DNA from: Halorientalis marina
GTDB taxonomy: Archaea > Halobacteriota > Halobacteria > Halobacteriales > Haloarculaceae
Length of the DNA stretch: 64,000 nt
NCBI RefSeq assembly: GCF_023028345.1
Contig: NZ_CP095487.1
Coordinates: forward strand, 1,860,001 to 1,924,000
Direction of reading: 5' to 3'
Part shown: positions 1-64,000 of the stretch, piece by piece
Layout: each line of letters begins with the position of its first letter
How positions within the stretch are numbered: the first letter of the stretch is position 1
The notes under the pieces: model-generated
Database searches by the model: none
What the model was told of the DNA's origin: nothing
Seen by the model: the letters and a program-made list of their open reading frames with translations, nothing else
Position numbers and translations under genes: made by a program

Positions 1-499
1 CGTGTTCGTCGACGAACGCCCGTGCCGCGTCACGGTCCCCGAACGGCAGGACTGCGGGTCCGCCCGGCGTCCGCGCCGGGCTGTCGACGACGAACCACGC
101 CTCGCTCGCCTGGACCCACCGGAGTCCGATCTCGTTGTCGAGGCGGACGTACCCCTCGCGCGTGAGGTTCGGGGCCGCGTTCGCGTAGTCGGTCACGAGC
201 ACGGAGAGCGGCCGGCCGAACTGCTCCCCCGTTCCGGGAGTGACGAGGTGTGTCGCAGCGGCGTCGACGCCGTAGTACCCGACGACGTACTGGAACTGGG
301 AGTAGAACACCTCCGTCTTCGGGACGTGGTAGCCCGCGGCCTCCGCCTCCTGGACGTCGACACCGGCCAACCCGAGCGTCAGCGTCTCGTCGAACGGCAC
401 CGCCGACGTGCGGCTGTCGACGCCAGTGTCGACGGCGAACCCCGTCGCCGCGACCGCGACGACGGCAAGCACCGCGACGAGAACGTACTTGACGTGCAT
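1..499 (-). CDS. NosL-like protein (partial, runs off the left edge)
   Basis: The reading frame is open from an ATG at 499 to the window edge (166 codons), with no stop. It begins with a hydrophobic segment (MHVKYVLVAVLAVVAVAATG) that looks like a signal anchor. The visible C-terminal part (GGPAVLPFGDRDAARAF, then VDEH) matches the end of NosL-family domains, in which an imported protein is judged for its copper site. It lacks the CxxCGM motif seen in the upstream gene, so it is a divergent second NosL-like protein. It starts immediately after the stop of that gene (TAG-ATG), so the two are one operon, probably part of a nos (nitrous oxide reductase) cluster continuing to the left. The product name is inferred from the partial sequence. 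Confidence 0.7.
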   Translation of the reverse strand, partial: MHVKYVLVAVLAVVAVAATGFAVDTGVDSRTSAVPFDETLTLGLAGVDVQEAEAAGYHVPKTEVFYSQFQYVVGYYGVDAAATHLVTPGTGEQFGRPLSVLVTDYANAAPNLTREGYVRLDNEIGLRWVQASEAWFVVDSPARTPGGPAVLPFGDRDAARAFVDEH

Positions 500-1144
500 C
501 TACATCCCGAGTTGGGCGATCAGTTCCGGCGTCACCCCGTCCACGCCGACGAGTTCGCCGCCGTACTCGGACTGGAGCGATTCGGCGTCGCCGCGCTCCG
601 AGAACGCGATCAGGTCCCGCCCCATCGCGCCTTTCACCTCGGACCCGGCGACGAACGTGACCGACGCGGCGTCGACGAAGGAATCGGCCTGCGGGTGCGT
701 CGAGATGAGCGTATCGCCGCCCTCCTCGAACAGGTCGTAGTCGACCGCGGAATAGTCCGTGACGTACATCACCGTTCGCTCCCAGTCACGGTCGAAGTCG
801 TACTGGAACGCCTCCCACGTACTGTCGAACCGCGCCGGGTTCTCGTGCCCCGACGGGGTGTGCTGGGGGTAGAAGATCTCCGTCGTCGGCCCCGGGTGGT
901 TCGGGATGATCATACCACAGATTTCACAGGCGTCGTCGGTCGTCAGGGTCACCGCGGCGGGGACGTCACCGGTCGGCGCTGCGTCCGAGTCACCGCCGTT
1001 CGAACACCCCGCGAGTGCCGTCGCGGCTCCCGCCGCGATGCCGGCACAGACGTGGCGTCGCGTGACGCGAACCGGCTTTCTGTCGTGGTCGCACGAGCGA
1101 CCCGATCCACCCCCGCCGCTCTCGCAAACGTGTTTCCGTGTCAT
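500..1144 (-). CDS. nosL: NosL, copper-binding accessory lipoprotein of nitrous oxide reductase
   Basis: NosL delivers Cu(I) for assembly of the CuZ centre of N2O reductase outside the membrane. The 214-residue protein has a twin-arginine signal followed by a lipobox (VTRRHVCAG then ALAGCSNG), so it is exported folded and lipid-anchored. After the signal it carries CEICGMII, the Cys-x2-Cys-Gly-Met metal motif of the family, and the closing region SEVKGAMGRDLIAF typical of NosL. I chose the ATG at 1144; a frame extension upstream lacks any protein-like character, and the valines just before the RR motif are GTC or GTT and cannot be starts. The next gene follows without spacing. nosZ itself is not in the window. 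Confidence 0.88.
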   Translation of the reverse strand: MTRKHVCESGGGGSGRSCDHDRKPVRVTRRHVCAGIAAGAATALAGCSNGGDSDAAPTGDVPAAVTLTTDDACEICGMIIPNHPGPTTEIFYPQHTPSGHENPARFDSTWEAFQYDFDRDWERTVMYVTDYSAVDYDLFEEGGDTLISTHPQADSFVDAASVTFVAGSEVKGAMGRDLIAFSERGDAESLQSEYGGELVGVDGVTPELIAQLGM

Positions 1145-1260
1145 GCTTCGGTATTCGGACGCGGTGTCGGTTCGAACCGGCACTGTTCCGTTGTTGTCTT
1201 GTACGAGGCCTGCAATTGGGGAGCCTTTCGCCCGTTCCCATGATCCGGGAATCCGCTCGC

Positions 1261-2316
1261 TCACTCGTCGCGACGGTCGCTGACGCAGTCCTCGATGGGT
1301 TCGAGGAGTTCGTCGGCGACGGTGTACGGGTCGGTCTCCCGGGCCATTACGGCCTCGACGAACGAGTCCAGCCCGCCGCGGGCCTCGATCTCCTCGGCCA
1401 GCAGGCCGGCGGCGTCCTCCCGGAGGAGGGTGCGTATCTCCGAAGCGTAGCGGTCGCGCGCGATCTCGTCGAGTTGCCCGGAGGTCTCCAGGAACTCGCG
1501 GTGGTCGTCGAGCGCCTCGACCAGGTCCTCGAGTCCCTCGCCGGTCTTGGCGACCGTCTCGACGATGGGCGGTTTCCAGCCCGCGCCCTCGCTTTCCTCG
1601 TCGGCTCGCGTCTCGACGGCGACGGTCTCGGCGTCCGACTCGACGGCGCCGTGGTGGCCCGTGGCGACCGACACCTCGTCCCGGCGCATCTCGATCATCT
1701 CCCGGAGGTCCGAGACCGTCCGGTTCGCCCCCTCCAGGTCCGCCTTGTTCACGACGAACAGGTCAGCGATCTCCAGGATGCCGGCCTTGAGCATCTGGAC
1801 GTCGTCGCCGCTTCCGGGTGGGACGAGGACGGTCACGGTGTCGGCGGTCCGGACGATATCGACCTCGTTCTGTCCGGCACCGACGGTCTCGATGATGATC
1901 TTGTCCTTCCCGAAGGCGTCGAGCGCCTTGACGGCGTCCGTCGTCGCCGTCGAGAGGCCGCCGAGCGTCCCGCGTGCGGACATCGAGCGGAAGAACACGT
2001 CCATGTCCCCGCGGTTCGAGGCCATCCGAATGCGGTCCCCGAGGACCGCCCCGCCGGTGAACGGCGAAGAGGGGTCGATGGCGATGACACCCACCGTGAG
2101 GCCCTCGTCCCGGTAGTGTTCGGCGAGTTTGTCGACGAGTGTCGACTTGCCGGCGCCGGGACTGCCGGTGATACCGATCACCTCGGCACCGCCGGTGTGG
2201 TCGTGGAGGGCCGACACGAGGTCCCGGTAGCCGGGTGATCGGTTCTCGATTTTCGTGATGACGCGGGCGAGCGCGCGGTGTTTCCCGGCGAGTAACTCCT
2301 CTATCAGGTCGCTCAT
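1261..2316 (-). CDS. meaB: Methylmalonyl-CoA mutase-associated GTPase MeaB
   Basis: MeaB is a G3E GTPase that gates delivery of adenosylcobalamin to methylmalonyl-CoA mutase and protects the holoenzyme. The 351 residues show the P-loop GITGSPGAGKSTL near residue 50, the DPSSPFTGGAVLGDRIRM signature, ETVGAGQNEVDIV and the guanine-specificity motif NKADLE, all in the usual order and family length. An acidic insertion (about residues 215-245) is typical of haloarchaeal versions. Its ATG overlaps the stop of the mutase small subunit upstream (ATGA), so the two are co-translated and act on the same complex in propionyl-CoA metabolism. Confidence 0.95.
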   Translation of the reverse strand: MSDLIEELLAGKHRALARVITKIENRSPGYRDLVSALHDHTGGAEVIGITGSPGAGKSTLVDKLAEHYRDEGLTVGVIAIDPSSPFTGGAVLGDRIRMASNRGDMDVFFRSMSARGTLGGLSTATTDAVKALDAFGKDKIIIETVGAGQNEVDIVRTADTVTVLVPPGSGDDVQMLKAGILEIADLFVVNKADLEGANRTVSDLREMIEMRRDEVSVATGHHGAVESDAETVAVETRADEESEGAGWKPPIVETVAKTGEGLEDLVEALDDHREFLETSGQLDEIARDRYASEIRTLLREDAAGLLAEEIEARGGLDSFVEAVMARETDPYTVADELLEPIEDCVSDRRDE

Positions 2317-2729
2317 CGATCGGGAGCGTTCTCGCGGACGTACTCGATGATCTCGTCCATCGACGCGCCGGGCCCGAATATCTTCCCCACACCGAGGTCG
2401 TAGAGGTCGTCACGGTCCTCCTCGGGGATGATGCCGCCGAGCAGGAGCAGCGTGTCGTCCTTTGCGTCGTACTCCTCTAGCCCGTCGAGGATCTTCGGGA
2501 CGAGCGTGTTGTGGGCACCCGAGAGGATGGAGATGCCCAGCACGTCGACGTCCTCCTGGACCGTCGCCTGTACGATCTCTTCGGGGGACTTGTGGAGGCC
2601 GGAGTAGATGACCTCGAACCCGGCATCTCGGAACGCACGCGCGATGACGTGTGCGCCCCGGTCATGACCATCGAGTCCGACCTTGGCGACCAGACACCGA
2701 ATCGTCCGTTGCTCCGTATCCGCACTCAT
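2313..2729 (-). CDS. mcmA2: Methylmalonyl-CoA mutase, cobalamin-binding subunit
   Basis: This is the small B12-binding subunit of (R)-methylmalonyl-CoA mutase, which interconverts methylmalonyl-CoA and succinyl-CoA. The 138-residue protein has the base-off cobalamin motif D-x-H-x-x-G (VGLDGHDRGAHVIA), SILSGAH in the middle and GGIIPEED near the end, covering just a Rossmann-like B12 domain. I start at ATG 2729 (MSADTEQR); the 10 residues upstream in frame are not family-like. The gene overlaps meaB by 4 bp. The catalytic large subunit is not in this window, which is normal for archaea, where the two subunits are often encoded apart. Confidence 0.93.
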   Translation of the reverse strand: MSADTEQRTIRCLVAKVGLDGHDRGAHVIARAFRDAGFEVIYSGLHKSPEEIVQATVQEDVDVLGISILSGAHNTLVPKILDGLEEYDAKDDTLLLLGGIIPEEDRDDLYDLGVGKIFGPGASMDEIIEYVRENAPDR

Positions 2730-2880
2730 AGCACAGTGTACCGGGGTGGATGGCTTCATTCTTGCCCTCTATCCCCACACTTAGGTAACAGGTTCGCCGC
2801 TCCGAGCGGACCCGTCGCGGTGCCCGCGCGAACCCGACCGGATGCGACGCACTGAAGAAAGTTCGGTCCCGACGTTCGGT

Positions 2881-3534
2881 ATGGCAGTCGCCGACGACCT
2901 CGGGCAGTGGCCCAGGGCACACCCGCGTCTCGTCACCACAGTCCTGTCGATCCTCGGCTACGCGCTCGTGATCGGCGCGTTCGGGGGCCTGCTCCCCATC
3001 CCCGAGATCGGTCGGGACACCGTCATTCTCCTGGGTGACGCCATCGCCGTGGTGAACACGCTGGCACTGAGCGCTATCGTCGCCGGCGTCTACTTCATCC
3101 GCACCGACCAGGTCCGCAAACACCGCGCCGCGATGCTGACCGCCTTCGCGCTCATCATGGTGTTTCTCGTCATGTACCTCGTGAAGGTCGGTGCCGGCTT
3201 CGAGAAAGCCATCCTCGCCGAGGGCGTGGTCTACTACGCCTATCTCGGAATGCTCGCCGTTCACATCCTGCTATCGGCGCTCGCGGTCCCGGTCGTCCTC
3301 CACGCAGTCGTCCTCGGACTGACTCACTCCCCGTCGGAACTGCGCGACACGATCCACAAGCGCGTCGGCCGCGTCGCCGTCGGTGCGTGGGGCCTCTCGC
3401 TCGCGCTCGGAGTCATCACGTACCTCCTGTTGAATCACGTCTACAGCTGGGAACCCCGGACCGAACTCTTCTTGCTCCTGGTCGGCCCCGGACTCGGCGA
3501 ACTCCGGGACAGCCTGTTCGGCGACCGGGAGTAA
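2881..3534 (+). CDS. DUF420-family membrane protein
   Basis: The product (217 residues from ATG 2881) has about six hydrophobic helices: LVTTVLSILGYALVIGAF, ALSAIVAGVYFI, AMLTAFALIMVFLVMYLVK, YYAYLGMLAVHILLSALAVP, VVLHAVVLG and the last near VAVGAWGLSLALGVITYLL. The layout, with conserved H, K and Tyr residues inside helices, fits the DUF420/YozB family, whose Bacillus member CtaM is tied to cytochrome oxidase maturation. No neighbour here confirms that role. An in-frame ATG at 2842 would add 13 residues; I prefer 2881 because the short cytoplasmic N-terminus is more typical. Confidence 0.75.
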   Translation: MAVADDLGQWPRAHPRLVTTVLSILGYALVIGAFGGLLPIPEIGRDTVILLGDAIAVVNTLALSAIVAGVYFIRTDQVRKHRAAMLTAFALIMVFLVMYLVKVGAGFEKAILAEGVVYYAYLGMLAVHILLSALAVPVVLHAVVLGLTHSPSELRDTIHKRVGRVAVGAWGLSLALGVITYLLLNHVYSWEPRTELFLLLVGPGLGELRDSLFGDRE

Positions 3535-3601
3535 GCGGCGTCGAGTCACGTCGCCTCTCCCGACGGCACGGTTTTTTGCGTGGTCCACGTACGCAAGCCA
3601 C

Positions 3602-4762
3602 ATGGCCGACGACCGAACCGACGCCGAAACGATCACGCGGTGTGATTACTGCCGGCTCCCGTGCCCGCGCGAGTCGCTGACGGTCGAGCACGACGACGTG
3701 ACCTACGAGTTCTGTTCGGCGGCCTGCCGCGACGCACAGAGCGACGCCGAGCACGCGTTCACGCAGTATCACGGGTTTCGACGCTACGACACGAACGTCG
3801 CCGCTCTCGACGCGAGCCTGCCCCAGGGCGTGCCCCGGAACTCCTTCGTCATGCTGACCGACCTGGCGGGAACGCGCTCCGAAGCCATCATGGCGGAACT
3901 GGTCTGGCGGGCGCTCCAGCGCGGCGAGCCGGTCGTCTACGTCACCTTCCTCGAACCGCCGGTGTCGGTGATTCAGAAGTTCGTCACGCTGGAGTGGAAC
4001 GTCCTCCCGTATCTGGAGTCCGGGCAGTTGCGCCTGCTCGACTGCTTCACCTATCGGCTGGACGACCACGACCGGATGTTCGACCGGATGGACGACTGGA
4101 ACCACCACCTCGCGACCGTGGCAGAGGACGCCACCACGACGGCCCGGGACCCGAGCGCGACCCGCCAGCTGGAGAACGAACTCGACCACTGCCTCGGCGA
4201 CCTCGGGATGGACGACGCCGGCATCGTCGTCATCGACTCGCTGACGGAACTGGGAACGCTCGTCCAGCCCGTCCAGGCCTACGACTTCGTCAAGAACGTC
4301 CGCGCGGAGGTCTGCAAGGGGCGGTTCGTCCCCGTGTTCGCCGGCGCGACACGCGCCAGCGAGGAACTGGAGTTCCCCCACGACATGGGCTACATGGTCG
4401 ACGGTATCATCGAGGTCCGGCTCAACGAGGACATCGTCGAGGGCGCGCTCATCAAACAGATTCGCGTCCGGAAGATGAGCGGCGTCCTCACCTACCCCGA
4501 GTGGTCGGCCTACGAGTACACCTCCGGCCGTGGCATCGTGACCTTCGACCCGCTCGAAGAGATGGAGAAGTCCCGGGAACCCGCAGTCGAGAAGGTCGAC
4601 GAGGAGGTCCTGGCCGACGGCGTCGAGGACGGCGGTGTGCCGGCCGAGACCGACGGCGCGGCCGTCGAGGACGGCGACACTGGTGCCGACGGTGCAGACT
4701 CGGGAGACACGGAAGCGGAAACCGAGAGCGGGGGGAACGCGGAGGCCGACGGCGCCGAGTGA
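3602..4762 (+). CDS. RecA-fold (KaiC/RAD55-like) protein with N-terminal zinc finger and degenerate P-loop
   Basis: Residues 14-42 hold a treble-clef-like metal site (C14, C17, C38, C42; CDYC then FCSAAC), similar to TRASH-type fingers. Residues 70-320 follow the KaiC/GvpD/RAD55 pattern, including a Walker-B-like AGIVVIDSLTEL and a C-terminal RVRKMSGV strand. The place of the Walker A loop reads LTDLAGTRSE (about 84-93) with no lysine, so ATP hydrolysis is doubtful. The last 65 residues are an acidic Asp/Glu/Gly/Ala tail without predicted fold. It stands alone, convergent with the ABC permease. A sensory or scaffold role is possible; no function is shown. Confidence 0.75.
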   Translation: MADDRTDAETITRCDYCRLPCPRESLTVEHDDVTYEFCSAACRDAQSDAEHAFTQYHGFRRYDTNVAALDASLPQGVPRNSFVMLTDLAGTRSEAIMAELVWRALQRGEPVVYVTFLEPPVSVIQKFVTLEWNVLPYLESGQLRLLDCFTYRLDDHDRMFDRMDDWNHHLATVAEDATTTARDPSATRQLENELDHCLGDLGMDDAGIVVIDSLTELGTLVQPVQAYDFVKNVRAEVCKGRFVPVFAGATRASEELEFPHDMGYMVDGIIEVRLNEDIVEGALIKQIRVRKMSGVLTYPEWSAYEYTSGRGIVTFDPLEEMEKSREPAVEKVDEEVLADGVEDGGVPAETDGAAVEDGDTGADGADSGDTEAETESGGNAEADGAE

Positions 4763-4768
4763 GCGCGA

Positions 4769-5521
4769 TCAGTCCGTCGTCGGCAGCGCGTACGCGCCCG
4801 CGGCGAAGAAGACGACGGTCAGCGCGGCGAGGACGCCGAGTGCGGCCATCGCAGACAGCGGCGCCGAGGCAGGGTCGAAGGTGGCCGAGCGGACGCCCCA
4901 CGAGAAGTACGTCAGGGGCGAGAGTTCGGTGGGGAGCCAGTCCGGTAACAGCACCGGCGGCACGAACGTCTCCGAGAGGAAAAGCAAGGGGAGGGCGATG
5001 CCGTTGCTCGCCGCGATGACCCCGTCCTGTGAGTCCGCGAGGCTGCCGAGCAGGGCGCCCACACCGCAGAACAGCGCGACGCCGAAGGCGACGAAGGGGA
5101 CGAGCAGTGGTGAAAACGTGATTTCCGCACCGGTCACGACGACGATCAAAGCGAGCAGGAGCAGGCCCGCGAGACCGATGACGACGACGTTGACCAGCGT
5201 CTGTGCGAGCAGCCACTCCGGCCGGGAGAGCGGCGTCGTCGCCAGTTTCTCGAACTGATTGCCGTCACGGTGGCGCGCCACCTCGCTCCCGACCCGCGAG
5301 AGCGGCGTGAACAGGACGACGACGGCCAGATAGCCCGGGACGTAGTAGCCCGCGGGCTCGGTAAAGAGGCCGCTCCCGGTCGCGTCGGTCTGGACGACCG
5401 CCCCGAAAATCAGGATGATGATGACCGGGAAGAAGAAGGTGAAAAAGACGGCCGTCCGCCGGCGGAGGAAAGAGCGCGAGGCCGCGGTGAACGAGGACGC
5501 TACGCGGCCGAGTACGGTCAT
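4769..5521 (-). CDS. ABC-2 type exporter permease
   Basis: The 250-residue protein has six hydrophobic segments and the N-terminal FLRRRTAVFFTFFFPVIIILIF pattern (split here over the first helix) usual for ABC-2 permeases. Conserved features include a cytoplasmic loop GNQFEKLATTPLSRPEWL and the late LSPLTYFSWGVR segment. Its ATG overlaps the stop of the ATPase gene by 4 bp, so the pair forms one exporter. Substrate unknown; families of this kind export drugs, lipids or peptides. Confidence 0.88.
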   Translation of the reverse strand: MTVLGRVASSFTAASRSFLRRRTAVFFTFFFPVIIILIFGAVVQTDATGSGLFTEPAGYYVPGYLAVVVLFTPLSRVGSEVARHRDGNQFEKLATTPLSRPEWLLAQTLVNVVVIGLAGLLLLALIVVVTGAEITFSPLLVPFVAFGVALFCGVGALLGSLADSQDGVIAASNGIALPLLFLSETFVPPVLLPDWLPTELSPLTYFSWGVRSATFDPASAPLSAMAALGVLAALTVVFFAAGAYALPTTD

Positions 5522-6504
5522 CGGTGCCCCTCCTCGGACTCGGCGTCGTCCGTGGCCGACGTGGACTGCCCGCCATCGGCCAGCGGTATCTCCCCGCGGT
5601 CGACGGCCTCGCCGGACGCTGTCACGGCTCGGCCGGTCAGGTCGAGGTAGACGTCCTCCAGGTCGGGCTCGGTCCAGGTCAGCGAGTCGTAGGTCGCGCC
5701 CGCGGCTTCGAGGCGGGCCACGACATCGCCGATGGCCTCCGGCGGCACGTCGTAGACCGTCAGCTGGCCGTCGGCCAGTTCCGCCGGGTAGCCGAGGTCG
5801 GCCGTCACCGCGGGGTCGGCGTCGGTCGCGATCACGAGGCGGCTGTCCCCGCCGTGGTCGGCGACGAGCGCCGCCGGCGAATCACAGGCCACGAGGGTCC
5901 CGTCCGCGAGCAGTCCCACGCGGTCGGCGAGCCGTTCGGCCTCCTCCATGTAGTGGGTCGTCAGGAAGACGGTCGTCCCGCCGTCGGCGAGGGCTTCGAT
6001 CAGGCGCCACAGCGCGCGTCTGCCGGCGGGGTCGATCCCGGTCGTCGGCTCGTCGAGCACGAGCAGGTCCGGGTCGTTGACCAGTGCGGTCCCCACACAG
6101 ACCCGCCGTTGCTGTCCACCCGAGAGGTCCTCGTACCAGGTGTCCGCGTCGGCTTCGAGGCCCACGTCGGCGAGGACCCGCTCCACGTCGCGGGCGTCGT
6201 CGTAGAGGCCGGCGTAGTAGTCCAGCAGTTCCCGGGCGGTCAGGCGCGCGGGCGGTGAGAACGCCTGCGGGAGCAGGCCGATGCGGTCGCGGCCGACCGC
6301 TGTCGGCGCCTGCCCGAACACCTCCACCCTCCCCTGGGCGTCGGTCGTCCCGAGGAGCGCGCGGACGAGCGTCGTCTTTCCCGCGCCGTTCGGCCCGATG
6401 CAGGCGAACACCTCGCCCTCGTCGATGGTCAGCGAGACGCCGTCGAGGGCGACGGTGTCGCCGTAGGCCCGGCGGACCTCTTCGGCGACGATGGCGGCGG
6501 TCAT
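5518..6504 (-). CDS. ABC transporter ATP-binding protein
   Basis: All ABC signatures are visible: Walker A GPNGAGKTTLVRALLG near residue 40, the LSGGQQRRVCVG signature near 130, Walker B LLVLDEPTTGIDPAGR followed by the switch His in LTTHYMEEAERL. The C-terminal 100 residues form the extra domain common in DrrA/CcmA-like ATPases that pair with ABC-2 permeases, ending in an acidic tail. It is the first gene of a two-gene operon with the permease at 4769-5521. Confidence 0.92.
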   Translation of the reverse strand: MTAAIVAEEVRRAYGDTVALDGVSLTIDEGEVFACIGPNGAGKTTLVRALLGTTDAQGRVEVFGQAPTAVGRDRIGLLPQAFSPPARLTARELLDYYAGLYDDARDVERVLADVGLEADADTWYEDLSGGQQRRVCVGTALVNDPDLLVLDEPTTGIDPAGRRALWRLIEALADGGTTVFLTTHYMEEAERLADRVGLLADGTLVACDSPAALVADHGGDSRLVIATDADPAVTADLGYPAELADGQLTVYDVPPEAIGDVVARLEAAGATYDSLTWTEPDLEDVYLDLTGRAVTASGEAVDRGEIPLADGGQSTSATDDAESEEGHR

Positions 6505-6543
6505 ATCCCGACGTGACTGCCCTGCCGGCGTAAGGATTCGGAT

Positions 6544-7572
6544 TTACAGCAGGGGTATCACCCATCGCCCCAGCGCGACGGCGACGAGCAAGGCCCCTTC
6601 GCGCCTGCGCAGTCGCTCCCCAGTCAGCGACAGCACGATTACGAGTCCGACCGTGAGCACCAGCGGCCCGAAGTTCGGGACGACCGCGACGTCGATTAGC
6701 AGTGGTTGGATCACCGCGGCGACCCCCAGCGCGAGCAGCAGGTTCGAGAGGTCGCTCCCGATCAGCGTCCCCGCCGTAACTCCGTGACTCCCGCGTCGGG
6801 CTGCCGCGGTCACCGTCGCGAACTCCGGCATCGAGGTTCCCGTCGCGACGACGGTCACGCCGATCACCCACTCGGCGATGCCCACCGCCCGCGCGATACT
6901 CGATGCGGAGCCGACGAGCAGGTGCGCCCCGCCGAGCAACAGAACCAGGCCGAGCAGGAGCACCGCGACCATTCTCGGGAGCGGCCACTCGTCGCCCCCC
7001 TCCCATTCGTCCAGGTCGCCGGGGAGATCGGGGACCGCCGCCTCGACCGCAGTGTCGATATCGTCCGGATCGACGTTGACTGCGTCACCTTCCGTCGCCG
7101 ACAGCCCCAGAAGCAGTGCCGTGACGTAACTCACCCAGAGCGCGACGAGCGCGCCCCCTTCCCAGGCGCTCAGCCGGCCGTCGAACAGGAAGACCGTCAC
7201 CAGCAACGCGGCTGCGAGCAGTACCGGCCCGTCTCGACGGACGAGGTTTCGCGACGTTGGAATATCGCGGGTCAGCGCCAGACCGCCGAGGACGAACCCG
7301 AGGTTGAACACGTTCGAGCCGACGACGTTCCCCACGGCGATATCGCCCTCGCCCGAGATGGCCGCGTTGCCGGTCACCAGGAGTTCCGGTGCGGAGGTGC
7401 CGATGGCGATCACCGTCAGACCGATTACGGCTTCCGAAAGTCCCAGTCGGCCGGCTATCGCGACGGCACCTTCGACGAGCAGGCCCGACCCGAACCACAG
7501 CCCCACACCGGCCACTCCGATGAGTACGATGTCCAGTGCGATCCCACCGGTGCCCCCGATAGCCCCAACCAT
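6544..7572 (-). CDS. Sodium/calcium exchanger family protein (CaCA)
   Basis: This 342-residue membrane protein exchanges Ca2+ for Na+ or H+ across the membrane. It has ten or so hydrophobic helices in two halves, each with the alpha-repeat: GTSAPELLVTGNAA followed by GNVVGSNVFNLG in the first half, and GTSMPEFATVTAA followed by GTLIGSDLSNLL in the second. The second repeat has GSDLSN in place of the common GSNxFN, which may change ion selectivity. The acidic loop between the halves (about 165-195) is the usual regulatory position. The start ATG shares one base with the stop of the upstream SelT/SelW-like gene (TGATG). Confidence 0.9.
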   Translation of the reverse strand: MVGAIGGTGGIALDIVLIGVAGVGLWFGSGLLVEGAVAIAGRLGLSEAVIGLTVIAIGTSAPELLVTGNAAISGEGDIAVGNVVGSNVFNLGFVLGGLALTRDIPTSRNLVRRDGPVLLAAALLVTVFLFDGRLSAWEGGALVALWVSYVTALLLGLSATEGDAVNVDPDDIDTAVEAAVPDLPGDLDEWEGGDEWPLPRMVAVLLLGLVLLLGGAHLLVGSASSIARAVGIAEWVIGVTVVATGTSMPEFATVTAAARRGSHGVTAGTLIGSDLSNLLLALGVAAVIQPLLIDVAVVPNFGPLVLTVGLVIVLSLTGERLRRREGALLVAVALGRWVIPLL

Positions 7573-7802
7573 CAGACCTCGTCGCGGACACGGCGCACGA
7601 CCTCGTCGACGTCGTAGTCGTCGTCGGCCTTGTCGAAGACGACGGTTCCATCGACGCTGACGCGGAAGACGCCGTCCCGACCCGTCCGGAGCGTTACCGC
7701 GTCGAGGCGCTCCCCGAACGTCCGCAACAGCGACTCCTGAATCCGCAGTGCGCGGTCGAGAAACCCACAGGGAACGCAGTACTCGATCTCGACGGTCGTC
7801 AT
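7572..7802 (-). CDS. SelT/SelW/SelH-like (Rdx family) selenoprotein homologue
   Basis: A 76-residue protein with VEIEYCVPCGFLDRALRIQ at the start: the Cys-x2-Cys redox motif (all cysteine here, no selenocysteine) in the beta-alpha position of the Rdx thioredoxin-like fold. The following DGVFRVSVDGTVVFDK is the second conserved half, and the C-terminal helix completes the domain. I start at MTTVEIEY (ATG 7802) since the upstream extension of nine residues is not conserved-looking. It is transcribed ahead of the CaCA exchanger. Function is a presumed thiol redox role. Confidence 0.85.
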   Translation of the reverse strand: MTTVEIEYCVPCGFLDRALRIQESLLRTFGERLDAVTLRTGRDGVFRVSVDGTVVFDKADDDYDVDEVVRRVRDEV

Positions 7803-7878
7803 ATTGGTGTGTGCGATAGTGAGCGACAAAAACCCGCCGACGACGGTCGGGGTGGTGACACGACCGCGCCCGGTCCCA

Positions 7879-8559
7879 TCACCGGCCGAACGGCCGCCAG
7901 TACAGCAGCGCGACGGTGACGACGAACACGACCGTCGAGAGGCCGTAGGTCTGTGCGTAGGCCGCGCTCGCGACCGCGGTGCCGCTCCCCACGACGCCCG
8001 TTACGAGCGTCGCCAGCACCGGCCACGTACAGGAGACACAGGACAGCAGGCCGAGCAGCCCGCCGATGGCCGACCCGGCCGCGTCGATCACCGTTGCGTA
8101 CACGAGATAGGCGAGTGAGATGTAACCGACCAGCTTGTACGGCATGAGCGTGACGCCGACGACGGTCCCGTCGTAGAGAAGCGCCGGTCCCCACCCCGGC
8201 GGGAGGTCGAGCAGGACGACCCGGGCCGTCGAGAGGGCGGGGTTCGCGGCGGGACCGATCAGCCCCCCGAAGTACGACAGGACGGCGAAGTAGCCGACGG
8301 CGACCGCGGCGGCGATGCGACGCTCGCGCGTCCCGGTCGGCGCCGGTCGCGTCCGGAGGATGGCCCAGAGCCCGACGTTGATCCAGACGAACGGAAAGAG
8401 CCAGTACCGGACCGCGAGCGGGCCGACGAGCTGTGACTCCGAGATCACGGCGTACGACGCGAGCAGGAGTATCTCGAAGTTGACGACGAGTGCGGCCCAC
8501 AGGAGCGTCTTCCGCTCCGGGCGGACCCGCGCGAGCCAGTCCGACGTGACGGTGCTCAT
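7879..8559 (-). CDS. Haloarchaeal polytopic membrane protein of the heme-synthesis operon
   Basis: This 226-residue product has about six hydrophobic helices (for example TLLWAALVVNFEILLLASYAV, YWLFPFVWINVGLWAIL, AAVAVGYFAVLSYFGGLI). It contains one notable pair of cysteines in GLLSCVSCTWPVLATL, suggestive of metal or thiol chemistry within the membrane. The start ATG at 8559 overlaps the stop of ctaB by 4 bp, so it is translationally coupled to heme O synthesis. I do not recognise a named family with confidence; a role in oxidase assembly is inferred from position only. Confidence 0.75.
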   Translation of the reverse strand: MSTVTSDWLARVRPERKTLLWAALVVNFEILLLASYAVISESQLVGPLAVRYWLFPFVWINVGLWAILRTRPAPTGTRERRIAAAVAVGYFAVLSYFGGLIGPAANPALSTARVVLLDLPPGWGPALLYDGTVVGVTLMPYKLVGYISLAYLVYATVIDAAGSAIGGLLGLLSCVSCTWPVLATLVTGVVGSGTAVASAAYAQTYGLSTVVFVVTVALLYWRPFGR

Positions 8560-10049
8560 ATGGCGAGTGCGTCGACGACGATGGCGAGCAGGAGCGCGCC
8601 GAGGTACGCGTTCGAGGCGTGGAACGCCCGGAAGGCGGCTCCCTCGGTTCGCTCGCGGTGCAGGCGGATCACCGTCCAGAGGAAGACGGCACCGAGCGCC
8701 GTCGTCGTGGCGGCATAGAGCCAGCCGAGGCTCGTCAACGCCGCGAGCGCCGTCGCCGTCAGCAGCGTCGCGGCCAGCCACAGCAGGATGTGTTTCCGCG
8801 TCGTCGCCTCCCCGCGGACCACCGGCATCATCGGGAACCCCCCCTTCTCGTAGTCGTCCTTGTACGCCAGCGCGAGGTTGTAGAAGTGCGCCGGCGTCCA
8901 GACGAACACGATCCCGGCCAGCGCGAGCCCCGGCAGGCCGATCCCGCCGGTGACGGCCGCCCAGCCGATCAGCGCCGGCAGCGCGCCCGCCGCACCGCCG
9001 ATAACCGTGTTCTGTACGGTGTTGGGTTTCAGCAGGAGCGTGTAGACGATGCTGTAGAACAGAATCGCCGTGACGCCCAGTACCGCGGCCAGCGGGTTCA
9101 ACTGGAGGAAGACCGTCACGGAGACGACCGCCAGCGCGAGGCCGAACGCGACGGCGTTCCGGACCGGAATCTCGTGGGTCGCGACGGGGCGGTCGCTCGT
9201 CCGGTCCATCTCCTTGTCCACGTCGCGCTCCAGAACGTGGTTGAACGTGCCCGACGCGCCGATGGCGAGGACGCCGCCGGAGAGCGTGAACGCGACCGTT
9301 GCGACCGTGAGCGGCGCGCCGGTCGTCGCCGCCAGCGCCATCCCGGCCGAGGCGACGAGACAGAGCAACCACATCAACCGCGGTTTCATCAACCGGAAGT
9401 ACGCGTAGGCGCGCTGACCGAGCGTGGGCGAGTCCCCGGACTCGGCGGAGGCCGCCGATGCCGTCGTGGCGTCGGCTTCGGCGGCCGTGTCGGTCTCGGC
9501 CGTCGCCTCGGCCGCGGTCCCCGGGCCGTGGGGCGTATCGGTACCGGCCGTACCGTCGGGCGCGTCGCCGGTCGAGACGGGCGCGTGCTCGCTGGCGTCC
9601 GCACCCGTCCGGGGTTCGAGGTGCCAGGCGAGCGCGAGCGTCAAGCCGCCGAAGATGCCCATCCCGGCGACGAGGTGGACCATCGGGAAGGGGGCGCTCG
9701 CACCGTTCGTCGCGACAACCGCCCCGATCCCGACCTGGACGCCGTAGAGGGCGACGGAGCCGGCCAGGGCCGCCTTGACGCGACGGGCGACGGTCTCACT
9801 GGTGAAAGCGACAGCGACGGTCCAGAGGGTGAGGACGCCGACCGCGAGTGCGACCACGCGGTGGAGCCAGGCGACGAGCAGGACGGGTTCGGCCAGGGAT
9901 GGTGCCTGCTGGCACAGCGGCCAGGAGCCACAGGCGCTCGTCACGTCCGCCATCGCGGCCGTCGCGCCGACGACCACGAGGAGGTAGATTCCCATCGCGG
10001 TACTGGCGAGCAGGGTCGCGAACCGCGGGCGTGGGATGGAGATGGACAC
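8556..10049 (-). CDS. ctaB: Fusion of CtaA-like half domain and protoheme IX farnesyltransferase (heme O synthase)
   Basis: Residues 1-145 have four hydrophobic helices with the heme-binding histidines of COX15/CtaA (WLHRVVALAVG and FPMVHLVAGMG). A low-complexity Ala/Thr/Asp linker spans roughly 148-212. Residues 215-497 are a complete UbiA-type prenyltransferase: NHVLERDVDKEMDRT supplies the Asp-rich site for farnesyl diphosphate, and DRPVATHEIP follows. CtaB farnesylates heme B to heme O; CtaA oxidises heme O to heme A in a full-length form that has two such halves. The gene leads an operon with the membrane protein at 7879-8559 and is divergent from coxB, a sensible partner. Confidence 0.9.
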   Translation of the reverse strand: MSISIPRPRFATLLASTAMGIYLLVVVGATAAMADVTSACGSWPLCQQAPSLAEPVLLVAWLHRVVALAVGVLTLWTVAVAFTSETVARRVKAALAGSVALYGVQVGIGAVVATNGASAPFPMVHLVAGMGIFGGLTLALAWHLEPRTGADASEHAPVSTGDAPDGTAGTDTPHGPGTAAEATAETDTAAEADATTASAASAESGDSPTLGQRAYAYFRLMKPRLMWLLCLVASAGMALAATTGAPLTVATVAFTLSGGVLAIGASGTFNHVLERDVDKEMDRTSDRPVATHEIPVRNAVAFGLALAVVSVTVFLQLNPLAAVLGVTAILFYSIVYTLLLKPNTVQNTVIGGAAGALPALIGWAAVTGGIGLPGLALAGIVFVWTPAHFYNLALAYKDDYEKGGFPMMPVVRGEATTRKHILLWLAATLLTATALAALTSLGWLYAATTTALGAVFLWTVIRLHRERTEGAAFRAFHASNAYLGALLLAIVVDALAI

Positions 10050-10199
10050 GGTGCTATTCCTCGTTAGATGAACCTTAGACCGGGACCACTTATGCCCCGC
10101 GCTTTGCCCGGCGACACCCGGGTCGTCGCGTCCGCACTGACCCGAATATGTGGGGCCGTACCGAATCCCCGTCGGCCGGTCTGGGCGGACAACAGCAGC

Positions 10200-10206
10200 T
10201 ATTTAT
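10200..10206 (+). promoter_or_regulatory. TATA box of coxB
   Basis: The sequence TATTTAT lies 26 bp before the coxB ATG at 10232, which is the spacing expected for a leaderless or nearly leaderless haloarchaeal transcript. It also disqualifies the longer in-frame starts at 10148 and 10205 of the same frame. Confidence 0.6.
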
Positions 10207-10231
10207 GCGGGAACTCCTAACCGCCGATACG

Positions 10232-10987
10232 ATGAAAGGGAAGCGCGCAGGGCTGACGGCCCTCCTCGGGTTCGCCTTCCTGCTCGTCTTCGTCGAACCG
10301 GTGGCGGCACAGCAGACGAGTTCGACGACGACCGAGCAGCTCATCTGGGGGCTCAACAGCAAACTGTTGTACGTGGCGGTGCCCATCACGATCCTCGTCG
10401 AGGGGATCCTGATCTACACCGTCTGGAAGTTCAGCAAGAGCGACGAGGCCAAACCGACGAAGGAGAACCGCCGGCTGGAAATCACGTGGACCGTCGCGAC
10501 CGCCGTCATTCTCCTCTTCGTCGGCGCCGCGGCCTACCAGGTGCTGGGCAGCCCGTACGTGAGTGCCAGTTCCACCCAGGAACTCGACACCGAACAGGAA
10601 CCGATGGAGATCAAGGTCATCGGCCAGCGCTACAACTGGCAGTTCCACTACCCCGAACAGGACATCAATTCGACCAACACGCTGGTGATGCCCAGTGATC
10701 GGCCAGTGGAGTTGAACGTAACCTCGAAGGACTGGCTCCACGCCGTCCACGTTCCCGGCATGGGACTCAAACAGGACGCCTTCCCGGGCCAGTGGAACCA
10801 GGTCCTCACCGAGGCACAGGAGACCGGCGAATACCAGCTCTACTGTGCGGAGTACTGTGGCTCGGGCCACTCCGCGATGCTCGGCTCCGTCGAAGTCCGG
10901 AGCGAAGAGGAGTTCCAGCAGTGGGTCGACGAACAGCAGAGTTCGGGCAGTTCGGGCAACAGTTCGACGAACAGCTCCAGCAACTGA
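10232..10987 (+). CDS. coxB: Cytochrome c oxidase subunit II (CuA)
   Basis: Subunit II accepts electrons from a blue copper protein through the binuclear CuA centre. The 251-residue protein has a signal peptide (to about residue 26, ending AAQQ), two membrane helices (about 45-65 and 85-105) and a cupredoxin domain with H170, C205, C209, H213 and M216 (CAEYCGSGHSAM). The tail is Ser/Asn/Gly-rich. No subunit I or III lies beside it, so the rest of this oxidase is encoded elsewhere; the neighbouring divergent ctaB operon provides its heme. It is distinct from the CuA-halocyanin fusion at 60046. Confidence 0.95.
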   Translation: MKGKRAGLTALLGFAFLLVFVEPVAAQQTSSTTTEQLIWGLNSKLLYVAVPITILVEGILIYTVWKFSKSDEAKPTKENRRLEITWTVATAVILLFVGAAAYQVLGSPYVSASSTQELDTEQEPMEIKVIGQRYNWQFHYPEQDINSTNTLVMPSDRPVELNVTSKDWLHAVHVPGMGLKQDAFPGQWNQVLTEAQETGEYQLYCAEYCGSGHSAMLGSVEVRSEEEFQQWVDEQQSSGSSGNSSTNSSSN

Positions 10988-11010
10988 CTCACGTCGACTC
11001 ACCCCCACTA

Positions 11011-11016
11011 TTTTTT
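11011..11016 (+). terminator. Oligo-T terminator after coxB
   Basis: Six T residues lie 24 bp after the coxB stop and before the maoC-like start. Archaeal RNA polymerase terminates at such T runs without a hairpin. Their closeness to the next ATG (23 bp) means they could also overlap that gene's promoter. Confidence 0.4.
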
Positions 11017-11038
11017 CCGTTCACCCCGTCGCAGGGGT

Positions 11039-11494
11039 ATGTCCGACGACCGTCCGTACTTCGAAGACATCGATATCGGTGAGACCCGCTCGTTCGGGGA
11101 CTACCACGTCACCGAGGCCGAGGTCCTGGAGTTCGCCGAGCAGTACGACCCACAGCCGTTCCACACGGACGAGGAGGCGGCACGAGAGTCGATGTTCGGC
11201 GGGCTCGTCGCGAGCGGCTGGCACACGGCCGCGATGACGATGCGGATGCTCGTCGACAACTACCTCAACGAGTCGCGGGCGCTGGGCGCTGTCGGCGTGG
11301 ACGAACTCCGCTGGTCCCAGCCCGTCAGGCCGGACGAGACGCTGTCGGTCGAGACGGAGGTCGTCGACAAGGAGCCATGGGGTGACGCCCAGGGGATGGG
11401 TGTCGTCCACAGCAGGGCACGCACCACGAACCAGGAGGACACGACGAAGATGACCTTCGTCGGGCTCTTGCTCTTTCCGATGGCGGACCCCTGA
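11039..11494 (+). CDS. MaoC-like (R)-specific enoyl-CoA hydratase / hot-dog dehydratase
   Basis: The 151-residue single hot-dog protein carries the hydratase-2 motif YDPQPFHTDEEAA, in which Asp and His form the catalytic pair, followed by GGLVASGWHTAAM, as in MaoC proteins. The start ATG is at 11039 and the length is typical of the single-domain family. It would hydrate short enoyl-CoA thioesters in fatty-acid or polyhydroxyalkanoate metabolism, or mesaconyl-type thioesters; the precise substrate cannot be read from sequence. Confidence 0.85.
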   Translation: MSDDRPYFEDIDIGETRSFGDYHVTEAEVLEFAEQYDPQPFHTDEEAARESMFGGLVASGWHTAAMTMRMLVDNYLNESRALGAVGVDELRWSQPVRPDETLSVETEVVDKEPWGDAQGMGVVHSRARTTNQEDTTKMTFVGLLLFPMADP

Positions 11495-11529
11495 GATCGG
11501 GGCGCCCACGCTGTCGCTGTCCGCGTCTC

Positions 11530-12300
11530 TCAGACGTGGGCCTTCGGCATGAGGTCCTCGAAGGGCTGGTCGTCGAGCCAGCCGGCCAACTCGACGAGAT
11601 GGTCGCAGGCGGCCTCGAACAGCTCTTCACCGACCTCCGGCGAGGCGTCCGTCTGGTCGCCCAGGACGCCGTTTTCGGTGTTGTCGATGGAGTCGTAGAA
11701 GGTCCGAGCGCCGTGGACGCGGCCCGCGTCCGCGTCGAAGTCGACGAGGCCGCCGTCGCGGGCGTCCTCGATGCGGTCCTCGCGGACGAGGTCGGGTTCG
11801 AGGTGCCAGACCAGCGAGGTCTCCTTCGGGCCGCCGTGTGGCCCCGGCGTCTCGAAGACCTCCTCGATCAGGTCGGTGATGCTCTCGTCCCACATCCACT
11901 CGATGGCGTAACAGTCGCCGGCGTCGCGGAGGCGACGACCGACCTCCCGGAGGTGCTCGACGTTGCCGCCGTGGGCGTTGACGAAGATCACGCGGTCGAT
12001 GCCGTGGGAGGTGAGGTTCCGGGTGAAGCTCTCGACGTAGTCCCGGAAGACGGGCGCGTCGACCCACATCGTCCCGTGGAACTGTCGGTGGTGGGGTGAG
12101 ACGCCGATGTCGACAGTGGGAGTACAGAGGAACCCGGTCCGGCGCGCGGCGGCCCGGGCGAACCCCTCCGCGATGATGGCGTCGGTCGCCTCGGGCAGGT
12201 GTGGCCCGTGCTGTTCGGTCGACCCCAGCGGGACGAACGCCAGCGACTCGTCCGCGAAGTACTCTCCGAGTTCCGGCCAGGTCCGATCAGCGAGTAACAT
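11530..12300 (-). CDS. Creatininase-family amidohydrolase (ArfB-like)
   Basis: The 256-residue protein shows the family metal ligands: LGSTEQHGPHLPEATDA near residue 27 (Glu and His), the DIGVSPHHRQFHGTMW segment and VNAHGGNVEHL near 117, with a late Glu in GGPKETSLVWHL. Archaeal members include ArfB, the formamide hydrolase acting on the F420/riboflavin precursor made by GTP cyclohydrolase III. Nothing in the surroundings confirms that pathway, so I assign only the family. It is convergent with the MaoC gene. Confidence 0.82.
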   Translation of the reverse strand: MLLADRTWPELGEYFADESLAFVPLGSTEQHGPHLPEATDAIIAEGFARAAARRTGFLCTPTVDIGVSPHHRQFHGTMWVDAPVFRDYVESFTRNLTSHGIDRVIFVNAHGGNVEHLREVGRRLRDAGDCYAIEWMWDESITDLIEEVFETPGPHGGPKETSLVWHLEPDLVREDRIEDARDGGLVDFDADAGRVHGARTFYDSIDNTENGVLGDQTDASPEVGEELFEAACDHLVELAGWLDDQPFEDLMPKAHV

Positions 12301-12356
12301 TACCCGACTCCAGGCGCCCGAGCCGTATCAATCCAGCCACTCTCGCCCACACCCGG

Positions 12357-12617
12357 TCAGTCCCCGCGTGCGGACAGCGCCGTGGCGTCGACCTCGCCGG
12401 CGAGGTACTGCCGACCGAGGTCCGTCGTCCGGTACACCGTCTCCTCGCTCACCGCCTCGACCAGTCCCTGCTCGACGAGTTCGTCACAGCGGCGCTCGAC
12501 GTACCCCAGATGCATCCCCAGTCTGTTCGCGACGAGCGGGAGATACTCCGGCCGCTGCTCGTGTAGCTCCGAGAGGATCTCCTCGTCGGCCGGCCGCATC
12601 CAGTTCGGTCGCCCCAT
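12357..12617 (-). CDS. Winged-helix transcriptional regulator (phi-H repressor-like)
   Basis: An 86-residue protein that is one winged helix: MRPADEEILSELHEQRP (helix 1), LPLVANRLGMHLGYVERRCDELVEQGLV (helix-turn-helix) and VYRTTDLGRQYL (wing). I take the ATG at 12617 because a TATA-like TTATATG on the minus strand (about 12643-12649) predicts a transcript starting near 12620; an in-frame ATG at 12638 would lie upstream of that start. It stands alone between two convergent or divergent genes, and a palindrome over its promoter suggests it regulates itself. Confidence 0.8.
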   Translation of the reverse strand: MGRPNWMRPADEEILSELHEQRPEYLPLVANRLGMHLGYVERRCDELVEQGLVEAVSEETVYRTTDLGRQYLAGEVDATALSARGD

Positions 12618-12618
12618 A

Positions 12619-12649
12619 GTCACCGTTTCATGGGTCATGGTGACATATA
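12619..12649 (-). promoter_or_regulatory. Promoter and candidate autoregulatory operator of the winged-helix gene
   Basis: The arms GTCACC (12619-12624) and GGTGAC (12639-12644) form an exact 6-bp inverted repeat spaced by 14 bp. They sit between, and touch, the predicted TATA box (minus strand TTATATG, 12643-12649) and the predicted transcription start. A dimeric winged-helix protein bound there would block TBP or polymerase. Binding is inferred. Confidence 0.45.
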
Positions 12650-12702
12650 ACAGCATCGCCGAACGTGACCGTTGCTGTCACGCCGAACCGGGAAACGCGG
12701 CG

Positions 12703-13467
12703 TCAGCAGAGGTTCGCGGTCGTGTAGACGCTGCCGTCCTGGGTGACCTCGACGCCGACGCCGATGCGCTCGGCGTTATCCCAGGAGAGTCGGTCGCGTT
12801 TGGCCCGGTCGGCCCACCACTCGCGGACGATCTGGTCCGCGACCTGTGATTCGTTCTCGTTGAACCGTGGGTTGGCCTGACTGCCGTACGCGCGGCCGGC
12901 GCTGGCTTCGCCGATGACTTCGAGCTGGTTCCCGTCGGCGTCGACGATGAACGTCTCCGCCTCGTTGGAGAAGGTACACGAGCTGTACAGCCCGAAATCC
13001 CGGTAGCGGTCGGCACTGCTGTTCCCGTCGAGGAAGTTCCGGACCTTCCCGGCGTCCGCCATGGCGATGCTGTGAGTCGTCGCCATCGCGTCGAGCCGGT
13101 CGACGGTGTTACCGTCGGCCTGTAGCGGGGAGAGCCCGGCCCGCTCCCGGCGGTCGTTGATGCGGTCTTTCACCAGCGCCGCGATACGGTTCTCGTCGAA
13201 CCGGCGGTACGAGACCGTCGTCCGCTCGGCGAGCGTCACCGTCGGGCTCGGCCCGCCGGGACCGACAGCAGTCGGCGGGGCTTCGGGGAACGGCGTCGGA
13301 CTGCTCGTCGTCTCGTTGGGGAGCGGTGTCGCGTCGCCGCCGGTCTCGTTCCCGTCGGCGGTCTGGCCGCTCACGGGGCCACCCATCTGCATACCGATGA
13401 GGATGCCCACCCCCATCGACGAGAGGATGATGACGCCCAGCACACCAAGTGCCGTTTTGTTTACCAT
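12703..13467 (-). CDS. Membrane-anchored CAP-domain (SCP/PR1-like) protein
   Basis: The 254-residue protein begins with an anchor (TALGVLGVIILSSMGVGILIGM) and a Thr/Pro/Gly-rich stalk up to about residue 80. The remainder fits a CAP domain: LVKDRINDRRERAGLSPL, DAMATTHSIAMADAGK, then DQIVREWWADRAKRDRLSWDNAERIGVGV. Two cysteines (in SSCTF and at the terminal ANLC) could form a disulfide outside the cell. CAP domains in archaea and bacteria have unclear functions. The gene is divergent from the citE-like gene. Confidence 0.8.
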   Translation of the reverse strand: MVNKTALGVLGVIILSSMGVGILIGMQMGGPVSGQTADGNETGGDATPLPNETTSSPTPFPEAPPTAVGPGGPSPTVTLAERTTVSYRRFDENRIAALVKDRINDRRERAGLSPLQADGNTVDRLDAMATTHSIAMADAGKVRNFLDGNSSADRYRDFGLYSSCTFSNEAETFIVDADGNQLEVIGEASAGRAYGSQANPRFNENESQVADQIVREWWADRAKRDRLSWDNAERIGVGVEVTQDGSVYTTANLC

Positions 13468-13606
13468 ACCACGAGGGTTAACCCAACTGGTAAATCAATG
13501 TTGGGTGGAGTACGGCTCGCCGTGTCGTCGTGTGCCGTCGACGGCCGGGGGGCGTGACTCGCCGCGCCCCCGAAGGCACAAATCCCTGGCGGTGCATCCC
13601 CACGCC

Positions 13607-14458
13607 ATGGCTCGCAGAAGCGTCCTCTTCTCGCCGGGCGACCGGCCCGAACTCATGCGGAAAGCTCCCGACAGCGGGGCCGACGTGGTCGTGTTCGACC
13701 TCGAAGACGCCGTCGTGCCGGACGCCAAGGCCGACGCACGGGCGGCCGTCGCCGAGGTGCTGACCGACCCCGACTTCGACCCCGACGCCGAGGTCTGTGT
13801 CCGCGTGAACCCGACCGGCATCGCGGCCGACGACGACCTCGGCGCAGTGCTGGCCGGCGACCCCAGACTCGACAGCGTCATGCTCCCGAAGGTCGCGGCG
13901 GCCGACGACGTGCAGTCCCTCCACGCACTGCTCGACGAACACGGCCGGTCCCTCCCAATCGTCGCTCTCGTCGAGTCCGCCGCGGGCGTCCTCAACGCGG
14001 AATCCATCGCGGCCGCGGACGCGACCGACGCCGTCGCCTTCGGCGCCGAGGACCTCGCCGCCGACCTCGGCGCCACTCGGACCGACGACGGGACCGAGGT
14101 ACTGTACGCCCGCGAACACGTCGTGCTCGCGGCAAGCGCCGCCGGCGTCGACGCCATCGACACCATCCACGCCGACTTCGAAGACGAGTCGGGCCTCGCC
14201 GACGAGACCGACTTCGCGCTCGAACTCGGCTACGACGGCAAGATGGCGATCCACCCGGCGCAGGTCCCGGTCATCAACGACGCGTTCACACCCGCGCCCG
14301 AGCGGGTCGAGTGGGCGGAGCGGGTCCTCGACGCGAAAGCCGAGGCCGACGCCGAGGGCCGCGGCGTCTTCCGTGTGGACGGGGAGATGATCGACGCCCC
14401 GCTGATCGCACAGGCCGAGCGCGTCCTCGAACGGGCGCGAGCTGCTGGCGAGCGGTAA
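13607..14458 (+). CDS. HpcH/HpaI aldolase, CitE-like (malyl-CoA or methylmalyl-CoA lyase type)
   Basis: A 283-residue TIM-barrel protein. [19 protein letters not shown] and [12 protein letters not shown] open the family domain; [17 protein letters not shown] carries the Mg-binding Glu, [11 protein letters not shown] the second acid, and [16 protein letters not shown] the acyl-CoA end. Family members cleave citramalyl-, malyl- or beta-methylmalyl-CoA. No citrate lyase alpha or gamma subunit is near, so it is not part of a classic citrate lyase complex. I begin at ATG 13607 (MARRSVLF). Confidence 0.85.
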
Positions 14459-14552
14459 ATCCTCCCACGGCGGAACCGCCACGCAGGCCGGTCCTGCCTG
14501 CCTGACACGGATCGGGAGTACGTTTATCCCCGCCGTCACCGATGTGGGGGGC

Positions 14553-15812
14553 ATGTCCGAGGACGTGAACCCGTTCGAGAGTCTGCAAGAGCAGATCGAC
14601 GACGCCGCGGCGTACCTCGACGTCGGACCGGACGTGCTCGAACGACTGAAACGGCCCGAGCGGGTCCTCGAGACGAACCTCTCCGTCGAACTCGACGACG
14701 GCTCCATCGAACTCTTCGAGGCCTACCGGTCGCAGTTCAACGGCGACCGCGGCCCGTACAAGGGCGGGATCAGGTACCACCCGAACGTCTCCCGGGACGA
14801 GGTGAAGGCCCTCTCGGGGTGGATGGTCTACAAGTGTGCCGTCGTGGACATTCCCTACGGCGGCGGGAAGGGGGGAATCGTCGTCGACCCGCGAGAGTAC
14901 TCCGCGAGCGAACTGGAGCGGCTCACCCGGTCGTACGCGAAGGAACTCCGGCCGCTGATCGGGCCGGACAAGGACATCCCCGCGCCCGACGTGAACACCG
15001 GCCAGCGGGAGATGAACTGGATCAAAGACACCTACGAGACCCTGGAGAACACGACCGCGCCGGGGACGATTACGGGGAAAGCACTCACGAGCGGCGGGAG
15101 CGAGGGCCGCGTCGAAGCGACGGGCCGGTCGGTCATGCTGACCGCGCGCGAGGCCTTCGAGTACCTCGGGAAAGACATCGCCGAGGCCACCGTCGCCGTC
15201 CAGGGGTTCGGGAACGCCGGGTCGGTCGCCGCGGAACTGATCGCGGACGACCTGGGTGCGAGCGTCGTCGCCGTCTCGGACTCCTCGGGCGCGGTCTACG
15301 ACCCGGCTGGGCTGGACGTGGCGGCGGCCAAAGCCCACAAGATGGAGACGGGCGCGCTGACCGGCTTCGACGGCGCCGAGTCCGAACTTACGAACCGGGA
15401 ACTGCTCACCCTCGACGCCGACCTGGTGATTCCGGCGGCACTCGAAAACGCCATCGACGAGGACATCGCCGAGGACGTGCGCACGGACATGATCGTCGAG
15501 GCGGCGAACGGGCCGCTCACGCCGGACGCCGACGACGTGCTGACCGACCGCGACGTGGCGGTGTTCCCCGACGTGCTGGCGAACGCCGGCGGTGTCACGG
15601 TCTCCTACTTCGAGTGGGTGCAGAACCGACAACGGTTCAACTGGACCGAACAGCGGGTCAACGACGAACTCGAACGCGTAATCACGGAGGCCTTCGACGG
15701 TCTCACCGACGCCTACGAGGCGCGTGACCTCCCGAGCTACCGGACGGCGGCCTACGTCGTCGCGATACAGCGCGTCGCGAAGGCCGCCGACGAGAGTGGC
15801 GTCTTCCCCTGA
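14553..15812 (+). CDS. gdhA: Glutamate dehydrogenase
   Basis: This enzyme interconverts glutamate with 2-oxoglutarate and ammonia. The 419-residue protein has the substrate-binding [22 protein letters not shown] block, the catalytic lysine in [18 protein letters not shown], and the dinucleotide-binding [15 protein letters not shown]. It follows the hexameric class I family length. ATG 14553 (MSEDVNP) is preferred to the GTG at 14544 because the family starts there. TTTATCC about 30 bp upstream is a likely TATA box. Cofactor preference cannot be read with confidence. Confidence 0.94.
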
Positions 15813-15826
15813 GGGCTGCGCGTCTC

Positions 15827-16279
15827 TCAGGGCGTCTCGGTGTCGGCGCCGATGTGAACGACGAACACCGGGACCGTCGCGGATTCGACGACGCGCCGGG
15901 TGACGCTCCCGAGTCTGACTCGTCGCTCGTGGTCCGCCTCGCCGTGGGTCCCCACGACGATCACGTCCACGTCGTTGCCCTGCGCGTGCTGGACGATGAC
16001 CTCGGACGGAATCCCCTCGCGGACCGCGGTCGTCGCCGTCTCCACGCCGAGTTCGTCGGCTCGCATCTCGACCTCCGCGACCGCGCGCTCGCCTTTCTTG
16101 TGTAACGTCTCCTCGGCCTCGTCCCGTCGCTCGGGGGGAAGCCCGCCGTACTGGCGCTCGTCGACGACGTAGAGCGCGTGAACGGCGGCGTCGTGGCGAT
16201 CCGCGAGGTCGAGCGCGTGTTTCATCGTCTCGGTCGTCGCCTCGCTCCCGTCGGTCGGTATCAGAACTCTGTCGTACAT
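15827..16279 (-). CDS. Universal stress protein (UspA family)
   Basis: A 150-residue single USP domain: MYDRVLIPTDGSEATTETMKHAL at the start, and the nucleotide-binding stretch VVGTHGEADHERRVRLGSVTRRVVESATVPVFVV near the end. The usual G-x2-G-x9-G(S/T) is present in altered form (GTHGE, then LGSV). I start at ATG 16279; the upstream in-frame region is not family-like. It is convergent with gdhA. Confidence 0.9.
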   Translation of the reverse strand: MYDRVLIPTDGSEATTETMKHALDLADRHDAAVHALYVVDERQYGGLPPERRDEAEETLHKKGERAVAEVEMRADELGVETATTAVREGIPSEVIVQHAQGNDVDVIVVGTHGEADHERRVRLGSVTRRVVESATVPVFVVHIGADTETP

Positions 16280-16400
16280 ATTCGGACGTTCGATACACAC
16301 CACCTTCAACGGGCCCTCGGTTCCCAGGGAGTGATAACGGAACTTCCCGTCGTGGACGGTCACCGCGGGGGTTTTCACCGCGCCGCCCCTACTTTGGGCA

Positions 16401-16880
16401 ATGCCAGTCTTTCAGCGGGAGGTCCGGGTCGCGGCACCGTTCGACGAGGTGTGGGAGTTTCATTCACAGATCAGCGGGCTGGAGGCACTCACGCCGGGAT
16501 GGATGAACCTCGAAATCGAATCCGTGACCGGGCCGGACGGCGACCCGGACCCGGACGTGCTCGACGCCGGGTCCCGCGCGGAGTCCTCGATGCGGCCCTT
16601 CGGCGTCGGCCCCCGCCAGGGGTGGACCTCCGTGATCGTCGAGCGCGAGGAGGGCGACGGGAGCGCGCACTTCGTCGACGAGATGGAGGGCGGCCCCTTC
16701 CGGCACTGGCGCCACACCCACCGCTTCTTCGCGGACGGCGACGAGACGGTCGTCAACGACCGCGTGGAGTACCGGCTTCCGCTCGGTCCCATCGGCGACG
16801 CCCTCGGCCCGCTGGCGGTGATCGGTCTCGACCCGATGTTCAGATACCGCCACCGGAAGACGAAGGAAATCCTGGAGTAG
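16401..16880 (+). CDS. SRPBCC (START-like) family protein
   Basis: The 159-residue protein follows the polyketide cyclase/SRPBCC pattern: VFQREVRVAAPFDEVWEFHSQ at the start, an FVDEMEGGPFRHWRHTHRFF central block and the long C-terminal helix FRYRHRKTKEILE. These helix-grip proteins bind hydrophobic ligands in one pocket. Ligand and role are unknown. It is divergent from the UspA gene, with a spacer of 121 bp that holds both promoters. Confidence 0.82.
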   Translation: MPVFQREVRVAAPFDEVWEFHSQISGLEALTPGWMNLEIESVTGPDGDPDPDVLDAGSRAESSMRPFGVGPRQGWTSVIVEREEGDGSAHFVDEMEGGPFRHWRHTHRFFADGDETVVNDRVEYRLPLGPIGDALGPLAVIGLDPMFRYRHRKTKEILE

Positions 16881-16914
16881 CGTCGCGTCGCCCCTCGTCC
16901 CTGCCCGGTGTTCG

Positions 16915-17649
16915 TCAGGCCAGCCGAATCGACTCGATCATGTGGGTTCTGAGTGCCTCCACCGTATCGGGACAGTCATCGGCTGCTCCCTGGAACCCGA
17001 GTGAGACCGACGACGCGCCGCTCTGCGTCGGGTAGACGACGATCGTGGTTCCGATCCTGTCGAACGTGAACGAGCGCGCGCCGTCCGGCTGGAGGTCGTA
17101 CTCGCTCGTCGTCTCCTCGTACTGTTCCGCCAGGGACTCGGTGATGTCGGACACACTGCTCGTGGTCTCCCAGTGCGAAGCGGATACGGTCGTGTACGAC
17201 CCGCTGTCGGTCTGGTAATTGAACGAGACGCCGCCCGCCGTCACGACCTGGGCGAAACCCGGCGCGTCCACGGCGAACGCCGGGTACTGCTGGTCCGGGT
17301 ACGAGACGGTGTACTCGCTGTAAGAGAACGGCGGCGACGGACAGCCGCTCGGCGTCGTGCCACCGCTGCTCCCGTCGCCGCCACCACCGCCGCCGTCACT
17401 GTCCCCGTTCTCGCCACCGCTTCCGCCACCGTCGCCACCGTCGCCGTTCGAGCCGTCGCCGTTCGCACCGTCGTCTCCCGAGCCGTCGTCTCCGGACTCG
17501 TCGTCCGTCGAGCCGTCGTCGCCGCCACCGCCGCTACACCCTGCGAGCGCGATACCGGCCGCGGCACCCAGCGTACCGAGGACGGCGCGCCGGGAGCGTG
17601 ATGGTTGCTGTCCGTACCGACTCGCCTCCCCTGCATTTTCTTTCCGCAT
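16915..17649 (-). CDS. Tat-exported lipoprotein with Gly/Asp/Ser linker
   Basis: The 244-residue protein has a twin-arginine signal (SRSRRAVLGTLGAAAGIALAGC) ending in a lipobox, then about 65 residues of almost only Gly, Asp, Ser, Asn and Glu, and a 140-residue globular domain from CPSPPFSYSEYTVSY onward with a late Cys in DDCPDTVEALR. Such linkers are common spacers on haloarchaeal surface lipoproteins. The globular part resembles no family that I can name. Confidence 0.8.
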   Translation of the reverse strand: MRKENAGEASRYGQQPSRSRRAVLGTLGAAAGIALAGCSGGGGDDGSTDDESGDDGSGDDGANGDGSNGDGGDGGGSGGENGDSDGGGGGGDGSSGGTTPSGCPSPPFSYSEYTVSYPDQQYPAFAVDAPGFAQVVTAGGVSFNYQTDSGSYTTVSASHWETTSSVSDITESLAEQYEETTSEYDLQPDGARSFTFDRIGTTIVVYPTQSGASSVSLGFQGAADDCPDTVEALRTHMIESIRLA

Positions 17650-17804
17650 GGGTGAACGTCCGGTCTTCCAGTCATAATCCGCGCCCCTATCTCTCTAGTG
17701 TGCCCCCGATTTCGACCCGTCTCGACGGACGCCCTCGGTTTGCCACTGGGACCGGCCGTCGCGAGTCCCCAACCGCTAAGACCGCGCCAGTTCTGGGCGG
17801 CGGT

Positions 17805-19559
17805 ATGCGACTGGAGGACTACTGGGGCGTCGGGCCGAAGACCCGGGAGTTGCTCGTCGAGGAGATCGGCGAGGCCGCGGCCATCGAGGCCATCGAGAAC
17901 GCCGACAGCCGCGCGCTGATGGACGCCGGCCTCAGCCGCGGGCGGGCCACCCGAATCCTCAGGCGCGCACAGGGCGGCGAGGGGATGGACGTCCTCGCGA
18001 CGCGGGACACCCGCGACGTGTACAAGGACATCCTCGATTTCGCCAGCGAGTTCGCCGTCACGCGCCACGCCGAGGACCGAATCCGCGTGCTCACGCCGCT
18101 GCGGGACCGCGAGGCGATCGCCGAACGGATGGACACCGTCCTCGACGCCGTCGATGCCTGGGCGGGGCTGGACGACCCGACGCAGGCAGCGGTAATCGAC
18201 GCCTTCGAGGCCCACGATAGCGTCGCCGGCGGGGAGCGGTCGGCCGCGCTGACCGCGCTCGACCTCCTCGACGCCGGCGTCGAGGGCGGTGTCTTCGAGC
18301 GGCTCGACGACATCGACGCCGACGCGCTGACGGACGCGGCCACGGCGCTGGCCGCCCTCGACGACGGGGCCGTCGGCGAGGGCGCGGACGACCGGCTGGA
18401 CGAGCTCCGCGAGCAGTCGGTTGCCGTGGACGAACTGGCCGCGAACCAGGCGGACGTAGTCGAAACGGTACAGCAGGGCGCTCGCGGGACCGACGAGTTC
18501 CGCGAGGCGTTCGTCGAGTACGTCGTCGCCGAGACCGGCGTCTCGCTCTCTGCGGTCAGGGAGGCGATGCCGGCGGACGCGACCGACGCCGCGGGGTTCG
18601 TCGGCGGGACGCTTCGGGCGCTGGCAGACGACCGCCGCGAGGCCATCGCGGACCGCGAAGACGAGATCGCCGCCGACCTCGAAGGCGCTATCGAGGACGC
18701 GCGCGAAGACATCGACGCGGCGGTGGCGGCCGTCGACGACATCGCTTTCTACGTCTCGCTCGCCCGCTTCGCGCTCGCGTACGACCTCTCGCGGCCGGCG
18801 TTCGTGGCGGACCGGGAGACGGTCGCCGTCGCGGACGCGCGCAACCTCGCGCTCCGGGCGGCTGACGAGGACATCCAGCCGGTCACCTACGCCGTCGGCG
18901 ACCACGAACTCGGCCTCGCGAGCGCGACGGCACCGCCCACTGGCGACAGCGTCTCGGTCCTGACCGGGGCGAACAGCGGCGGGAAGACGACGCTGCTGGA
19001 GACGCTCTGTCAGGTCCAGTTGCTCGCACAGATGGGGTTGCCCGTCCCGGCAGCCCAGGCCGAGGTCGGGATCGTCGACGTGGTGGTGTTCCACCGGCGA
19101 CACGCGAGTTTCAACGCCGGCGTCCTCGAATCGACGCTCCGGACCATCGTCCCGCCGTTGACCGACGAGGGCCGGACGCTGATGCTCGTCGACGAGTTCG
19201 AGGCGATCACCGAACCGGGCAGCGCCGCCGACCTCCTGCACGGCCTGGTCACGCTCGCCGTCGACCGCGGCGCGCTGGGCGTGTTCGTCACGCACCTCGC
19301 CGACGACCTCGAACCGCTGCCCGACGCCGCCCGGATCGACGGCATCTTCGCCGAAGGGCTGGACCCGGACCTGGAACTCGAAGTCGGCTACCAGCCCCGC
19401 TTCGGGACCGTCGGCCGCTCCACGCCGGAGTTCATCGTCTCGCGGCTCGTCGCCGACGCCACCGACCGCAGCGAGCGCGCCGGCTTCGAGACCCTCGCGA
19501 CCGCCGTCGGCGAGGAAGCAGTCCAGCGAACGCTCGCTGACGCACGTTGGTCGGGCTGA
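17805..19559 (+). CDS. MutS-family ATPase with N-terminal HhH domain (MutS5/MutS2-like)
   Basis: Residues 1-60 form a helix-hairpin-helix-type DNA-binding module (YWGVGPKTRELLVEEIG and MDAGLSRGRATRIL). The middle is a long helical region. The C-terminal ATPase has the MutS P-loop SVLTGANSGGKTTLLETLC, Walker B TLMLVDEFEAIT and the GVFVTHLADDL switch. No mismatch-recognition domain I, clamp or SMR/HNH domain is visible in the 584 residues. ATG 17805 is the start just upstream of the HhH domain. A role in recombination or branched-DNA processing is inferred from MutS2/MutS5 relatives. Confidence 0.85.
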   Translation: MRLEDYWGVGPKTRELLVEEIGEAAAIEAIENADSRALMDAGLSRGRATRILRRAQGGEGMDVLATRDTRDVYKDILDFASEFAVTRHAEDRIRVLTPLRDREAIAERMDTVLDAVDAWAGLDDPTQAAVIDAFEAHDSVAGGERSAALTALDLLDAGVEGGVFERLDDIDADALTDAATALAALDDGAVGEGADDRLDELREQSVAVDELAANQADVVETVQQGARGTDEFREAFVEYVVAETGVSLSAVREAMPADATDAAGFVGGTLRALADDRREAIADREDEIAADLEGAIEDAREDIDAAVAAVDDIAFYVSLARFALAYDLSRPAFVADRETVAVADARNLALRAADEDIQPVTYAVGDHELGLASATAPPTGDSVSVLTGANSGGKTTLLETLCQVQLLAQMGLPVPAAQAEVGIVDVVVFHRRHASFNAGVLESTLRTIVPPLTDEGRTLMLVDEFEAITEPGSAADLLHGLVTLAVDRGALGVFVTHLADDLEPLPDAARIDGIFAEGLDPDLELEVGYQPRFGTVGRSTPEFIVSRLVADATDRSERAGFETLATAVGEEAVQRTLADARWSG

Positions 19560-19621
19560 CGCGACCGGGTCGGCCGAGCCCATTCACAGCCGGGCCCTGG
19601 GGGAGCCCGGCCCCGTCACCG

Positions 19622-19828
19622 TCAGTCGGCGGCCCTGTCGAGGTCACCGAGCCCGACGGCGACGGCCTCCCGACCGGTCGGGGTGGGTTCGTCTAACGAC
19701 AGTTCGACGACGGGTTCACCGCCCTTGAGCGTGTACGTGACCGACGTGATCGTCCCCGCACACTCCGTCCCGTCAACCGTCGTCCGTGCTCGCCGGCCGC
19801 GCAATCTATCAGCGAACTCGTCGGGCAT
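19622..19828 (-). CDS. Small conserved-looking haloarchaeal protein
   Basis: A 68-residue acidic protein (MPDEFADRLRGRRARTTVDG at the start, then beta-rich segments such as GTITSVTYTLKGGEPVVELSL). Its codon use and acidity match neighbouring real genes, and it has its own start in a non-coding gap. The pattern suggests a small beta-barrel. I know of no function. It is convergent with the MutS-like gene. Confidence 0.6.
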   Translation of the reverse strand: MPDEFADRLRGRRARTTVDGTECAGTITSVTYTLKGGEPVVELSLDEPTPTGREAVAVGLGDLDRAAD

Positions 19829-19938
19829 ATCGTTTCCCAGGAAATCGTCCCTCCTTGGCTTTACGGCTCACGACGAGCCACCGTGGTAGAACTGTCGAGA
19901 CGCGCAGTGACCTCGTTCGGGATGCCCGGTTGCGGATA

Positions 19939-20202
19939 TCAATCGGTGCGTGCGTTGCGGGGGAGTTCCGCGACGCAGTCCTGGCAGTACCGGAACTGGG
20001 CGGTGTTGAGTGCCCCGCAGTTCGGGCAGGCGACGTGGTGATCGCCCGTCTCTCGGGTGCCCTCGGCCGCCGCCGCTGTGCTGCTCCCTCCCGTCTCGGT
20101 GGCGCTCGACATTCCAGACCGGCGGTAGAGATACCAGAAGACGAAAAACTGGGCAACCGCGAGTGCGAAGACGGCTCCGTGGACCCATACCTCGGCCCTC
20201 AT
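19939..20202 (-). CDS. Single-helix membrane protein with C-terminal zinc ribbon
   Basis: The 87-residue product begins with a membrane helix (VWVHGAVFALAVAQFFVFWYL), then a Ser/Thr/Ala/Glu linker, and ends in a four-cysteine zinc ribbon (VACPNCGALNTAQFRYCQDCVAEL). I start at ATG 20202, directly before the helix; the longer in-frame extension has no protein-like character. Such proteins often hold a cytoplasmic zinc ribbon at the membrane. Function unknown. Confidence 0.75.
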   Translation of the reverse strand: MRAEVWVHGAVFALAVAQFFVFWYLYRRSGMSSATETGGSSTAAAAEGTRETGDHHVACPNCGALNTAQFRYCQDCVAELPRNARTD

Positions 20203-20570
20203 TGCGGGTACGAGATACGGTCGGGCAACACTAAACCGTTGTGCCAGTCGCCGTATCGACCGGTCCTGGTTCGGCTTCGGGCGACTCTCCTCCGAACAGA
20301 TAGGATTTCTCACACGGCGCGGACGGCGTCACGGGTGACCTTCCACTATGGAACTCGCCCCGCGGTCGCTGCTAGCTGTCCGGTTCCTTCGTTCCCTGGC
20401 GAGTGCCACTCCACCCCTCTCCGTCGGTTATTCCTGAAAAACTACCGCATAAGTTATACCGATATTACAAGTGACACCTACCGCTCGTTTCGATGGTGTT
20501 GGATGATGGTATTGGGGTAAAATTTTAGTGGGAAAACGGGGTATATTCACACGTGGAGGTGCCCAGAGCC
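20203..20570. other. Gene-free A+T-rich spacer with divergent promoters
   Basis: This 368-bp stretch is clearly richer in A and T than its surroundings, notably 20430-20550. It contains a likely TATA box (GTATATTC near 20541) for the small membrane gene at 20571 and a Shine-Dalgarno-like GGAGGTG at 20554-20560, eleven bases before that ATG. I see no RNA gene or repeat in it. Confidence 0.55.
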
Positions 20571-20816
20571 ATGACTGATAGTGACGACGTCACTCGGACC
20601 GCTCGACGCGAGAGACCGTTCGGTCTTCTCGCCTCGCTGTCACACTACGACATCGTGCTCGCCGTCATTCCGGTGGCGTTCCTGGTGAGCGTCCTCGTGG
20701 GGCACCTGCTCCCGATCTCGACGCGAACGGCACTGCTCGCCGCCGCGCTGATCGGGTCCATCGCGATGGCCGACGCGCTCTTTTTCAACCCTCCAATCCG
20801 CCCCGACGGCGAGTGA
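20571..20816 (+). CDS. Small two-helix membrane protein
   Basis: An 81-residue protein with a charged N-terminus (MTDSDDVTRTARRERPFG) and two hydrophobic helices (IVLAVIPVAFLVSVLVGHLL and TALLAAALIGSIAMADALFF). ATG 20571 is supported by a GGAGGTG ribosome-binding site; the GTG at 20553 falls just upstream of that site. No family known to me. Confidence 0.7.
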   Translation: MTDSDDVTRTARRERPFGLLASLSHYDIVLAVIPVAFLVSVLVGHLLPISTRTALLAAALIGSIAMADALFFNPPIRPDGE

Positions 20817-20895
20817 CGCTTCGCCTCGCCGCCGTTGGCGTCTCACTCGGTAGCGACCCGTCCATCACCGGGTAGCCCGCCCCCACCGATAGCCG

Positions 20896-22761
20896 TCACT
20901 CCGACTCCACTGCCTCCGCCTCGGACTCCGTGACGCGGACGCCTTTCTCCTCCAGGTGGCGGAGCCGCTGGCGTGCGAACTCCTCCTCGTTCGAACCTCG
21001 CGTGGCGAGGACGTAGACGAGCGACCGCCCCTCCGGCCGCATCGTCCGGCCCGCGCGCTGGGCACCCTGGCGGCGGGAGCCGCCCAGGCCCGACGCGACG
21101 ATAGCCAGCTCCGCGTCCGGGAGGTCGATTCCCTCGTCGCCGACCCGCGAGACGAGCAGCGTGTCCCGCTGGCCGGTCCGGAACTCCTCCAGGAGTCGCT
21201 CCCGGCGGCTGTGTGGCATCTCTCCGCTGACGAACGGCACGTCGAGCGCCGCCGAGAACTCGCGGCCCTGGTCGAGGTAGTCGACGAACACCAGTGCTTT
21301 CTTGTCGGCGTGGCGGGCCAGGAGGTGCCGGACCTCCTCCAGTTTCGCCGGGTTCGTGGCCGCCTGCTGACGGCGCTCGTGCCCGTTACTGCTCACGTAC
21401 TGGTTCCGGCTGTCCTCGTCGGCCCAGGGGACGTACCTGATCTGGACCTCCGGCTCCGCGACGAAGCCCGCGTCGAACAGCGCGTCCCAGTCCGTCCCGA
21501 TGGGTGGCCCAATGAGCGTGTAGATTTCTTCCTCCTTGTCGTCCTCGCGGACGGGGGTCGACGAGAGGCCGAGCCGGTGTTTGGTCTGGAGGTCCGCGCT
21601 CCGCCGATACACCGCGCTCGGGATGTGGTGTACCTCGTCGTAGACCACGAGCCCCCACTGGCGGCTGTCGAACAGTTCGCGGTGGCGGTCCATCCCGGCC
21701 GTCTGGTACGTGGCGATGGTTACCGGTCGTACCTCCTTCGTCCCGCCGTGGTACTCCCCGATCTGGTCCTCGGTGAGGGTCGTCCGGGCGAGAATCTCCT
21801 CGCGCCACTGCCCGACGAGTTCGCGGCTCGGGACGAGCACCAGCGTCTCCCCGCCGACGCGGGCGAGGATGCCCAGCGCGGCGACGGTCTTGCCGGCCCC
21901 CGGCGGCCCGACGAGGACGCCGGATTTCGTCTCCATGAACTGCTCGACCCAGGCGTGCTGGTAGTCCCGCAGGTCCAGCGTCAGATCGAGGTCGAGCGCC
22001 TCGCCGGTATCGAGGTCGCGCTCGTCCTGCACGGGGTAGCCGGCTTCGTAGAGGATGCGCTTGACCGCCGAGACGCGGTCCTCGGCGACCCAGCTCTCGG
22101 TGTCGGAGATGGGCGCTCGCAGCTGGTCGTCGTCGAGTTTCTCGCGGGCGACGTTGCCCATCAGGCTCTCCGAGGCGGCTTCGAGGACGACGTACCCGTC
22201 CTCGTGGGTCCGGAGCGTGAACCGGTGGGCGCGCTTCCACTGGTCCTCGATCCACTCCTCCAGCGCGGGGACGCGTTCGGGAAGGACGTCCCGGACCGTC
22301 GTCAGAAGCTCCTCGAACTCCTCGTACGGGGCGTTCCAGATGTCCTCTCGACGGATTTCGTAGAGGTAGCCCCTGTGGGTGGTGTCGACCAGATGGGCGA
22401 ACTGGGACAGCTGTGCCCGCGTGAACTGCGTGGGGTGGTCGACCACGACCTCGCGGCGCTTCGGGAACGGGATCACCCGTTCCCGGTCGGTCAGCCGCGA
22501 CCAGTCCGTCGGGTACCACACCACCGGGTCCGTGGACACGTCGAGTCGCTGGAGCAACTCCTCGTCGACGAGCGCCCCGAGCGACTCGCTGGCGGCCTCC
22601 TGTGAGCAGTCCAGTTCCTCGGCGACCCGGGCGGCCGTCACGACCGGGCGGCCGATCCGCTGGATCAGGTCCGTGAACGCGTCCGCGTCCAGGTCCGGCC
22701 CGCTCTCGGTGCGACTGCCGTCCCCCGCTTCTGTCGCCGCGTCGTCGGCGTCGTCGGTCAC
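20896..22761 (-). CDS. XPB/Rad25-type DNA helicase
   Basis: XPB helicases open DNA in nucleotide excision repair. The 621 residues start with a winged helix (RPVVTAARVAEELDCSQEAA) and a damage-recognition-like region. The helicase core follows: LRDYQHAWVEQFM, Walker A VGPPGAGKTVAALG, the DEVHH box in LVVYDEVHHIPSA, SSTPVRED, and motif VI GAQRAGRTMRPEG. The order and DEVHH are diagnostic of the XPB branch. No Bax1 nuclease gene is adjacent. Haloarchaea often carry more than one copy. Confidence 0.92.
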   Translation of the reverse strand: MTDDADDAATEAGDGSRTESGPDLDADAFTDLIQRIGRPVVTAARVAEELDCSQEAASESLGALVDEELLQRLDVSTDPVVWYPTDWSRLTDRERVIPFPKRREVVVDHPTQFTRAQLSQFAHLVDTTHRGYLYEIRREDIWNAPYEEFEELLTTVRDVLPERVPALEEWIEDQWKRAHRFTLRTHEDGYVVLEAASESLMGNVAREKLDDDQLRAPISDTESWVAEDRVSAVKRILYEAGYPVQDERDLDTGEALDLDLTLDLRDYQHAWVEQFMETKSGVLVGPPGAGKTVAALGILARVGGETLVLVPSRELVGQWREEILARTTLTEDQIGEYHGGTKEVRPVTIATYQTAGMDRHRELFDSRQWGLVVYDEVHHIPSAVYRRSADLQTKHRLGLSSTPVREDDKEEEIYTLIGPPIGTDWDALFDAGFVAEPEVQIRYVPWADEDSRNQYVSSNGHERRQQAATNPAKLEEVRHLLARHADKKALVFVDYLDQGREFSAALDVPFVSGEMPHSRRERLLEEFRTGQRDTLLVSRVGDEGIDLPDAELAIVASGLGGSRRQGAQRAGRTMRPEGRSLVYVLATRGSNEEEFARQRLRHLEEKGVRVTESEAEAVESE

Positions 22762-22876
22762 TGGCTCCGTGTAATCGCCGAACGGTCAAACGGTTTGCGT
22801 GTGCGGGCGGGGCCAGCCCCGAATCGGCGGCGGCCGCGGGGACCCGATTAAGTGACTCCCGGTCGTACCCCGCCGT

Positions 22877-23338
22877 ATGTACGACCGGATTCTCGTCCCG
22901 ACGGACGGGAGCGAGGCGGCGCAGGCGGCCGCACGCGAGGCCATCGACCTCGCGGCTGAAGTCGGCGCGGAACTGCTCGTCGTCTACGTCATCGACGAGA
23001 GCGCGAGCAACCTCTTCGTGAGCACGAAACCGATGAACGACGCCATCGGCGAGATGAAACAGCATGGTACGGACGCTGTCGCGGACATCGAGGCCATGGC
23101 AGGGGACGCCGACGTCCCGGTCACGACGGACGTGGTCCGCGGGATGCACATCAACGAGGCCATCGTCGACTACGCGACCGCGAACGATGCCGACCTCGTC
23201 GTGATGGGGACCTTCGGGCGCCGCGGCGTCGAACACCTCATCGGCAGCACGACCGAGCGCGTCCTCGCGAAGACCGAAATCCCGGTCCTTTCGGTGGCGA
23301 TATCGAAATCCGCGGACGGTGACCCGGCCGCGGAGTGA
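22877..23338 (+). CDS. Universal stress protein (UspA family)
   Basis: The 153-residue USP domain reads MYDRILVPTDGSEAAQAAAREAI at the N-terminus and VVMGTFGRRGVEHLIGSTTERVLAKTEIPVLSV at the C-terminus. That includes the complete ATP-binding pattern G-x2-G-x9-G-S, unlike the UspA gene at 15827-16279. It is divergent from the XPB gene with 115 bp between them. Confidence 0.93.
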   Translation: MYDRILVPTDGSEAAQAAAREAIDLAAEVGAELLVVYVIDESASNLFVSTKPMNDAIGEMKQHGTDAVADIEAMAGDADVPVTTDVVRGMHINEAIVDYATANDADLVVMGTFGRRGVEHLIGSTTERVLAKTEIPVLSVAISKSADGDPAAE

Positions 23339-23341
23339 CGG

Positions 23342-24514
23342 TCAGGGCGCCTCGGTCCACCAGTCCGAGCGGATTTCGCGGTAGCTCGGGTCCACGAACG
23401 GGTCGGGGAGGTCCGACTCCACGATGCCCAGCGAGCGCCCGACCCAGTAGCCGACGTGCCAGCCCCGTGCGTCGGCGTCGAGCCCCGAGACCGTCACGTT
23501 CAGTCGGTCGTAGGTCTCGATAGCGCCGTCCCCGTCGAGGTCGGGGCCGAACAGGCCGCCACAGCTCCCCTCGTCAGGACCACACGACAGCTGCTCCGGG
23601 AACGAGACGAAGACGTTCGCCTCCGTCGGCGTTTCGACCAGCCGGAAGGTTACGTTCGAAGGGACCGACTCGTCCACGTCTCGAATCCGGTTGTAGTAGT
23701 CGACGACGTGGCGCACCTGCTCGCGGGTGGCAGTCCGCTCGTCGTCCGGGAGGTCCGCCGTGGCGACGTACACGCGGAAGTCCGTCGTCCCCCAGGGGTA
23801 CGCCCGCTCGGTCGCATCGGGCCGTTCGACGGTGAACAGGGTGTTGTTGGCAGTCATGTACGACTCGGGCGGCTCGCCGTGTCCGATCCCGAGGACGTGC
23901 CCGAACTCGTGGATCATGACGCTCCGGGTGCTCCGCCGATCGAATCCCGCCTCGATCCGGACGGTCGCCGGCCGGTCCGGTTCGGTTCCGCGCTCGATCA
24001 GCGGCGCACAGCCGACCAGGTACTCCCCCTGGTCGTAGCCGCAACTGCCCACTTCCTCCCGGATTTCGACGCGGACGTCGGCGTCGGCGGTGTCGTTCAC
24101 GAGCTCGAAGGCCACCTGATAGTCCGCCAGCGCGATGTGATTCTGCCAGTAGTCGAACGTCTCCAAGAGTGCGCGCTCGTAGTCCGTCCGTTCGTGGCCG
24201 TTTCGGACGAGCGCGACCGAGACCGTCCGCTCGCCCCAGGGGTTGTCGGCCGTGGTCGCCGTCCCGTCGTCTGTCGTCTCGCCGTCGGCGGGGTCGCCGA
24301 TCTCGGTCGTCCGACTCGCTGCCGTTGGCGTGGCCCCGGTGGTCGCCCGTTCGTCCGTCGCGGGTGCCGTGGCTGTCGAGTCCCCCGTCGTCGGCCGCGG
24401 GGTCGCGGCGGGCGACCGGTCCTCGGTCGGCGTCGTGTCGGTACCGGTGTCGACGGGGAGGCCGCTACAGCCGGCCAGGAGGACGACGACACCGAAAAAA
24501 AGCGCAACTCGCAT
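23342..24514 (-). CDS. Metzincin-like zinc metalloprotease lipoprotein with a decayed second domain copy
   Basis: The 390-residue protein has a lipoprotein signal (VALFFGVVVLLAGC), a Thr/Pro-rich stalk to about residue 90, and then two related halves. The first (about 95-222) has two cysteines (158, 169), the zinc motif HEFGHVLGIGH at 202-212 and a Met-turn-like SYMTANN. The second (about 245-366) repeats the layout, with cysteines at 311 and 318, but the zinc motif position reads YWVGRSLGIVE (356-366), so it cannot bind catalytic zinc. Start ATG 24514. Substrate unknown; it acts outside the cell. Confidence 0.85.
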   Translation of the reverse strand: MRVALFFGVVVLLAGCSGLPVDTGTDTTPTEDRSPAATPRPTTGDSTATAPATDERATTGATPTAASRTTEIGDPADGETTDDGTATTADNPWGERTVSVALVRNGHERTDYERALLETFDYWQNHIALADYQVAFELVNDTADADVRVEIREEVGSCGYDQGEYLVGCAPLIERGTEPDRPATVRIEAGFDRRSTRSVMIHEFGHVLGIGHGEPPESYMTANNTLFTVERPDATERAYPWGTTDFRVYVATADLPDDERTATREQVRHVVDYYNRIRDVDESVPSNVTFRLVETPTEANVFVSFPEQLSCGPDEGSCGGLFGPDLDGDGAIETYDRLNVTVSGLDADARGWHVGYWVGRSLGIVESDLPDPFVDPSYREIRSDWWTEAP

Positions 24515-24592
24515 CCGTCGGCTCTCGGCGGTCGTCGAAGAAGTACCTGCTGGCCGTTTCACGATACCTAACCCCGCTGACTCCCCGCGCTG

Positions 24593-24727
24593 TCACTGGA
24601 TGTACGAGGGGTCTTCGGCGTCGCAGGTGTCCTCGTGCTGTGCGGCGTCCTGCTTCTCGTCGAACAGCATCCCACACTGCTCACACTCGTACCAGGTCGC
24701 GTCGTCACGCTCGGTCTGGACCACCAT
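24593..24727 (-). CDS. 44-residue single zinc-finger protein
   Basis: The ORF from ATG 24727 to TGA 24593 encodes a 44-residue acidic protein. YECEQCGMLFDEKQDAAQHE followed by DTC gives Cys-x2-Cys-x12-His-x3-Cys, a C2HC zinc finger of the type found in many tiny haloarchaeal proteins. The spacing is exact and the codon usage is typical. It lies between the protease lipoprotein and the cdc48 gene and has its own promoter. Function unknown, possibly regulatory. Confidence 0.8.
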   Translation of the reverse strand: MVVQTERDDATWYECEQCGMLFDEKQDAAQHEDTCDAEDPSYIQ

Positions 24728-24804
24728 ACGTGAGGGTCGTGTGTCCGGCGTGAAAACCGTTCCCCCGGGGAAGCCTGAAGCACGTGGACCCAGAAGGGGT
24801 GGAT

Positions 24805-26946
24805 ATGAGCCACGGTGGCGGTATCGAACTCACGGTCAAGGGCGCGGACAAGCGCGACGCCGGCCGCGGCGTCGCCCGCCTGCCGGAGCCGGCGCGCCAG
24901 CGACTCAACGTCCTCAGCGGCGACGCGGTCGTCATCGAGGGCGAGAAACGGACCGTCGCGAAGGTGTGGCCGATGCGCGACGGCGGCGACGACGTCATCC
25001 GCATCGACGCCGACACCCGCGCCAACGCCGGCGTCAACGTCGGCGACACCGTCACCGTCTCCACCACCTCCATCCAGGACGCGACCGTCGTCACCGTCCG
25101 CCCGACCTCCGCGCTCCCCGACGACGAGGGCGTCGACGACCGGGTCAAAGAGCGACTGCTCGACCGGCCGATCCGGGAGGGCGAGCGCGTCAACGTCGAG
25201 GGGATGGGCACCTTCGTCGTCTCCCTCGCCGACCCGACGGGGCCGGTCAGGATCACCGAATCGACCGAGTTCTCGGTTCTCGATGGGATGACCGTCGATC
25301 TCGACGGGGATCTGGGTGCGGCCGGCGGCGAGACCGCTGAGACGTCTGCAGGGGGGACGTCCGGCGACGACGCCGACGAGGCCGCCGGACTGGGCGTCAC
25401 CTACGAGGACATCGGCGGGCTCGACGACGAACTCGACACGATCCGGGAGATGATCGAACTCCCCCTCTCGGAGCCGGACGTGTTCCGCCGGCTCGGTATC
25501 GACCCGCCGAAGGGCGTCCTGCTCTACGGCCCGCCCGGAACCGGGAAGACCCTCATCGCCCGCGCGGTCGCGAACGAGGTCGACGCCCACTTCCAGACCA
25601 TCTCCGGGCCGGAGATCGTCTCGAAGTACAAGGGCGAAAGCGAGGAACAGCTCCGGGACGCCTTCCGCACGGCGTCGGACAACGCCCCGGCGATCCTCTT
25701 CATCGACGAGATCGACTCCATCGCGGGGACGCGCGACGAGGACGCGGACATGGAAAACCGGATCGTCGCCCAACTGCTGACGCTGATGGACGGGCTGGCG
25801 GAGCGGGGCCGCGTCATCGTCATCGGCGCGACCAACCGCGTCGACGTCATCGACCCCGCCCTGCGTCGCGGCGGCCGGTTCGACCGCGAGATCGAGATCG
25901 GCGTCCCCGGCGAGACCGGGCGGCGCGAAATCCTCGATGTTCACACCCGCGAAATGCCCATCGCGGACGACGTGGACCTCGACCGACTGGCGGCCCGGAC
26001 CCACGGCTTCGTCGGCGCCGACCTCCAGTCGCTCGTGACCGAGGCCGCGATGAACGCCCTGCGGCGAACCCGCGCGGAGCCGATGGTCGCGCGCGATGAC
26101 TTCGAGGCGGCCATGGCCGCCGTCGACCCCTCGGCGATGCGGGAGTACGTCGCCGAAAAACCCACGAAGACCTTCGCCGACGTGGGCGGGCTGGAGGCCG
26201 CACAGCGCAAACTCGAGGAGGCGGTGATGTGGCCGCTCTCGTACACCGAACTGTTCGAGGCGACGGCAACGGACCCGCCCTCGGGGGTCCTGCTCTACGG
26301 CCCGCCTGGGACTGGGAAGACACTGCTCGCGACGGCGCTGGCCGGCGAGAGCGAGGTGAACTTCATCCGCGTCGCCGGCCCGGAACTGCTCGACAAGTAC
26401 GTCGGCGAGTCCGAGAAGGCGGTCCGGGAGGTGTTCGAGCGCGCCCGACAGGCCTCGCCGGCCATCGTCTTCTTCGACGAAATCGACGCCATCGCCACCC
26501 AGCGCGGCGGGGGGAACGAGGCCACCGAGCGGGTCGTCTCACAGTTGCTGACCGAACTCGACGGGAACGCCGAGGACCCGAACGTGGTCGTCATCGCTGC
26601 CACGAACCGGAAGGAAGCTCTCGACCCCGCGCTGCTGCGCCCGGGTCGGCTCGAAGAACACGTTCCGGTTCCCGAACCCGGCGAAAACGAGCGTCGCGCC
26701 ATCCTCGAGGTCCACACTCGTGACAAACCACTCGCCGAGGACGTGGACCTCGACCGGCTGGCGGCCGAGACGACCGAGTACTCCGGTGCCGACCTCGAAT
26801 CGCTCGTCCGCGGCGCGTCGATGCGGGCCATCCGCGAGTTCGCCATCGAGCACGGCCCCGAGACCGCCGCCGAGCGGGCCGACGAGGTGTCCATCCGCAG
26901 GAGCCACTTCGACGCCGCGGCCGACGACCTCGACAGCGACCTGTGA
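24805..26946 (+). CDS. cdc48: CDC48/VAT-type AAA+ ATPase
   Basis: A 713-residue unfoldase that threads ubiquitin-like-tagged or other substrates, often towards the proteasome. The N-domain (about 5-150, double-psi barrel) precedes an acidic linker and two AAA modules. D1 has GPPGTGKTLIARAV, ILFIDEIDSIAG and GATNRVDVIDPALRR; D2 has GPPGTGKTLLATAL, IVFFDEIDAIAT and AATNRKEALDPALLR. All Walker and arginine-finger residues are present. ATG 24805 (MSHGGG) is preferred to the GTG at 24784. Haloarchaea carry several paralogues, so the exact role is open. Confidence 0.95.
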   Translation: MSHGGGIELTVKGADKRDAGRGVARLPEPARQRLNVLSGDAVVIEGEKRTVAKVWPMRDGGDDVIRIDADTRANAGVNVGDTVTVSTTSIQDATVVTVRPTSALPDDEGVDDRVKERLLDRPIREGERVNVEGMGTFVVSLADPTGPVRITESTEFSVLDGMTVDLDGDLGAAGGETAETSAGGTSGDDADEAAGLGVTYEDIGGLDDELDTIREMIELPLSEPDVFRRLGIDPPKGVLLYGPPGTGKTLIARAVANEVDAHFQTISGPEIVSKYKGESEEQLRDAFRTASDNAPAILFIDEIDSIAGTRDEDADMENRIVAQLLTLMDGLAERGRVIVIGATNRVDVIDPALRRGGRFDREIEIGVPGETGRREILDVHTREMPIADDVDLDRLAARTHGFVGADLQSLVTEAAMNALRRTRAEPMVARDDFEAAMAAVDPSAMREYVAEKPTKTFADVGGLEAAQRKLEEAVMWPLSYTELFEATATDPPSGVLLYGPPGTGKTLLATALAGESEVNFIRVAGPELLDKYVGESEKAVREVFERARQASPAIVFFDEIDAIATQRGGGNEATERVVSQLLTELDGNAEDPNVVVIAATNRKEALDPALLRPGRLEEHVPVPEPGENERRAILEVHTRDKPLAEDVDLDRLAAETTEYSGADLESLVRGASMRAIREFAIEHGPETAAERADEVSIRRSHFDAAADDLDSDL

Positions 26947-27127
26947 CCGACCACCGCCGCAGTCACCACCGACTGACCCGGTGACGGCGGCGTCCAACAG
27001 GAACATTTATTATAGATAGGGCAAAACGGTGAGGTAAGCCGATGATTTCGACCGTACGCGTACACCGACTCCTTCTTTGAGACGCGTAGCGGTATCGGCA
27101 TCGAACGTCCGCCCCCGACTTCCAACA

Positions 27128-27274
27128 ATGAGCACACGACTCCGAACCGACGACAGTCGACCTACGACGACGACCAGCACGGAAACGACCGGCGCGCAGT
27201 TGATGTTCGCGACCGACAACGAAGTCCAGATTCGTGGCCTCTTCGAGGCCGAGAGCGACGACCACGGCGCCTGA
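27128..27274 (+). CDS. 48-residue hypothetical protein
   Basis: A short, Thr- and Asp-rich protein from ATG 27128 (MSTRLRTDDSRPTTTTSTET, ending LFEAESDDHGA). It lies in the gap between cdc48 and ccdA, behind an A+T-rich promoter (TTTATTATAG near 27005), leaving a leader of about 100 bases. A T5 run at 27279-27283, just after its stop, could terminate it. I see no motif. Composition favours a real but unassigned small gene. Confidence 0.55.
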   Translation: MSTRLRTDDSRPTTTTSTETTGAQLMFATDNEVQIRGLFEAESDDHGA

Positions 27275-27289
27275 TCGCTTTTTACGACT

Positions 27290-28003
27290 TCACACCAGCC
27301 CGAGCGTCGCCAGCCCGTCGAACCGGAACAGGAAAAAGTACAACTGGACGATGCCGGCCAGCACCATCACCACGCCGGCGAGGCGCGTGATCTGTCCCGT
27401 CCGCGCGGAGACGCGGCGAAGAAGCGTGTCGCGGCCGACCGCGGAGAGTGTCGTCACGGCGATCATCAGCACGCTCATGCCAGCGGCGTAGGCGCCGAGC
27501 ATGGCCGCCATCGAGGTCGGGCCACCGGCGAGGCCCAGGCCGACGATGGCGATGAACGACGGGGCGGTACAGCCCGCCGCTGCCGCCGCGTAGACGACGC
27601 CGAAACTGAGGTAGCCGAGCGTCGACCGTTCGCGCTCGGGCAACTGGAGATGTAACGACGACGCCTGGAACCGCCCCAGTGCCATCCCGATTCCGAGGAC
27701 GATCAACAGGACGCCGACGACGAGTTCGAGGACGCTGACGTTCCTGAGCGCCTGCTGGCCGACGAGGACCGCAATCGCCGCGAGGGCGCCGTAGACGAGA
27801 AAGAACCCGAGGCTGGTGACGACACCGACGTAGGCCGCCCGCCCGAGCCGGTTCGGGAGCGGCCGGCTCGTGTCGTCGTCCCCGCTGGACCCGAGGTAGT
27901 AGGCCACGTAGCCCGGCAGGAGCGGGAACGCACAGGGGGCGAAGAAGGTGACCGTGCCAAAGGAGAACGCGAGGCCGAGTTTGAGCGACCCGAGATCGAT
28001 CAT
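27290..28003 (-). CDS. ccdA: Cytochrome c biogenesis protein CcdA (thiol-disulfide electron transporter)
   Basis: CcdA moves reducing equivalents from cytoplasmic thioredoxin across the membrane. The 237-residue protein has six helices and the two membrane cysteines of the family: FFAPCAFPLLPGYVAYYLG in helix 1 and AAAAGCTAPSFIAIVG in helix 4. The start ATG at 28003 overlaps by 4 bp the stop of the thioredoxin-like lipoprotein gene, which is its natural partner. Confidence 0.92.
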   Translation of the reverse strand: MIDLGSLKLGLAFSFGTVTFFAPCAFPLLPGYVAYYLGSSGDDDTSRPLPNRLGRAAYVGVVTSLGFFLVYGALAAIAVLVGQQALRNVSVLELVVGVLLIVLGIGMALGRFQASSLHLQLPERERSTLGYLSFGVVYAAAAAGCTAPSFIAIVGLGLAGGPTSMAAMLGAYAAGMSVLMIAVTTLSAVGRDTLLRRVSARTGQITRLAGVVMVLAGIVQLYFFLFRFDGLATLGLV

Positions 28004-28533
28004 TCCTGCGCGGCCTCCACCTCGGCGGCGATGTCGTCGGCTCGCACGAGGCCGGTGTGGCGCCAGGCCTCGGTCCCGTCGGCGTCGAGCAGGAGCGTCG
28101 TCGGCAACTGGCCGCCGACACCGTACTCCTCGCCGGTCGTGATGTCGGGGTCGCTCGCGACGTTCCAGGTCCCCTCGTACTCCCGCCAGAACGACTCGAT
28201 TGCGGCCTGCTCGGTCTCCCAGGTGATCGAGAGCATGTGGATGTCGGGGAAGTCGGCGCGGACCTGGCGCAGTTCGTCCATCATCGGCTTGCAGGGGGCA
28301 CACCACGTCGCGAAGAAGTCGAGCAGCGTGACCGAATCCGGTGCCCGGACCGGCACCGTCTCGCCGGAGGAGCCGGCCACGTCGTAGGTGTCGAGGGTCA
28401 ACCCCGCCGGCGTCGACTCGTCCGCGGCGCCGTCGCCGCCGGCAGCGCTCCCGGGAAGGCTGGTACAGCCGGCGAGGGCGGCCAGCGCCACACCGCTCGA
28501 CGCGAGGACCGCGCGGCGGCTCCGGTCGTCCAT
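28000..28533 (-). CDS. TlpA/ResA-like thioredoxin lipoprotein
   Basis: The 177-residue protein has a Tat-type lipoprotein signal (RSRRAVLASSGVALAALAGC) and a thioredoxin fold with the active site FFATWCAPCKPMMDEL and the cis-Pro region QLPTTLLLD. It is exported and reduces disulfides outside the membrane, with electrons from CcdA encoded directly downstream. I start at ATG 28533 since the four preceding residues would sit before the Arg pair needlessly. Confidence 0.92.
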   Translation of the reverse strand: MDDRSRRAVLASSGVALAALAGCTSLPGSAAGGDGAADESTPAGLTLDTYDVAGSSGETVPVRAPDSVTLLDFFATWCAPCKPMMDELRQVRADFPDIHMLSITWETEQAAIESFWREYEGTWNVASDPDITTGEEYGVGGQLPTTLLLDADGTEAWRHTGLVRADDIAAEVEAAQE

Positions 28534-28635
28534 ACCGTTTCTCACGCGTCGGTGGTGAAAAACGACTCGGCGTGTGTGCTATCGCGGTACACACCCCCAC
28601 GCGGTATATGTGGCTGTGACTACCAGAGGACTGTA

Positions 28636-29850
28636 ATGCGCCGACGGGCCTATCTCGCCTCGCTCACCGCGGCGGTCGCGGCTGCCGCGGGGTGTCAGGG
28701 TGGTCGTTCCGGGGACGGGCAGGGGACCGACACCGGCATACCGGGCACGGCCGCGACCGCGTCCCCCGCGACGCGAACGCCGGGTCGAGTCACCGGGACG
28801 GCAGTCGACGGGACGGACCTCCCGGTACCCGACTCGGCGCTCGACCGCGGCGCGCCGCGTGACGCCATCCCGGCGATCACCGACCCCGTGTTCGGTGCCG
28901 ACTGGAGCGACGTGACCCAGCGGTCACAGGGGTACGATAGCTCACTTCCGGAGGGACTGGCGCTGAACGACGACGACCAGGTCATCGGCGTCGAGCGCGA
29001 CGGCCGGGCGCGCGCCTACCCCCTGCGCGTGCTCAACTGGCACGAGGTCGTCAACGACACCTTCGCGGGGCCGCTGCTGGTCACCTACTGCCCGCTCTGT
29101 GGGAGCGCGGTGACGGCCGAGCGCCGCGTCGACGGCGAGCCGACGACCTTCGGCGTCTCCGGCCTGCTCTACAGGGCGGACCTCGTGATGTACGACGAGG
29201 CGACCGAGAGCCTGTGGAGTCAGATACTCGCACAGGCCATCCAGGGGCCGGCGACCGGCGACCGACTCTCGCTCACCCCGTCGTCGTTCACCGCCTGGGG
29301 TTCCTGGCGTGAGGCCCACCCCGACACCGAGGTCCTCCTCCCGCCGCCGATCTCGGACACGGTCGCTGGCCGCGTCCGCCGCCGGTACGCCGTCGACCCC
29401 TACGCCGCCTACGACGACAGCCGCCGGATCGGTATCGGCGACCGCGAGGACGGCGGTCGGCTCCACCCAAAGACGACGGTCGTCGGCGTGACCAGCGGCG
29501 ACACGAGCCGTGCGTACCCGCTCCCCGCCGTCCGCGAGGCCGGCGTCTTGAACGACACCGTAGGGGACCTGCCGGTCGTCGTGACCGTCGGCGACGACGG
29601 CCGCCTGTACGCCTACGACCGGCGCGTCGATGGAACGACGCTGACCTTCGAGCGGGACGGCGACGCGCTGGCCGCGGGCGGCTCCCGGTGGTCGGTCGCG
29701 ACGGCGACGGCTACCGATGGCTCCTACGAGGGCACGACGCTCGACCGGGCCAACGACCGCTCGCCGATGTTCTGGTTCGCGTGGCGCGATTTCAACCCCG
29801 GAACGGACGTCTACGGCGACGGCAGTGCCGGAACGACGCCCGTCGGGTAG
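28636..29850 (+). CDS. DUF3179-family lipoprotein
   Basis: A 404-residue exported protein (RRRAYLASLTAAVAAAAGC lipoprotein signal). The DUF3179 domain is recognised by RAYPLRVLNWHEVVNDTFAG, LVTYCPLCGSAVTAERRVDG, LYRADLVMYDEATESLWSQ and the later repeat SRAYPLPAVREAGVLNDTVG. The single CPLC pair could bind metal or form a disulfide. The biological role of the family is unknown. It is divergent from the thioredoxin-CcdA pair. Confidence 0.9.
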   Translation: MRRRAYLASLTAAVAAAAGCQGGRSGDGQGTDTGIPGTAATASPATRTPGRVTGTAVDGTDLPVPDSALDRGAPRDAIPAITDPVFGADWSDVTQRSQGYDSSLPEGLALNDDDQVIGVERDGRARAYPLRVLNWHEVVNDTFAGPLLVTYCPLCGSAVTAERRVDGEPTTFGVSGLLYRADLVMYDEATESLWSQILAQAIQGPATGDRLSLTPSSFTAWGSWREAHPDTEVLLPPPISDTVAGRVRRRYAVDPYAAYDDSRRIGIGDREDGGRLHPKTTVVGVTSGDTSRAYPLPAVREAGVLNDTVGDLPVVVTVGDDGRLYAYDRRVDGTTLTFERDGDALAAGGSRWSVATATATDGSYEGTTLDRANDRSPMFWFAWRDFNPGTDVYGDGSAGTTPVG

Positions 29851-29944
29851 GAAGGCCGTGGCACAGCCACGGTCACCTCACAGAGCGGTCACGGCCGCGC
29901 GGAATCCCGTGGGTTGATACCGCGGCCGGGCGTCGGCCGCCGAT

Positions 29945-30556
29945 ATGCCTGCCGACCGACTGCGACGGGCGAGCGCGGCCGCTGGCGCTCTCGCGCCGGT
30001 ACTGACACTGGGGGCCATCTTCGCCGCGACCCTGCTCTCGCCGTCGTTTTCGTGGACGGCGAAGGCGCTCTCGAACCTCGGCGGCCCCGACGCGGCCGTC
30101 GCGACGCCGACGACGCGACTGCTGTTCAACAACGGCCTGCTCCTGGGCGGCCTCGTGGGGCTCGGGTTCGGGCCGACGCTCCTGGCGGCCCGCCGGAACG
30201 CCGTCGAACTCGCCGGCGTCGCCCTGTTCGGCCTCACGGTGGTCGCGATGGCACTGATCGGCGTCTTCCCGCAACACCGCGACCCGCACTTCGCGGTCGC
30301 CGTCGCGTTCTACGTCCTGCTGTCGCTCGCGTGCTGGACGTACGGCGCGGGGAACGCCCTCGCCGGCGCGCGTCGGCGTGGCCTGCTGACAGCCGGTGCG
30401 GGGGTCGCGAACCTCGCGGCGTGGGTCGTCTGGGGGCTGACCGGCCCGTTCGTGCGGCCCGGGCTGGCGCTGCCGGAGATCGTCGGCGCCACGGTCTTCG
30501 GCGTCTGGGCGGTGGCGACGAGTGTCGACGTCCGCCGTCGGCTCGGGCTCGGCTAA
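29945..30556 (+). CDS. DUF998-family membrane protein
   Basis: Six hydrophobic helices in 203 residues, with SFSWTAKALSNLGGPDAAVA after helix 1 and FPQHRDPHFAVAVAFYVLL after helix 4. These loop motifs are the marks of DUF998 (distant frpB/cytochrome-b561-like membrane proteins). Function unknown. It sits between the DUF3179 gene and the K+ channel gene on the opposite strand. Confidence 0.82.
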   Translation: MPADRLRRASAAAGALAPVLTLGAIFAATLLSPSFSWTAKALSNLGGPDAAVATPTTRLLFNNGLLLGGLVGLGFGPTLLAARRNAVELAGVALFGLTVVAMALIGVFPQHRDPHFAVAVAFYVLLSLACWTYGAGNALAGARRRGLLTAGAGVANLAAWVVWGLTGPFVRPGLALPEIVGATVFGVWAVATSVDVRRRLGLG

Positions 30557-30577
30557 CCGTCCCAGCGCTGGCTCCAT

Positions 30578-32206
30578 TCACGTGTACGTCGCCGCGAACT
30601 GCGTGATGGAGTTGTCCGGGCCGGCGACGATGAGGTCGTCGTCGGCCGCGAACTCGAAGTCGGGACCGAAGTCGGTGATGACATCGCCGTTTCGTTCGAC
30701 GGCGATGATCGTCGCGCCGGTCCGGGCGCGGATGTCCTCGCCAGCGGGGGTGTCACCAGCCAGTTGGTCCGCACCGAAGCGGACGATCTCGACCTGCTGG
30801 TCGAAGGAGATGACGTCCTCGCCGAGGATAGTCGAGGCGAGCATCCGGCCGCTGACGGTCGATAACGCGAGCACGTAGTCCGCCCCCGCCTGGTAGATCT
30901 TCCGGACGCTCTCGCTCCCGTTCGCGCGGGCGACGATTTCGACCTCGGGTGCCAGCTCTCGGAGGACGAGCGTGGCGAAGATGGTGGTCGTGTCGTCCGG
31001 GAGCGCGAGGATGACCGTGCTCGCGTCGTCGATGCCGGCCGCCTCCAGCGTCGCTTCGTCGGTCAGGTCGCCGACGACGTCGACGTCTTTCTCGCCGTCT
31101 CTGTCGACCGTCACAGTCGGGATGTCGTTTTCCGCCAGCGCCGTCGCGACCGTCGATCCGACTTCACCGTAGCCGCCGATAATGATCCGCCCCGTCCGGA
31201 ACTCCTGTCTCTCCGAGAGGGTCAGCTCCTTGAGCTGTTCGAGCTGTCGTTCCTGGCCGGCCACGAGTAGAACGGTCTGCTCGTCGATCAGGGCGTCGGG
31301 GGACGGGGGGGAGACGAACTCGCCGCGGAACCAGGCGCCGATGACGTTCGCGCCGGTCCGCTCGCGGATGCGGCTCTCGGTCATCCGCGTCCCCGCGATG
31401 TCGCTGTCGGCCTGGACCGGGAACTCGACGATCTCGAAGTCCTCGCCGATCTCGACGGCGTCGCCGATCTCCGCCGAGACCGACCGCGAGACCTTGCTCG
31501 CGATGCTCTGCCCGATGAGCTGTCGCGGGGAGTAGACGTGGTCGGCGCCCGCGTACCGGTGATACGTCTCGATCTCGGGCGTCTGGACGAAGGTGATGAC
31601 GTCCGTCTCCGGCGAGACTCCCTTCGACGTCAGGGCGATGCTGGCGTTGGTCTCGTCGTCCACGTCCGCGACCACCGCACGCGCCGCGTCGACGCCGGCG
31701 TTCTCCAGCGTTGCCCCGGATTCAGGGTCGCCGTGAACCACTGGCAGGTCCTCCTCGACGAGTTCCACCGCCTCGTCGCGGTCCGATTCCACGACGACGT
31801 ACGGAATGTCGAGGACATCGAGTTCGTCCAGTAGCGCTCGAATCCGGGGTGAGAACGCACAGACGACGACGTGGTCCTCGACGCCGTCGACCGCCCGGGG
31901 CGGCGTCGTCGAGATCGTCTCCTCGAACAGCGGGAACAGCAAGACCGGCAGCGCGAGGAAGATGAGGACCACGCCGGTCAGGTCCATCGCGATTATCAGG
32001 AGGTTCGACTCCGGCGTCGTCCACGGCGAGTCCGAACCGAACCCCGTGGTCGTGAACGTCTCGACGACGACCTGTGCAGCGTGAAGGACCGTCACCGGAT
32101 CGTCCTCGTAGGTCGCCATCACGTGGTGATAGAGACCCACGTACACGAGCATGACCGCGACCAGCCCCACGAGATAGTAAACGGTCCGGCGGCGCCACGT
32201 GTCCAT
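30578..32206 (-). CDS. Potassium channel with two RCK (TrkA-N/TrkA-C) units
   Basis: The 542 residues begin with a two-helix pore: VYYLVGLVAVMLVYVGLYH, the selectivity filter TTTGFGSD in a P-loop, and IIAMDLTGVVLIFLALPVLL. Two cytoplasmic RCK repeats follow. The first NAD-type fold (HVVVCAFSPRIRALLDEL) has lost the Gly-rich loop; the second (IIIGGYGEVGSTVATAL) keeps GxGxxG. Each is followed by a TrkA-C domain. This layout matches gated K+ channels of the MthK/GsuK kind. It helps control K+ in a salt-in halophile. Confidence 0.9.
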   Translation of the reverse strand: MDTWRRRTVYYLVGLVAVMLVYVGLYHHVMATYEDDPVTVLHAAQVVVETFTTTGFGSDSPWTTPESNLLIIAMDLTGVVLIFLALPVLLFPLFEETISTTPPRAVDGVEDHVVVCAFSPRIRALLDELDVLDIPYVVVESDRDEAVELVEEDLPVVHGDPESGATLENAGVDAARAVVADVDDETNASIALTSKGVSPETDVITFVQTPEIETYHRYAGADHVYSPRQLIGQSIASKVSRSVSAEIGDAVEIGEDFEIVEFPVQADSDIAGTRMTESRIRERTGANVIGAWFRGEFVSPPSPDALIDEQTVLLVAGQERQLEQLKELTLSERQEFRTGRIIIGGYGEVGSTVATALAENDIPTVTVDRDGEKDVDVVGDLTDEATLEAAGIDDASTVILALPDDTTTIFATLVLRELAPEVEIVARANGSESVRKIYQAGADYVLALSTVSGRMLASTILGEDVISFDQQVEIVRFGADQLAGDTPAGEDIRARTGATIIAVERNGDVITDFGPDFEFAADDDLIVAGPDNSITQFAATYT

Positions 32207-32289
32207 CAGTCACTCCAAGCGGGCACCACCTCTTTCCTCTTTCGGAGCACCCCCGCCGGGTTTTAGTGGATCGAGCGGCATGTGAACGT

Positions 32290-32529
32290 GTGTCACGAGA
32301 GATTACTCACGACGCGACCGGACCGGAGATCGTCGGCGAGGACGACATCGGCGAGAAAGGGGACATCGCGATCTGTATGTGTGGCCTCTCGGCCGACTAC
32401 CCCTTCTGTGACGGCTCGCACAACGCCACGGCCGAGGAGGAAGACGGCGTCCGCTACAAGTACGAGGGCGACGACGACGAGAATCCGCGCCACGAGATCG
32501 CGGAGATCGTCTTCGGAGACGAGGACTGA
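32290..32529 (+). CDS. CDGSH iron-sulfur domain protein
   Basis: The 79-residue protein holds CMCGLSADYPFCDGSH: C-x-C-x8?-C-x2-x-H of the CDGSH [2Fe-2S] domain with three Cys and one His ligands. I begin at GTG 32290 (VSREITHDATGP), because haloarchaeal relatives start with this helix-strand; the alternative start at 32266 adds only eight residues. A role in electron transfer or iron-sulfur metabolism is likely. It lies divergent from the K+ channel gene. Confidence 0.88.
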   Translation: MSREITHDATGPEIVGEDDIGEKGDIAICMCGLSADYPFCDGSHNATAEEEDGVRYKYEGDDDENPRHEIAEIVFGDED

Positions 32530-32613
32530 TACCGGTACTACGACCTCGCTTCCGTCGCTCCCGGTTCGAAACCCGCCGAACGCTTTTTCCCCTCGGGGCC
32601 GACCGTCGAGAGG

Positions 32614-33345
32614 ATGACTGCCGTCGAGACGACCGGCCTGACGAAACAGTATGGCGACCTGGTCGCGCTGGACGACTGCACGCTCTCCGTGCCCGAGGGC
32701 GAACTGTTCGCCCTCCTCGGCCCCAACGGCTCCGGAAAGACGACGACCATCGAAATCCTGACCGGCCAGCTCGAACCCACCGCCGGTGAAGCACGCGTCC
32801 TCGGCCACGACCCCGTCACGGACCCGCTCGCGGTCCGCCGGGCCGTCGGCATCCTCCCCGAACGGGAGGACCCGCCGAGTTTCCTCACGCCCCGGGAGTA
32901 CCTGGAGTTCGTCGGCGCGGTGCGGGGCATCGACGGGACGAGCGCCCGTATCGACGAGTGGGCCGACCGCTTCGAGTTCCGCGAGAAACTCGACACGCTC
33001 GCGACCGACCTCTCGGAGGGCGAGCGCCAGCGGGTCATGCTCGCCGCCGCCTTCGTCCACGAACCCGACCTCGTCTTCATCGACGAACCGCTCGTGAACC
33101 TCGACCCGCTCATGCAAGAGGAGATCAAGGGTCACTTCGTCGACTACTGCGGGCGTGGCAACACCGTCGTCCTCTCGACGCACTTCATCGAGGTCGCGGA
33201 GGAACTCTGTACGCAGGTCGCCATCGTCTCGGACGGGCGGCTGGTCGAGGAACGCGACCCCCGCGAGTTGCCCGACGGCATGTCGCTTCTCGACGTGTTC
33301 CGCGCCGAGGTCGGCATGGCGAACGCCGCCGCGGGCTCACCCTGA
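32614..33345 (+). CDS. ABC transporter ATP-binding protein
   Basis: A 243-residue ABC ATPase: Walker A LLGPNGSGKTTTIEILTG, a variant signature LSEGERQRVMLAAAF in place of LSGGQ, Walker B LVFIDEPLVNLDPL and the switch His in VVLSTHFIEVAEEL. The signature change (LSEGE) is tolerated in several exporters. The permease gene follows one base after its stop, so the two form one exporter. Confidence 0.9.
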   Translation: MTAVETTGLTKQYGDLVALDDCTLSVPEGELFALLGPNGSGKTTTIEILTGQLEPTAGEARVLGHDPVTDPLAVRRAVGILPEREDPPSFLTPREYLEFVGAVRGIDGTSARIDEWADRFEFREKLDTLATDLSEGERQRVMLAAAFVHEPDLVFIDEPLVNLDPLMQEEIKGHFVDYCGRGNTVVLSTHFIEVAEELCTQVAIVSDGRLVEERDPRELPDGMSLLDVFRAEVGMANAAAGSP

Positions 33346-33346
33346 C

Positions 33347-34756
33347 ATGACGCTCACGACCGACCTCTTCGTCCGGATGTGCCGCGAGGAGTGGCGCCTC
33401 CACGAGGAACTGTTCGGGAGTCGCCGGTTCGCCGCCCTCCCCGTCGTCGTCTTCCTGCTCGTGCTCGGCGGCTTCGAGTTGCTCGCGGCCACCGGCACCG
33501 ACTTCGGCGCGGTCGTCGCCGGCCTCCACGGCCTCGTGTTCTTCCTCGGCCTCCAGGTCGGCACCATCGGCCTCGTCGGCCGCGACGCCCTCCGGGACGT
33601 GCTCGGCGACGTGACGCTGCTGGTCTTCTCGGCCCGGACGCTCCCGGTCTCGTGGAACCGCCTACTCGCCGTCTTCCTCGTCAAGGACCTCTGTTACTAC
33701 ACCGCCTACTTCGTCACGCCGCTCTCGCTGGCTCTCGTCCCGAGCGCGCTCGGTGCCGGCGTCGCCGTCCCCCGAATCCTCCTTCTGTGGCTCACCCTCG
33801 TCGGCGCCTTCGGCCTCGGGACGGCCGCGAGCCTGACGCTCGCGGGGGTCGCGACCCGGAGCAAACCCCTCGTGATCGTCCTCGTCGCGGCGGTCGTCGT
33901 CGCCATCTTCGCCGGGCGCGTCGACGTCGTCGCGTACACGCCGTACGCGCTCTACGCCGAGCCGTCGTCGCTCGCTGCGGCCCGCGGGTTCGCCCCTGCC
34001 ATCGTCCTCGCCGTCGTCGGGCCGCTCCTCTTTCGGCCCGTCGAGGGGCGCGCACAACGGACCTCGCCGGAGCGGTTCACGCGGCTCCGGGGCCTCCTCC
34101 GAGACGACTCCGGGCTGACGACGCGGCCGCTCCTGGACGTGGCTCGCTCCTCCGGCTCGGTCTGGAAGGTCCTGTTCTCGATGGGCGTGCTCTTCGCCGT
34201 GACCGCCCTCCTGCTCCGGCAGATCGTCGCCGCCACCGGGCTCCAGCCCTCGCCCGGAATCGCCTTCGGAACCCTGCTCGGACTCGGTGCGTTCACGACC
34301 TATTCGTGGGTGACACAGTTCGACGCATCCGCGGAGTACCTCCGTTATCCGGTGTCGATGGCGACCGTCTTCGCCGGCAAGCGACGCGCGTACCTGCTCC
34401 TCTCGGTTCCGGCCGGACTCGTCTATCTGGTGCTCGCAGTCGTCTGGTACGACCCGCTCTCGCTCGCGGTCGGGGCCGTCGTTCTCCCGCTCGTCGCCGT
34501 CTACGTCTTCGGTGTCACCGCGTTCGTCGCCGGACTCTCGCCGACCGAATTGCTGTTCGACACCGCTCGCTTCGTGGCCTTCGGGGCCGCACTCGCGGCC
34601 CTCGCGGTCCCGCTTCTCGTCGCGGCCCTCGTCTACCCGGTCGCTCCGACCGCGACGCTCGTCGGTTCGCTCGCGGTCGCGGCCCTCGGTGCGGTCATCG
34701 GTCTCGCCCTCACGACGCGGGCCGGGCCACGGTGGGAACGGCGACTCCGGTCCTAG
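33347..34756 (+). CDS. Large ABC exporter permease
   Basis: The 469-residue protein has about twelve hydrophobic segments, in line with a fused pair of six-helix ABC-2-like halves. Examples are FAALPVVVFLLVLGGFELLAA, VAVPRILLLWLTLVGAFGLG and PLAVAALGAVIGLAL-type helices near the end. ATG 33347 lies one base after the ATPase stop. There is no recognised substrate signature; I infer transport only from the partnership. Confidence 0.8.
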   Translation: MTLTTDLFVRMCREEWRLHEELFGSRRFAALPVVVFLLVLGGFELLAATGTDFGAVVAGLHGLVFFLGLQVGTIGLVGRDALRDVLGDVTLLVFSARTLPVSWNRLLAVFLVKDLCYYTAYFVTPLSLALVPSALGAGVAVPRILLLWLTLVGAFGLGTAASLTLAGVATRSKPLVIVLVAAVVVAIFAGRVDVVAYTPYALYAEPSSLAAARGFAPAIVLAVVGPLLFRPVEGRAQRTSPERFTRLRGLLRDDSGLTTRPLLDVARSSGSVWKVLFSMGVLFAVTALLLRQIVAATGLQPSPGIAFGTLLGLGAFTTYSWVTQFDASAEYLRYPVSMATVFAGKRRAYLLLSVPAGLVYLVLAVVWYDPLSLAVGAVVLPLVAVYVFGVTAFVAGLSPTELLFDTARFVAFGAALAALAVPLLVAALVYPVAPTATLVGSLAVAALGAVIGLALTTRAGPRWERRLRS

Positions 34757-34909
34757 GCCGAGACGGCCCGTGAGCGAGACTCGGCATCCGTCACACCCGG
34801 AGGATATTTGCGTATCGCATCTCTCCGTGTTACCCGTGTACACTCCTCGTCGGTCCCCGTGTCGAGCCGTTTTGCCAACTGCGTCCCACACATCACTGAC
34901 CCACCACGC

Positions 34910-36280
34910 ATGAGCGACCCGGGGCCGCTCAGCGTACTGGTCGTCGACGACAGCGACTTCTTCGCGGAGATGACCGCGAACACGCTCGCCGACGAGCACG
35001 GGATGGACGCGGAGTGGGCCTCGGACGCCGAGGCGGCCCTCGACGTCCTCGCGGAGCACGAGATCGACTGTATCGTCAGCGATTACGAGATGCCCGGGAC
35101 CAACGGACTCGAACTCAAGGAACTCGTGGAGGAGCGCCACGGCGAAATCCCGTTTATCATCCTCACGGGTCGGGGTGACGAGACCGTCGCCGCCCGCGCC
35201 ATCTCGGCCGGCGTCGCCGACTACATCCTCAAACTGGAGGTCGTCGAGGACCAACAGTACCAGCGGCTCGCGAACCGCATCGAGACCGCCGTGGACCAGC
35301 GCCGCGCACAGAAACGGTACGAACTCCTCGTCAAGAACACGCCGGACGCTGTGGCACAGGTCGCCGCCGACGGCGAAACCCTGGCCGCCAACCCCGCGAT
35401 GGCCGACCTCGCGAACGCGACCCGAGACCGGCTGGTCGGTACCGACCTGACCGAGGCCGTCCCCGAAATCGGCGCGGACCTGCTCTCGGTCGGCTGTAAG
35501 ACGGTCGAGGACGGCCGCACGCGCCGCGAGGAGGTCCAGCTCGGCGACCGGTTCTACCAGACTATTTTCGTCCGGGTCGACATCAACACCGAGCGCAACA
35601 CCTTCCAGCTCATCGCCAGGGACGTGACCGAACGCACCGAGCGGGAACGGGAACTCGAACGGCAGAACGACCGCCTCGACCAGTTCGCCTCGACGGTCTC
35701 TCACGACCTCCGGAACCCGCTCGACATCGCGCAGGTGAACCTCTCGGTCCTCGAAGAGGAGTTCGACGAGGTTCCGCCGGAACTCGAACAGGTCGACGAG
35801 TCCCACCGCCGGATGGCCGACCTCATCGACGACGTGCTGACGCTCGCGAAGCAGGGCGCGACCATCGAGGCGACGGAGCCGACCGACCTGGGCGCGGCCA
35901 CCGAGGACGTGTGGCCCTACGTGAACGCGCCCGACACCGACCTCGTGGTCGAGACCGACGGGGGAGTCGAGGCCGACCCCAGCCGGCTCCAGGAACTGCT
36001 GACGAACCTCCTCCAGAACGCGGTCGACCACGGCGAGGCCGAGACGATCCGCGTCGGGACGACCGCCGACGGCTTCTTCGTCGCCGACGACGGCGAGGGC
36101 ATCCCTCCGGAGGAACGCGAGGACGTGTTCGAGACCGGCTTCTCGACCGCCGAGGACGGCACCGGCTTCGGCCTGGCTATCGTCCGCGAGATCGCCGACG
36201 CCCACGGCTGGACCATCACCGTCACCGCCAGCGAGGACGGCGGCGCCCGATTCGACATCACCGGCGTCGATTCCGCCTGA
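34910..36280 (+). CDS. Hybrid sensor: receiver (REC)-PAS-histidine kinase
   Basis: The 456-residue protein has a receiver at the front (LVVDDSDFFAE, phospho-acceptor Asp in CIVSDYEMPG, Lys in ILKLEV), a PAS domain (LLVKNTPDAVAQVAADGETLA to LIARDVTERTERE), the H-box FASTVSHDLRNPLDIAQ and the ATPase boxes (LLTNLLQNAVDHG, VADDGEGIPPEERE, GTGFGLAIVREIA). The REC-first order is common in haloarchaea. ATG 34910 removes a 34-residue unlikely extension. Signal and partners unknown; there is no output gene beside it. Confidence 0.92.
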   Translation: MSDPGPLSVLVVDDSDFFAEMTANTLADEHGMDAEWASDAEAALDVLAEHEIDCIVSDYEMPGTNGLELKELVEERHGEIPFIILTGRGDETVAARAISAGVADYILKLEVVEDQQYQRLANRIETAVDQRRAQKRYELLVKNTPDAVAQVAADGETLAANPAMADLANATRDRLVGTDLTEAVPEIGADLLSVGCKTVEDGRTRREEVQLGDRFYQTIFVRVDINTERNTFQLIARDVTERTERERELERQNDRLDQFASTVSHDLRNPLDIAQVNLSVLEEEFDEVPPELEQVDESHRRMADLIDDVLTLAKQGATIEATEPTDLGAATEDVWPYVNAPDTDLVVETDGGVEADPSRLQELLTNLLQNAVDHGEAETIRVGTTADGFFVADDGEGIPPEEREDVFETGFSTAEDGTGFGLAIVREIADAHGWTITVTASEDGGARFDITGVDSA

Positions 36281-36356
36281 CGCGCCACCGATGGCCTCCT
36301 CGTCCGGGGCTGCCGATTCCCGCGCGGTTTTCCCGGTCGCGCCCCTGGGGGTCGAC

Positions 36357-37139
36357 ATGGACTTCAGCGCCGCTATCGTCGACCTGGACGGAACCGTCTA
36401 CCGCGGCGGGGACGCCGTCCCGGGTGCGCCGGAGGCCGTCGCCGCCCTCCGCGATGCCGGGCTCGACCTCCTCTTTCTCTCGAACAATCCGACGAAGACG
36501 CCCGCGGCCTACGTCGAGCGCCTGGCCGGCATGGACATCGCGGCCGACGAGTCGGAGGTCCTCTCGGCGGGTGCCGTCACCACGGCCTACCTGCAGGACG
36601 AGCACGGCGACGACGCCGTCTTTCCCATCGCGTCGCCGGGCCTGCGCGAGCAACTCGACGACGGCGGGCTCTCGCTCGTCGACGACCCCACGGGCGCGGA
36701 AGTGGTCGTCGCCTCCTGGAAGCGCGACTTCGATTACGACGACATGCGTGACGCGCTCGTGGCACTCGACGACGACACCGCCTTCATCGGCTCGGACCCG
36801 GACCGAACGATCCCGACCGGCGACGGAATGGCGGTCCCGGGGTCGGGAGCGATCATCGGTTCCGTCGGCGTCGTGACCGACCGCGACCCCGATATCGTCC
36901 TCGGGAAGCCTGCCGCCCGAACCACTGAGATGGCCCTCGACCGCCTCGGCGCCCCCGCCGAGGCGTGTCTGCTCGTCGGCGACAACCTCGACACCGACAT
37001 CGCCATGGGCGAGCGCGCGGGCATGGAGACCGTGCTGGTCCTCTCCGGCGCGAGCACGCGTGCCGACATCGCGGCCGCCGACGCGACCCCCGACCACGTA
37101 CTCGACTCCCTCTCGGCGGTCCCCGATGCCCTGCTGTGA
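36357..37139 (+). CDS. NagD-like HAD phosphatase
   Basis: A 260-residue HAD hydrolase: nucleophile motif AAIVDLDGTVYRGGDAVPGA, motif II LLFLSNNPTKTP, motif III lysine in VLGKPAARTTEMA, and motif IV LLVGDNLDTDIAMGERAGM. The large C2-type cap between motifs II and III identifies the NagD/4-nitrophenylphosphatase branch. The substrate may be a sugar or phosphoglycolate. I start at ATG 36357 (MDFSAAIVDLDG); the frame is also open upstream. Confidence 0.88.
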   Translation: MDFSAAIVDLDGTVYRGGDAVPGAPEAVAALRDAGLDLLFLSNNPTKTPAAYVERLAGMDIAADESEVLSAGAVTTAYLQDEHGDDAVFPIASPGLREQLDDGGLSLVDDPTGAEVVVASWKRDFDYDDMRDALVALDDDTAFIGSDPDRTIPTGDGMAVPGSGAIIGSVGVVTDRDPDIVLGKPAARTTEMALDRLGAPAEACLLVGDNLDTDIAMGERAGMETVLVLSGASTRADIAAADATPDHVLDSLSAVPDALL

Positions 37140-37185
37140 CGGAGTGGCGGCGATCAGCGGCCCCGCGGCCCCCGACGCGGCGTAG

Positions 37186-37212
37186 CTTTATGCTACGGTA
37201 GCACCTACCGTA
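37186..37212 (+). promoter_or_regulatory. TATA box and 19-bp palindromic operator of the PfpI/DJ-1 gene
   Basis: CTTTATG (37186-37192) is followed directly by TACGGTAGCACCTACCGTA (37194-37212), an exact inverted repeat with 8-bp arms and a 3-base centre. The transcription start predicted from the TATA box falls near the 3' edge of the palindrome, and the ATG is at 37245. The position favours a repressor site. As RNA it could also form a hairpin. Confidence 0.6.
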
Positions 37213-37244
37213 CGGGTGCGTTCCAGAGGGACGCGTGATTTCCA

Positions 37245-37841
37245 ATGAGCGGCAAGCGAATCCTGATGATCGTCGGCGATTTCGGGGAGGACTACGAGAT
37301 GATGGTACCGTTCCAGGCACTGGAGATGGTGGGCCACGACGTCGACACCGTGTGTCCGGACAAGGAGGCCGGCGAGACCGTCAAGACTGCCATCCACGAC
37401 TTCCGTGGCGACCAGACGTACATGGAGGCCCGGGGCCACAACTTCGAGCTGAACGCGACGATGAGCGAGGTCGACCCGGCCGAGTACGACGCGCTGGTCG
37501 TTCCGGGCGGTCGCGCGCCGGAGTACCTGCGGACCCACGACGAGGTCATCGACGCCGTCCAGCACTTCTTCGAGGCGGAGAAGCCGGTCGCGTCGCTGTG
37601 TCACGGCCCGCAAATCCTCGCCGCCGCGGACGTTCTCGACGGCTACGAGATGACGGCCTACCCGGCAGTCCAGGCCGAAGTCGAGGCCGCAGGCTGTTCC
37701 TGGGTGGACGAGGTGACCCGCGACCGGAACCTCGTGACCGGGCAGGCCTGGCCCGACCACCAGGAGTGGCTCGCCGAGTTCCTCGACCTGCTCGGCACCG
37801 AGATCGAACACGGGGAGACGGTCGCCGCGGCCGACGACTGA
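37245..37841 (+). CDS. DJ-1/PfpI family protein (class I glutamine amidotransferase-like)
   Basis: A 198-residue protein with the nucleophile elbow VASLCHGPQILAAADVLDG (Cys-His pair) and the Glu-containing DFGEDYEMMVPFQALEM opening. PfpI members have deglycase, chaperone or proteolytic activity against stress-damaged proteins. Length and motif spacing are typical. It has its own promoter with the palindrome at 37194-37212, suggesting induction under stress. Confidence 0.92.
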   Translation: MSGKRILMIVGDFGEDYEMMVPFQALEMVGHDVDTVCPDKEAGETVKTAIHDFRGDQTYMEARGHNFELNATMSEVDPAEYDALVVPGGRAPEYLRTHDEVIDAVQHFFEAEKPVASLCHGPQILAAADVLDGYEMTAYPAVQAEVEAAGCSWVDEVTRDRNLVTGQAWPDHQEWLAEFLDLLGTEIEHGETVAAADD

Positions 37842-37920
37842 CGGCGCCTTCACACCACCGGCTCGTTACGGGTGCCGAAACACCACTGACCGTTTTATTT
37901 CGGAGAACACTGCCCCGAAC

Positions 37921-38604
37921 ATGGAGTTCGCCGCGTACGGCGAGGGGGAGGACCTCCTTCTCCTGCTGGGATGGGGGAATCGACTCGATGGGGACAACGT
38001 CCGCTGGTTCGTCGACCGGCTCGTCGACGCCGGCTACCGCGTCCACGCCGCGCAGCTGCCGACGAACGGGACCGACTTCGAGGCCGACTACCTCGACCCG
38101 GTGCAGGAGTACCGCAACGGGAACGCGCTCCAGCTCGCGCCGGTCGTCGGCCACAGCACCGGCGGCCTCGTCGGCCCGTACCTGCAGCCGGACGGCGCCG
38201 TCTACTGTAGCCCGTGGTGGGAGTTCTACGGACTGAAACTCCGCGGGATGGGCTTCGATCTCGTCCGAAAACTGTCGACCGACCGGCCGCTCGTGCCCAT
38301 CGACTTCGAGCGGTCGGAACTCGGCGCCCTGGTCTCGGATTCGGAGTGGGCAAGTCTGCCGAAACGGGTCAGCCCCGGCTTCGTCGCCGCGATCCACGAT
38401 GCGCAGGAACGGATGCCCGACCCCGGCGACGACGCGCGGGTCTTCTGCTCGCTCCGCGACACCGTCGTCGGGCTCGACGGGATCGGCGCGGCCGTCGACC
38501 CCGAGCAGGTGACGCTGTACGACGGCGGCCACGAACTCTTCGCCTCGGCCGACCGGGACGCGATCACCGACGATCTCCTCGACGCGCTCGACGCCGTGGC
38601 GTAG
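37921..38604 (+). CDS. Alpha/beta-hydrolase fold protein
   Basis: The 227-residue protein has a nucleophile elbow VVGHSTGGLVGPYL (G-x-S-x-G) and a late His in LYDGGHELFASADRDAI, with an Asp in FCSLRDTVVG as likely third member of the triad. The lid is small. Esterase or lipase activity is likely. The product is short for the family but complete. Confidence 0.8.
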   Translation: MEFAAYGEGEDLLLLLGWGNRLDGDNVRWFVDRLVDAGYRVHAAQLPTNGTDFEADYLDPVQEYRNGNALQLAPVVGHSTGGLVGPYLQPDGAVYCSPWWEFYGLKLRGMGFDLVRKLSTDRPLVPIDFERSELGALVSDSEWASLPKRVSPGFVAAIHDAQERMPDPGDDARVFCSLRDTVVGLDGIGAAVDPEQVTLYDGGHELFASADRDAITDDLLDALDAVA

Positions 38605-38645
38605 GGCGAGCGGCGGTTCCGGGCCACCGGCCCCGGTCGGGCCTC

Positions 38646-39566
38646 TCAGAGGATTCGCTTCCCGAGCGCGCTCGCGGCGAGTTCGACGGCCAGCTCGGCC
38701 GTCCGGTTGTGCTGATCGAGGATGGGGTTCACTTCGACGAGGTCGAAGCCCCGGAGCATCCCCGCGTCGGTGAGACGTGCGGCGACGCGCTCCATCGCGG
38801 CGTGAGCTTCGCGGTAGGAGACGCCGCCCCGGACCGGTGTCCCCACGCCCGGCGCCTCGGTCGGGTCGAGCCAGTCCAGGTCGAGGCTGACGTGGACGCC
38901 GTCCGTCCCGTCGGTAACGGTGTCGAGTGCTTCGGCGACGACCGTCGTCACGCCGCGGGCGTCGACGTCGGACATCGTGTACGCAGTCACGTCGCTCTCC
39001 CGGAGCCCCTCGCGCTCGCCGTCGTCGATTTCACGCAGACCGATGATAGCGACGTTCTCCTCGGGGACGGTCGGTGCCGGCGCCCAGTCCGTGTCGGCGA
39101 ACTCTCCGACGCCGAGGAGCGCGGCGAGGCTCATGCCGTGGACGTTTCCACTCGGTGTCGTCGTCGGCGTGTTGTAGTCGCCGTGGGCGTCGAACCAGAG
39201 CAGCCCCGTCCGGTGGTCGCGGGCGACGCCGCCGACCGAGCCGATTGCCACCGAGTGGTCGCCGCCGAGGACGAGCGGGAACTCGCCGTCCGCCACGACC
39301 CCGGCGACGCGGTCGGCCAGCCGCCGGCTGACGGTCTCGGTCTCCGCGAGGAACTTCGCGTCTCCGGTGGCCGGGCCGCCCGCGTCGGGGTCCCGCGCCT
39401 CGGGGCGCGGCACTGTGACGTCGCCGGCATCGAGACAGGACGCGCCGATGTCCGCCAGCGTCTCGGCGAGGCCGGCGTATCGGATCGCGGAGGGACCCAT
39501 ATCGACACCGCGGCGGTCGGCGCCGAGGTCCATCGGGACGCCGAGGACGCGAACCGGTCTGTCCAT
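38646..39566 (-). CDS. rocF: Arginase (ureohydrolase family)
   Basis: Hydrolyses arginine to ornithine and urea with a binuclear Mn centre. The 306 residues show the arginase metal motifs: LVLGGDHSVAIGS, LLWFDAHGDYNTP, and VHVSLDLDWLDPTEAPG, with a late Glu in GFDLVEVNPILD. The N-terminal VLGVPMDLGADRRGVDMGP fits arginase rather than agmatinase. It is a single gene, convergent with the alpha/beta hydrolase. Confidence 0.9.
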   Translation of the reverse strand: MDRPVRVLGVPMDLGADRRGVDMGPSAIRYAGLAETLADIGASCLDAGDVTVPRPEARDPDAGGPATGDAKFLAETETVSRRLADRVAGVVADGEFPLVLGGDHSVAIGSVGGVARDHRTGLLWFDAHGDYNTPTTTPSGNVHGMSLAALLGVGEFADTDWAPAPTVPEENVAIIGLREIDDGEREGLRESDVTAYTMSDVDARGVTTVVAEALDTVTDGTDGVHVSLDLDWLDPTEAPGVGTPVRGGVSYREAHAAMERVAARLTDAGMLRGFDLVEVNPILDQHNRTAELAVELAASALGKRIL

Positions 39567-39611
39567 GCGACGACCGACGCGTGCCGTGACAAAAAGCGCC
39601 CGGGCGGTGAC

Positions 39612-40529
39612 CTACTGGTACTGCGCGCAGACCCGGCGGAGGCCCTCCTCGAAGTCGATTTCGGGCTCCCAGCCGGCGGCCTCGCCGATCTTCGAGGCGT
39701 CGGCGCAGGTGTCGTGGACGTACACGTCCTCTGGGATGGGGTTCTCGACGTACTCCGGGTCCACGTCGGTCCCGAGTTCGTCGTTCAGCATCTCGACGAC
39801 GGTGTTGAAGGAGTAGGCCTCGCCGGTGCCGAGGTTGTAGATACCGGTGAGTTCGTGCTCGGCGGCGAGTTCGATGCCACGGACGATGTCCGAGACGTGA
39901 GTGAAGTCCCGCGTCTGCTCGCCGTCGCCGTACAGCACGGGTGACTCGCCGTTGGCGATGTCGTCGGCGAACTGCGCGATGACGTTGGCGTACTCGCCCT
40001 TGTGCTCCTCGGCGCCGCCGTAGCCCTGATAGACGGAGAAGAAGCGGAGACCGGCCATGTTCATGTCGTGGTAGTTGGCGAAGTACTCGCCGTAGCGCTC
40101 GCGGCCCAGTTTGGAGGCCTCGTACCCGGTGTTGACCGCCACGGGCATGTCCTCGGGCGAGGGCTCCGTGCGGCTGCCGTAGATGGACGAGGTGGAGGCG
40201 TAGACAACGGTGTCACAGCCGTCCTCGCGGGCCTGTTCGACGGTGTTGACGAACCCCTCGATGTTGACGCGTGCGCCCTTCTGTGGGTTCTCCTCGTGCA
40301 TGTTCAGCGAGGACAGCGCCGCGAGGTGGAAAACGACGTCCACGTCGGTCGGGAGGTCGTCCTCGACGACGCTTCGCTCGACGAACTCGACGCCGTCGTC
40401 GAGGTTCTCGGGCGTGCCGAGGTAGCCGTCGTCCAGTGCGATCACGTCGTTCGATTCGGCGAGGTGATTGGCGAGGTTCGACCCGATGAACCCCGCACCG
40501 CCCGTCACCAGCACGCGTTTGTTCTGCAT
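39612..40529 (-). CDS. NAD-dependent sugar epimerase/dehydratase (UDP-glucose 4-epimerase-like)
   Basis: An extended SDR of 305 residues: NAD loop RVLVTGGAGFIGSNLANHL, the catalytic Ser-Tyr-x3-Lys arrangement in YASTSSIYGSR and NTGYEASKLGRERYG, and a C-terminal sugar-binding domain. It likely acts on nucleotide-activated sugars for surface glycosylation. The Tyr in the motif is in TGYEASK. Specificity for glucose or galactose is not readable from sequence. Confidence 0.88.
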   Translation of the reverse strand: MQNKRVLVTGGAGFIGSNLANHLAESNDVIALDDGYLGTPENLDDGVEFVERSVVEDDLPTDVDVVFHLAALSSLNMHEENPQKGARVNIEGFVNTVEQAREDGCDTVVYASTSSIYGSRTEPSPEDMPVAVNTGYEASKLGRERYGEYFANYHDMNMAGLRFFSVYQGYGGAEEHKGEYANVIAQFADDIANGESPVLYGDGEQTRDFTHVSDIVRGIELAAEHELTGIYNLGTGEAYSFNTVVEMLNDELGTDVDPEYVENPIPEDVYVHDTCADASKIGEAAGWEPEIDFEEGLRRVCAQYQ

Positions 40530-40758
40530 ATCTATCCTCCCTGATGCGACCGGTTTATGTATGTCGCTTTATCGTCAGCGGAACAACCGGTTGACGGGTC
40601 GGCGGCCCCGCGTATCAACTGTCCGAGAGGCGACTGTCCCGCGGAGCGCGGCTGGCGAGAACGCGACGCTACGACCCGTTCGGTGTCGATTCCGTGGAGT
40701 TACCGGAACGGTGATACCCTCCGTCGGGTTTAAGGACGGCAACAACGAAACGTCCGTC

Positions 40759-41292
40759 ATGTCATCAATCGAACTCACACCGAGCCAGAAGAACATCCTG
40801 CAGGAACTGGTGAACCTCTACCGGAAAACCGAGACGGCAGTCAAAGGTGAGGACATCGCGGAGCAGGTCGACCGCAACCCCGGAACGATTCGCAACCAGA
40901 TGCAGAGCCTCAAGGCCCTCCAGCTGGTCGAGGGTGTACCGGGGCCGAAAGGTGGCTACAAGCCGACAGCGAACGCCTACGACGCGCTGCAGGTCGAGGA
41001 GATGGACGACGCGGCCGACGTGCCACTCCAGCACGACGGCGAAGGTGTCGAGGACGCGAACGTCGAGGAGATCGACCTCACGAGCGTCCACCACCCCGAG
41101 GAGTGCCGCGCGGAAATCAAACTCCAGGGCTCCATCTCCCAGTTCCACGAGGGCGATACGGTCACCGTCGGGCCGACGCCGCTCTCGAAACTCCGCATCA
41201 TCGGCACTGTCGAGGGGCAGGACGATACGAACAATATCATCATTCTGACTATCGACGACATGCGAGCGCCCGTCGGCGACGTCCAGAAATAA
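40759..41292 (+). CDS. Winged-helix transcriptional regulator with small ligand-binding-like C-terminal domain
   Basis: The 177-residue protein has an N-terminal HTH (LTPSQKNILQELVNLYR, GEDIAEQVDRNPGTIRNQMQSLKALQLVEG) and a C-terminal beta-rich region (AEIKLQGSISQFHEGDTVTVGPTPLSKL to IIILTIDDM). The layout is found in widely conserved haloarchaeal regulators annotated as Rrf2- or TrmB-like. ATG 40759 follows a region of poor coding quality; a TATA-like TTTAAG lies about 30 bp upstream. Confidence 0.8.
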   Translation: MSSIELTPSQKNILQELVNLYRKTETAVKGEDIAEQVDRNPGTIRNQMQSLKALQLVEGVPGPKGGYKPTANAYDALQVEEMDDAADVPLQHDGEGVEDANVEEIDLTSVHHPEECRAEIKLQGSISQFHEGDTVTVGPTPLSKLRIIGTVEGQDDTNNIIILTIDDMRAPVGDVQK

Positions 41293-41438
41293 GCCGTCAC
41301 TCGTCTTCTCCGCTGTTCACCCGGTCTCGGTAGCGGTAAGAACCACCTGCAAGTGGGAGGGTCCAGGCCCTGTGTCAACGGTCGACACCTCGTGGTGAAT
41401 TCAAAGCCTTTGTATCAGGTGACTCCCGAGTCGTCGGT

Positions 41439-42602
41439 ATGACGGAAAACGTCGTCGTGCTCGGCTCGGGATACGCCGGCGCGGGCGCGGTTCAGAGTCT
41501 CGAATCGGCAGTCGGCAACCAGGCCGATATTACCTGGGTCTCCGACGTCGACTACCACCTCGTTCTCCACGAGACCCACCGGTGTATTCGGGACCCCGCG
41601 GTCGAAAACAAAGTCAAGATCCCCATCGAGGAGATCAAGGCCCCCTCGACGCGGTTCGTCCAGGCCCGCGTCGAAGACGTCGACACCGAGGACCGCGAGA
41701 TCGCCCTCGACGACGGCTCGACGGTCGATTACGACTACCTGCTCGTCGCTATCGGCTCCCAGACGGCCTTCTTCGGCATCGAGGGCCTGGAGGAGAACGC
41801 ACACACGATGAAGAGCCTTGACGACGCGCTGGATATTCACGAAGACGTCAAGACGGCCGCTCGCGAGGCCTCCCAGTCCGACCCCGCCCAGGTCGTGGTC
41901 GGCGGAGCCGGCCTGTCGGGCATCCAGACCGCCGGCGAGATCGCGGAGTTCCGCGACAAGCACCGCGCGCCAATCGACATCCACCTCGTCGAGGGGCTGG
42001 ACAACGTCTTTCCGAACAACGACCCCGAGGTACAGGGCGCGATCCGGAAGCGCCTCGAAAAGCTCGACGTGAACATCATGACGGGCGAGTTCATCGGCGA
42101 GGTGGACGAGGACACCGTCTACATCGGTGACGACGAGGCACTCGACTACGACGTGCTGATCTGGACCGGCGGAATAACGGGGCGGGACTGCGTTCAGGAC
42201 GTCGACCTGGAGAAAGACGAGCGCAGTCATCGGATCAACTCGGGGATGAACTTCCAGACCGAGGACGAGCGGGTCTTCGCCATCGGGGACTGTGCGCTCG
42301 TCGACCAGCCGGGAGACAACCCCGCGCCGCCGACCGCCGAGGCCGCCTGGGAAGCCGCCGACCACGTCGGCAAGAACATGGCCCGACAGATACGCGGCCA
42401 ACCCCTCAAGGACTGGCGGTTCAAATCGAAGGGGACCGCCATCTCCGTGGGCGAGGACGCCGTCGCACACGACGTGATGTACTTCCCGATCACTACCTTC
42501 GGCGGCGTCATGGCCCGGACCCTCAAGAAGGCCATCGCCGCGCGCTGGATCGCCTCGATCACCGGCATCGGCCGCGCCGCGAAGGCGTGGCCCGATATGT
42601 GA
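41439..42602 (+). CDS. ndh: Type II NADH dehydrogenase (FAD-dependent)
   Basis: A 387-residue pyridine nucleotide-disulfide oxidoreductase: FAD loop VVVLGSGYAGAGAVQSL, NADH loop VVVGGAGLSGIQTAGEIAEF and the later flavin motif VFAIGDCALVDQPG. There is no redox-active CxxxxC near the FAD loop, which favours NDH-2 over the disulfide reductases. NDH-2 feeds electrons from NADH to the quinone pool without pumping protons. A C-terminal amphipathic or hydrophobic stretch (IAARWIASITGIGRAAK) could anchor it. Confidence 0.85.
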   Translation: MTENVVVLGSGYAGAGAVQSLESAVGNQADITWVSDVDYHLVLHETHRCIRDPAVENKVKIPIEEIKAPSTRFVQARVEDVDTEDREIALDDGSTVDYDYLLVAIGSQTAFFGIEGLEENAHTMKSLDDALDIHEDVKTAAREASQSDPAQVVVGGAGLSGIQTAGEIAEFRDKHRAPIDIHLVEGLDNVFPNNDPEVQGAIRKRLEKLDVNIMTGEFIGEVDEDTVYIGDDEALDYDVLIWTGGITGRDCVQDVDLEKDERSHRINSGMNFQTEDERVFAIGDCALVDQPGDNPAPPTAEAAWEAADHVGKNMARQIRGQPLKDWRFKSKGTAISVGEDAVAHDVMYFPITTFGGVMARTLKKAIAARWIASITGIGRAAKAWPDM

Positions 42603-42733
42603 CTGCTCCCGCGACTGACGACGTGGACTTTCTTCTCGAATCTCGGTAACGCCGGCGGCTCACGACAGTGCGAGTTCGCGCCCCCGTCGAATCGACCGAC
42701 ACTCGTTAACCTCTGCCATCCGTAGTGTCGTCG

Positions 42734-43534
42734 ATGGCCCGTCTCTGGGCACCGCTCGTGCTCTCGCTCGCCCTGGTCGTCGCCGGCTGTAGCGGCTTCG
42801 CCGGCGGGCCCGCCGAGGACCGGACGACGGTCGCACCGGGTGCCGTGCCGACGACGACCGACCGGGCGGACGGGCGGTACGTCGCCCCCGGCGTCACCGC
42901 CGAGGGACTGGTCGACCCCGGCGCCCTCCAGCGCGCGCACACCACACAGCTCGCGAACGCGTCACACACCTTCCGCGAGCGGGTGACGCGACGGGACGCG
43001 AACGGGACGATCCTGAGCCAGTACACGACGGTCGTCCGGCGGAACGGGTCGGCGGTCCGGTACCGGTACGTACGGCGGGCAACGGCGGCTGCCACGTCCC
43101 TCCGTATCGACAGCTGGGCGGACGGACAGCGGGTGTACACGGCCAGGACCGAAGGCAATGCGACGACCTACAGCGTCGAAGACACCGTCGCGACCGCCCG
43201 ACGGGTCCCGCTCGGCCCGAGCGACTACGGCGCCTCGCTTGGCCGGGTGTTCGGCCTGCTCTCCGTCGACGTGGCGGGGACGGACCGCGAGAACGGCTCG
43301 GTGCGCTATCGGCTCACCACGACCCGCGTTCGTGACGTGCCACCCCTGGAGAACGTGCGCTTCGAGGGGACCGTCACGCCCGAGGGCGTCCTCGCGGAGT
43401 ATCGTATCAGCTACCGCGTTCGACGAAACGGGGAGCCGGTGGACGTGACCGTCCGGGTGACCGTCGACGACATCGGGACGACCGCCGTCGAGCGCCCGCC
43501 CTGGTACGAACGAGCCGTCTCCGAAACCGAGTGA
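42734..43534 (+). CDS. Haloarchaeal surface lipoprotein
   Basis: A 266-residue lipoprotein (LWAPLVLSLALVVAGC) with a region rich in Thr and Asp after the anchor and a globular domain that starts at YVAPGVTAEGLVDPGALQ, containing TTQLANASHTFRERVTRR and YRYVRRATAAATSLR. Layout and sequence style match the common family of haloarchaeal lipoproteins with a latex- or LolA-like fold, but I cannot prove that. ATG 42734 is preferred to GTG 42725. Confidence 0.75.
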   Translation: MARLWAPLVLSLALVVAGCSGFAGGPAEDRTTVAPGAVPTTTDRADGRYVAPGVTAEGLVDPGALQRAHTTQLANASHTFRERVTRRDANGTILSQYTTVVRRNGSAVRYRYVRRATAAATSLRIDSWADGQRVYTARTEGNATTYSVEDTVATARRVPLGPSDYGASLGRVFGLLSVDVAGTDRENGSVRYRLTTTRVRDVPPLENVRFEGTVTPEGVLAEYRISYRVRRNGEPVDVTVRVTVDDIGTTAVERPPWYERAVSETE

Positions 43535-43565
43535 GTCCGTTCCGCCCGCCGAGCGACTGCCGCGT

Positions 43566-43865
43566 TCAGGCGCCCGCGATAGTGATGAAACCGGTGGCGT
43601 CGACCGTCACCCGGTACCCGCTGTAGGAGAACGTGGCCGTCACCGGACTGTCCGTGGCGCTGCGCTCGAAGAGCGCTTCGAGCGCGTCCGGATCGATACT
43701 TTCGTAGAGGCTGTCGAGGTGTGCCCCGTCCTGCAACGGACTCGTGTTTCGATCCGACACGTCCGCGACCGCAGCGACGATGGCCTCGGTGTACGACTCC
43801 GCAGGCCCCACCTGATACGTCGTCACGCTGGATTGCTCTGGCATGCTCCCGGAACGCTTTGACAT
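43566..43865 (-). CDS. HalOD1 output domain protein
   Basis: A 99-residue protein, essentially one halobacterial output domain 1 (VGPAESYTEAIVAAVADVSDRN, LYESIDPDALEALF, FSYSGYRVTVDATGFITI). Such proteins are small outputs of haloarchaeal sensory systems. The start ATG 43865 is preceded by a TATA-like TATTTAAA overlapping the stop of the HTH-10 gene, so it has its own promoter while following that regulator on the same strand. Confidence 0.85.
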   Translation of the reverse strand: MSKRSGSMPEQSSVTTYQVGPAESYTEAIVAAVADVSDRNTSPLQDGAHLDSLYESIDPDALEALFERSATDSPVTATFSYSGYRVTVDATGFITIAGA

Positions 43866-43920
43866 CGTACGAACTCCGCTCCCGGGACGGGAAGCCGTCC
43901 GTATTGACCAGCACAACGGT

Positions 43921-44583
43921 TTAAATAGTATCGTTCGCGGCGAGGGTGTGCCGAAGGAGGTTCGAGTGCGCGCGCCGGAGCCGAGTCGACAGGGCCTGCG
44001 TCGAGATACCGAGGTCGTCCGCCACGGCTTCGAGCCTCGTTCGTCGCGGGACCTCGAAGTAGCCCCTCTCCAGCGCGGCCAGGAGCGCCTCCTGCTGTGG
44101 TTCGGTGAGGCCGAACCGGTCGCCACCGGTGGTCGCGCCGGCGTCCTCGGTGAACAGGCGGTCGAGACTGAACTCGATGTCACGTTCCCGGCAGGCCTCC
44201 TGGTACGCGAACAGCGCCTCGCGTGAGGGGAACCGGGCCCGGACGTGTGCCGTATCGCTCCGGGCCGTCATGTGCAAAACGAGCCCGTCCTGGTCGGCGA
44301 CGAGGTGGTACGTGGACTTTCCCTGCCCGTTGGACGAGAGGGTGGCCCTGTACAGGCGGCCGCCCGTCACGGACGAGAGTCGGCGGAACGCCGTCACCGT
44401 CGGGTCCTCGGCGAGCGCCTCCTCGAACGCGTCGAGATCGCCGCCGCCGGCCTCGAAGTGGACCTTCGCCGGACTCTCGGGGAGCCACTGAACGCCGTCG
44501 ACGGTCACGGTCACGTCCGGTACTGCCTCCAGCGTGTCCCGGATGACCCTGGCCTCTTTCTCGAACTCGGCGATGACGCTCAC
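43921..44583 (-). CDS. HTH-10 (Bat-type) transcriptional regulator
   Basis: A 220-residue protein with a C-terminal HTH-10 domain (GLTEPQQEALLAALERGYFEVPRRTRLEAVADDLGIS, here shown in part, TQALSTRLRRAHSNLLRH) as in bacterio-opsin activator proteins. The N-terminal 150 residues form the Bat-family sensor region (VSVIAEFEKEARVIRDTLEAV, VHFEAGGGDLDAFEEAL). No PAS or GAF domain is present. It precedes the HalOD1 gene. Confidence 0.88.
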   Translation of the reverse strand: MSVIAEFEKEARVIRDTLEAVPDVTVTVDGVQWLPESPAKVHFEAGGGDLDAFEEALAEDPTVTAFRRLSSVTGGRLYRATLSSNGQGKSTYHLVADQDGLVLHMTARSDTAHVRARFPSREALFAYQEACRERDIEFSLDRLFTEDAGATTGGDRFGLTEPQQEALLAALERGYFEVPRRTRLEAVADDLGISTQALSTRLRRAHSNLLRHTLAANDTI

Positions 44584-44652
44584 GAGTCGCGCTTCGAAGT
44601 GCAGTGAAATGACCGTTCCGGGACGCCGCCGCGGACCCGGTCGGCGCGCGCG

Positions 44653-45519
44653 CTACTCGACGGGGTCGTCGATGCTGAGTCCGGCGTGCCAGGCGTCCGC
44701 GTCCGCTGCCGCGACGCGGTCGTCCATCCGCGCGAGCAGGTGCGTCGCGAGGCTCGCCGTCTTCGCGGCCTTCCGTTCCCCTTCGGTTCGAAACTCCCCG
44801 GTCTCGCGGTTGGCGTAGACCGTACACACTGCGCCGGCCCGCAGGCCGTAGAGGTTCGCCAGCGTCAGGATCGCGCTGGCCTCCATCTCGACGTTGCAGA
44901 CGTTCGCCTCCCGGAGGCGGTCGACGAGGTCGGCGGCGCCGGCGGCCTCGAACCCCTCGAACCCCGGGCGGCCCTGCCCGGCGTAGAACGAATCCGTCGA
45001 GCAGGTGAGGCCGACGTGGTACTCGTAGTCCAGGCGCTCGGCGGCGGCGACGAGCGCGGCGACGACCGCGTGGTCCGCGACCGCCGGGTAGTCCTCGCGG
45101 ACGTACTCGTCGCTGGTCCCCTCCTGGCGGACGGCCCCACGCGTGATGACGAGGTCGCCGACGCTCGCCGCCTCGCGGAGCGCGCCACAGGAGCCGACCC
45201 TGATGAACGTGTCCGCACCCACTCGGGCCAGTTCCTCGACGGCGATGGCCGCCGACGGACTCCCGATGCCGGTCGAGGTGACCGAGATCGGCGTCCCCTC
45301 GTAGGTGCCCGTCGCCGTCCGGTACTCCCGGTGGTCCCCGACGACGGTCGCGTCGTCCCAGGTCGCCGTCACCTTCGCCACGCGCTCGGGGTTCCCCGGG
45401 AGCAGGACCGTCTCGGCCACGTCCTCCGGGCCGACTTCGAGGTGGTACCCCTCGTCCTCGTTCGGGTCTTCGCTGGCGGGCGTGTCCGCGCTCCCGTCCC
45501 GCTGGTCGTCCCCGCTCAT
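44653..45519 (-). CDS. udp: Uridine phosphorylase / purine-nucleoside phosphorylase family protein
   Basis: The 288-residue enzyme splits nucleosides with phosphate to free base and pentose 1-phosphate. It has the NP-I fold motifs: LLPGNPERVAKVTATWDD, STGIGSPSAAIAVEELARVGADTFIRVGSCGAL (partly shown) and CNVEMEASAILTLANLYGL. The GxGxPSxxI and the VEMEAS motif identify the uridine phosphorylase branch. The ATG-TGA overlap with cdd upstream makes an operon for pyrimidine nucleoside salvage. Confidence 0.88.
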   Translation of the reverse strand: MSGDDQRDGSADTPASEDPNEDEGYHLEVGPEDVAETVLLPGNPERVAKVTATWDDATVVGDHREYRTATGTYEGTPISVTSTGIGSPSAAIAVEELARVGADTFIRVGSCGALREAASVGDLVITRGAVRQEGTSDEYVREDYPAVADHAVVAALVAAAERLDYEYHVGLTCSTDSFYAGQGRPGFEGFEAAGAADLVDRLREANVCNVEMEASAILTLANLYGLRAGAVCTVYANRETGEFRTEGERKAAKTASLATHLLARMDDRVAAADADAWHAGLSIDDPVE

Positions 45520-45905
45520 CGGTCCAGCGTCTCCCGCGAGATGGCGTCGGGGAGCAGTTCGCCGAGCGTGTACCTCGCCGTCCCGTCACCCTCGTCGCAG
45601 ACGACCGGGAACTCGGGGCCACAGAACTCCGTGAGCGTCTGCCGGCACATCCCGCAGGGCAGGACGCCGTCGCGCTCACTGCTCGTCACCGCCAGGTGGT
45701 CGAACGCCTGGTGGCCGTCGGACACGGCGCCGGCGACCGCGACCTCCTCCGCGTGGAGGCTGTTGCTGTAGTTCGCGTTCTCGATGTTACAGCCCGTGTA
45801 CACGGACCCGTCGGCGACCCGGATCGCGGCGCCGACCCGGTACTCCGAGTAGGGGACGTGAGCGTTCGTGAGGGCGTCGCGGGCCCGCTCTATCAGGTCG
45901 TCCAT
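45516..45905 (-). CDS. cdd: Cytidine deaminase
   Basis: A 129-residue zinc deaminase that converts cytidine to uridine. The active-site motifs are visible: YTGCNIENANYSNSLHAEEVAVAGA (His-Ala-Glu) and LPCGMCRQTLTEF (Cys-x2-Cys), giving one His or Cys and two Cys zinc ligands, with NSLHAEE in place of the usual TxCAE. It is the first gene of the cdd-udp operon and supplies uridine to its partner. Confidence 0.92.
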   Translation of the reverse strand: MDDLIERARDALTNAHVPYSEYRVGAAIRVADGSVYTGCNIENANYSNSLHAEEVAVAGAVSDGHQAFDHLAVTSSERDGVLPCGMCRQTLTEFCGPEFPVVCDEGDGTARYTLGELLPDAISRETLDR

Positions 45906-46027
45906 GGGCGTGACGGAGGCAGGCCCGCGACTAATACCCTCCGGCGCGAGCGGTCCCGTCGGGCCACCGCGATTTCCCGTCTCGAACTGCCGCGAACTTA
46001 TTTGTCTTGCCAGGAACTGTTCCCGCT

Positions 46028-46828
46028 ATGCGCGCCGACCGCGAACTCCGACTCGTGATCGCGAGTTACGGCGCCCTGTTGCTCGGTCCCCTCCCCACCC
46101 TGCTCGTGTCACGGGACCCGCCCGTGCCCGGCCTCGCGTGGCTCGTTCTCGCCGTCGGTCTCGTCGGCGGTGGGACGCTCGGATACGCCCTCGTCGACTG
46201 GTTCGACCTCCGTTCGCACCTCTCGAACGTGCTCGGCGGGTCCATCGCGGCCGTCCTTCCGCTCGGCTATCTCGTCTGGCTGTTCGCCCTGGCCGCGAAC
46301 AACCCCGGCATGACCCCCGGGAACCTCCTCGTCAGGACGACGACCGTCGGCATCTTCGCTTTCCTGCCGGCGATGGTGGCGATCCACCTCGCGCTCGACG
46401 CCTCGAGGGCGTCCGAGTCCGAGACGCTCGCGGCGTTCACTGCCCGCCCCCCGCCGCGAACGCGTCGACTGCGCCTCGCCTCGCTCGGTCTCGGCCTCGG
46501 GATAATCGTCGGCCTCGGCCTGTCGCTGTTCCTGAACGGCCGGACCTCCCCCCTCGTGCTCGCCGTCCTGGGTCTCGCCGTCGTCTCGATCATCTGGGTC
46601 GTCTTCCAGACCGCCGAGCGGACGGTTCGCATCAGGGAGGACGGCATCGAAGTCGACGGGACGCTCACCCGCTGGGACGACGTCGAGCGGTTCGAGGTGG
46701 CCGAGGACTCGCTCGTCGTCCGACTCCGATCCGCCTGGACCGAGGACGTTCGGTTCGACCGCTCGGACATCGGCGCCTTCGATGACGTCCGTGCGACGCT
46801 GGCCGAACTGACCGAGGAAGGCGCCTGA
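46028..46828 (+). CDS. Polytopic membrane protein with C-terminal PH-like domain
   Basis: The 266 residues have about six hydrophobic segments up to residue 200 (ELRLVIASYGALLLGPLPTLL, LAWLVLAVGLVGGGTLGYALV, LRLASLGLGLGIIVGLGLSLFL). The end (TVRIREDGIEVDGTLTRWDDVERFEV to LRSAWTEDVRF) reads as a bacterial PH-like beta-sandwich facing the cytoplasm. Function unknown. ATG 46028 follows a TTATTTG-like TATA box. Confidence 0.72.
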   Translation: MRADRELRLVIASYGALLLGPLPTLLVSRDPPVPGLAWLVLAVGLVGGGTLGYALVDWFDLRSHLSNVLGGSIAAVLPLGYLVWLFALAANNPGMTPGNLLVRTTTVGIFAFLPAMVAIHLALDASRASESETLAAFTARPPPRTRRLRLASLGLGLGIIVGLGLSLFLNGRTSPLVLAVLGLAVVSIIWVVFQTAERTVRIREDGIEVDGTLTRWDDVERFEVAEDSLVVRLRSAWTEDVRFDRSDIGAFDDVRATLAELTEEGA

Positions 46829-46845
46829 CCCCCGCGGGAACCCGG

Positions 46846-48192
46846 TTACTCGATGGCCGTTTCGACGACCTCGCGCACTTCGTCGGTCAGCGCCTCGACG
46901 CGCTCGCTCTCCGCGTAGACCCGGAGGTACGGCTCCGTGCCGCTCGGCCGGACGAGACACCACGACCCGTCCGGGAACGTCAGCCGGACGCCGTACTCCG
47001 TCGCGACCGCTGCCTCGGGGAAGGCCTCGGGGAGTGTCGCTTCGAGGCGCTCCATCGCCGCGTCCTTCCGGTCGTCCGGACACGCGACGCTCTCTTTCCG
47101 ATAGGGGCGCTCGGCCACCGGTTCCCGGAGGGAGTCCAGTCCCTCGGCCGCGACCACCCGCGTCAGGACCGCAGCGCTCGCGACGCCGTCGATCCACCCG
47201 CCGAGGTCGGGGTGGATGTGCTTCCACGGCTCGGCCGCGAACGCGACCCGCGTCCGCTCGTCGCCCGCCGCGCGGACGCGAGCGATCCCTTCGTGCAGGG
47301 CCCCCAGTCGCACGCGCTCGACGCGGCCGCCGGCGGCGTCCACCCGCTCGTCGATGCGCGCGGAGGCGTTCGGCGTCGTCACGACGACCGGGTCGGCCGC
47401 GTCGGTCGCCCGGACGAACCGCTCGGCCAGGACCGCGACGACGGTGTCCTCGTGGACGACCTCGCCGTCCCCGTCGACGATGACGATGCGGTCGGCGTCG
47501 CCGTCGTGACCGATGCCGAACGTGGCGTCCCCGTCCGCGACGAAGGCCCGGAGGTCACGCAGGCTCTCCGGCGTCGGTTTGCTCTCCCGGCCAGGGAAGT
47601 GGCCGTCGACGTTCGCGTTGAGCGCGACGACGGACGCGCCGAGGTCGGCGAGTACCTGCGGCGTCGCCAGGCTCGCCATCCCGTTCCCGCAGTCGACGGC
47701 GACGCGGAGGTGGTCCGGCCCCGTGCCGAAGCCCTCGGCGTAATCGCCGACCGCCTCGCGGTATGCTGGGAGGACGTCCGTCGTCGTGGTGGTGCCCCAC
47801 CCGTCCCACGCGACGGGGTCGGTCCCCTCGGTGACGCGGTCGGTGATGCGCCGTTCGGCGTCGCTGTCGTACTCCACGCCGTCGACGAAACACTTGAGAC
47901 CGTTGTCGGCGGGCGGGTTGTGGCTCGCGGTGACCATCACGCCGCGGCGGCCGCGGGAAGCGTAGGCCAGCGCCGGCGTCGGGACCTGCCCGACTCGTCG
48001 GACGGTCGCGCCGCCGCTCTCCAGGCCGGCCTCGAGCGCCGAGACAAGCGTCGTGCCGGTCTCGCGGCCGTCGCGACCGACGACGAACTCCGCGCCGTCG
48101 GCGGCGACTGCCCTGCCCACCGCGAGCGCGCGCTCCGGCGTCACGTCCGTCCGAACCGGTCCGCGGATGCCCGCGGTCCCGAACAGTTCCAT
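46846..48192 (-). CDS. Phosphohexomutase-family protein with atypical sugar loop
   Basis: A 448-residue alpha-D-phosphohexomutase: ELFGTAGIRG at the N-terminus, the phosphoserine loop VMVTASHNPPADNGLKCF, the metal loop GIGHDGDADRIVIVDGDG, and the phosphate loop LVRPSGTEPYLRVYAE at the end. The usual sugar-recognition loop GE(x)SGH is replaced by FAAEPWKHIHPDLGGW. That makes phosphomannomutase or GlmM assignment unsafe. The nearby cdd-udp operon, on the same strand but separated by one gene, would fit a phosphopentomutase role, which is only inference. Confidence 0.85.
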   Translation of the reverse strand: MELFGTAGIRGPVRTDVTPERALAVGRAVAADGAEFVVGRDGRETGTTLVSALEAGLESGGATVRRVGQVPTPALAYASRGRRGVMVTASHNPPADNGLKCFVDGVEYDSDAERRITDRVTEGTDPVAWDGWGTTTTTDVLPAYREAVGDYAEGFGTGPDHLRVAVDCGNGMASLATPQVLADLGASVVALNANVDGHFPGRESKPTPESLRDLRAFVADGDATFGIGHDGDADRIVIVDGDGEVVHEDTVVAVLAERFVRATDAADPVVVTTPNASARIDERVDAAGGRVERVRLGALHEGIARVRAAGDERTRVAFAAEPWKHIHPDLGGWIDGVASAAVLTRVVAAEGLDSLREPVAERPYRKESVACPDDRKDAAMERLEATLPEAFPEAAVATEYGVRLTFPDGSWCLVRPSGTEPYLRVYAESERVEALTDEVREVVETAIE

Positions 48193-48259
48193 ACGCTCCC
48201 CAGTCACGGCGTGAACTTAGAACGTACCCTTCGGACGCGGGGAGCGGGGGCTGGCGGCC

Positions 48260-48697
48260 CTAGAGTTCGACGCCGCTGGGGATGAGCGAGTGCTGGCGGA
48301 GGAGACTGCCCTCGTCGTCGTAGACGAGCAGCATCCGCTTCTCGGTGGTGAACACTGACTCGTCGCCGTGGGTGATGCGGACCTCGTAACAGCCGTCGGC
48401 GTCGGCGGTGCTGAACTCGCGGGCGGCGTCGACGAGGTCGAAGATCCGCTCGGCGTCGGCGTTACATTCGAGGACGAACTCGCCCGTCAGTCGGTCGGTG
48501 ACTGCGAGGACGCCGGACGCGTCGTCGGCGCCGACGGGCGTCCGGAACCGGTAGGTGACGTCCACGTCGTCGGACGCCAGTGTGAGGCGCTCTTCGAGCG
48601 TGTCGGCCGGTCCGTCGAAATCGACGTGGACCGTCGGCTGATCCTCGGCGCTGGTCGCCAGGTCGTCCAGGTGGAGCGTGAAGTAATCGCGCCTCAT
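48260..48697 (-). CDS. DUF5793-like haloarchaeal protein
   Basis: A 145-residue soluble acidic protein that begins MRRDYFTLHLDDL and ends LLRQHSLIPSGVEL, a conserved ending that I know from haloarchaeal DUF5793 proteins. It also has VLAVTDRLTGEFVLE-type central strands. No catalytic motif is apparent and the function is unknown. It is next to the phosphohexomutase gene on the same strand with a 67-bp gap. Confidence 0.75.
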   Translation of the reverse strand: MRRDYFTLHLDDLATSAEDQPTVHVDFDGPADTLEERLTLASDDVDVTYRFRTPVGADDASGVLAVTDRLTGEFVLECNADAERIFDLVDAAREFSTADADGCYEVRITHGDESVFTTEKRMLLVYDDEGSLLRQHSLIPSGVEL

Positions 48698-48836
48698 TCG
48701 CTACCGGAACGTACGGTTTCGGGGGCAATGAACGTAACGCCCACGTCAACGACCCGATACCTCTGGCCGCGACCGGACCGACGATTCCGCCCTCCCACCG
48801 ATGGGTTTTACCAGCGTCGGTCACGGATGGCCGAGC

Positions 48837-49478
48837 ATGGTCTGGGTCAAGTCGGAGTACGCGGACGAACTCGCCGTGCTCGTCACCTGGCTGTCGATGG
48901 TGGTGCCGTGGTCGGTCACCTACCACTCCGACGGGCCGCTCAGCAGTCACCTCGCCTTCGTCCGGATTTCCGTGTTCGAACTGCAGCTTCGCTTCCCCTC
49001 CGATATCACGATCCAGTACCCCGACCGGACCGAGCAACTCGAAGTGATGGAGGCCCTCGATACTGTCTACAGCGGCACCAGACTGTTCGAGAACTTCTAC
49101 GGCACGTCCCCGCCCACCGCCGCGCTCTGGTACGACGGGGCGGCCTTCGAGGGCGCACGCGCGCTCACCCTCGCCAACGCCTTCTGGACGCTCGCCGCCC
49201 TCCTGTTGCTCGCCGCGTTCGCACTCAGCATCGCCATGTACACTCGGGAGGAGGCGACGCGGGCGCGGCTCCCGTTCTCGTACCCGCGCGTCACCGGCTA
49301 CCTCCTCATCGCCGCCACGGTTCCGCTGGCCGTCTCGACCGCCTGGTTCTACATCGCCCGGGATGCCGTCGGCATCCCCGTCCCGGTCGGGCTGGTGGTC
49401 ATCCTCGTCCTCGCGGTCCTGCTGGTCCGCGCCGAGACGGTCGAGGACGCCCCCGACGAGGCCACGGACCCGGCGTGA
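48837..49478 (+). CDS. Haloarchaeal membrane protein (four helices)
   Basis: The 213-residue protein has one N-terminal hydrophobic segment (ELAVLVTWLSMVVPWSVTYH), an extracellular-type loop of about 100 residues (VRISVFELQLRFPSDITIQY), then three helices (ANAFWTLAALLLLAAFALSIAMY and others). I start at ATG 48837, before which a TTTTACC box lies about 25 bp away; the upstream ATG at 48801 falls on that box. Family recognised only loosely. Confidence 0.7.
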   Translation: MVWVKSEYADELAVLVTWLSMVVPWSVTYHSDGPLSSHLAFVRISVFELQLRFPSDITIQYPDRTEQLEVMEALDTVYSGTRLFENFYGTSPPTAALWYDGAAFEGARALTLANAFWTLAALLLLAAFALSIAMYTREEATRARLPFSYPRVTGYLLIAATVPLAVSTAWFYIARDAVGIPVPVGLVVILVLAVLLVRAETVEDAPDEATDPA

Positions 49479-49585
49479 GGGGGCGTGACCCACACGGGGC
49501 CGGAAACGAGTAGCGGGTTTAAGTACGTGGGTCCGCTACCCGGAGTAAGAGCGGCGTACCCCGGTTAGGACCCGTCTACGTAGCG

Positions 49586-51214
49586 ATGTCACGACAGGAT
49601 ACGACCCCCGGCGACGACGCGAGCAATCCACTCCGTGACGTTCGGCAGTGGCTGTCCCGGACCGCGGAGTTGCTTCGCGGGTCGACCATCCCGGTCCAGA
49701 ACTACGACCCGGACAAACACGGGCGGCTCATCTCCTTCTCGGGCCTGCCCGGTCACGAGGAGATCGACCGCTACTGGCTCAACGTCCCGTTCTCGTTCGT
49801 CTCGATCAACTTCGACCCGGAGAACGACAAGCACATCTATCACATCGTCGAACCTCAGCTCGACGAACTCGAAACCGAGTTACTCGACCGGCTCACCGCC
49901 GACATCCGCGAACCCCTGCTCTACCGCGACGACGTGGCCGAGGACCCCGAGGCCGCGCTCCGGGACGAACTCAAAACCCGGCTGGAGGAGTACGGTGTCG
50001 AGATCGGCATGGAGACCTTCTTCCGCCTCTTTTACTACCTCTACCGGCGCTTCCACGGCTACGGGCAGATCGACCCGATCATGCACGACCCCCACGTCGA
50101 GGACATCTCCTGTGACGGGCCGAACCTCCCACTCTTCGTCTACCACGACGACTACACCGACGTCGAGACGAACGTCGTCTACGACGCACAGGACCTCTCG
50201 AACTTCGTCATTCAGCTCGCACAGCGGGCCGGTCGCCACGTCTCCGTCTCCCAGCCAGTCGTCTCCGCGACGCTCCCGGACGGCTCGCGTATCGAACTCG
50301 CGCTCGGCGAGGAGGTCACGCCACGCGGCTCCGCGTTCACCATCCGGAAGTACGCCGACGAGCCGTTCACCCCAATCGACCTGCTCGAGTACGGGACCTT
50401 CGACCTCGATATGCTCGCGTACCTCTGGCTCGCCATCGAGAACAACCGCTCGCTCATCTTCGCCGGCGGGACCGCTGCGGGGAAGACCACCTCGATGAAC
50501 GCCGTCTCGATGTTCATCCCCCCGCGCTCGAAGGTGTTGACCATCGAGGACACCCGCGAGCTGTCGCTGTATCACGACAACTGGCTCTCCTCGGTCACGC
50601 GGGAACGGCTCGACGACGACGACATCACGATGTACGACCTCCTGCGGTCGGCGCTCCGGCACCGGCCGGAGTACATCATCGTCGGCGAGGTCCGTGGCGA
50701 GGAGGCGATCACGCTCTTCCAGGCGATGAACACGGGGCACACGACCTTCTCGACGATGCACGCCGACTCCGTCCAGACGGTCATCAATCGGCTGGAGAAC
50801 GAACCGATCAACGTCCCGCGGCCGATGGTCCAGAGCCTCGACATCCTCTGTGTGCAGGTGCTGGCCCGCAGCGAGGGCGAACGCGTCCGCCGGGCGAAGA
50901 CGCTCGCCGAGATCGAAGGCATCGACCAGCGGACCGGCGAACTGGACTACTCGAACACCTACTCCTGGCAGGCGACAGCGGACGAGTTCCGGGACAGCGG
51001 GAGCGAACTCATGGACGAAATCCGCGAGGAGCGGGGCTGGTCGCAGTCGGAACTGCTCACCGAACTCCGGAACCGGCGGCGGTTCCTGAAGTATCTGCAG
51101 GAGGAGGGCGTCAACGACTACCGCCGCTTCACCGCCATGGTGAACAAGTACTACGCGGACCAGGAGGAGGTCCTCGAAACCATCGACGACTCCGCGGTCA
51201 CGATCGAAACCTGA
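49586..51214 (+). CDS. Type IV pilus/secretion ATPase (PilB/TadA-like)
   Basis: The 542-residue protein is a VirB11-like secretion ATPase: Walker A IFAGGTAAGKTTSMNAV, the Asp box TIEDTRELSLYHDNW, Walker B YIIVGEVRGEEAITLFQAM and the His box MNTGHTTFSTMHADS. The N-terminal region has the FxYxR-like regulatory stretch. It powers assembly of type IV pilus-like filaments. The membrane gene follows one base after its stop. TTTAAGTA at about 49517 is its likely TATA box. Confidence 0.92.
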   Translation: MSRQDTTPGDDASNPLRDVRQWLSRTAELLRGSTIPVQNYDPDKHGRLISFSGLPGHEEIDRYWLNVPFSFVSINFDPENDKHIYHIVEPQLDELETELLDRLTADIREPLLYRDDVAEDPEAALRDELKTRLEEYGVEIGMETFFRLFYYLYRRFHGYGQIDPIMHDPHVEDISCDGPNLPLFVYHDDYTDVETNVVYDAQDLSNFVIQLAQRAGRHVSVSQPVVSATLPDGSRIELALGEEVTPRGSAFTIRKYADEPFTPIDLLEYGTFDLDMLAYLWLAIENNRSLIFAGGTAAGKTTSMNAVSMFIPPRSKVLTIEDTRELSLYHDNWLSSVTRERLDDDDITMYDLLRSALRHRPEYIIVGEVRGEEAITLFQAMNTGHTTFSTMHADSVQTVINRLENEPINVPRPMVQSLDILCVQVLARSEGERVRRAKTLAEIEGIDQRTGELDYSNTYSWQATADEFRDSGSELMDEIREERGWSQSELLTELRNRRRFLKYLQEEGVNDYRRFTAMVNKYYADQEEVLETIDDSAVTIET

Positions 51215-51215
51215 C

Positions 51216-53633
51216 ATGGTCTCGCCCATCGTGATCCTGCCGGCACTGGTCGCCGTTCCCGTCGTTGCCCTGCTCGTCGCGGCCGGCGGCAGCGAGTCCG
51301 TCAACCGCTCCTTTGCCCGGATCGCCAGGGTGCTCTTCCGGAACCGCCTCGACGAGGGGCGCCGGGAACGAAAACGCCTGCTCCAGTCGGCCTACGTCGC
51401 GGAGACCTACCGGACCTACGCCGCGAAGACGTACCTCTACACCGTCCTCCTGTCGGTGGTCGGCGGCATCGCCACCGCGTACGTCCTCGGCGGTATCGTC
51501 GTCGCCATCCCGACCATCGGTGACTTCCTCTCGGGGCTGCCGAACACCATCAACGCCGTCATAGGCTATCCCTCCGAGTGGTCCATCTCCCTGTCCAGGA
51601 CCGAGTGGACCATCCTGCTCGTCGGCGGGGGGTTGGTCGGCGCGCTCCTCTCGGGGGGGCTGGCCTACACGATGCGGTGGCGGCTCCCGGCCAGCAGCGC
51701 CGAGGCTCGACGCCGACAGATCAACGAGGGGATGGCCCGGACCGTGGCCTTCCTCTACGCTCAGTCCCGCGGGGGAATGCCCTTCCCCCAGATCATGGCG
51801 ACGCTGTCGCGCAACCGCGAGGTGTACGGCGCGGCCGCCGACGAGATTTCCGTCGCCGTCCGCGAGATGCAACTGTTCGGGACGGACATGATCACGGCCA
51901 TCCGGACCACGTCCCAGCGGACTCCCAGCGAGGATTTCAAGACCTTCAGCGAGAACCTCGCGAGCGTCCTCCAGAGCGGGCAGAGCCTCCCGACCTTCCT
52001 CAAAGACCAGTACGAGCGATACCAGGAGGAAGCCGAGGAGCGACAGGAGGAGGTGCTGGAACTGCTGGCGACCATCGCGGAAGCGTACGTCACGGTGCTG
52101 GTCGCCGGGACGCTGTTCATCATCACCGTGTTGCTCGTCTTCGGACTGACGACGACCGACACCCTCTGGCTGCTCCAGATGCTCGGGTACCTGCTGATTC
52201 CGCTGGCGAACTTCGGGTTCATGGTCTTCGTCAGCCAGCGACTCTCACTGCTCGGGATGGGCGGGCGCAGCGAGGCGACGGTCCCGGACGACGGCGACAC
52301 CGCGGAGCGGTCCAGTCCCACCGCCGACGTGCCCGCCGCCGACGGCGGCCACGTTCCCGCGATGCGGGAGAACTTCGCCCGCCTCGCCCGCTACGACGAC
52401 ATCGCCGACCTCAAACGAATCCTGGGGAGTCCGCTCCGGACGGTCCTTCGGAACCCCGAAGCCCTGCTGTACGTTACCGTCCCGCTCGCCGTGGTGGTGA
52501 CCGCTCTGCGGTTCCCGGCTGCGTTGACGGGCGTCGGTGTCAACGTCAGAGTCGTCGACGACCTGATCGCCCAGGCGCTGCTTTTCGTCATCGGGACGTA
52601 CGCCATCGTCCAGTACGTCCACAAGCGCCGGCTGAGTCGTATCGAGGCGGCGACCCCGGAGTTCCTCGAACGCCTCGCGTCGCTCAACGAGGCCGGGATG
52701 TCCATCGTCGAGAGCTTCAACCGCGTGCGCGGCAGCGACCTCGGCGCTCTCTCGGAGGAGGTGGAACGAATCTGGGCGGACGTTCGCATCGGTGCCAACG
52801 TCGACGACGCGCTCACCCGGTTCGGCCGTCGCGTCCGGACCGTCCCGGTCACCCGCGGGGTGACCCTGCTGACGAACGCCATGCGGGCCAGCGGGAATAT
52901 CGGTGCTGTCCTGCGGATCGCCGCCAATCAGTCGCGGGCCGACCTGCGGCTCAAACGCCAGCGCCGCCGACAGATGCTCACCTACCTCGTCGTCATCTAC
53001 GTCGCCTTTCTCGTCTTTCTGGTCATCATCGTGGCCGTCCAGGAGGTGCTCGTGCCGAGCCTGCCCAACAGCGTGCCGACGCCCGACAGCAACGAACTGG
53101 GGGTCAACGCCGATACCTTCAGCCGCCTGGGCAGCGTGAACAAGGCCGCGTACACGCTCGTCTTTTTCCACACGGCGCTCATTCAGGCGGTCCTGTCCGG
53201 GCTCATCGGCGGCCAGATCGGTGAGGGGACGATCCGCGATGGCGCGAAACACGCCGCCGTCCTGCTCGGGGTCGCCTACGTCGCGTTCGTCGTCCTCTCC
53301 TCGCCGGTCGCCTCGATGTCGTTCCAGGAGCAACTGATGTTCGACCAGGAGGTCGAAGTCCAGTCCGCCTCGCTGTCCTCGGGCGGGTACGTCGTTCTCC
53401 ACCTCTACGACGAGAACGGCCCCGTCGTCGGCACTTCCGAGTACCTCCCTGCCGGCACCTCGAAGGGCGTGATGATACAACTCGACAGGGACATACCGAG
53501 CGACGCGACCGTCGTCGCCGTCCCGCACATGGACACCGACGACGACCAGCAGTTCGAGTACGATGGCGGCGAACTCGACAGGCCGTATCCGCCGGGGGCC
53601 GAGGCGAACCGGGCGGAAGCGACGGTCACCTGA
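51216..53633 (+). CDS. Type IV pilus platform protein (PilC/TadC-like, two T2SSF domains)
   Basis: An 805-residue membrane protein of about nine helices with two T2SSF modules: PFPQIMATLSRNREVYGAAADE in the first half and FLERLASLNEAGMSIVESFNRV in the second. It anchors the ATPase and pilin extrusion at the membrane. After the last helix a C-terminal region of about 80 residues looks beta-rich and may lie outside. It is paired with the PilB ATPase gene. No prepilin gene is seen in the window. Confidence 0.9.
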   Translation: MVSPIVILPALVAVPVVALLVAAGGSESVNRSFARIARVLFRNRLDEGRRERKRLLQSAYVAETYRTYAAKTYLYTVLLSVVGGIATAYVLGGIVVAIPTIGDFLSGLPNTINAVIGYPSEWSISLSRTEWTILLVGGGLVGALLSGGLAYTMRWRLPASSAEARRRQINEGMARTVAFLYAQSRGGMPFPQIMATLSRNREVYGAAADEISVAVREMQLFGTDMITAIRTTSQRTPSEDFKTFSENLASVLQSGQSLPTFLKDQYERYQEEAEERQEEVLELLATIAEAYVTVLVAGTLFIITVLLVFGLTTTDTLWLLQMLGYLLIPLANFGFMVFVSQRLSLLGMGGRSEATVPDDGDTAERSSPTADVPAADGGHVPAMRENFARLARYDDIADLKRILGSPLRTVLRNPEALLYVTVPLAVVVTALRFPAALTGVGVNVRVVDDLIAQALLFVIGTYAIVQYVHKRRLSRIEAATPEFLERLASLNEAGMSIVESFNRVRGSDLGALSEEVERIWADVRIGANVDDALTRFGRRVRTVPVTRGVTLLTNAMRASGNIGAVLRIAANQSRADLRLKRQRRRQMLTYLVVIYVAFLVFLVIIVAVQEVLVPSLPNSVPTPDSNELGVNADTFSRLGSVNKAAYTLVFFHTALIQAVLSGLIGGQIGEGTIRDGAKHAAVLLGVAYVAFVVLSSPVASMSFQEQLMFDQEVEVQSASLSSGGYVVLHLYDENGPVVGTSEYLPAGTSKGVMIQLDRDIPSDATVVAVPHMDTDDDQQFEYDGGELDRPYPPGAEANRAEATVT

Positions 53634-53673
53634 CTCCCGAAACCCACTTCCTCGCCCGCTCGGAAGCGGTGGC

Positions 53674-54327
53674 ATGGACGACCGGCCGGACCGCGCCAGC
53701 GTCCGCGACACCTACGAGGAGATCGCGTCCCACTTCGCCAAGACGCGCGCCTACCCGTGGCCGGAGGTCGATCGATTCCTCGAATCCGCGCCCGGGGGTG
53801 CCGTCGGCCTCGATCTCGGCTGTGGGAACGGCCGCCACGTCGCGCCCCTCGCCGCGCGCGTCGACCGCGTCCTCGCCGTCGACGCCAGCCGCGGCCTCCT
53901 CGACGAGGCCCGCGACCGCGTCGCCGGGGACGGCGTGGCTGACCGGACCACCCTCCTCTCCGGCGACGCCGCCTGCCTCCCGCTCCAGGCCGACGCTATC
54001 GACCTCGCCGCCTACGTAGCCACCCTCCATCACCTGCCCGAGCGCTCGCTCAGGGGCGCCAGCCTCGACGAACTCGCGCGCGTTCTGATGCCCGGGGGAC
54101 GGGCCCTGGTGAGCGCCTGGAGCACGGCCCACGACCGCTTCGACGACTCGGAGGGGTTCGACACGACCGTCGAGTGGACCCTGCCCGACGGCGAGGTCGT
54201 CGACCGATTCTACCACGTGTACGACCCGGCGGAGTTCCGGGCCGATCTCGACCGGTCCGACCTCGTCGTCGACGACTGCTTCGTCTCCAGTGGGAACTGT
54301 TACGCCACGGTGTCGGCCCCGGAGTGA
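53674..54327 (+). CDS. Class I SAM-dependent methyltransferase (Trm9-like)
   Basis: The 217-residue enzyme has the SAM-binding motif VGLDLGCGNGRHVAPLAAR, motif II DRVLAVDASRGLL, a DAACLPLQADAIDLAAYVATLHHL block, and a late VLMPGGRALVSAWS. YDPAEFRADLDRSDLVV and the terminal SSGNCYATV are the marks of the Trm9/AlkBH8-type tRNA wobble methyltransferase branch. ATG 53674 is used. It lies 122 bp before the tRNA-Gly gene. Confidence 0.82.
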   Translation: MDDRPDRASVRDTYEEIASHFAKTRAYPWPEVDRFLESAPGGAVGLDLGCGNGRHVAPLAARVDRVLAVDASRGLLDEARDRVAGDGVADRTTLLSGDAACLPLQADAIDLAAYVATLHHLPERSLRGASLDELARVLMPGGRALVSAWSTAHDRFDDSEGFDTTVEWTLPDGEVVDRFYHVYDPAEFRADLDRSDLVVDDCFVSSGNCYATVSAPE

Positions 54328-54377
54328 AAGGAAACGCCCTTAATGCACGGCGGGTAACTCCGGGATGCGTTCCAACG

Positions 54378-54452
54378 GCGAAGGAAGTGAGCGCGTCGAT
54401 GTTGAGACGGACGCAGTCCGTCGATGCTCGGGGCGCGAAGGAAGTGAGCGCG
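54378..54452 (+). repeat. Direct 18-bp duplication in the 5' flank of tRNA-Gly
   Basis: GCGAAGGAAGTGAGCGCG occurs at 54378-54395 and again at 54435-54452, 57 bp apart. The second copy runs into the first three bases of tRNA-Gly. After each copy the sequence stays alike for a few bases (TCGATG and CCGATGG), so the 5' start of the tRNA seems to be duplicated here too, in degenerate form. Confidence 0.7.
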
Positions 54453-54520
54453 CCGATGGTCTAGTGGTAGGACCTGAGCCTTCCAAGCTCATGGCCCGGG
54501 TTCAAATCCCGGTCGGCGCA
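54450..54520 (+). tRNA. tRNA-Gly (anticodon UCC)
   Basis: All parts fold: acceptor stem GCGCCGA (54450-54456) with TCGGCGC (54513-54519), discriminator A, a D arm with GGTCTAGTGGTAGGACC, the anticodon stem TGAGC/GCTCA around the loop CTTCCAA (positions 32-38), so the anticodon is UCC, and a T arm CCGGG-TTCAAAT-CCCGG. The 71-bp length is normal for class I. It ends in CGCA with no encoded CCA. Its 3' end is repeated downstream, so this is the target site of an integrated element. Confidence 0.97.
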
Positions 54521-54537
54521 TTCCTGCGGCGAGCAAT
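54499..54537 (+). repeat. Direct repeat copy 1: tRNA-Gly 3' end plus 17-bp extension
   Basis: This 39-bp stretch starts at GGTTCAAATCC in the T arm of the tRNA and runs past its end into ATTCCTGCGGCGAGCAAT. The identical 39 bp recurs at 54620-54658. It is the natural attachment site (attL-like) for an integrase that targets the tRNA 3' end. Confidence 0.85.
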
Positions 54538-54619
54538 ACGCGAGCGGCGAAATCGCCGGAGTGATTTGAACCCTGGAAGTCGCAGCGGCCGAGCGACGCG
54601 AGGCCGACCGTCTTCCTCC

Positions 54620-54658
54620 GGTTCAAATCCCGGTCGGCGCATTCCTGCGGCGAGCAAT
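54620..54658 (+). repeat. Direct repeat copy 2: tRNA-Gly 3' end plus extension
   Basis: Exact 39-bp copy of 54499-54537. The 5' half of the tRNA is missing, so this is not a tRNA gene but an attachment-site remnant. Confidence 0.85.
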
Positions 54659-54727
54659 TCGTGAGCCGCAGGAATCGCAAAGGGATTTGAAGCACGCAAA
54701 TCCGAGCGGCAGCGAGGATTTGCCATC

Positions 54728-54750
54728 GGGTTCAAATCCCGGTCGGCGCA
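54728..54750 (+). repeat. Direct repeat copy 3: tRNA-Gly 3' end
   Basis: The 22-bp tRNA end (GGTTCAAATCC to GGCGCA) again, without the ATTCCTGCGG extension of copies 1 and 2. The spacing from copy 2 is 109 bp, compared with 121 bp between copies 1 and 2. It most likely forms the left limit of the HTH-PIN segment. Confidence 0.8.
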
Positions 54751-54841
54751 TCGGTTTTACGGGCAAACTGCCCCCAGAGACGACACGAAACCGGAATCCG
54801 ACCCGATGCTTACTGCTCATAGACCGTTGTCGTTTCCAGGT

Positions 54842-54883
54842 CGGAAGATGACGCTGATGAACGCCCATAGGGTCATCTTTCCG
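54842..54883 (-). terminator. Stem-loop after the PIN gene
   Basis: CGGAAGATGAC (54842-54852) pairs with GTCATCTTTCCG (54872-54883) with one bulged base. It begins three bases after the PIN stop codon, so it may end or stabilise the HTH-PIN transcript. Confidence 0.5.
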
Positions 54884-54885
54884 AC

Positions 54886-55413
54886 TCAAATCACTCGGAA
54901 GTCGTCATCAATCTCGTCCTCGATGACATCGGACAGTCGCAAAACGGAGATTGACGTCCCGTATCCCTGCTGTTCTACCGCCCGCTGAATCGCCGTAGCC
55001 GCCACTTTATCGTCGGTTAGAACGACGAAGCTGCCACCAGTATCGTCCTTCAGATACTGGATGGCGAGTCCAGCAAACACCGTGTCCGCTTTCTCCACTT
55101 CGTGTTCGTGCGTGTCGGTCTGGTTGGCGATGTCTCGCCGTGTGAAGTCCATGGCCGTTACTGCGTCACCGTCGGTTGGTTCAGGCGGGGAAACCAGTTC
55201 TGCCCAGCCGTCGTCGACTGCCGACTCCACCCGGTTCGTCATCTGCATCGTTCGTAACTCCGCCTTGACTCGCTCGGGAATCTGGAGGACGACGCCTTCA
55301 CGCTGGACGACTGACCGAAGTGCCTGGTACTTGTCGTGGTCGGGGCCACCGACGGCCACGAAGACGTTCGTGTCGACCAGAACGATATCGGCCGTGCCGA
55401 GCGCTTCACCCAT
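54886..55413 (-). CDS. PIN-domain protein (predicted RNase or nucleic-acid-binding)
   Basis: The 175-residue protein matches the PIN fold: IVLVDTNVFVAVGG at the N-terminus (first Asp and Asn), Glu in KAELRTMQMT, Asp in KADTVFAGLAIQYL and Asp in VVLTDDKVAATAI. All four acidic positions of a metal-dependent RNase are present. It overlaps the end of the HTH gene by 8 bp, so it is the second gene of a two-gene operon. The arrangement regulator-plus-PIN suggests a toxin-antitoxin or RNA-based defence module, but this is inference. Confidence 0.85.
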   Translation of the reverse strand: MGEALGTADIVLVDTNVFVAVGGPDHDKYQALRSVVQREGVVLQIPERVKAELRTMQMTNRVESAVDDGWAELVSPPEPTDGDAVTAMDFTRRDIANQTDTHEHEVEKADTVFAGLAIQYLKDDTGGSFVVLTDDKVAATAIQRAVEQQGYGTSISVLRLSDVIEDEIDDDFRVI

Positions 55414-56059
55414 CCTCTACAGACTCGTCGCTCACTGGCCGGGAGAGGTCTCCATCGACCGAAATATCGTCACTGATCTCGGGGAACAACCGGTCGAAGT
55501 ATGGGTCGTGCTCGCTGCCTGCGGACAGCACGGGCTGCAGAGCGTAGACGATGGCCATCCCCTCGGCGGGCGTGACACCGAGTTTCTCGGCAACCATCCG
55601 CTGTGTGAGCGAGCCCGCGACGTACTCGCCAGCGAGTCTGAGCGCTTTCACCAGCCGCGTCGTCCCGTACCGATTCCGGACGTACGCCACGTCGTCGTCG
55701 ATTTCACTCAGCGCGATTGCGTGCAGGACGGTCGGAGTGATCGCGATTTCACTCTCGTCGATAAACGCGAAGGCGGTCGCCGTCAGCTCATGGGGCCGGG
55801 TACTTTCGTCTCGATCCACGACACCGAGCGATTCGAGCTGGTCGACATCGTCGTACGCTGTCGCCCGTGCGATGTCCAACTGGTCGATGAGGTCCTGGAT
55901 CGTCGTCGGTCCGTAGTAGCAGATGTAGACGTATCCCCGAGCGAGGCGTGGCTCCTGAAGCAGCGTCGTTGCAGCGATCAGTCCGTCGAAATCAGCCTCG
56001 AATTGATTTTCGTCGGAAACTCCGTTCGGAGTATCCGACGGAGCGGTGAGTATCGGCAT
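55406..56059 (-). CDS. Winged-helix regulator paired with PIN
   Basis: The 217-residue protein has a TrmB-like HTH in LARGYVYICYYGPTTIQDL and IDQLDIARATAYDDVDQLESLGVVDRD, and a helical C-terminal domain (VRNRYGTTRLVKALRLAGEY, SLTQRMVAEKLGVTPAEGMAI). Its promoter region is A+T-rich (TAAAATACATAG on the minus strand just before the start). The C-terminal half could neutralise or sense the PIN protein. Family unnamed to me; similar HTH-PIN pairs occur in haloarchaeal islands. Confidence 0.8.
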   Translation of the reverse strand: MPILTAPSDTPNGVSDENQFEADFDGLIAATTLLQEPRLARGYVYICYYGPTTIQDLIDQLDIARATAYDDVDQLESLGVVDRDESTRPHELTATAFAFIDESEIAITPTVLHAIALSEIDDDVAYVRNRYGTTRLVKALRLAGEYVAGSLTQRMVAEKLGVTPAEGMAIVYALQPVLSAGSEHDPYFDRLFPEISDDISVDGDLSRPVSDESVEDG

Positions 56060-56158
56060 TCATCTGTAGTTTGAATTCTATGTATTTTAGATTTGTGTCC
56101 AGAATACAGTGGAAGGATGGCACAGATCTACGGGCAAATACGGTGTTCAAATCTGGAG

Positions 56159-56190
56159 TGGCCCACTTTGTGTCCACTCAAAGTGAGCCA
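56159..56190. repeat. Stem-loop in the right end of the island
   Basis: TGGCCCACTTTG (56159-56170) pairs with CAAAGTGAGCCA (56179-56190) with one mismatch around an 8-base loop. It lies in the 290-bp gap 56060-56349 that also holds the HTH promoter and repeat copy 4 and has no supported gene. Confidence 0.55.
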
Positions 56191-56264
56191 CAAATGCAAC
56201 ATTGACGCGTTTTGAGCACTGCCAGGCGGCGGGACGACGAACCGAGTGAGTACACCTGATGTAA

Positions 56265-56285
56265 ATTCAAATCCCGGCCGGCGCA
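56265..56285 (+). repeat. Direct repeat copy 4: tRNA-Gly 3' end (attR-like)
   Basis: ATTCAAATCCCGGCCGGCGCA differs from the tRNA end by one internal transition (GGCCGG for GGTCGG) and one at its left edge. It marks the right limit of the island, 65 bp before the stop of the copper ATPase gene. Confidence 0.75.
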
Positions 56286-56349
56286 TTTTGCTGCGAACGG
56301 ACGAGCAGTCCGGATTCGACCGAGAGAGACGGGCGACGCGAGTCTCGCC

Positions 56350-58824
56350 TCATTCACCGGCCGGAACACCGCGCTGCTGTGCCGAATCGGGTTCCTGACT
56401 GACCGTCGAATCGGGTGTCTCGGACGGGCCCTCGGTTGAGGGCGTCTCCGGGGTCGGGGCGGCGAGCAGTGGCCGCGAGGAGTTCCCGACCACGAGCAGA
56501 CTACTGAGCGCCATCGCGACGGCAGCGACCAGCGGGTTGATGTGCCCGAGAATCGCAATCGGGACTGCGATGGCGTTGTAGCAGAACGCCCACCTGAGAT
56601 TCTGTGAGATGCGGCGGTTCGTCGCCCGGGTCAACGCGAACACGCGGGGGACGGCGCGCAGTTTCTCGCCGGTCAACACGACATCGGCGGCGTCGGCAGC
56701 CATCGCCGTCCCGCTGTCGAGCGCGATGCCGAGGTCGGCAGTCGCCAGCGCGGGCGCGTCGTTGCTCCCGTCGCCGACCATCGCGACCGTTCCCTCCGCC
56801 CGGAGGCGTTCGACGACTTCGGCTTTCGCCTCCGGTGGCACGCCGGCGAACACGTACTCGATGTCGGGATGGTCACGGAACCGGCCGACTGCGCGCTCGT
56901 CGTCGCCCGTAATGACCGCGACCGACCGCCCGGCAGCCGACAGTTCGCTCACGACCGAGGGCCACTCGGGACGGGGCTGGTCGCCGACGACGATCACGTC
57001 TCGTGCCCGCCCGTCCCAGCCGATCGCGACCGGCAGGTCGCCTTCGGAGCGGGCGTCGTCGGCGTGCGTCCGGAGCGAGTCCGGCACTGCAAGCCCCTCC
57101 GCAGTCAGTAGCTCCGGCTTGCCGACGATGACGCGCTGGTCGTCGACGGTCGCGCTCACGCCCCGTCCGGGGTGGCGCTGGAACTCCGTGACGGTCCATT
57201 CGGTCGGTGTGGTGTGGTCGGTGATGGCCGCCGCGACGGGGTGGCTGGCGAACTGCTCGACTGCGGCCGCACGCTCCATCGCCGCTGGCGACGCCGGGTC
57301 CGTCACGTGCATCTCGCCGGTGGTCAGCGTCCCGGTCTTGTCCAGTGCCACCACGTCGGTTTTCGCGGCGGCCTCGAAGACGCCGTCCCCACGCACGACG
57401 ATTCCGTGGTCGAGTCCGTCCCTGACGCCCGAGGCGACCGCCAGTGGCGTCGCCAGCCCGAGCGCACAGGGACAGGAGACCACGAGTACCGCCAACCCCG
57501 TTAGCAAACTGGTCGCGAAAGTGACACCCGAGAGGAGTTGCCAGCCCGCCGCACCCACTGCCAGCAGCAAGACGAGCGGGACGAACACGGTCGCCAGCCG
57601 ATCCGCGAGTCGCTGTGCACCCGGCCGGGCGCTCTGGATCTGCCAGAGCTGAGTCACCAGCCGGTCGAGCGTGCTGTCGACGTCCTCGCCGACCTCGACG
57701 GTGAGTGCATCGTCGGTGACGACCGCACCCCCGATCACCTCGTCGCCTGGCGTCTTCCGAACCGGGACCGACTCCCCGGTGACCAGTGACTCGTCGACCG
57801 ATGCCGTCCCCGCAGCGACGATGCCGTCGACGGGCACGCGTTCCCCGGGCCGGACCACGACCTCGTCACCGGGTTGGAGGGCCGAGACCGTGACGTCCTC
57901 CGTGTCAGTCCCGTCCGGAGTCCGACGGTGTGCCTCCGTGACACGCGCTCGTGTCAGGTCTTCCAGTGTTCCGCTGGCTGTTCGCTTGATGCGCTCCTCG
58001 TAGCGAGTGCCCAGCGTGACGACGAGGACGATCACGACGGAGATGTCGAAGTACACCTCCGAGCCACCAGTGACGACGACCGCCGTACTGTACACGTAGG
58101 CGTTGATCGCTGCCAGAGCCACGAGCAGGTCCATGTTCGGATGTCCGGACCGGAGACTGACGTACGCGCCCCGGAGGATCGGTGCGCCAGTGTACAGTAA
58201 AACGATGGAGGTGAACACCCAGAGATTCCCCAGGGAAAGCAACCCGACTGGCCCGGACTGCCAGGCGGCTCCCGTCGGCTGGAACCCGAAGTACCGCGGG
58301 TACAGGAAGAGCACGTACCACATCATCACCATCATACCACAGAACCCGCCGACGAGCAGCCGCCAGGGCGGGGACGCCGACCGCTCCGGCGTCGCGTCGT
58401 CGAGTGGTCGCGCCTCGTACCCGAGCCCGCTGACCGCCTCGGGGAGAGCCGCCGGGTCGGCCCGCTCCGGATCGTAGACCAGCCTGAGGAGGTCCGCCGC
58501 GTAGTTCGCCTCGGCTGCCGTCACACCCTCCTGTGCAGTCGCCCTGCTCTCGAGATAGGCCTCACAGGTCCCGCAGTGCATTCCCTCGACTGCCAGGAAC
58601 AGTTCCGTCCCGTCAGCGTCGGCGGGCACCGGCTCCGCCTCGCCGTCGAGTCGGTCACGGACTGCCTCCGTGGCCTCGGGCTCACACTCGTCGAGTCGCT
58701 TTGCGACCGCGAGACAGCCGCGACAGCAGAACTCGCCCTCGACGGTCTCGTCGGTGAGCGGCGGGTCCGGCGCGGGCAGCTCACAGAGCGTGCAGGTCGT
58801 CGCCGTGGCCCCGTCCGCGGTCAT
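56350..58824 (-). CDS. Cu+-transporting P1B-type ATPase, CcoI/FixI-like
   Basis: This 824-residue pump moves Cu(I) across the membrane, in the CcoI branch for oxidase copper supply. Residues 11-37 carry a cysteine-rich domain (C11, C14, EFCCRGC at 31-37) as in CcoI/FixI; the HMA metal domain has GMHCGTC at 81-87. The membrane metal motif CPC is in VVSCPCALGLATPLA, the phosphorylated Asp in ALDKTGTLTTGE, and the hinge motif in VGDGSNDAPALATAD. Start ATG 58824 lies after the TATA box and operator; ATG 58869 would sit inside the operator. Its regulator gene lies upstream on the same strand. Confidence 0.92.
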   Translation of the reverse strand: MTADGATATTCTLCELPAPDPPLTDETVEGEFCCRGCLAVAKRLDECEPEATEAVRDRLDGEAEPVPADADGTELFLAVEGMHCGTCEAYLESRATAQEGVTAAEANYAADLLRLVYDPERADPAALPEAVSGLGYEARPLDDATPERSASPPWRLLVGGFCGMMVMMWYVLFLYPRYFGFQPTGAAWQSGPVGLLSLGNLWVFTSIVLLYTGAPILRGAYVSLRSGHPNMDLLVALAAINAYVYSTAVVVTGGSEVYFDISVVIVLVVTLGTRYEERIKRTASGTLEDLTRARVTEAHRRTPDGTDTEDVTVSALQPGDEVVVRPGERVPVDGIVAAGTASVDESLVTGESVPVRKTPGDEVIGGAVVTDDALTVEVGEDVDSTLDRLVTQLWQIQSARPGAQRLADRLATVFVPLVLLLAVGAAGWQLLSGVTFATSLLTGLAVLVVSCPCALGLATPLAVASGVRDGLDHGIVVRGDGVFEAAAKTDVVALDKTGTLTTGEMHVTDPASPAAMERAAAVEQFASHPVAAAITDHTTPTEWTVTEFQRHPGRGVSATVDDQRVIVGKPELLTAEGLAVPDSLRTHADDARSEGDLPVAIGWDGRARDVIVVGDQPRPEWPSVVSELSAAGRSVAVITGDDERAVGRFRDHPDIEYVFAGVPPEAKAEVVERLRAEGTVAMVGDGSNDAPALATADLGIALDSGTAMAADAADVVLTGEKLRAVPRVFALTRATNRRISQNLRWAFCYNAIAVPIAILGHINPLVAAVAMALSSLLVVGNSSRPLLAAPTPETPSTEGPSETPDSTVSQEPDSAQQRGVPAGE

Positions 58825-58859
58825 TGCTCGACGAGTGGAATCGGCAGACCACGTATCCT

Positions 58860-58887
58860 GACCCTGCATACTGAGGGTGATATATAT
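58860..58887 (-). promoter_or_regulatory. Promoter and operator of the copper ATPase gene
   Basis: On the minus strand the TATA box ATATATAT (58880-58887) is followed directly by a 20-bp near-palindrome, read on the plus strand as GACCCTGCATACTGAGGGTG (58860-58879). It agrees in 18 of 20 positions with the operator at 59841-59860. The predicted transcription start lies at its downstream edge. Confidence 0.75.
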
Positions 58888-59043
58888 CGAGCGACGCGCC
58901 AGCGGCTGCAACGACGCAGCCGTCGAGGTCGAACGGGCGGTCGACTGCCGCGGTGACGGTTCGATCGGCCACCGGATCGAGGAGAGGCCCCGGGTTCCGA
59001 TGGCGAACGAGCGTGGGGTCCGTAACCGGCCGGTCGTCGTCGG

Positions 59044-59739
59044 TCACTCCGAGACGACGCTCGACAGCAGTTTGCCCTGGGCGGCCGCGAGGTGTTCGCT
59101 GAACGTGGTGGTGGCGATATCGAGTTCCGCGGCCACTTCGTTGGCGTTGGCTTCCTTGGGGTGATCGAAGTAGCCCATCTCGTACGCTGTCGAGAGGACC
59201 TCGATCTGGCGGTCGGTGAGTCGCCCGCGGTCGACGACGACGTGGTCCTCGTCGTCGAGTCCGGCCGAGTGGGAGAGGTGCCGGAGCCTGACAGCCGAGA
59301 ACACCTCACGCGCTTCGGTCACGATCGTCCGGACCGTCTCGACGTTCTCGGCGTAGAAGGTGACGAACAGGTCGCCGTTCTCGGCGTGAATGTCGCTGAC
59401 CGGGCAGTTGTGCTGCTCGACGAACCGGCAGAGACAGGGGCCATCCGGGTCGTAGCTGTATCGGTACCGCGTCCGCGATCCGGTCCGGAAGACCGGCGTC
59501 ATGTCCTCCGCCGGCGGATCGGCTTCAGCGGGGAGTGTGAACTCCGCAACCTCGCAGTCTTCGGCGGGACTGCTGCGAGCCACCGAGTTGACCAGTGCGT
59601 TACACTCCCCGGAGAGGTCCGCGATCGGGCAGCACTCGGGTCCTCTCACGACCATCTCGACCTGAATGCCACCGCCGGTCTCTTCCCCGTCGTCGGCTTC
59701 CGAGACTGTCACGCCGTCACTGGACCCGTGAGTGCTCAT
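59044..59739 (-). CDS. Cys-rich HTH-10 regulator (NarO/DmsR-like)
   Basis: A 231-residue regulator with a C-terminal HTH-10 domain (LTDRQIEVLSTAYEMGYFD, EVAAELDIATTTFSEHL). The N-terminal domain has seven cysteines at 36, 37, 46, 62, 102, 104 and 112, in the pattern of haloarchaeal NarO and DmsR, which control denitrification and anaerobic respiration, probably through a metal or iron-sulfur cofactor. The start is ATG 59739. It lies between the copper ATPase gene and the divergent respiratory operon, whose promoters share an operator, so it probably controls both. Confidence 0.85.
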   Translation of the reverse strand: MSTHGSSDGVTVSEADDGEETGGGIQVEMVVRGPECCPIADLSGECNALVNSVARSSPAEDCEVAEFTLPAEADPPAEDMTPVFRTGSRTRYRYSYDPDGPCLCRFVEQHNCPVSDIHAENGDLFVTFYAENVETVRTIVTEAREVFSAVRLRHLSHSAGLDDEDHVVVDRGRLTDRQIEVLSTAYEMGYFDHPKEANANEVAAELDIATTTFSEHLAAAQGKLLSSVVSE

Positions 59740-59833
59740 ACGTCTCTCTCCGCAATCGCTGCCCATATGCGGCCGTCGTTGTTCTCAGCCGCTGGGAATC
59801 CGGATGGTCCCGGCAGGCCTGGGCCAGGGAGGG

Positions 59834-59860
59834 TAGATAAGACCCTGCATACTCAGGGTC
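59834..59860 (+). promoter_or_regulatory. Promoter and 20-bp operator of the heme-copper reductase operon
   Basis: TAGATAA (59834-59840) serves as TATA box, directly followed by the perfect palindrome GACCCTGCATACTCAGGGTC (59841-59860; 7-bp arms GACCCTG/CAGGGTC). The divergent regulator gene is read from the same interval, so one site may serve both promoters. The TATA-then-palindrome geometry is identical to that at 58860-58887. Confidence 0.75.
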
Positions 59861-59897
59861 GTGAGTGATGCAGGCAGGGTGTCGAGTTGAGCGTGTT

Positions 59898-60044
59898 ATG
59901 TCAGGACAGGATCGGGCAGACGTACCGTGGCCCCAGCAGTTGCTGGAGAGTCCCTGGCTGCTGGCCGGGGCGGCGTTGCTGTTTTTCACGCTCTCGTACA
60001 TCATCTGGGGTCTGGTCGATCTCATGGCAATCGCAGGAGGGTAA
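59898..60044 (+). CDS. 48-residue membrane subunit of the heme-copper reductase (CbaD-like)
   Basis: The ORF ATG 59898 to TAA 60042-60044 encodes a single-helix protein: PWPQQLLESPWLLAGAALLF, followed by FTLSYIIWGLVDLMAIAGG. A short one-helix subunit precedes subunit II in ba3-type operons (subunit IIa/CbaD of Thermus). It is separated from the next gene by only one base. ATG 59868 is an alternative start in the same frame. Confidence 0.8.
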   Translation: MSGQDRADVPWPQQLLESPWLLAGAALLFFTLSYIIWGLVDLMAIAGG

Positions 60045-60045
60045 C

Positions 60046-60981
60046 ATGAAGTCACCACTCGAAGGCCCAGACGGAAACTGGTGGGACGAGAAGGTGAACA
60101 GGCGCGAAACCATCTGGCTCGGCATCTCGGGCGCGTGGGCACTGGGCCTGTTCGGCTGGATGTCCGGCTGGACGCAGTTCGGCAACCAGAACCCCATCGG
60201 CGAGTCGCTGGACGTTTCCACCGAACGGTTCCAGGAGAAAGTTACCGATTACAAGAGCCGGGCCGGTGAGGCCGAAGCGGGTCTGGTGCCGCCCGGAACG
60301 GATATCTACGTCGGCGCGGCCCGGTACGCCTTCGACGGCCTGCCGGTCGTGCTGGAGAAGGGGACCGAGTACACGTTCCACCTGGGTACCTACGACGTCC
60401 AGCACGGGTTCTCGGTGCGACTCGAAGACACCCTCTCGAAGCAGATGAGCCTGCAGATGCTTCCGGGGTACGAGTGGCTCGTGCCGATGTCCTTCGACGA
60501 GATCGGGACCTACCACGTCGTCTGTAACGAGTTCTGTGGCGAGGGGCACCGGACGATGCACTCCACCTTCGAGGTGCGTGACTCGCTCCCCGACGTGGAG
60601 ATGGGCACCGGCACCGACGGGTCGGAAGACGGCCAGTACGACGGCTACCTCAGCAACGCGGACAACTTCGACGGCGAACCAGTCGACGAGACCGGCAGCG
60701 ATTCGGTCACGATTCGAGTCGGCGCGGAAGGCAACGGCGGCGGCTTCGCGTTCGACCCCCCGGCCGTCCGGGTCGACACTGGAACGACCGTCACCTGGGA
60801 GTGGACCGGCGAGGGGGGCCAGCACAACGTCGTCGCGGAGTCGGGTGCTGACTTCGAGTCCGAACTGACCGGCGAGGCTGGCTTCACCTTCGAGCGGACG
60901 TTCGAGGAGAGCGGCGCTGTCACGTACTTCTGCCGGCCACACAAAGCCCTCGGAATGAAAGGCGTCGTGGAGGTGCTGTAG
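60046..60981 (+). CDS. Heme-copper reductase subunit II: CuA domain fused to a halocyanin domain
   Basis: The 311-residue protein has one N-terminal membrane helix (TIWLGISGAWALGLFGWMSG). Residues 85-180 form a CuA cupredoxin with H120, C160, C164, H168 and M171 (CNEFCGEGHRTM). After an acidic linker, residues 217-311 form a halocyanin-type blue copper domain with H260, C296, H299 and M304 (GGQHNVVAES, YFCRPHKALGMKG). The usual mobile electron donor is therefore tethered to its acceptor. It is co-transcribed with the small subunit and subunit I, whose start follows without a gap. Confidence 0.92.
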   Translation: MKSPLEGPDGNWWDEKVNRRETIWLGISGAWALGLFGWMSGWTQFGNQNPIGESLDVSTERFQEKVTDYKSRAGEAEAGLVPPGTDIYVGAARYAFDGLPVVLEKGTEYTFHLGTYDVQHGFSVRLEDTLSKQMSLQMLPGYEWLVPMSFDEIGTYHVVCNEFCGEGHRTMHSTFEVRDSLPDVEMGTGTDGSEDGQYDGYLSNADNFDGEPVDETGSDSVTIRVGAEGNGGGFAFDPPAVRVDTGTTVTWEWTGEGGQHNVVAESGADFESELTGEAGFTFERTFEESGAVTYFCRPHKALGMKGVVEVL

Positions 60982-62748
60982 ATGTTCGGAACGTACGAAT
61001 ACGACGACGACGGCTTCCGCACGTGCTCGGTGACGGGACTGGACATCCACAGGTCCGCCGAGGACATGGTGAAACTGTTCGGCGTGACGGCGATCGTCTC
61101 GCTGGCATTCGGTGGCATCTTCGCGATCTTCGTCGTCTTGACCCGCTGGGAGGTCGTCGGCCTGCTCTCCCCGGGCGACTTCTACACGTATCTCTCGATG
61201 CACGCGTGGCTCCTGCTGGTCTTCTGGATGGTGTTCATGGAGATCGCCGTCCTGTACGTGGGTGGCCCGTTCGTCCTCGGGCGAAAACTCCCGTGGAAGC
61301 GCCTCTCACAGGCGGCGTACGCGCTGATGGCCGGTGGCGCGGTGACGATCCTCACCGCGATCTGGCTCACCGAGCAACCGAATCAGGCGCCACTGCTGAC
61401 CTCCTACGTCCCACTGCCGTCCTCGGAGTGGTTCTATCTCGGTGCGATCGTCTTCCTGCTGGGGGCACTCGTCGCGGCGCTGCCCTTCCTCGCGACGATC
61501 TGGAAGGAGAAACGGCAGAACCCCCACGGGACGATGCCGCTCGTCGCCTTCGGCGCGTTCATCACCTCGATCGTCGCCGCGGAGGCCATCGTCGGTGGAC
61601 TCGTCACCTACATCCCGACGTATCTCTGGCGGATCGGGGTCTTCCCGGCGCTCGATGCGGCGTGGTACCGGCAGATGTACTGGATCATGGGTCACGGGAC
61701 CCAGCAGATCAACCTCCTGGCGATGATCACGATCTGGTACTTCATGACCCACGTGGTCGGGGGTGCCGAGGTCGCCAGCGAGAAAGTCTCACGCACGGCC
61801 TTCGTGCTCTACCTGTTTTTCATCAACATGGGCGCGGCCCACCACCTGATGGTGGACCCGGGCCTCTCGCCGGCCTGGAAGATCTGGAACACCTCCTACG
61901 CCGCGTACGGCGCGGTCCTGGCGAGCATGATTCACGCGTTCGCCATCCCTGCGGGACTCGAAGTCGGACGCCGCAAGCGCGGCAAGGGTGGTGGCGTCTT
62001 CGGCTGGCTCAAGACCGCACCGTGGAGCGACCCCGGTTTCTCGTCTATCGTGATGAGCGTCATCCTCTTTGGCTTCCTGGGAGGCATCACCGGCGTCATG
62101 ATGGGCCAGATGCAGCTCAACATGACCTGGCACAACACGCTGGCCGTGCCGGGTCACTTCCACGCCACCGTGGTCCTCGGGACGACGCTGGCGTTCATGG
62201 GGCTGAGCTACTACGTCCTCAGACTGGTCTTTGGCCGCGAGTGGGTCCTGAAACCGCTGGCGGTCATCCAGCCGTATCTCTACGCCGGTGCGATGAGCAT
62301 CACGGTCCTCATGATGATGTACATCGGCATCCTGTTCGGTGTCCCGCGTCGTCACCCCTCGGTGATGGACATCCCGGGTACCGACTTCAGCTTCGCCGCC
62401 GCCAAGCCACTGTTTTTCATCTTCGGCATCGCCGCGCTGGTGGCGATCCTCGGCGGGGCACTGTTCGTCGTCGTCGCCGTCGGAACGCTGCTCGGTGGTG
62501 ACAAGTACGAGGGTGCGCTCCCGGTCGAGCGGCCCACCGCCGTCGCCGACGGTGGTCCCGCGAGCGACGCGAACGGGACGTCGTCGGACGGGCAGTCCGA
62601 CGGAAGTGACGACGACGAGGAAGGCATGGCCCACCACATGCTGAGCATGCGCGGGACGTTCATCCTCGCGCTCGTGTTCTTCGCCGTGTTCGTCGTGATG
62701 ATGGCACTGAACTGGTTCCTGCTCAGCGGCCTCTGGAAGATCGGGTGA
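60982..62748 (+). CDS. Heme-copper reductase subunit I (B-family-like, missing the active-site tyrosine)
   Basis: A 588-residue membrane protein with the conserved heme and copper ligands: H74 in helix II, H238 for CuB in helix VI, H287-H288 in helix VII, and H392/H394 in helix X (VPGHFHATV). The helix X pattern WHNTLAVPGHFH is B-family (ba3-like). But helix VI reads MGHGTQQINLL, where oxidases have GHPxVYFWLL, so the cross-linked Tyr (H+4) is Gln242. A charged linker (about 520-555) leads to an additional C-terminal helix. It could reduce O2 by an unusual site or, more likely, NO. Confidence 0.88.
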   Translation: MFGTYEYDDDGFRTCSVTGLDIHRSAEDMVKLFGVTAIVSLAFGGIFAIFVVLTRWEVVGLLSPGDFYTYLSMHAWLLLVFWMVFMEIAVLYVGGPFVLGRKLPWKRLSQAAYALMAGGAVTILTAIWLTEQPNQAPLLTSYVPLPSSEWFYLGAIVFLLGALVAALPFLATIWKEKRQNPHGTMPLVAFGAFITSIVAAEAIVGGLVTYIPTYLWRIGVFPALDAAWYRQMYWIMGHGTQQINLLAMITIWYFMTHVVGGAEVASEKVSRTAFVLYLFFINMGAAHHLMVDPGLSPAWKIWNTSYAAYGAVLASMIHAFAIPAGLEVGRRKRGKGGGVFGWLKTAPWSDPGFSSIVMSVILFGFLGGITGVMMGQMQLNMTWHNTLAVPGHFHATVVLGTTLAFMGLSYYVLRLVFGREWVLKPLAVIQPYLYAGAMSITVLMMMYIGILFGVPRRHPSVMDIPGTDFSFAAAKPLFFIFGIAALVAILGGALFVVVAVGTLLGGDKYEGALPVERPTAVADGGPASDANGTSSDGQSDGSDDDEEGMAHHMLSMRGTFILALVFFAVFVVMMALNWFLLSGLWKIG

Positions 62749-62753
62749 CCACC

Positions 62754-63791
62754 ATGCAGGACACCCACACCCCGTCGCTGACTCGCTCGCTCCTCTCGCT
62801 GTCCAAGCCCCGGATCGTCGCGCTGCTCACGCTGACGGGCGTAACCGCTGTCTTCGCAGCCGGTGGGTTACCGCTCGTCGAACTCGCAGCGTTCGTCCTC
62901 GCCGGGATCGGCATGGCCGGTGGCTCGGCCGCGCTGAACTGCTACTACGACCGGGATATCGACCCCGAGATGGAACGCACTGCCGACCGCCCGCTCGCGA
63001 CGGGGCACGTCTCGCCGTGGGTCGCACTCGCGTTCGGAACGGGGCTGCTCGCTGCCGCGACGGCCGTCGGACTGCTCGTGCTCCCTGCCGTCTCGGTCGG
63101 GTACATGTGGCTCGGCGTCGCGAGTTACGTCGGCCTCTACACCGTCTTGCTGAAGCGACGCCACTGGCTGGGGGTCGTTCTCGGCGGGTCCGCGGGGTCG
63201 TTCCCCGTACTGGCCGGCTGGACCGCGGTCCACCCCGTCGCGGTCCCCGCAGCGCCGGCACTCTTGATGGCTCTCCTCGTGTTCGTCTGGACGCCCGCTC
63301 ACGCGTGGGCGCTCGCTGTCGTCTACCGTGAGGATTTCGCTGCCGTCGCCATCCCGACGTTGCCGGTGGTCACCGACCCCGCTCGGACCCGGCGTGCCAT
63401 CTGGCTGTCGGCACTGCTGACAGTCCTGACGGCCGCCGCACTGGTCCCGTTCGCGGGCCCGGTCTACGCTGGTGCGCTCGCTGCCGGCTCGGTGCTGTTC
63501 CTGCTGGCCTACCGCGGGTTCCTCACGGCAGGGACGGACTCGACGGCTGTCCGAGCCTTCTTCACCTCGAACGTCTATCTCGCGCTGTTGTTCGTCGGCT
63601 GGGCCGTCGACGGCTCGCTCGCGGCCGGACCAGCGGGTGCTCTCGGCAGCGCCGGTCTCTCGGCGATGCTGATCGGCTGGCTCTGGTCGCGGCGGCCCCG
63701 TCTCGGCGGGGTCCCGGCTGCGCCGGGACCAGACCTGCCTGCACTCGCGACTCGCGCGTACCACCGCGTCGTCACCGCCGAGGCGCCGTGA
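62754..63791 (+). CDS. ctaB: Protoheme IX farnesyltransferase, second copy
   Basis: A 345-residue UbiA-family heme O synthase: KPRIVALLTLTGVTAVFAAGG, the Asp-rich LNCYYDRDIDPEMERTADRP, ATGHVSPWVAL and LVFVWTPAHAWALAVVYREDF. It lacks the CtaA-like half that is fused to the other copy at 8556-10049. It starts 5 bp after subunit I; GTG 62745 overlapping that stop is an alternative start. It likely makes heme O for the co-transcribed reductase. Confidence 0.92.
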   Translation: MQDTHTPSLTRSLLSLSKPRIVALLTLTGVTAVFAAGGLPLVELAAFVLAGIGMAGGSAALNCYYDRDIDPEMERTADRPLATGHVSPWVALAFGTGLLAAATAVGLLVLPAVSVGYMWLGVASYVGLYTVLLKRRHWLGVVLGGSAGSFPVLAGWTAVHPVAVPAAPALLMALLVFVWTPAHAWALAVVYREDFAAVAIPTLPVVTDPARTRRAIWLSALLTVLTAAALVPFAGPVYAGALAAGSVLFLLAYRGFLTAGTDSTAVRAFFTSNVYLALLFVGWAVDGSLAAGPAGALGSAGLSAMLIGWLWSRRPRLGGVPAAPGPDLPALATRAYHRVVTAEAP

Positions 63792-63871
63792 ATGGAGGCG
63801 AACATATTCGTGACAATTCCCCTGTCCGGAGACAGCCTAGCAATCGATAGCGACCATCTGCTGTGATTTGA

Positions 63872-64000
63872 ATGAGTCAGGAATCAGTCGAGTCCCCGTT
63901 GGAATGGACGCGCCGGGCCGCCGGTAACACCTGGAAGGCCGTCAAGAGCGTTTACTGGGCAAATTCACCGAGCTGGCGGTTTCTCAAGAGTGGCGCGCTG
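63872..64000 (+). CDS. Unknown protein (partial, runs off the right edge)
   Basis: The frame is open from ATG 63872 to the end of the window (43 codons; MSQESVESPLEWTRRAAGNT at the start, then SVYWANSPSWRFLKSGAL). It is rich in Trp and basic residues, as in the cytoplasmic lead of a membrane protein. It follows the second ctaB by 80 bp on the same strand and may belong to the same respiratory cluster. No family assigned. Confidence 0.5.
   Translation, partial: MSQESVESPLEWTRRAAGNTWKAVKSVYWANSPSWRFLKSGAL

Follow-up and report, generated by a model that had tools for sequence, protein, structure and literature searches.

Palindromes adjoining the TATA boxes of a copper ATPase gene and a predicted NO reductase operon in Halorientalis marina: probable operators of a repressor-type factor

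Several archaeal repressors, for example, LrpA, Phr and MDR1, act through TATA-proximal operators, in which a palindrome located directly after the TATA box hinders polymerase recruitment. For NarO, a regulator of denitrification genes, the reference is reportedly Hattori et al. 2016. Denitrification promoters and NarO-type control are associated with a published motif that resembles CGAAN4TTCG, and CGAACATGTTCG is the form published for the nir, nor and nos promoters of Haloferax mediterranei (PMC10062603). Haloarchaeal regulators of denitrification beyond NarO have been described as unknown (PMC10062603, PMC11218638).

Here we analyse a stretch of 64,000 nucleotides of the H. marina genome (contig NZ_CP095487.1, positions 1,860,001 to 1,924,000; hereafter, the window), in which two similar palindromes adjoin the TATA boxes of a copper ATPase gene and of a predicted NO reductase (NOR) operon. 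The relevant features, in window coordinates, are the following.

56350..58824, minus strand: copper-translocating P1B-type ATPase, 824 aa (Pfam; NCBIfam TIGR01511, E 5e-132)
58860..58879, minus strand: operator 2, GACCCTGCATACTGAGGGTG on the plus strand, CACCCTCAGTATGCAGGGTC when read towards the ATPase gene
58880..58887, minus strand: TATA box ATATATAT of the copper ATPase gene, directly before operator 2
59044..59739, minus strand: DmsR_N plus HTH_10 regulator, 231 aa, Cys-rich (Pfam PF24277, PF04967)
59782..59798, no strand assigned: second palindrome, TTCTCAGCCGCTGGGAA, nirK-type, one mismatch to TTCTCAGN3CTGAGAA
59834..59840, plus strand: TATA-box-like TAGATAA of the NOR operon, weak, directly before operator 1
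59841..59860, plus strand: operator 1, GACCCTGCATACTCAGGGTC, directly downstream of the NOR-operon TATA box
59898..60044, plus strand: NOR-operon membrane subunit of 48 aa, conserved in position across most NOR loci
60046..60981, plus strand: NOR subunit II, CuA-type cupredoxin fused to a halocyanin domain (TIGR02866, TIGR03102; CxxxC motif)
60982..62748, plus strand: NOR subunit I, eNOR-type heme-copper reductase (PF00115)
62745..63791, plus strand: heme O synthase (CtaB/CyoE; TIGR01473, above the curated cut-off)

Operator 1 is an exact GACCCTG-N6-CAGGGTC with perfect arms, and operator 2 has two mismatches to it. In operator 2, the outermost and the innermost arm pairs (G/C) are broken, so that its symmetric core is CCCT-N8-AGGG. 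The 16-mer cores are CCCTGCATACTGAGGG at the ATPase site and CCCTGCATACTCAGGG at the NOR site. The original prediction had the two 20-mers agreeing at 18 positions and lying directly after the TATA boxes; coordinates and identity are both correct, and the operators start 0-2 bp past the TATA box in the direction of the gene. With predicted 5' leaders of approximately 35 nt at both genes, each operator spans roughly positions -22 to -3, between the TATA box and the predicted transcription start, which is at about 59863 (plus strand) for the NOR operon and at about 58857 (minus strand) for the ATPase gene. Both sites have the same genomic orientation and, at a distance of 981 bp, form direct repeats on either side of the regulator gene; a recombination event between the repeats could remove this gene. 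Elsewhere in the window, an exact 20-bp palindromic repeat, TCGGCGCATTCCTGCGGCGA, is present in two copies, at 54513 and 54634, 121 bp apart.

The copper ATPase contains the HMA domain and the CPC membrane motif, and its N terminus is Cys-rich and FixI/CcoI-like. In the alignment of subunit I, the active-site tyrosine is replaced by glutamine, with HGTQQI in place of the HPVVYF of oxidases of the same family, and the CuA cupredoxin subunit II is encoded directly upstream. Replacement of the cross-linked tyrosine by glutamine is the criterion that defines the eNOR type (PMC8756737), so the label "reductase" given to the operon in the original prediction is right, and the operon is a predicted eNOR-type NO reductase. 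A PDB search with subunit I retrieved only cytochrome c oxidases, mostly of the ba3 type, at approximately 118-127 bits, and no NOR structure. The heme O synthase gene is the last one of the operon and overlaps the subunit I gene by 4 bp. Among the NOR loci compared, the ATPase-regulator-NOR arrangement was seen in this genome only. Most of the copper ATPase orthologues lie within operons in which another membrane gene precedes them, so that no promoter comparison is possible for them.

Within the window alone, the similarity between the two sites is borderline and not remarkable because pairs of palindromic 20-mers that agree at 17-18 of the 20 positions turn up in most Markov shuffles of the window; likewise, the degenerate 20-mer pattern with up to three mismatches is found nine times, against 7.0 expected. 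If only the two promoter stretches are compared, 4e-5 pairs that agree at 18/20 are expected, before any correction for all the promoter pairs open to comparison. Post hoc choice of promoters inflates the significance of single sites; the cleanest test is a profile built with the window left out. The genome-wide scan proposed in the original prediction (4.75 Mb) detected the 20-mer, with up to three mismatches, at the two window places only. A relaxed 14-mer has about 250 three-mismatch places in the same genome, the best-ranked of which outside the window fall inside ORFs and are uninformative, and no promoter-placed relative was found among the best matches elsewhere in this genome. It is, then, the other genomes, not the match within the window, that decide whether the site is real.

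The most extensive recurrence was found at genes for a winged-helix regulator (Pfam HTH_20; wH is our working name, and g1, g8, g15 and the like are working genus labels). Nearly all of the 30 wH promoters examined contain a CCC...GGG palindrome, or a related one, that starts 0-3 nt past the TATA box; in this set, no palindrome was found in the promoter of L291, a wH homologue from another subgroup. In g15, where the wH genes are divergent from a DmsR/HTH_10 regulator gene, the typical element is CCC(T/C)GCATACTGAGGG, in the same TATA register as the window sites. The core of this TATA-adjacent operator family is CCC-N3-ATA(C/T)-N3/4-GGG, and the wH operator is present in haloarchaea of g15, g13, g10, g6, g2 and g1; we found no record of it in the literature. 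Both window sites start within the same 0-3 nt of the TATA box, in the direction of the gene, and both conform to the CCC...ATA...GGG palindrome in the alignment and in the leave-window-out profile. In the g15 cluster (loci L263-L274), a DUF7560 zinc-ribbon gene is located downstream of wH (L240:1951-2214); a literature search for DUF7560 found nothing.

Two profiles were built, R1, which includes the window sites, and R2, which was derived from ten wH promoters of g15 only, a genus other than that of H. marina, with the window left out; E-values of such short profiles are rough. When the final 14 kb of the window were scanned without filtering, R2 ranked the two palindromes as the top two matches (E 1e-4 and 4e-3), although the score of the NOR site in this independent profile is modest, 11.7 bits. 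At E<=0.5, the sole R2 match in the H. marina genome is the ATPase site (E 0.038). Across the family, R2 matches wH promoters along with the nirK promoters of two genomes, G121 and G128. For most genomes of g15, the best profile match, or the only one, is the wH promoter.

The 16-mer core, sought with at most one mismatch in 392 genomes, was found in 29 places, whereas the reversed control had about 9. A single element, CCCTGCATACTCCGGG, accounts for 15 of the 29 matches; it precedes a sulfatase-like gene, is conserved in 14 genomes from g28 and present in one from g92 (L184, L185 and L245-L259, position 1501), and is not counted with the operator. The NOR-site core CCCTGCATACTCAGGG is present in nirK promoters, about 80 nt before the ATG, exact in G060 and G062 and with one mismatch in G059. 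In g8, the core before nirK lies upstream of the TATA box, unlike the window sites, and this position would suit activation. Where g8 has this core, the nirK promoters of g12 (L190-L197) contain CCCCCGATGCTGGGGG-type palindromes, also upstream of the TATA box. Looser versions of the operator are found before nirK in five genomes (G121, G128, G132, G097 and G100), and in the last three of these, elements of the same type follow the TATA box. The ATPase-site core CCCTGCATACTGAGGG is exact in the wH promoters of G120 and G128; in G120, it immediately follows the TATA box of a winged-helix gene (127 aa) that is divergent from a DmsR/HTH_10 regulator. Together, the TATA register and the recurrence at wH and nirK promoters support the original view of the site as a regulatory operator.

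Conservation of the palindrome in orthologous promoters, which the original prediction had set as a check, was not observed: none of the 57 promoters of close NOR orthologues compared (43 named loci and 14 family genomes, in partly overlapping sets) carries it, and the carriers in other genomes are the non-orthologous promoters of wH genes and nirK. A fixed CCCTN8AGGG was also tried and rejected, being present in 2 of the 57, under the shuffled expectation. By contrast, CGAAN4TTCG with at most one mismatch is found in 43 of the 57 NOR promoters (11% in shuffles) and is exact in 19 (0.3% in shuffles). The window NOR promoter lacks this motif, its best match within 330 bp having three mismatches, and, therefore, the NOR promoter here has been rewired: CGAAN4TTCG has been lost and another operator is in its place.

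The regulator gene appears to have a promoter element of its own. TTCTCAGCCGCTGGGAA is placed before a CATATG TATA-like box of this gene (59764-59769, minus strand) and is a better promoter element for it than the GACCCTG sites. In two sets of nirK-like genes, palindromes that match TTCTCAGN3CTGAGAA with at most three mismatches were detected in 24 of the 46 promoters of one set (L186-L231) and in 27 of the 40 of the other (L340-L379), compared with approximately 0.5% or less in shuffles; in these promoters, TTCTNAG-N3-CTGAGAA is often tandem and just before the TATA box, and we found no description of this palindrome. Because the regulator promoter carries a nirK-type palindrome, the regulator gene and the two operator-bearing units may be under different control. 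The small regulon originally proposed thus stands for the copper ATPase and for the NOR operon that ends in heme O synthase but not for the regulator gene, whose TATA box is not where the GACCCTG sites lie. DmsR/HTH_10 genes of the same genus (L131, L135, L141 and L145) have another upstream palindrome, CAACCGAA...TTCGGTTG.

Which protein binds the operators? In the tree, the operator-carrying wH proteins form one group, whose sister group is often encoded near nirK, and the recognition-helix stretch STTYRKL is common to both. None of the 16 wH homologues of H. marina belongs to the operator-carrying subgroup or has the element in its promoter, and two of the 16 are in the sister subgroup (e.g., G000:C1:1451822-1452109); another HTH_20 protein of H. 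marina is encoded at C1:3512812-3513060. A sister-subgroup wH protein is encoded also in g8, with its exact core before nirK. The predicted binder here, judging from these relationships, is probably a wH-family protein of the sister subgroup.

The original prediction assigned this role to the DmsR_N/HTH_10 protein encoded between the sites, which would bind both of them and control its neighbours. The position of its gene between the sites fits this model, DmsR-type regulators adjoin the wH operators in g15, g1, g6 and g10, and bacterio-opsin-activator-like regulators are candidate denitrification regulators (PMC11218638). However, the element tracks wH and is kept at ten wH loci with no DmsR-type gene within 1.5 kb (L275, L276, L279, L282, L284, L286-L288, L290 and L292); the DmsR-type regulators that adjoin wH comprise a single clade (98/97) and the window regulator falls outside it, in the other clade of the family. 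The NarO-type denitrification motif is, moreover, of a different sequence than the window sites (PMC10062603), and a site placed after the TATA box fits repression, but NarO and DmsR have been described as activators. The HTH-10 protein as the binder is thus unsupported, and we consider this model unlikely.

Conceivably, a copper-sensing repressor of another family, such as an Lrp/TRASH- or CsoR-type protein, could use the sites as those of a copper-homeostasis regulon, given that copper proteins are found throughout (the ATPase, the CuA subunit II, the halocyanin domain and NirK). Yet the element is most often carried by wH regulator genes, not by copper genes, and the second copper ATPase of this genome (C1:1336882) lacks the site, which makes this scenario quite improbable; with denitrification genes as the other carriers, a purely copper-centred reading is too narrow. 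A lack of any regulatory meaning, with the two copies resulting from coincidence, recent duplication or the insertion of the regulator gene between direct repeats, would agree with the borderline similarity within the window and with the shared orientation of the copies on either side of that gene. Against this stand the identical TATA register at both genes and the wH promoters, the recurrence of the site in unrelated promoters of other genera and the absence of the 20-mer elsewhere in the genome, and we hold such an origin to be very improbable.

The explanation that we favour, with moderate confidence, is that a single repressor-type factor has the two palindromes as its operators and that these belong to the family of TATA-adjacent wH/nirK operators, the binder itself being a wH-family protein by inference. 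A repressor probably docks at the palindromes, given that sites of the same kind occupy the same spot before the wH regulator and nitrite reductase genes of relatives, and repression is proposed because the site sits between the TATA box and the start, where a bound dimer would block the recruitment of RNA polymerase. In related haloarchaea, the wH gene is the constant carrier of the operator and presumably is autoregulated. In H. marina, the NOR operon has lost the CGAAN4TTCG activator site and carries this operator instead, as does the adjacent copper ATPase gene; the removal of NO, the supply of heme O and the transport of copper would then be turned on and off jointly, the signal probably being a nitrogen oxide, redox state or copper. 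The targets in the various genomes (wH, nirK, NOR and the copper ATPase) suggest a role in denitrification, the handling of NO and its need for copper.

More tentatively, and with some doubt on our part, wH (HTH_20) could be an undescribed repressor family that senses nitrogen oxides or redox state and controls nirK, eNOR and copper supply via one operator; with the same reservation, a DmsR-type activator gene might often be its partner, joined in g15 by the DUF7560 gene. If so, the wH family would be an archaeal functional counterpart of NsrR, with the operator handed from gene to gene, as here. The operator and the linked wH gene make a concrete, testable candidate pair for denitrification control, and this locus implies that nor promoters can be rewired, from a CGAAN4TTCG site to an operator common to a copper transporter.

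Of the systems that can be compared, the wH-promoter operators are linked to denitrification regulators and nirK and have the same core and TATA register as the window sites but differ in that the window copies front NOR and the copper ATPase, in a genome without an operator-carrying wH gene. The operators of the LrpA, Phr and MDR1 type similarly consist of a palindrome directly after the TATA box; they differ in sequence, protein family and target genes, and the repression mechanism here is predicted. The CGAAN4TTCG-type motif (CGAAYATDKTYG, PMC10062603) is, like the window sites, a palindrome in nirK/nor promoters and a presumed denitrification operator; however, it has another sequence, exerts positive control and is located 66-79 nt ahead of the start codon. 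The window sites, in contrast, abut the TATA box.

Follow-up and report, generated by a model that had tools for sequence, protein, structure and literature searches.

A probable eNOR-type nitric oxide reductase operon in Halorientalis marina, with glutamine at the active-site tyrosine position and a halocyanin domain fused to the CuA subunit

Gene content of the locus

The window analysed here is a stretch of 64,000 nucleotides of the Halorientalis marina contig NZ_CP095487.1, and its end carries an operon (59898-64585) whose genes are co-directional (+ strand) and separated by small gaps. They encode, in this order, a 48-aa protein, heme-copper subunits II and I, CtaB and a 237-aa protein. 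These genes, the features within them and the relevant neighbours are as follows (window coordinates).

Across the window start, and 521-952 (- for 521-952): NosL genes, about 60 kb from the operon
56350-58824, -: copper-type P1B ATPase, a possible copper supply (TIGR01511, above cut-off)
59044-59766, -: DmsR/NarO-type HTH_10 regulator, divergent to the operon (PF24277, DmsR_N, 9.6e-39; PF04967, 1.7e-20)
59898-60044, +: single-helix protein of 48 aa immediately before subunit II, a candidate subunit IIa (read from the DNA)
60046-60981, +: subunit II, 311 aa, with one transmembrane anchor, a CuA domain (by its ligands) and a C-terminal halocyanin domain (TIGR03102)
60637-60975, +: the fused type 1 copper (halocyanin) domain of subunit II (TIGR03102 5.3e-49, above cut-off; ligands complete)
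60982-62748, +: subunit I of the probable eNOR (heme b, heme b3/CuB), 588 aa, an open frame with an ATG start (PF00115, COX1, 1.6e-56)
61693-61707, +: codons of H238-G-T-Q-Q242, the CuB ligand His and the Gln replacing the cross-linked Tyr (Q-Q against V-Y in the alignment)
62754-63791, +: CtaB/heme o synthase, UbiA family (TIGR01473, 214 bits; cut-off 210)
63872-64585, +: membrane protein of 237 aa, predicted to contain an Ig-like domain; the gene continues beyond the window end, and the window holds 63872-64000

A residue check of the subunit I frame confirmed what a first-pass annotation of this DNA had reported, namely that all six heme and CuB histidines (H74, H238, H287, H288, H392 and H394) are present. 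Helix VI reads W-I-M-G-H238-G-T-Q-Q242, which places Gln242 at H+4, and in the alignment with PDB sequences this residue falls on the active-site Tyr237 of Thermus thermophilus ba3. The protein scored 56 bits with the CtaD equivalog model, the cut-off of which is 671. The same genome encodes eight full-length heme-copper subunits I plus one fragment; the remaining seven full-length proteins carry HPEVY or HPVVY, and the window protein is the exception among them. The fragment (A family, 222 aa, contig 1612132-1612428) keeps helix VI whole and has lost the rest, and is apparently a decayed copy.

Subunit II has a complete CuA site (H120, C160, C164, H168 and M171, all invariant), and its gene lies directly upstream of that of subunit I, as in eNOR. 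The fusion of CuA and halocyanin domains is limited to a single haloarchaeal subclade, in which it has apparently been lost once (Haloarchaeobius); some ba3 oxidases of haloarchaea carry halocyanin on subunit IIa and not on the CuA subunit (PMC3128077). A small hydrophobic ORF similar to the 48-aa protein occupies the same place in most eNOR loci, including those of Thermus, Defluviimonas and Rhodothermota-type genomes, and by its size and position this one-helix protein resembles subunit IIa of B-type oxidases (PMC3128077).

Downstream of subunit I, CtaB is present in 27 of 43 eNOR loci. The 237-aa family is found in 38 of the 43, adjoining subunit I or one gene off, and also in Rhodothermota-type eNOR loci; it was not detected in the eNOR group of 41-44% identity, several loci of which have only 1.5 kb of flank. 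Searches of the 237-aa protein against Pfam and NCBIfam gave no family above cut-off. Its predicted model (pLDDT 89) has three long hydrophobic helices plus a beta-sandwich, and a fold search returned weak matches, partly to beta-sandwich (fibronectin/Ig-like) domains, and no functional lead.

On the other side, the NarO-like regulator that had been noted next door is real (59044-59766, -), its assignment to the NarO/DmsR type coming from Pfam alone; it carries a C-x-C-x7-C pattern at residues 111-121. In haloarchaea, denitrification and DMSO respiration are under the control of regulators of the DmsR/NarO group (PMC11218638). Members of the copper-type P1B ATPase family are neighbours of eNOR in 25 of 43 loci. 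Other genes were seen at particular loci: SCO1/SenC-type, thioredoxin-like (Redoxin) and, by eye, DsbD/CcdA-like proteins are encoded just upstream of eNOR in some Natrinema loci (L018-L024), where they likely represent a CuA assembly set, and a multi-helix protein of 452 aa, whose COX1 match is weak and below cut-off, lies downstream of eNOR in five loci (e.g. L031:10214-11569).

Conservation, phylogeny and family assignment

A contig scan yielded 43 relatives of subunit I with 59-73% identity, plus two bacterial records. The haloarchaeal ones belong to Halorussus, Halolamina, Halorarius, Halobacterium, Natrinema, Halorubrum, Halopenitus, Natronomonas, Halovenus and others, and one relative (L050) was excluded on account of a frame broken in the active-site region. 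In this first round Q241-Q242 was invariant in 44 haloarchaeal relatives. Bacterial rows were then added, from Thermus and Defluviimonas plasmids and from twelve genomes of the phylum that contains Salinivenus, and the pair was invariant in 89/89 sequences of the eNOR clade, including the bacterial ones at 41-44% identity; the same positions read V-Y in 29/29 B-family and 9/9 A-family aligned sequences. The Gln at the cross-linked Tyr position (HGTQQ), previously proposed from this one gene, was thus borne out by the 89 relatives and by the Tyr of the 38 A and B sequences, and because it is invariant across relatives it is not a sequencing quirk.

The difference extends beyond this pair. The eNOR and oxidase clades were split fully or almost fully at E87, N244, Y277, N282, N303, Y306, Y309 and H318 (the N282 position is Gln in Defluviimonas), and these alignments indicate that the eNOR active site is rebuilt, beyond a single-residue mutation. 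The His ligands are kept in the 89 relatives except for H394, which is Lys in the Thermus plasmid rows: two different T. thermophilus plasmids (L105 and L163) have GHFK for GHFH, with Lys at the equivalent of this low-spin heme ligand.

In a maximum-likelihood tree of 66 sequences (IQ-TREE, LG+C20+F+G4), the 33 Q-Q proteins, the window protein included, shared one side of a branch with support 100/98, and the B oxidases (98/96) and the A oxidases (100/100) formed separate groups. Clustering of subunit I within the O2 reductases, an outcome that would have spoken against the first-pass reading, was therefore looked for in the tree and not seen. The window protein grouped with relatives of its own genus and order. 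Bacterial Q-Q sequences fell into two sets, one at 41-44% identity and one near the haloarchaea (Salinivenus, other Rhodothermota-type genomes and an uncultured bacterium); the latter points to gene transfer between bacteria and haloarchaea, in either direction.

The sources for the eNOR family are Hemp and Gennis (2008), PMC8756737 and Murali et al. (2024), the last of these through its citation in PMC11388526 and PMC12569097. Archaea (Natronomonas) gave the first description of the family, which was later found throughout Halobacteria and in several bacterial phyla; Gln at the Tyr site is diagnostic of its subunit I, the gene of a cupredoxin subunit II lies immediately upstream, and one proton channel is predicted (PMC8756737). 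The enzyme is listed among the biochemically characterised NO reductases (PMC11388526). The window protein is a further member of this named family, and the implication that it was a candidate new archaeal NO reductase was overstated, eNOR being already on record in Halobacteria (PMC8756737). It has in common with published eNOR the Gln at the Tyr position, the six His ligands and the CuA subunit II gene directly upstream, and differs in the halocyanin fused to subunit II and in the 48-aa one-helix protein, CtaB and 237-aa membrane protein that flank the pair. The assignment is supported by the shared Gln diagnostic and by the clade, rather than by a direct alignment to the characterised enzyme, which we take to be that of Rhodothermus marinus.

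Two other groups of enzymes bear comparison. The B-family ba3 oxidases (T. thermophilus ba3, Aquifex aeolicus and haloarchaeal CbaAB) share the fold, about 25-31% identity, a CuA subunit II, the K-channel Tyr (Y253, ba3 Tyr248) and a small-helix subunit IIa upstream, but they have HPxVY with its Tyr and form the separate clade noted above. The predicted model of the window subunit I is of moderate confidence (pLDDT 73) and speaks for a ba3-like fold only (TM 0.68-0.71 to ba3 oxidases). Haloarchaeal qNOR (NorZ) has the same predicted reaction and likewise partners NirK, but it consists of one fused chain that includes a cytochrome c-like NorB domain (PF22085), which the window genome does not contain, and the active-site Glu that is a feature of qNOR and cNOR is absent from the window protein, which has Gln instead.

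Association with NirK in haloarchaeal genomes

We surveyed 292 haloarchaeal genomes of the class, counting NirK at E <= 1e-50. eNOR was present in 53, with identities of 61-100% followed by a clear gap down to 33%. NirK was found in 50 of these 53 genomes versus 111 of the 239 without eNOR (odds ratio 19, p 1e-11), and stratification by genus gave an odds ratio of 39 (p 3e-8); since the link holds within genera, it does not just reflect shared ancestry at the genus level. Moreover, at least 16 eNOR genes have nirK at a distance of 2.2-10.2 kb, for a rough chance expectation below 1. qNOR also occurs in 34/53 eNOR genomes, which means that eNOR is not always the sole NO sink. Among the genomes without qNOR, NirK was found in 18 of 19 that carry eNOR versus 20 of 111 that do not, so that eNOR is carried by 18 of the 38 NirK-positive, qNOR-negative genomes, the window genome among them.

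NirK of the window genome scored above its family cut-off and is encoded about 860 kb from the eNOR operon, so that linkage to nirK characterises the family but does not extend to this genome; the contamination estimate of the assembly is 7%, and the 3.7 Mb contig that holds the window also holds NirK. A profile search for the NorB/qNOR domain (PF22085) found none in this genome, and eNOR is thus the only recognised NO reductase there. Two NosZ models likewise found no match, and N2O is accordingly the predicted end product. The NosL genes of the window had been adduced in favour of an NO reductase, an argument that fails because they are some 60 kb away and NosZ was not detected by either model. 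Seven NosL-like matches were seen in the genome, some around contig positions 250-256 kb and 53 kb; with no NosZ found, these proteins are possibly copper chaperones for other cupro-enzymes.

A 2021 review gives qNOR (NorZ) as the only class of NO reductase in haloarchaea, and surveys of haloarchaeal denitrification count it as such and take NirK-only genomes for NO emitters (PMC8400030). The eNOR distribution reported here, as read from sequence, contradicts the only-qNOR statement of PMC8400030. If eNOR works as inferred, the 18 of 38 sample genomes with NirK and without qNOR would be NO-to-N2O reducers. An enzyme of this kind is easily mistaken for a cytochrome c oxidase, and it may fill the absent NO step in many haloarchaeal genomes that seem to lack one; the amounts of NO and N2O that hypersaline sites are predicted to release would then change.

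Proposed mechanism and alternative explanations

We believe that the operon very probably encodes a haloarchaeal eNOR, a B-family-related heme-copper NO reductase, the main role of which would be to remove or respire the NO made by NirK. The idea that the operon might encode a CuA-type NO reductase and not an oxidase was already in the first-pass annotation, and the phylogeny, the Gln diagnostic and the strong genomic association with NirK lend it support. All ligands of heme b, of heme b3/CuB, of CuA and of type 1 copper are present in the sequence, and the helix VI Tyr is lost. We infer NO as the substrate, the electron route, proton uptake and pumping, and a regulatory role of the neighbouring DmsR/NarO-type protein. 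The respiratory chain would deliver electrons to the fused halocyanin domain of subunit II, from which they would move to the CuA of that subunit and on to low-spin heme b and the high-spin heme b3/CuB site of subunit I, where the predicted reaction is 2 NO + 2 e- + 2 H+ -> N2O + H2O. Oxidases use the Tyr to cleave the O-O bond, and NO turnover can do without it. The cross-linked Tyr may thus have been replaced by Gln242 because NO reduction needs no fourth electron or proton donor for O-O splitting. Y253, S315 and H318 of subunit I and Glu21 of subunit II are invariant; by the PDB alignment and the K-channel residues of ba3, the first three are the equivalents of Tyr248, Ser309 and Thr312, respectively. 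Protons would arrive through this K-channel-like polar path (Y253, H318, S315 and Glu21 of subunit II), and its retention suggests that NO reduction may be electrogenic. eNOR would remove and respire NirK-made NO alone in genomes without qNOR and beside qNOR in the others. If true, this would provide a genetically tractable archaeal setting for energy conservation from NO by a Gln-site heme-copper enzyme.

The alternative that survives best is that the enzyme detoxifies NO under microoxic conditions, with little energetic role and no proton pumping, which is compatible in its chemistry with the explanation above and which we regard as possible but rather unlikely. The co-occurrence with qNOR in 34 of 53 genomes fits this alternative, and so do the neighbours of bacterial eNOR: the gene on the Thermus plasmid adjoins Rrf2 and DUF542 genes and that of Defluviimonas adjoins a hemerythrin gene, and such a gene context is often tied to NO stress, which speaks for an NO reductase in general as well. 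However, the K-channel-like residues and the Glu of subunit II are invariant, the fused halocyanin couples eNOR to a respiratory electron carrier, and 18 genomes have NirK and eNOR without qNOR, all of which counts against this alternative.

Far less probable is an O2 reductase whose catalytic Tyr now sits on a different helix, in the manner of cbb3. The candidate residue would be Y277 in helix VII, which is invariant in 89/89 sequences of the eNOR clade and is Phe or Leu in B oxidases, and E87, N244, N282, Y306, Y309 and H318 are clade-specific too, as they would be in a rebuilt site. We take the cbb3 Tyr to lie six residues before the first His of the HH pair. This offset corresponds to residue 281, which is Ile or Leu, whereas Y277 stands ten residues before that His, about one helical turn beyond. 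As to the earlier caveat that a Tyr might be supplied from another helix, the sequence has none at the cbb3 position, and the different, eNOR-specific Tyr of helix VII (Y277) may be a candidate. Furthermore, the eNOR clade tracks NirK and not O2 respiration, other complete oxidases are present in the window genome, and published eNOR reduces NO (PMC11388526).

Finally, membership of another Tyr-less family (sNOR, gNOR, nNOR or bNOR), which are likewise B-family-related NO reductases (PMC11388526), is highly improbable, given that the published comparison of active-site residues, covering sNOR, bNOR, gNOR and eNOR, has Asn in sNOR and in CuANOR (bNOR), Asp in gNOR and Gln, the residue of the window protein, in eNOR only (PMC8756737 Table A4). 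The bNOR/CuANOR of Bacillus is also a B-family-related CuA-type NO reductase, and differs in its Asn (PMC8756737 Table A4) and in being bacterial. A Geobacillus plasmid match considered as bNOR was ruled out, as it has HPLVY and groups with the B oxidases.

Returning to eNOR, the gene contexts raise the idea that the haloarchaeal and Rhodothermota enzyme is larger than two subunits. Besides these it would include a one-helix subunit of the IIa type and, in the form of the 237-aa family of 38/43 loci, a dedicated third membrane component that acts as a subunit or in assembly, with the halocyanin donor built into the CuA subunit in one haloarchaeal subclade, and it would be the NO sink of about half of the haloarchaea with NirK and without qNOR; our confidence in this composite picture is evenly divided for and against. 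In the literature searched, the scope of which lay outside the family's defining paper, we did not find the quantitative NirK link, haloarchaea with NirK and eNOR but no qNOR, the CuA-halocyanin fusion or the conserved 237-aa membrane protein, and its eNOR part makes no mention of the 48-aa protein or CtaB; some of the first four may already have been published.

Two further observations concern heme-copper genes other than eNOR. In the window, a CoxB gene (10148-10987, +) stands beside a divergent ORF (8556-10049, -) that by eye resembles a CtaA-CtaB fusion, with no subunit I found adjacent. On an Azospirillum brasilense plasmid (L114, frame near 1605-3497) there is a very divergent heme-copper subunit I that lacks the usual H-x3-Y and has YH where the CuB pair HH is expected, and which may represent another Tyr-less family.
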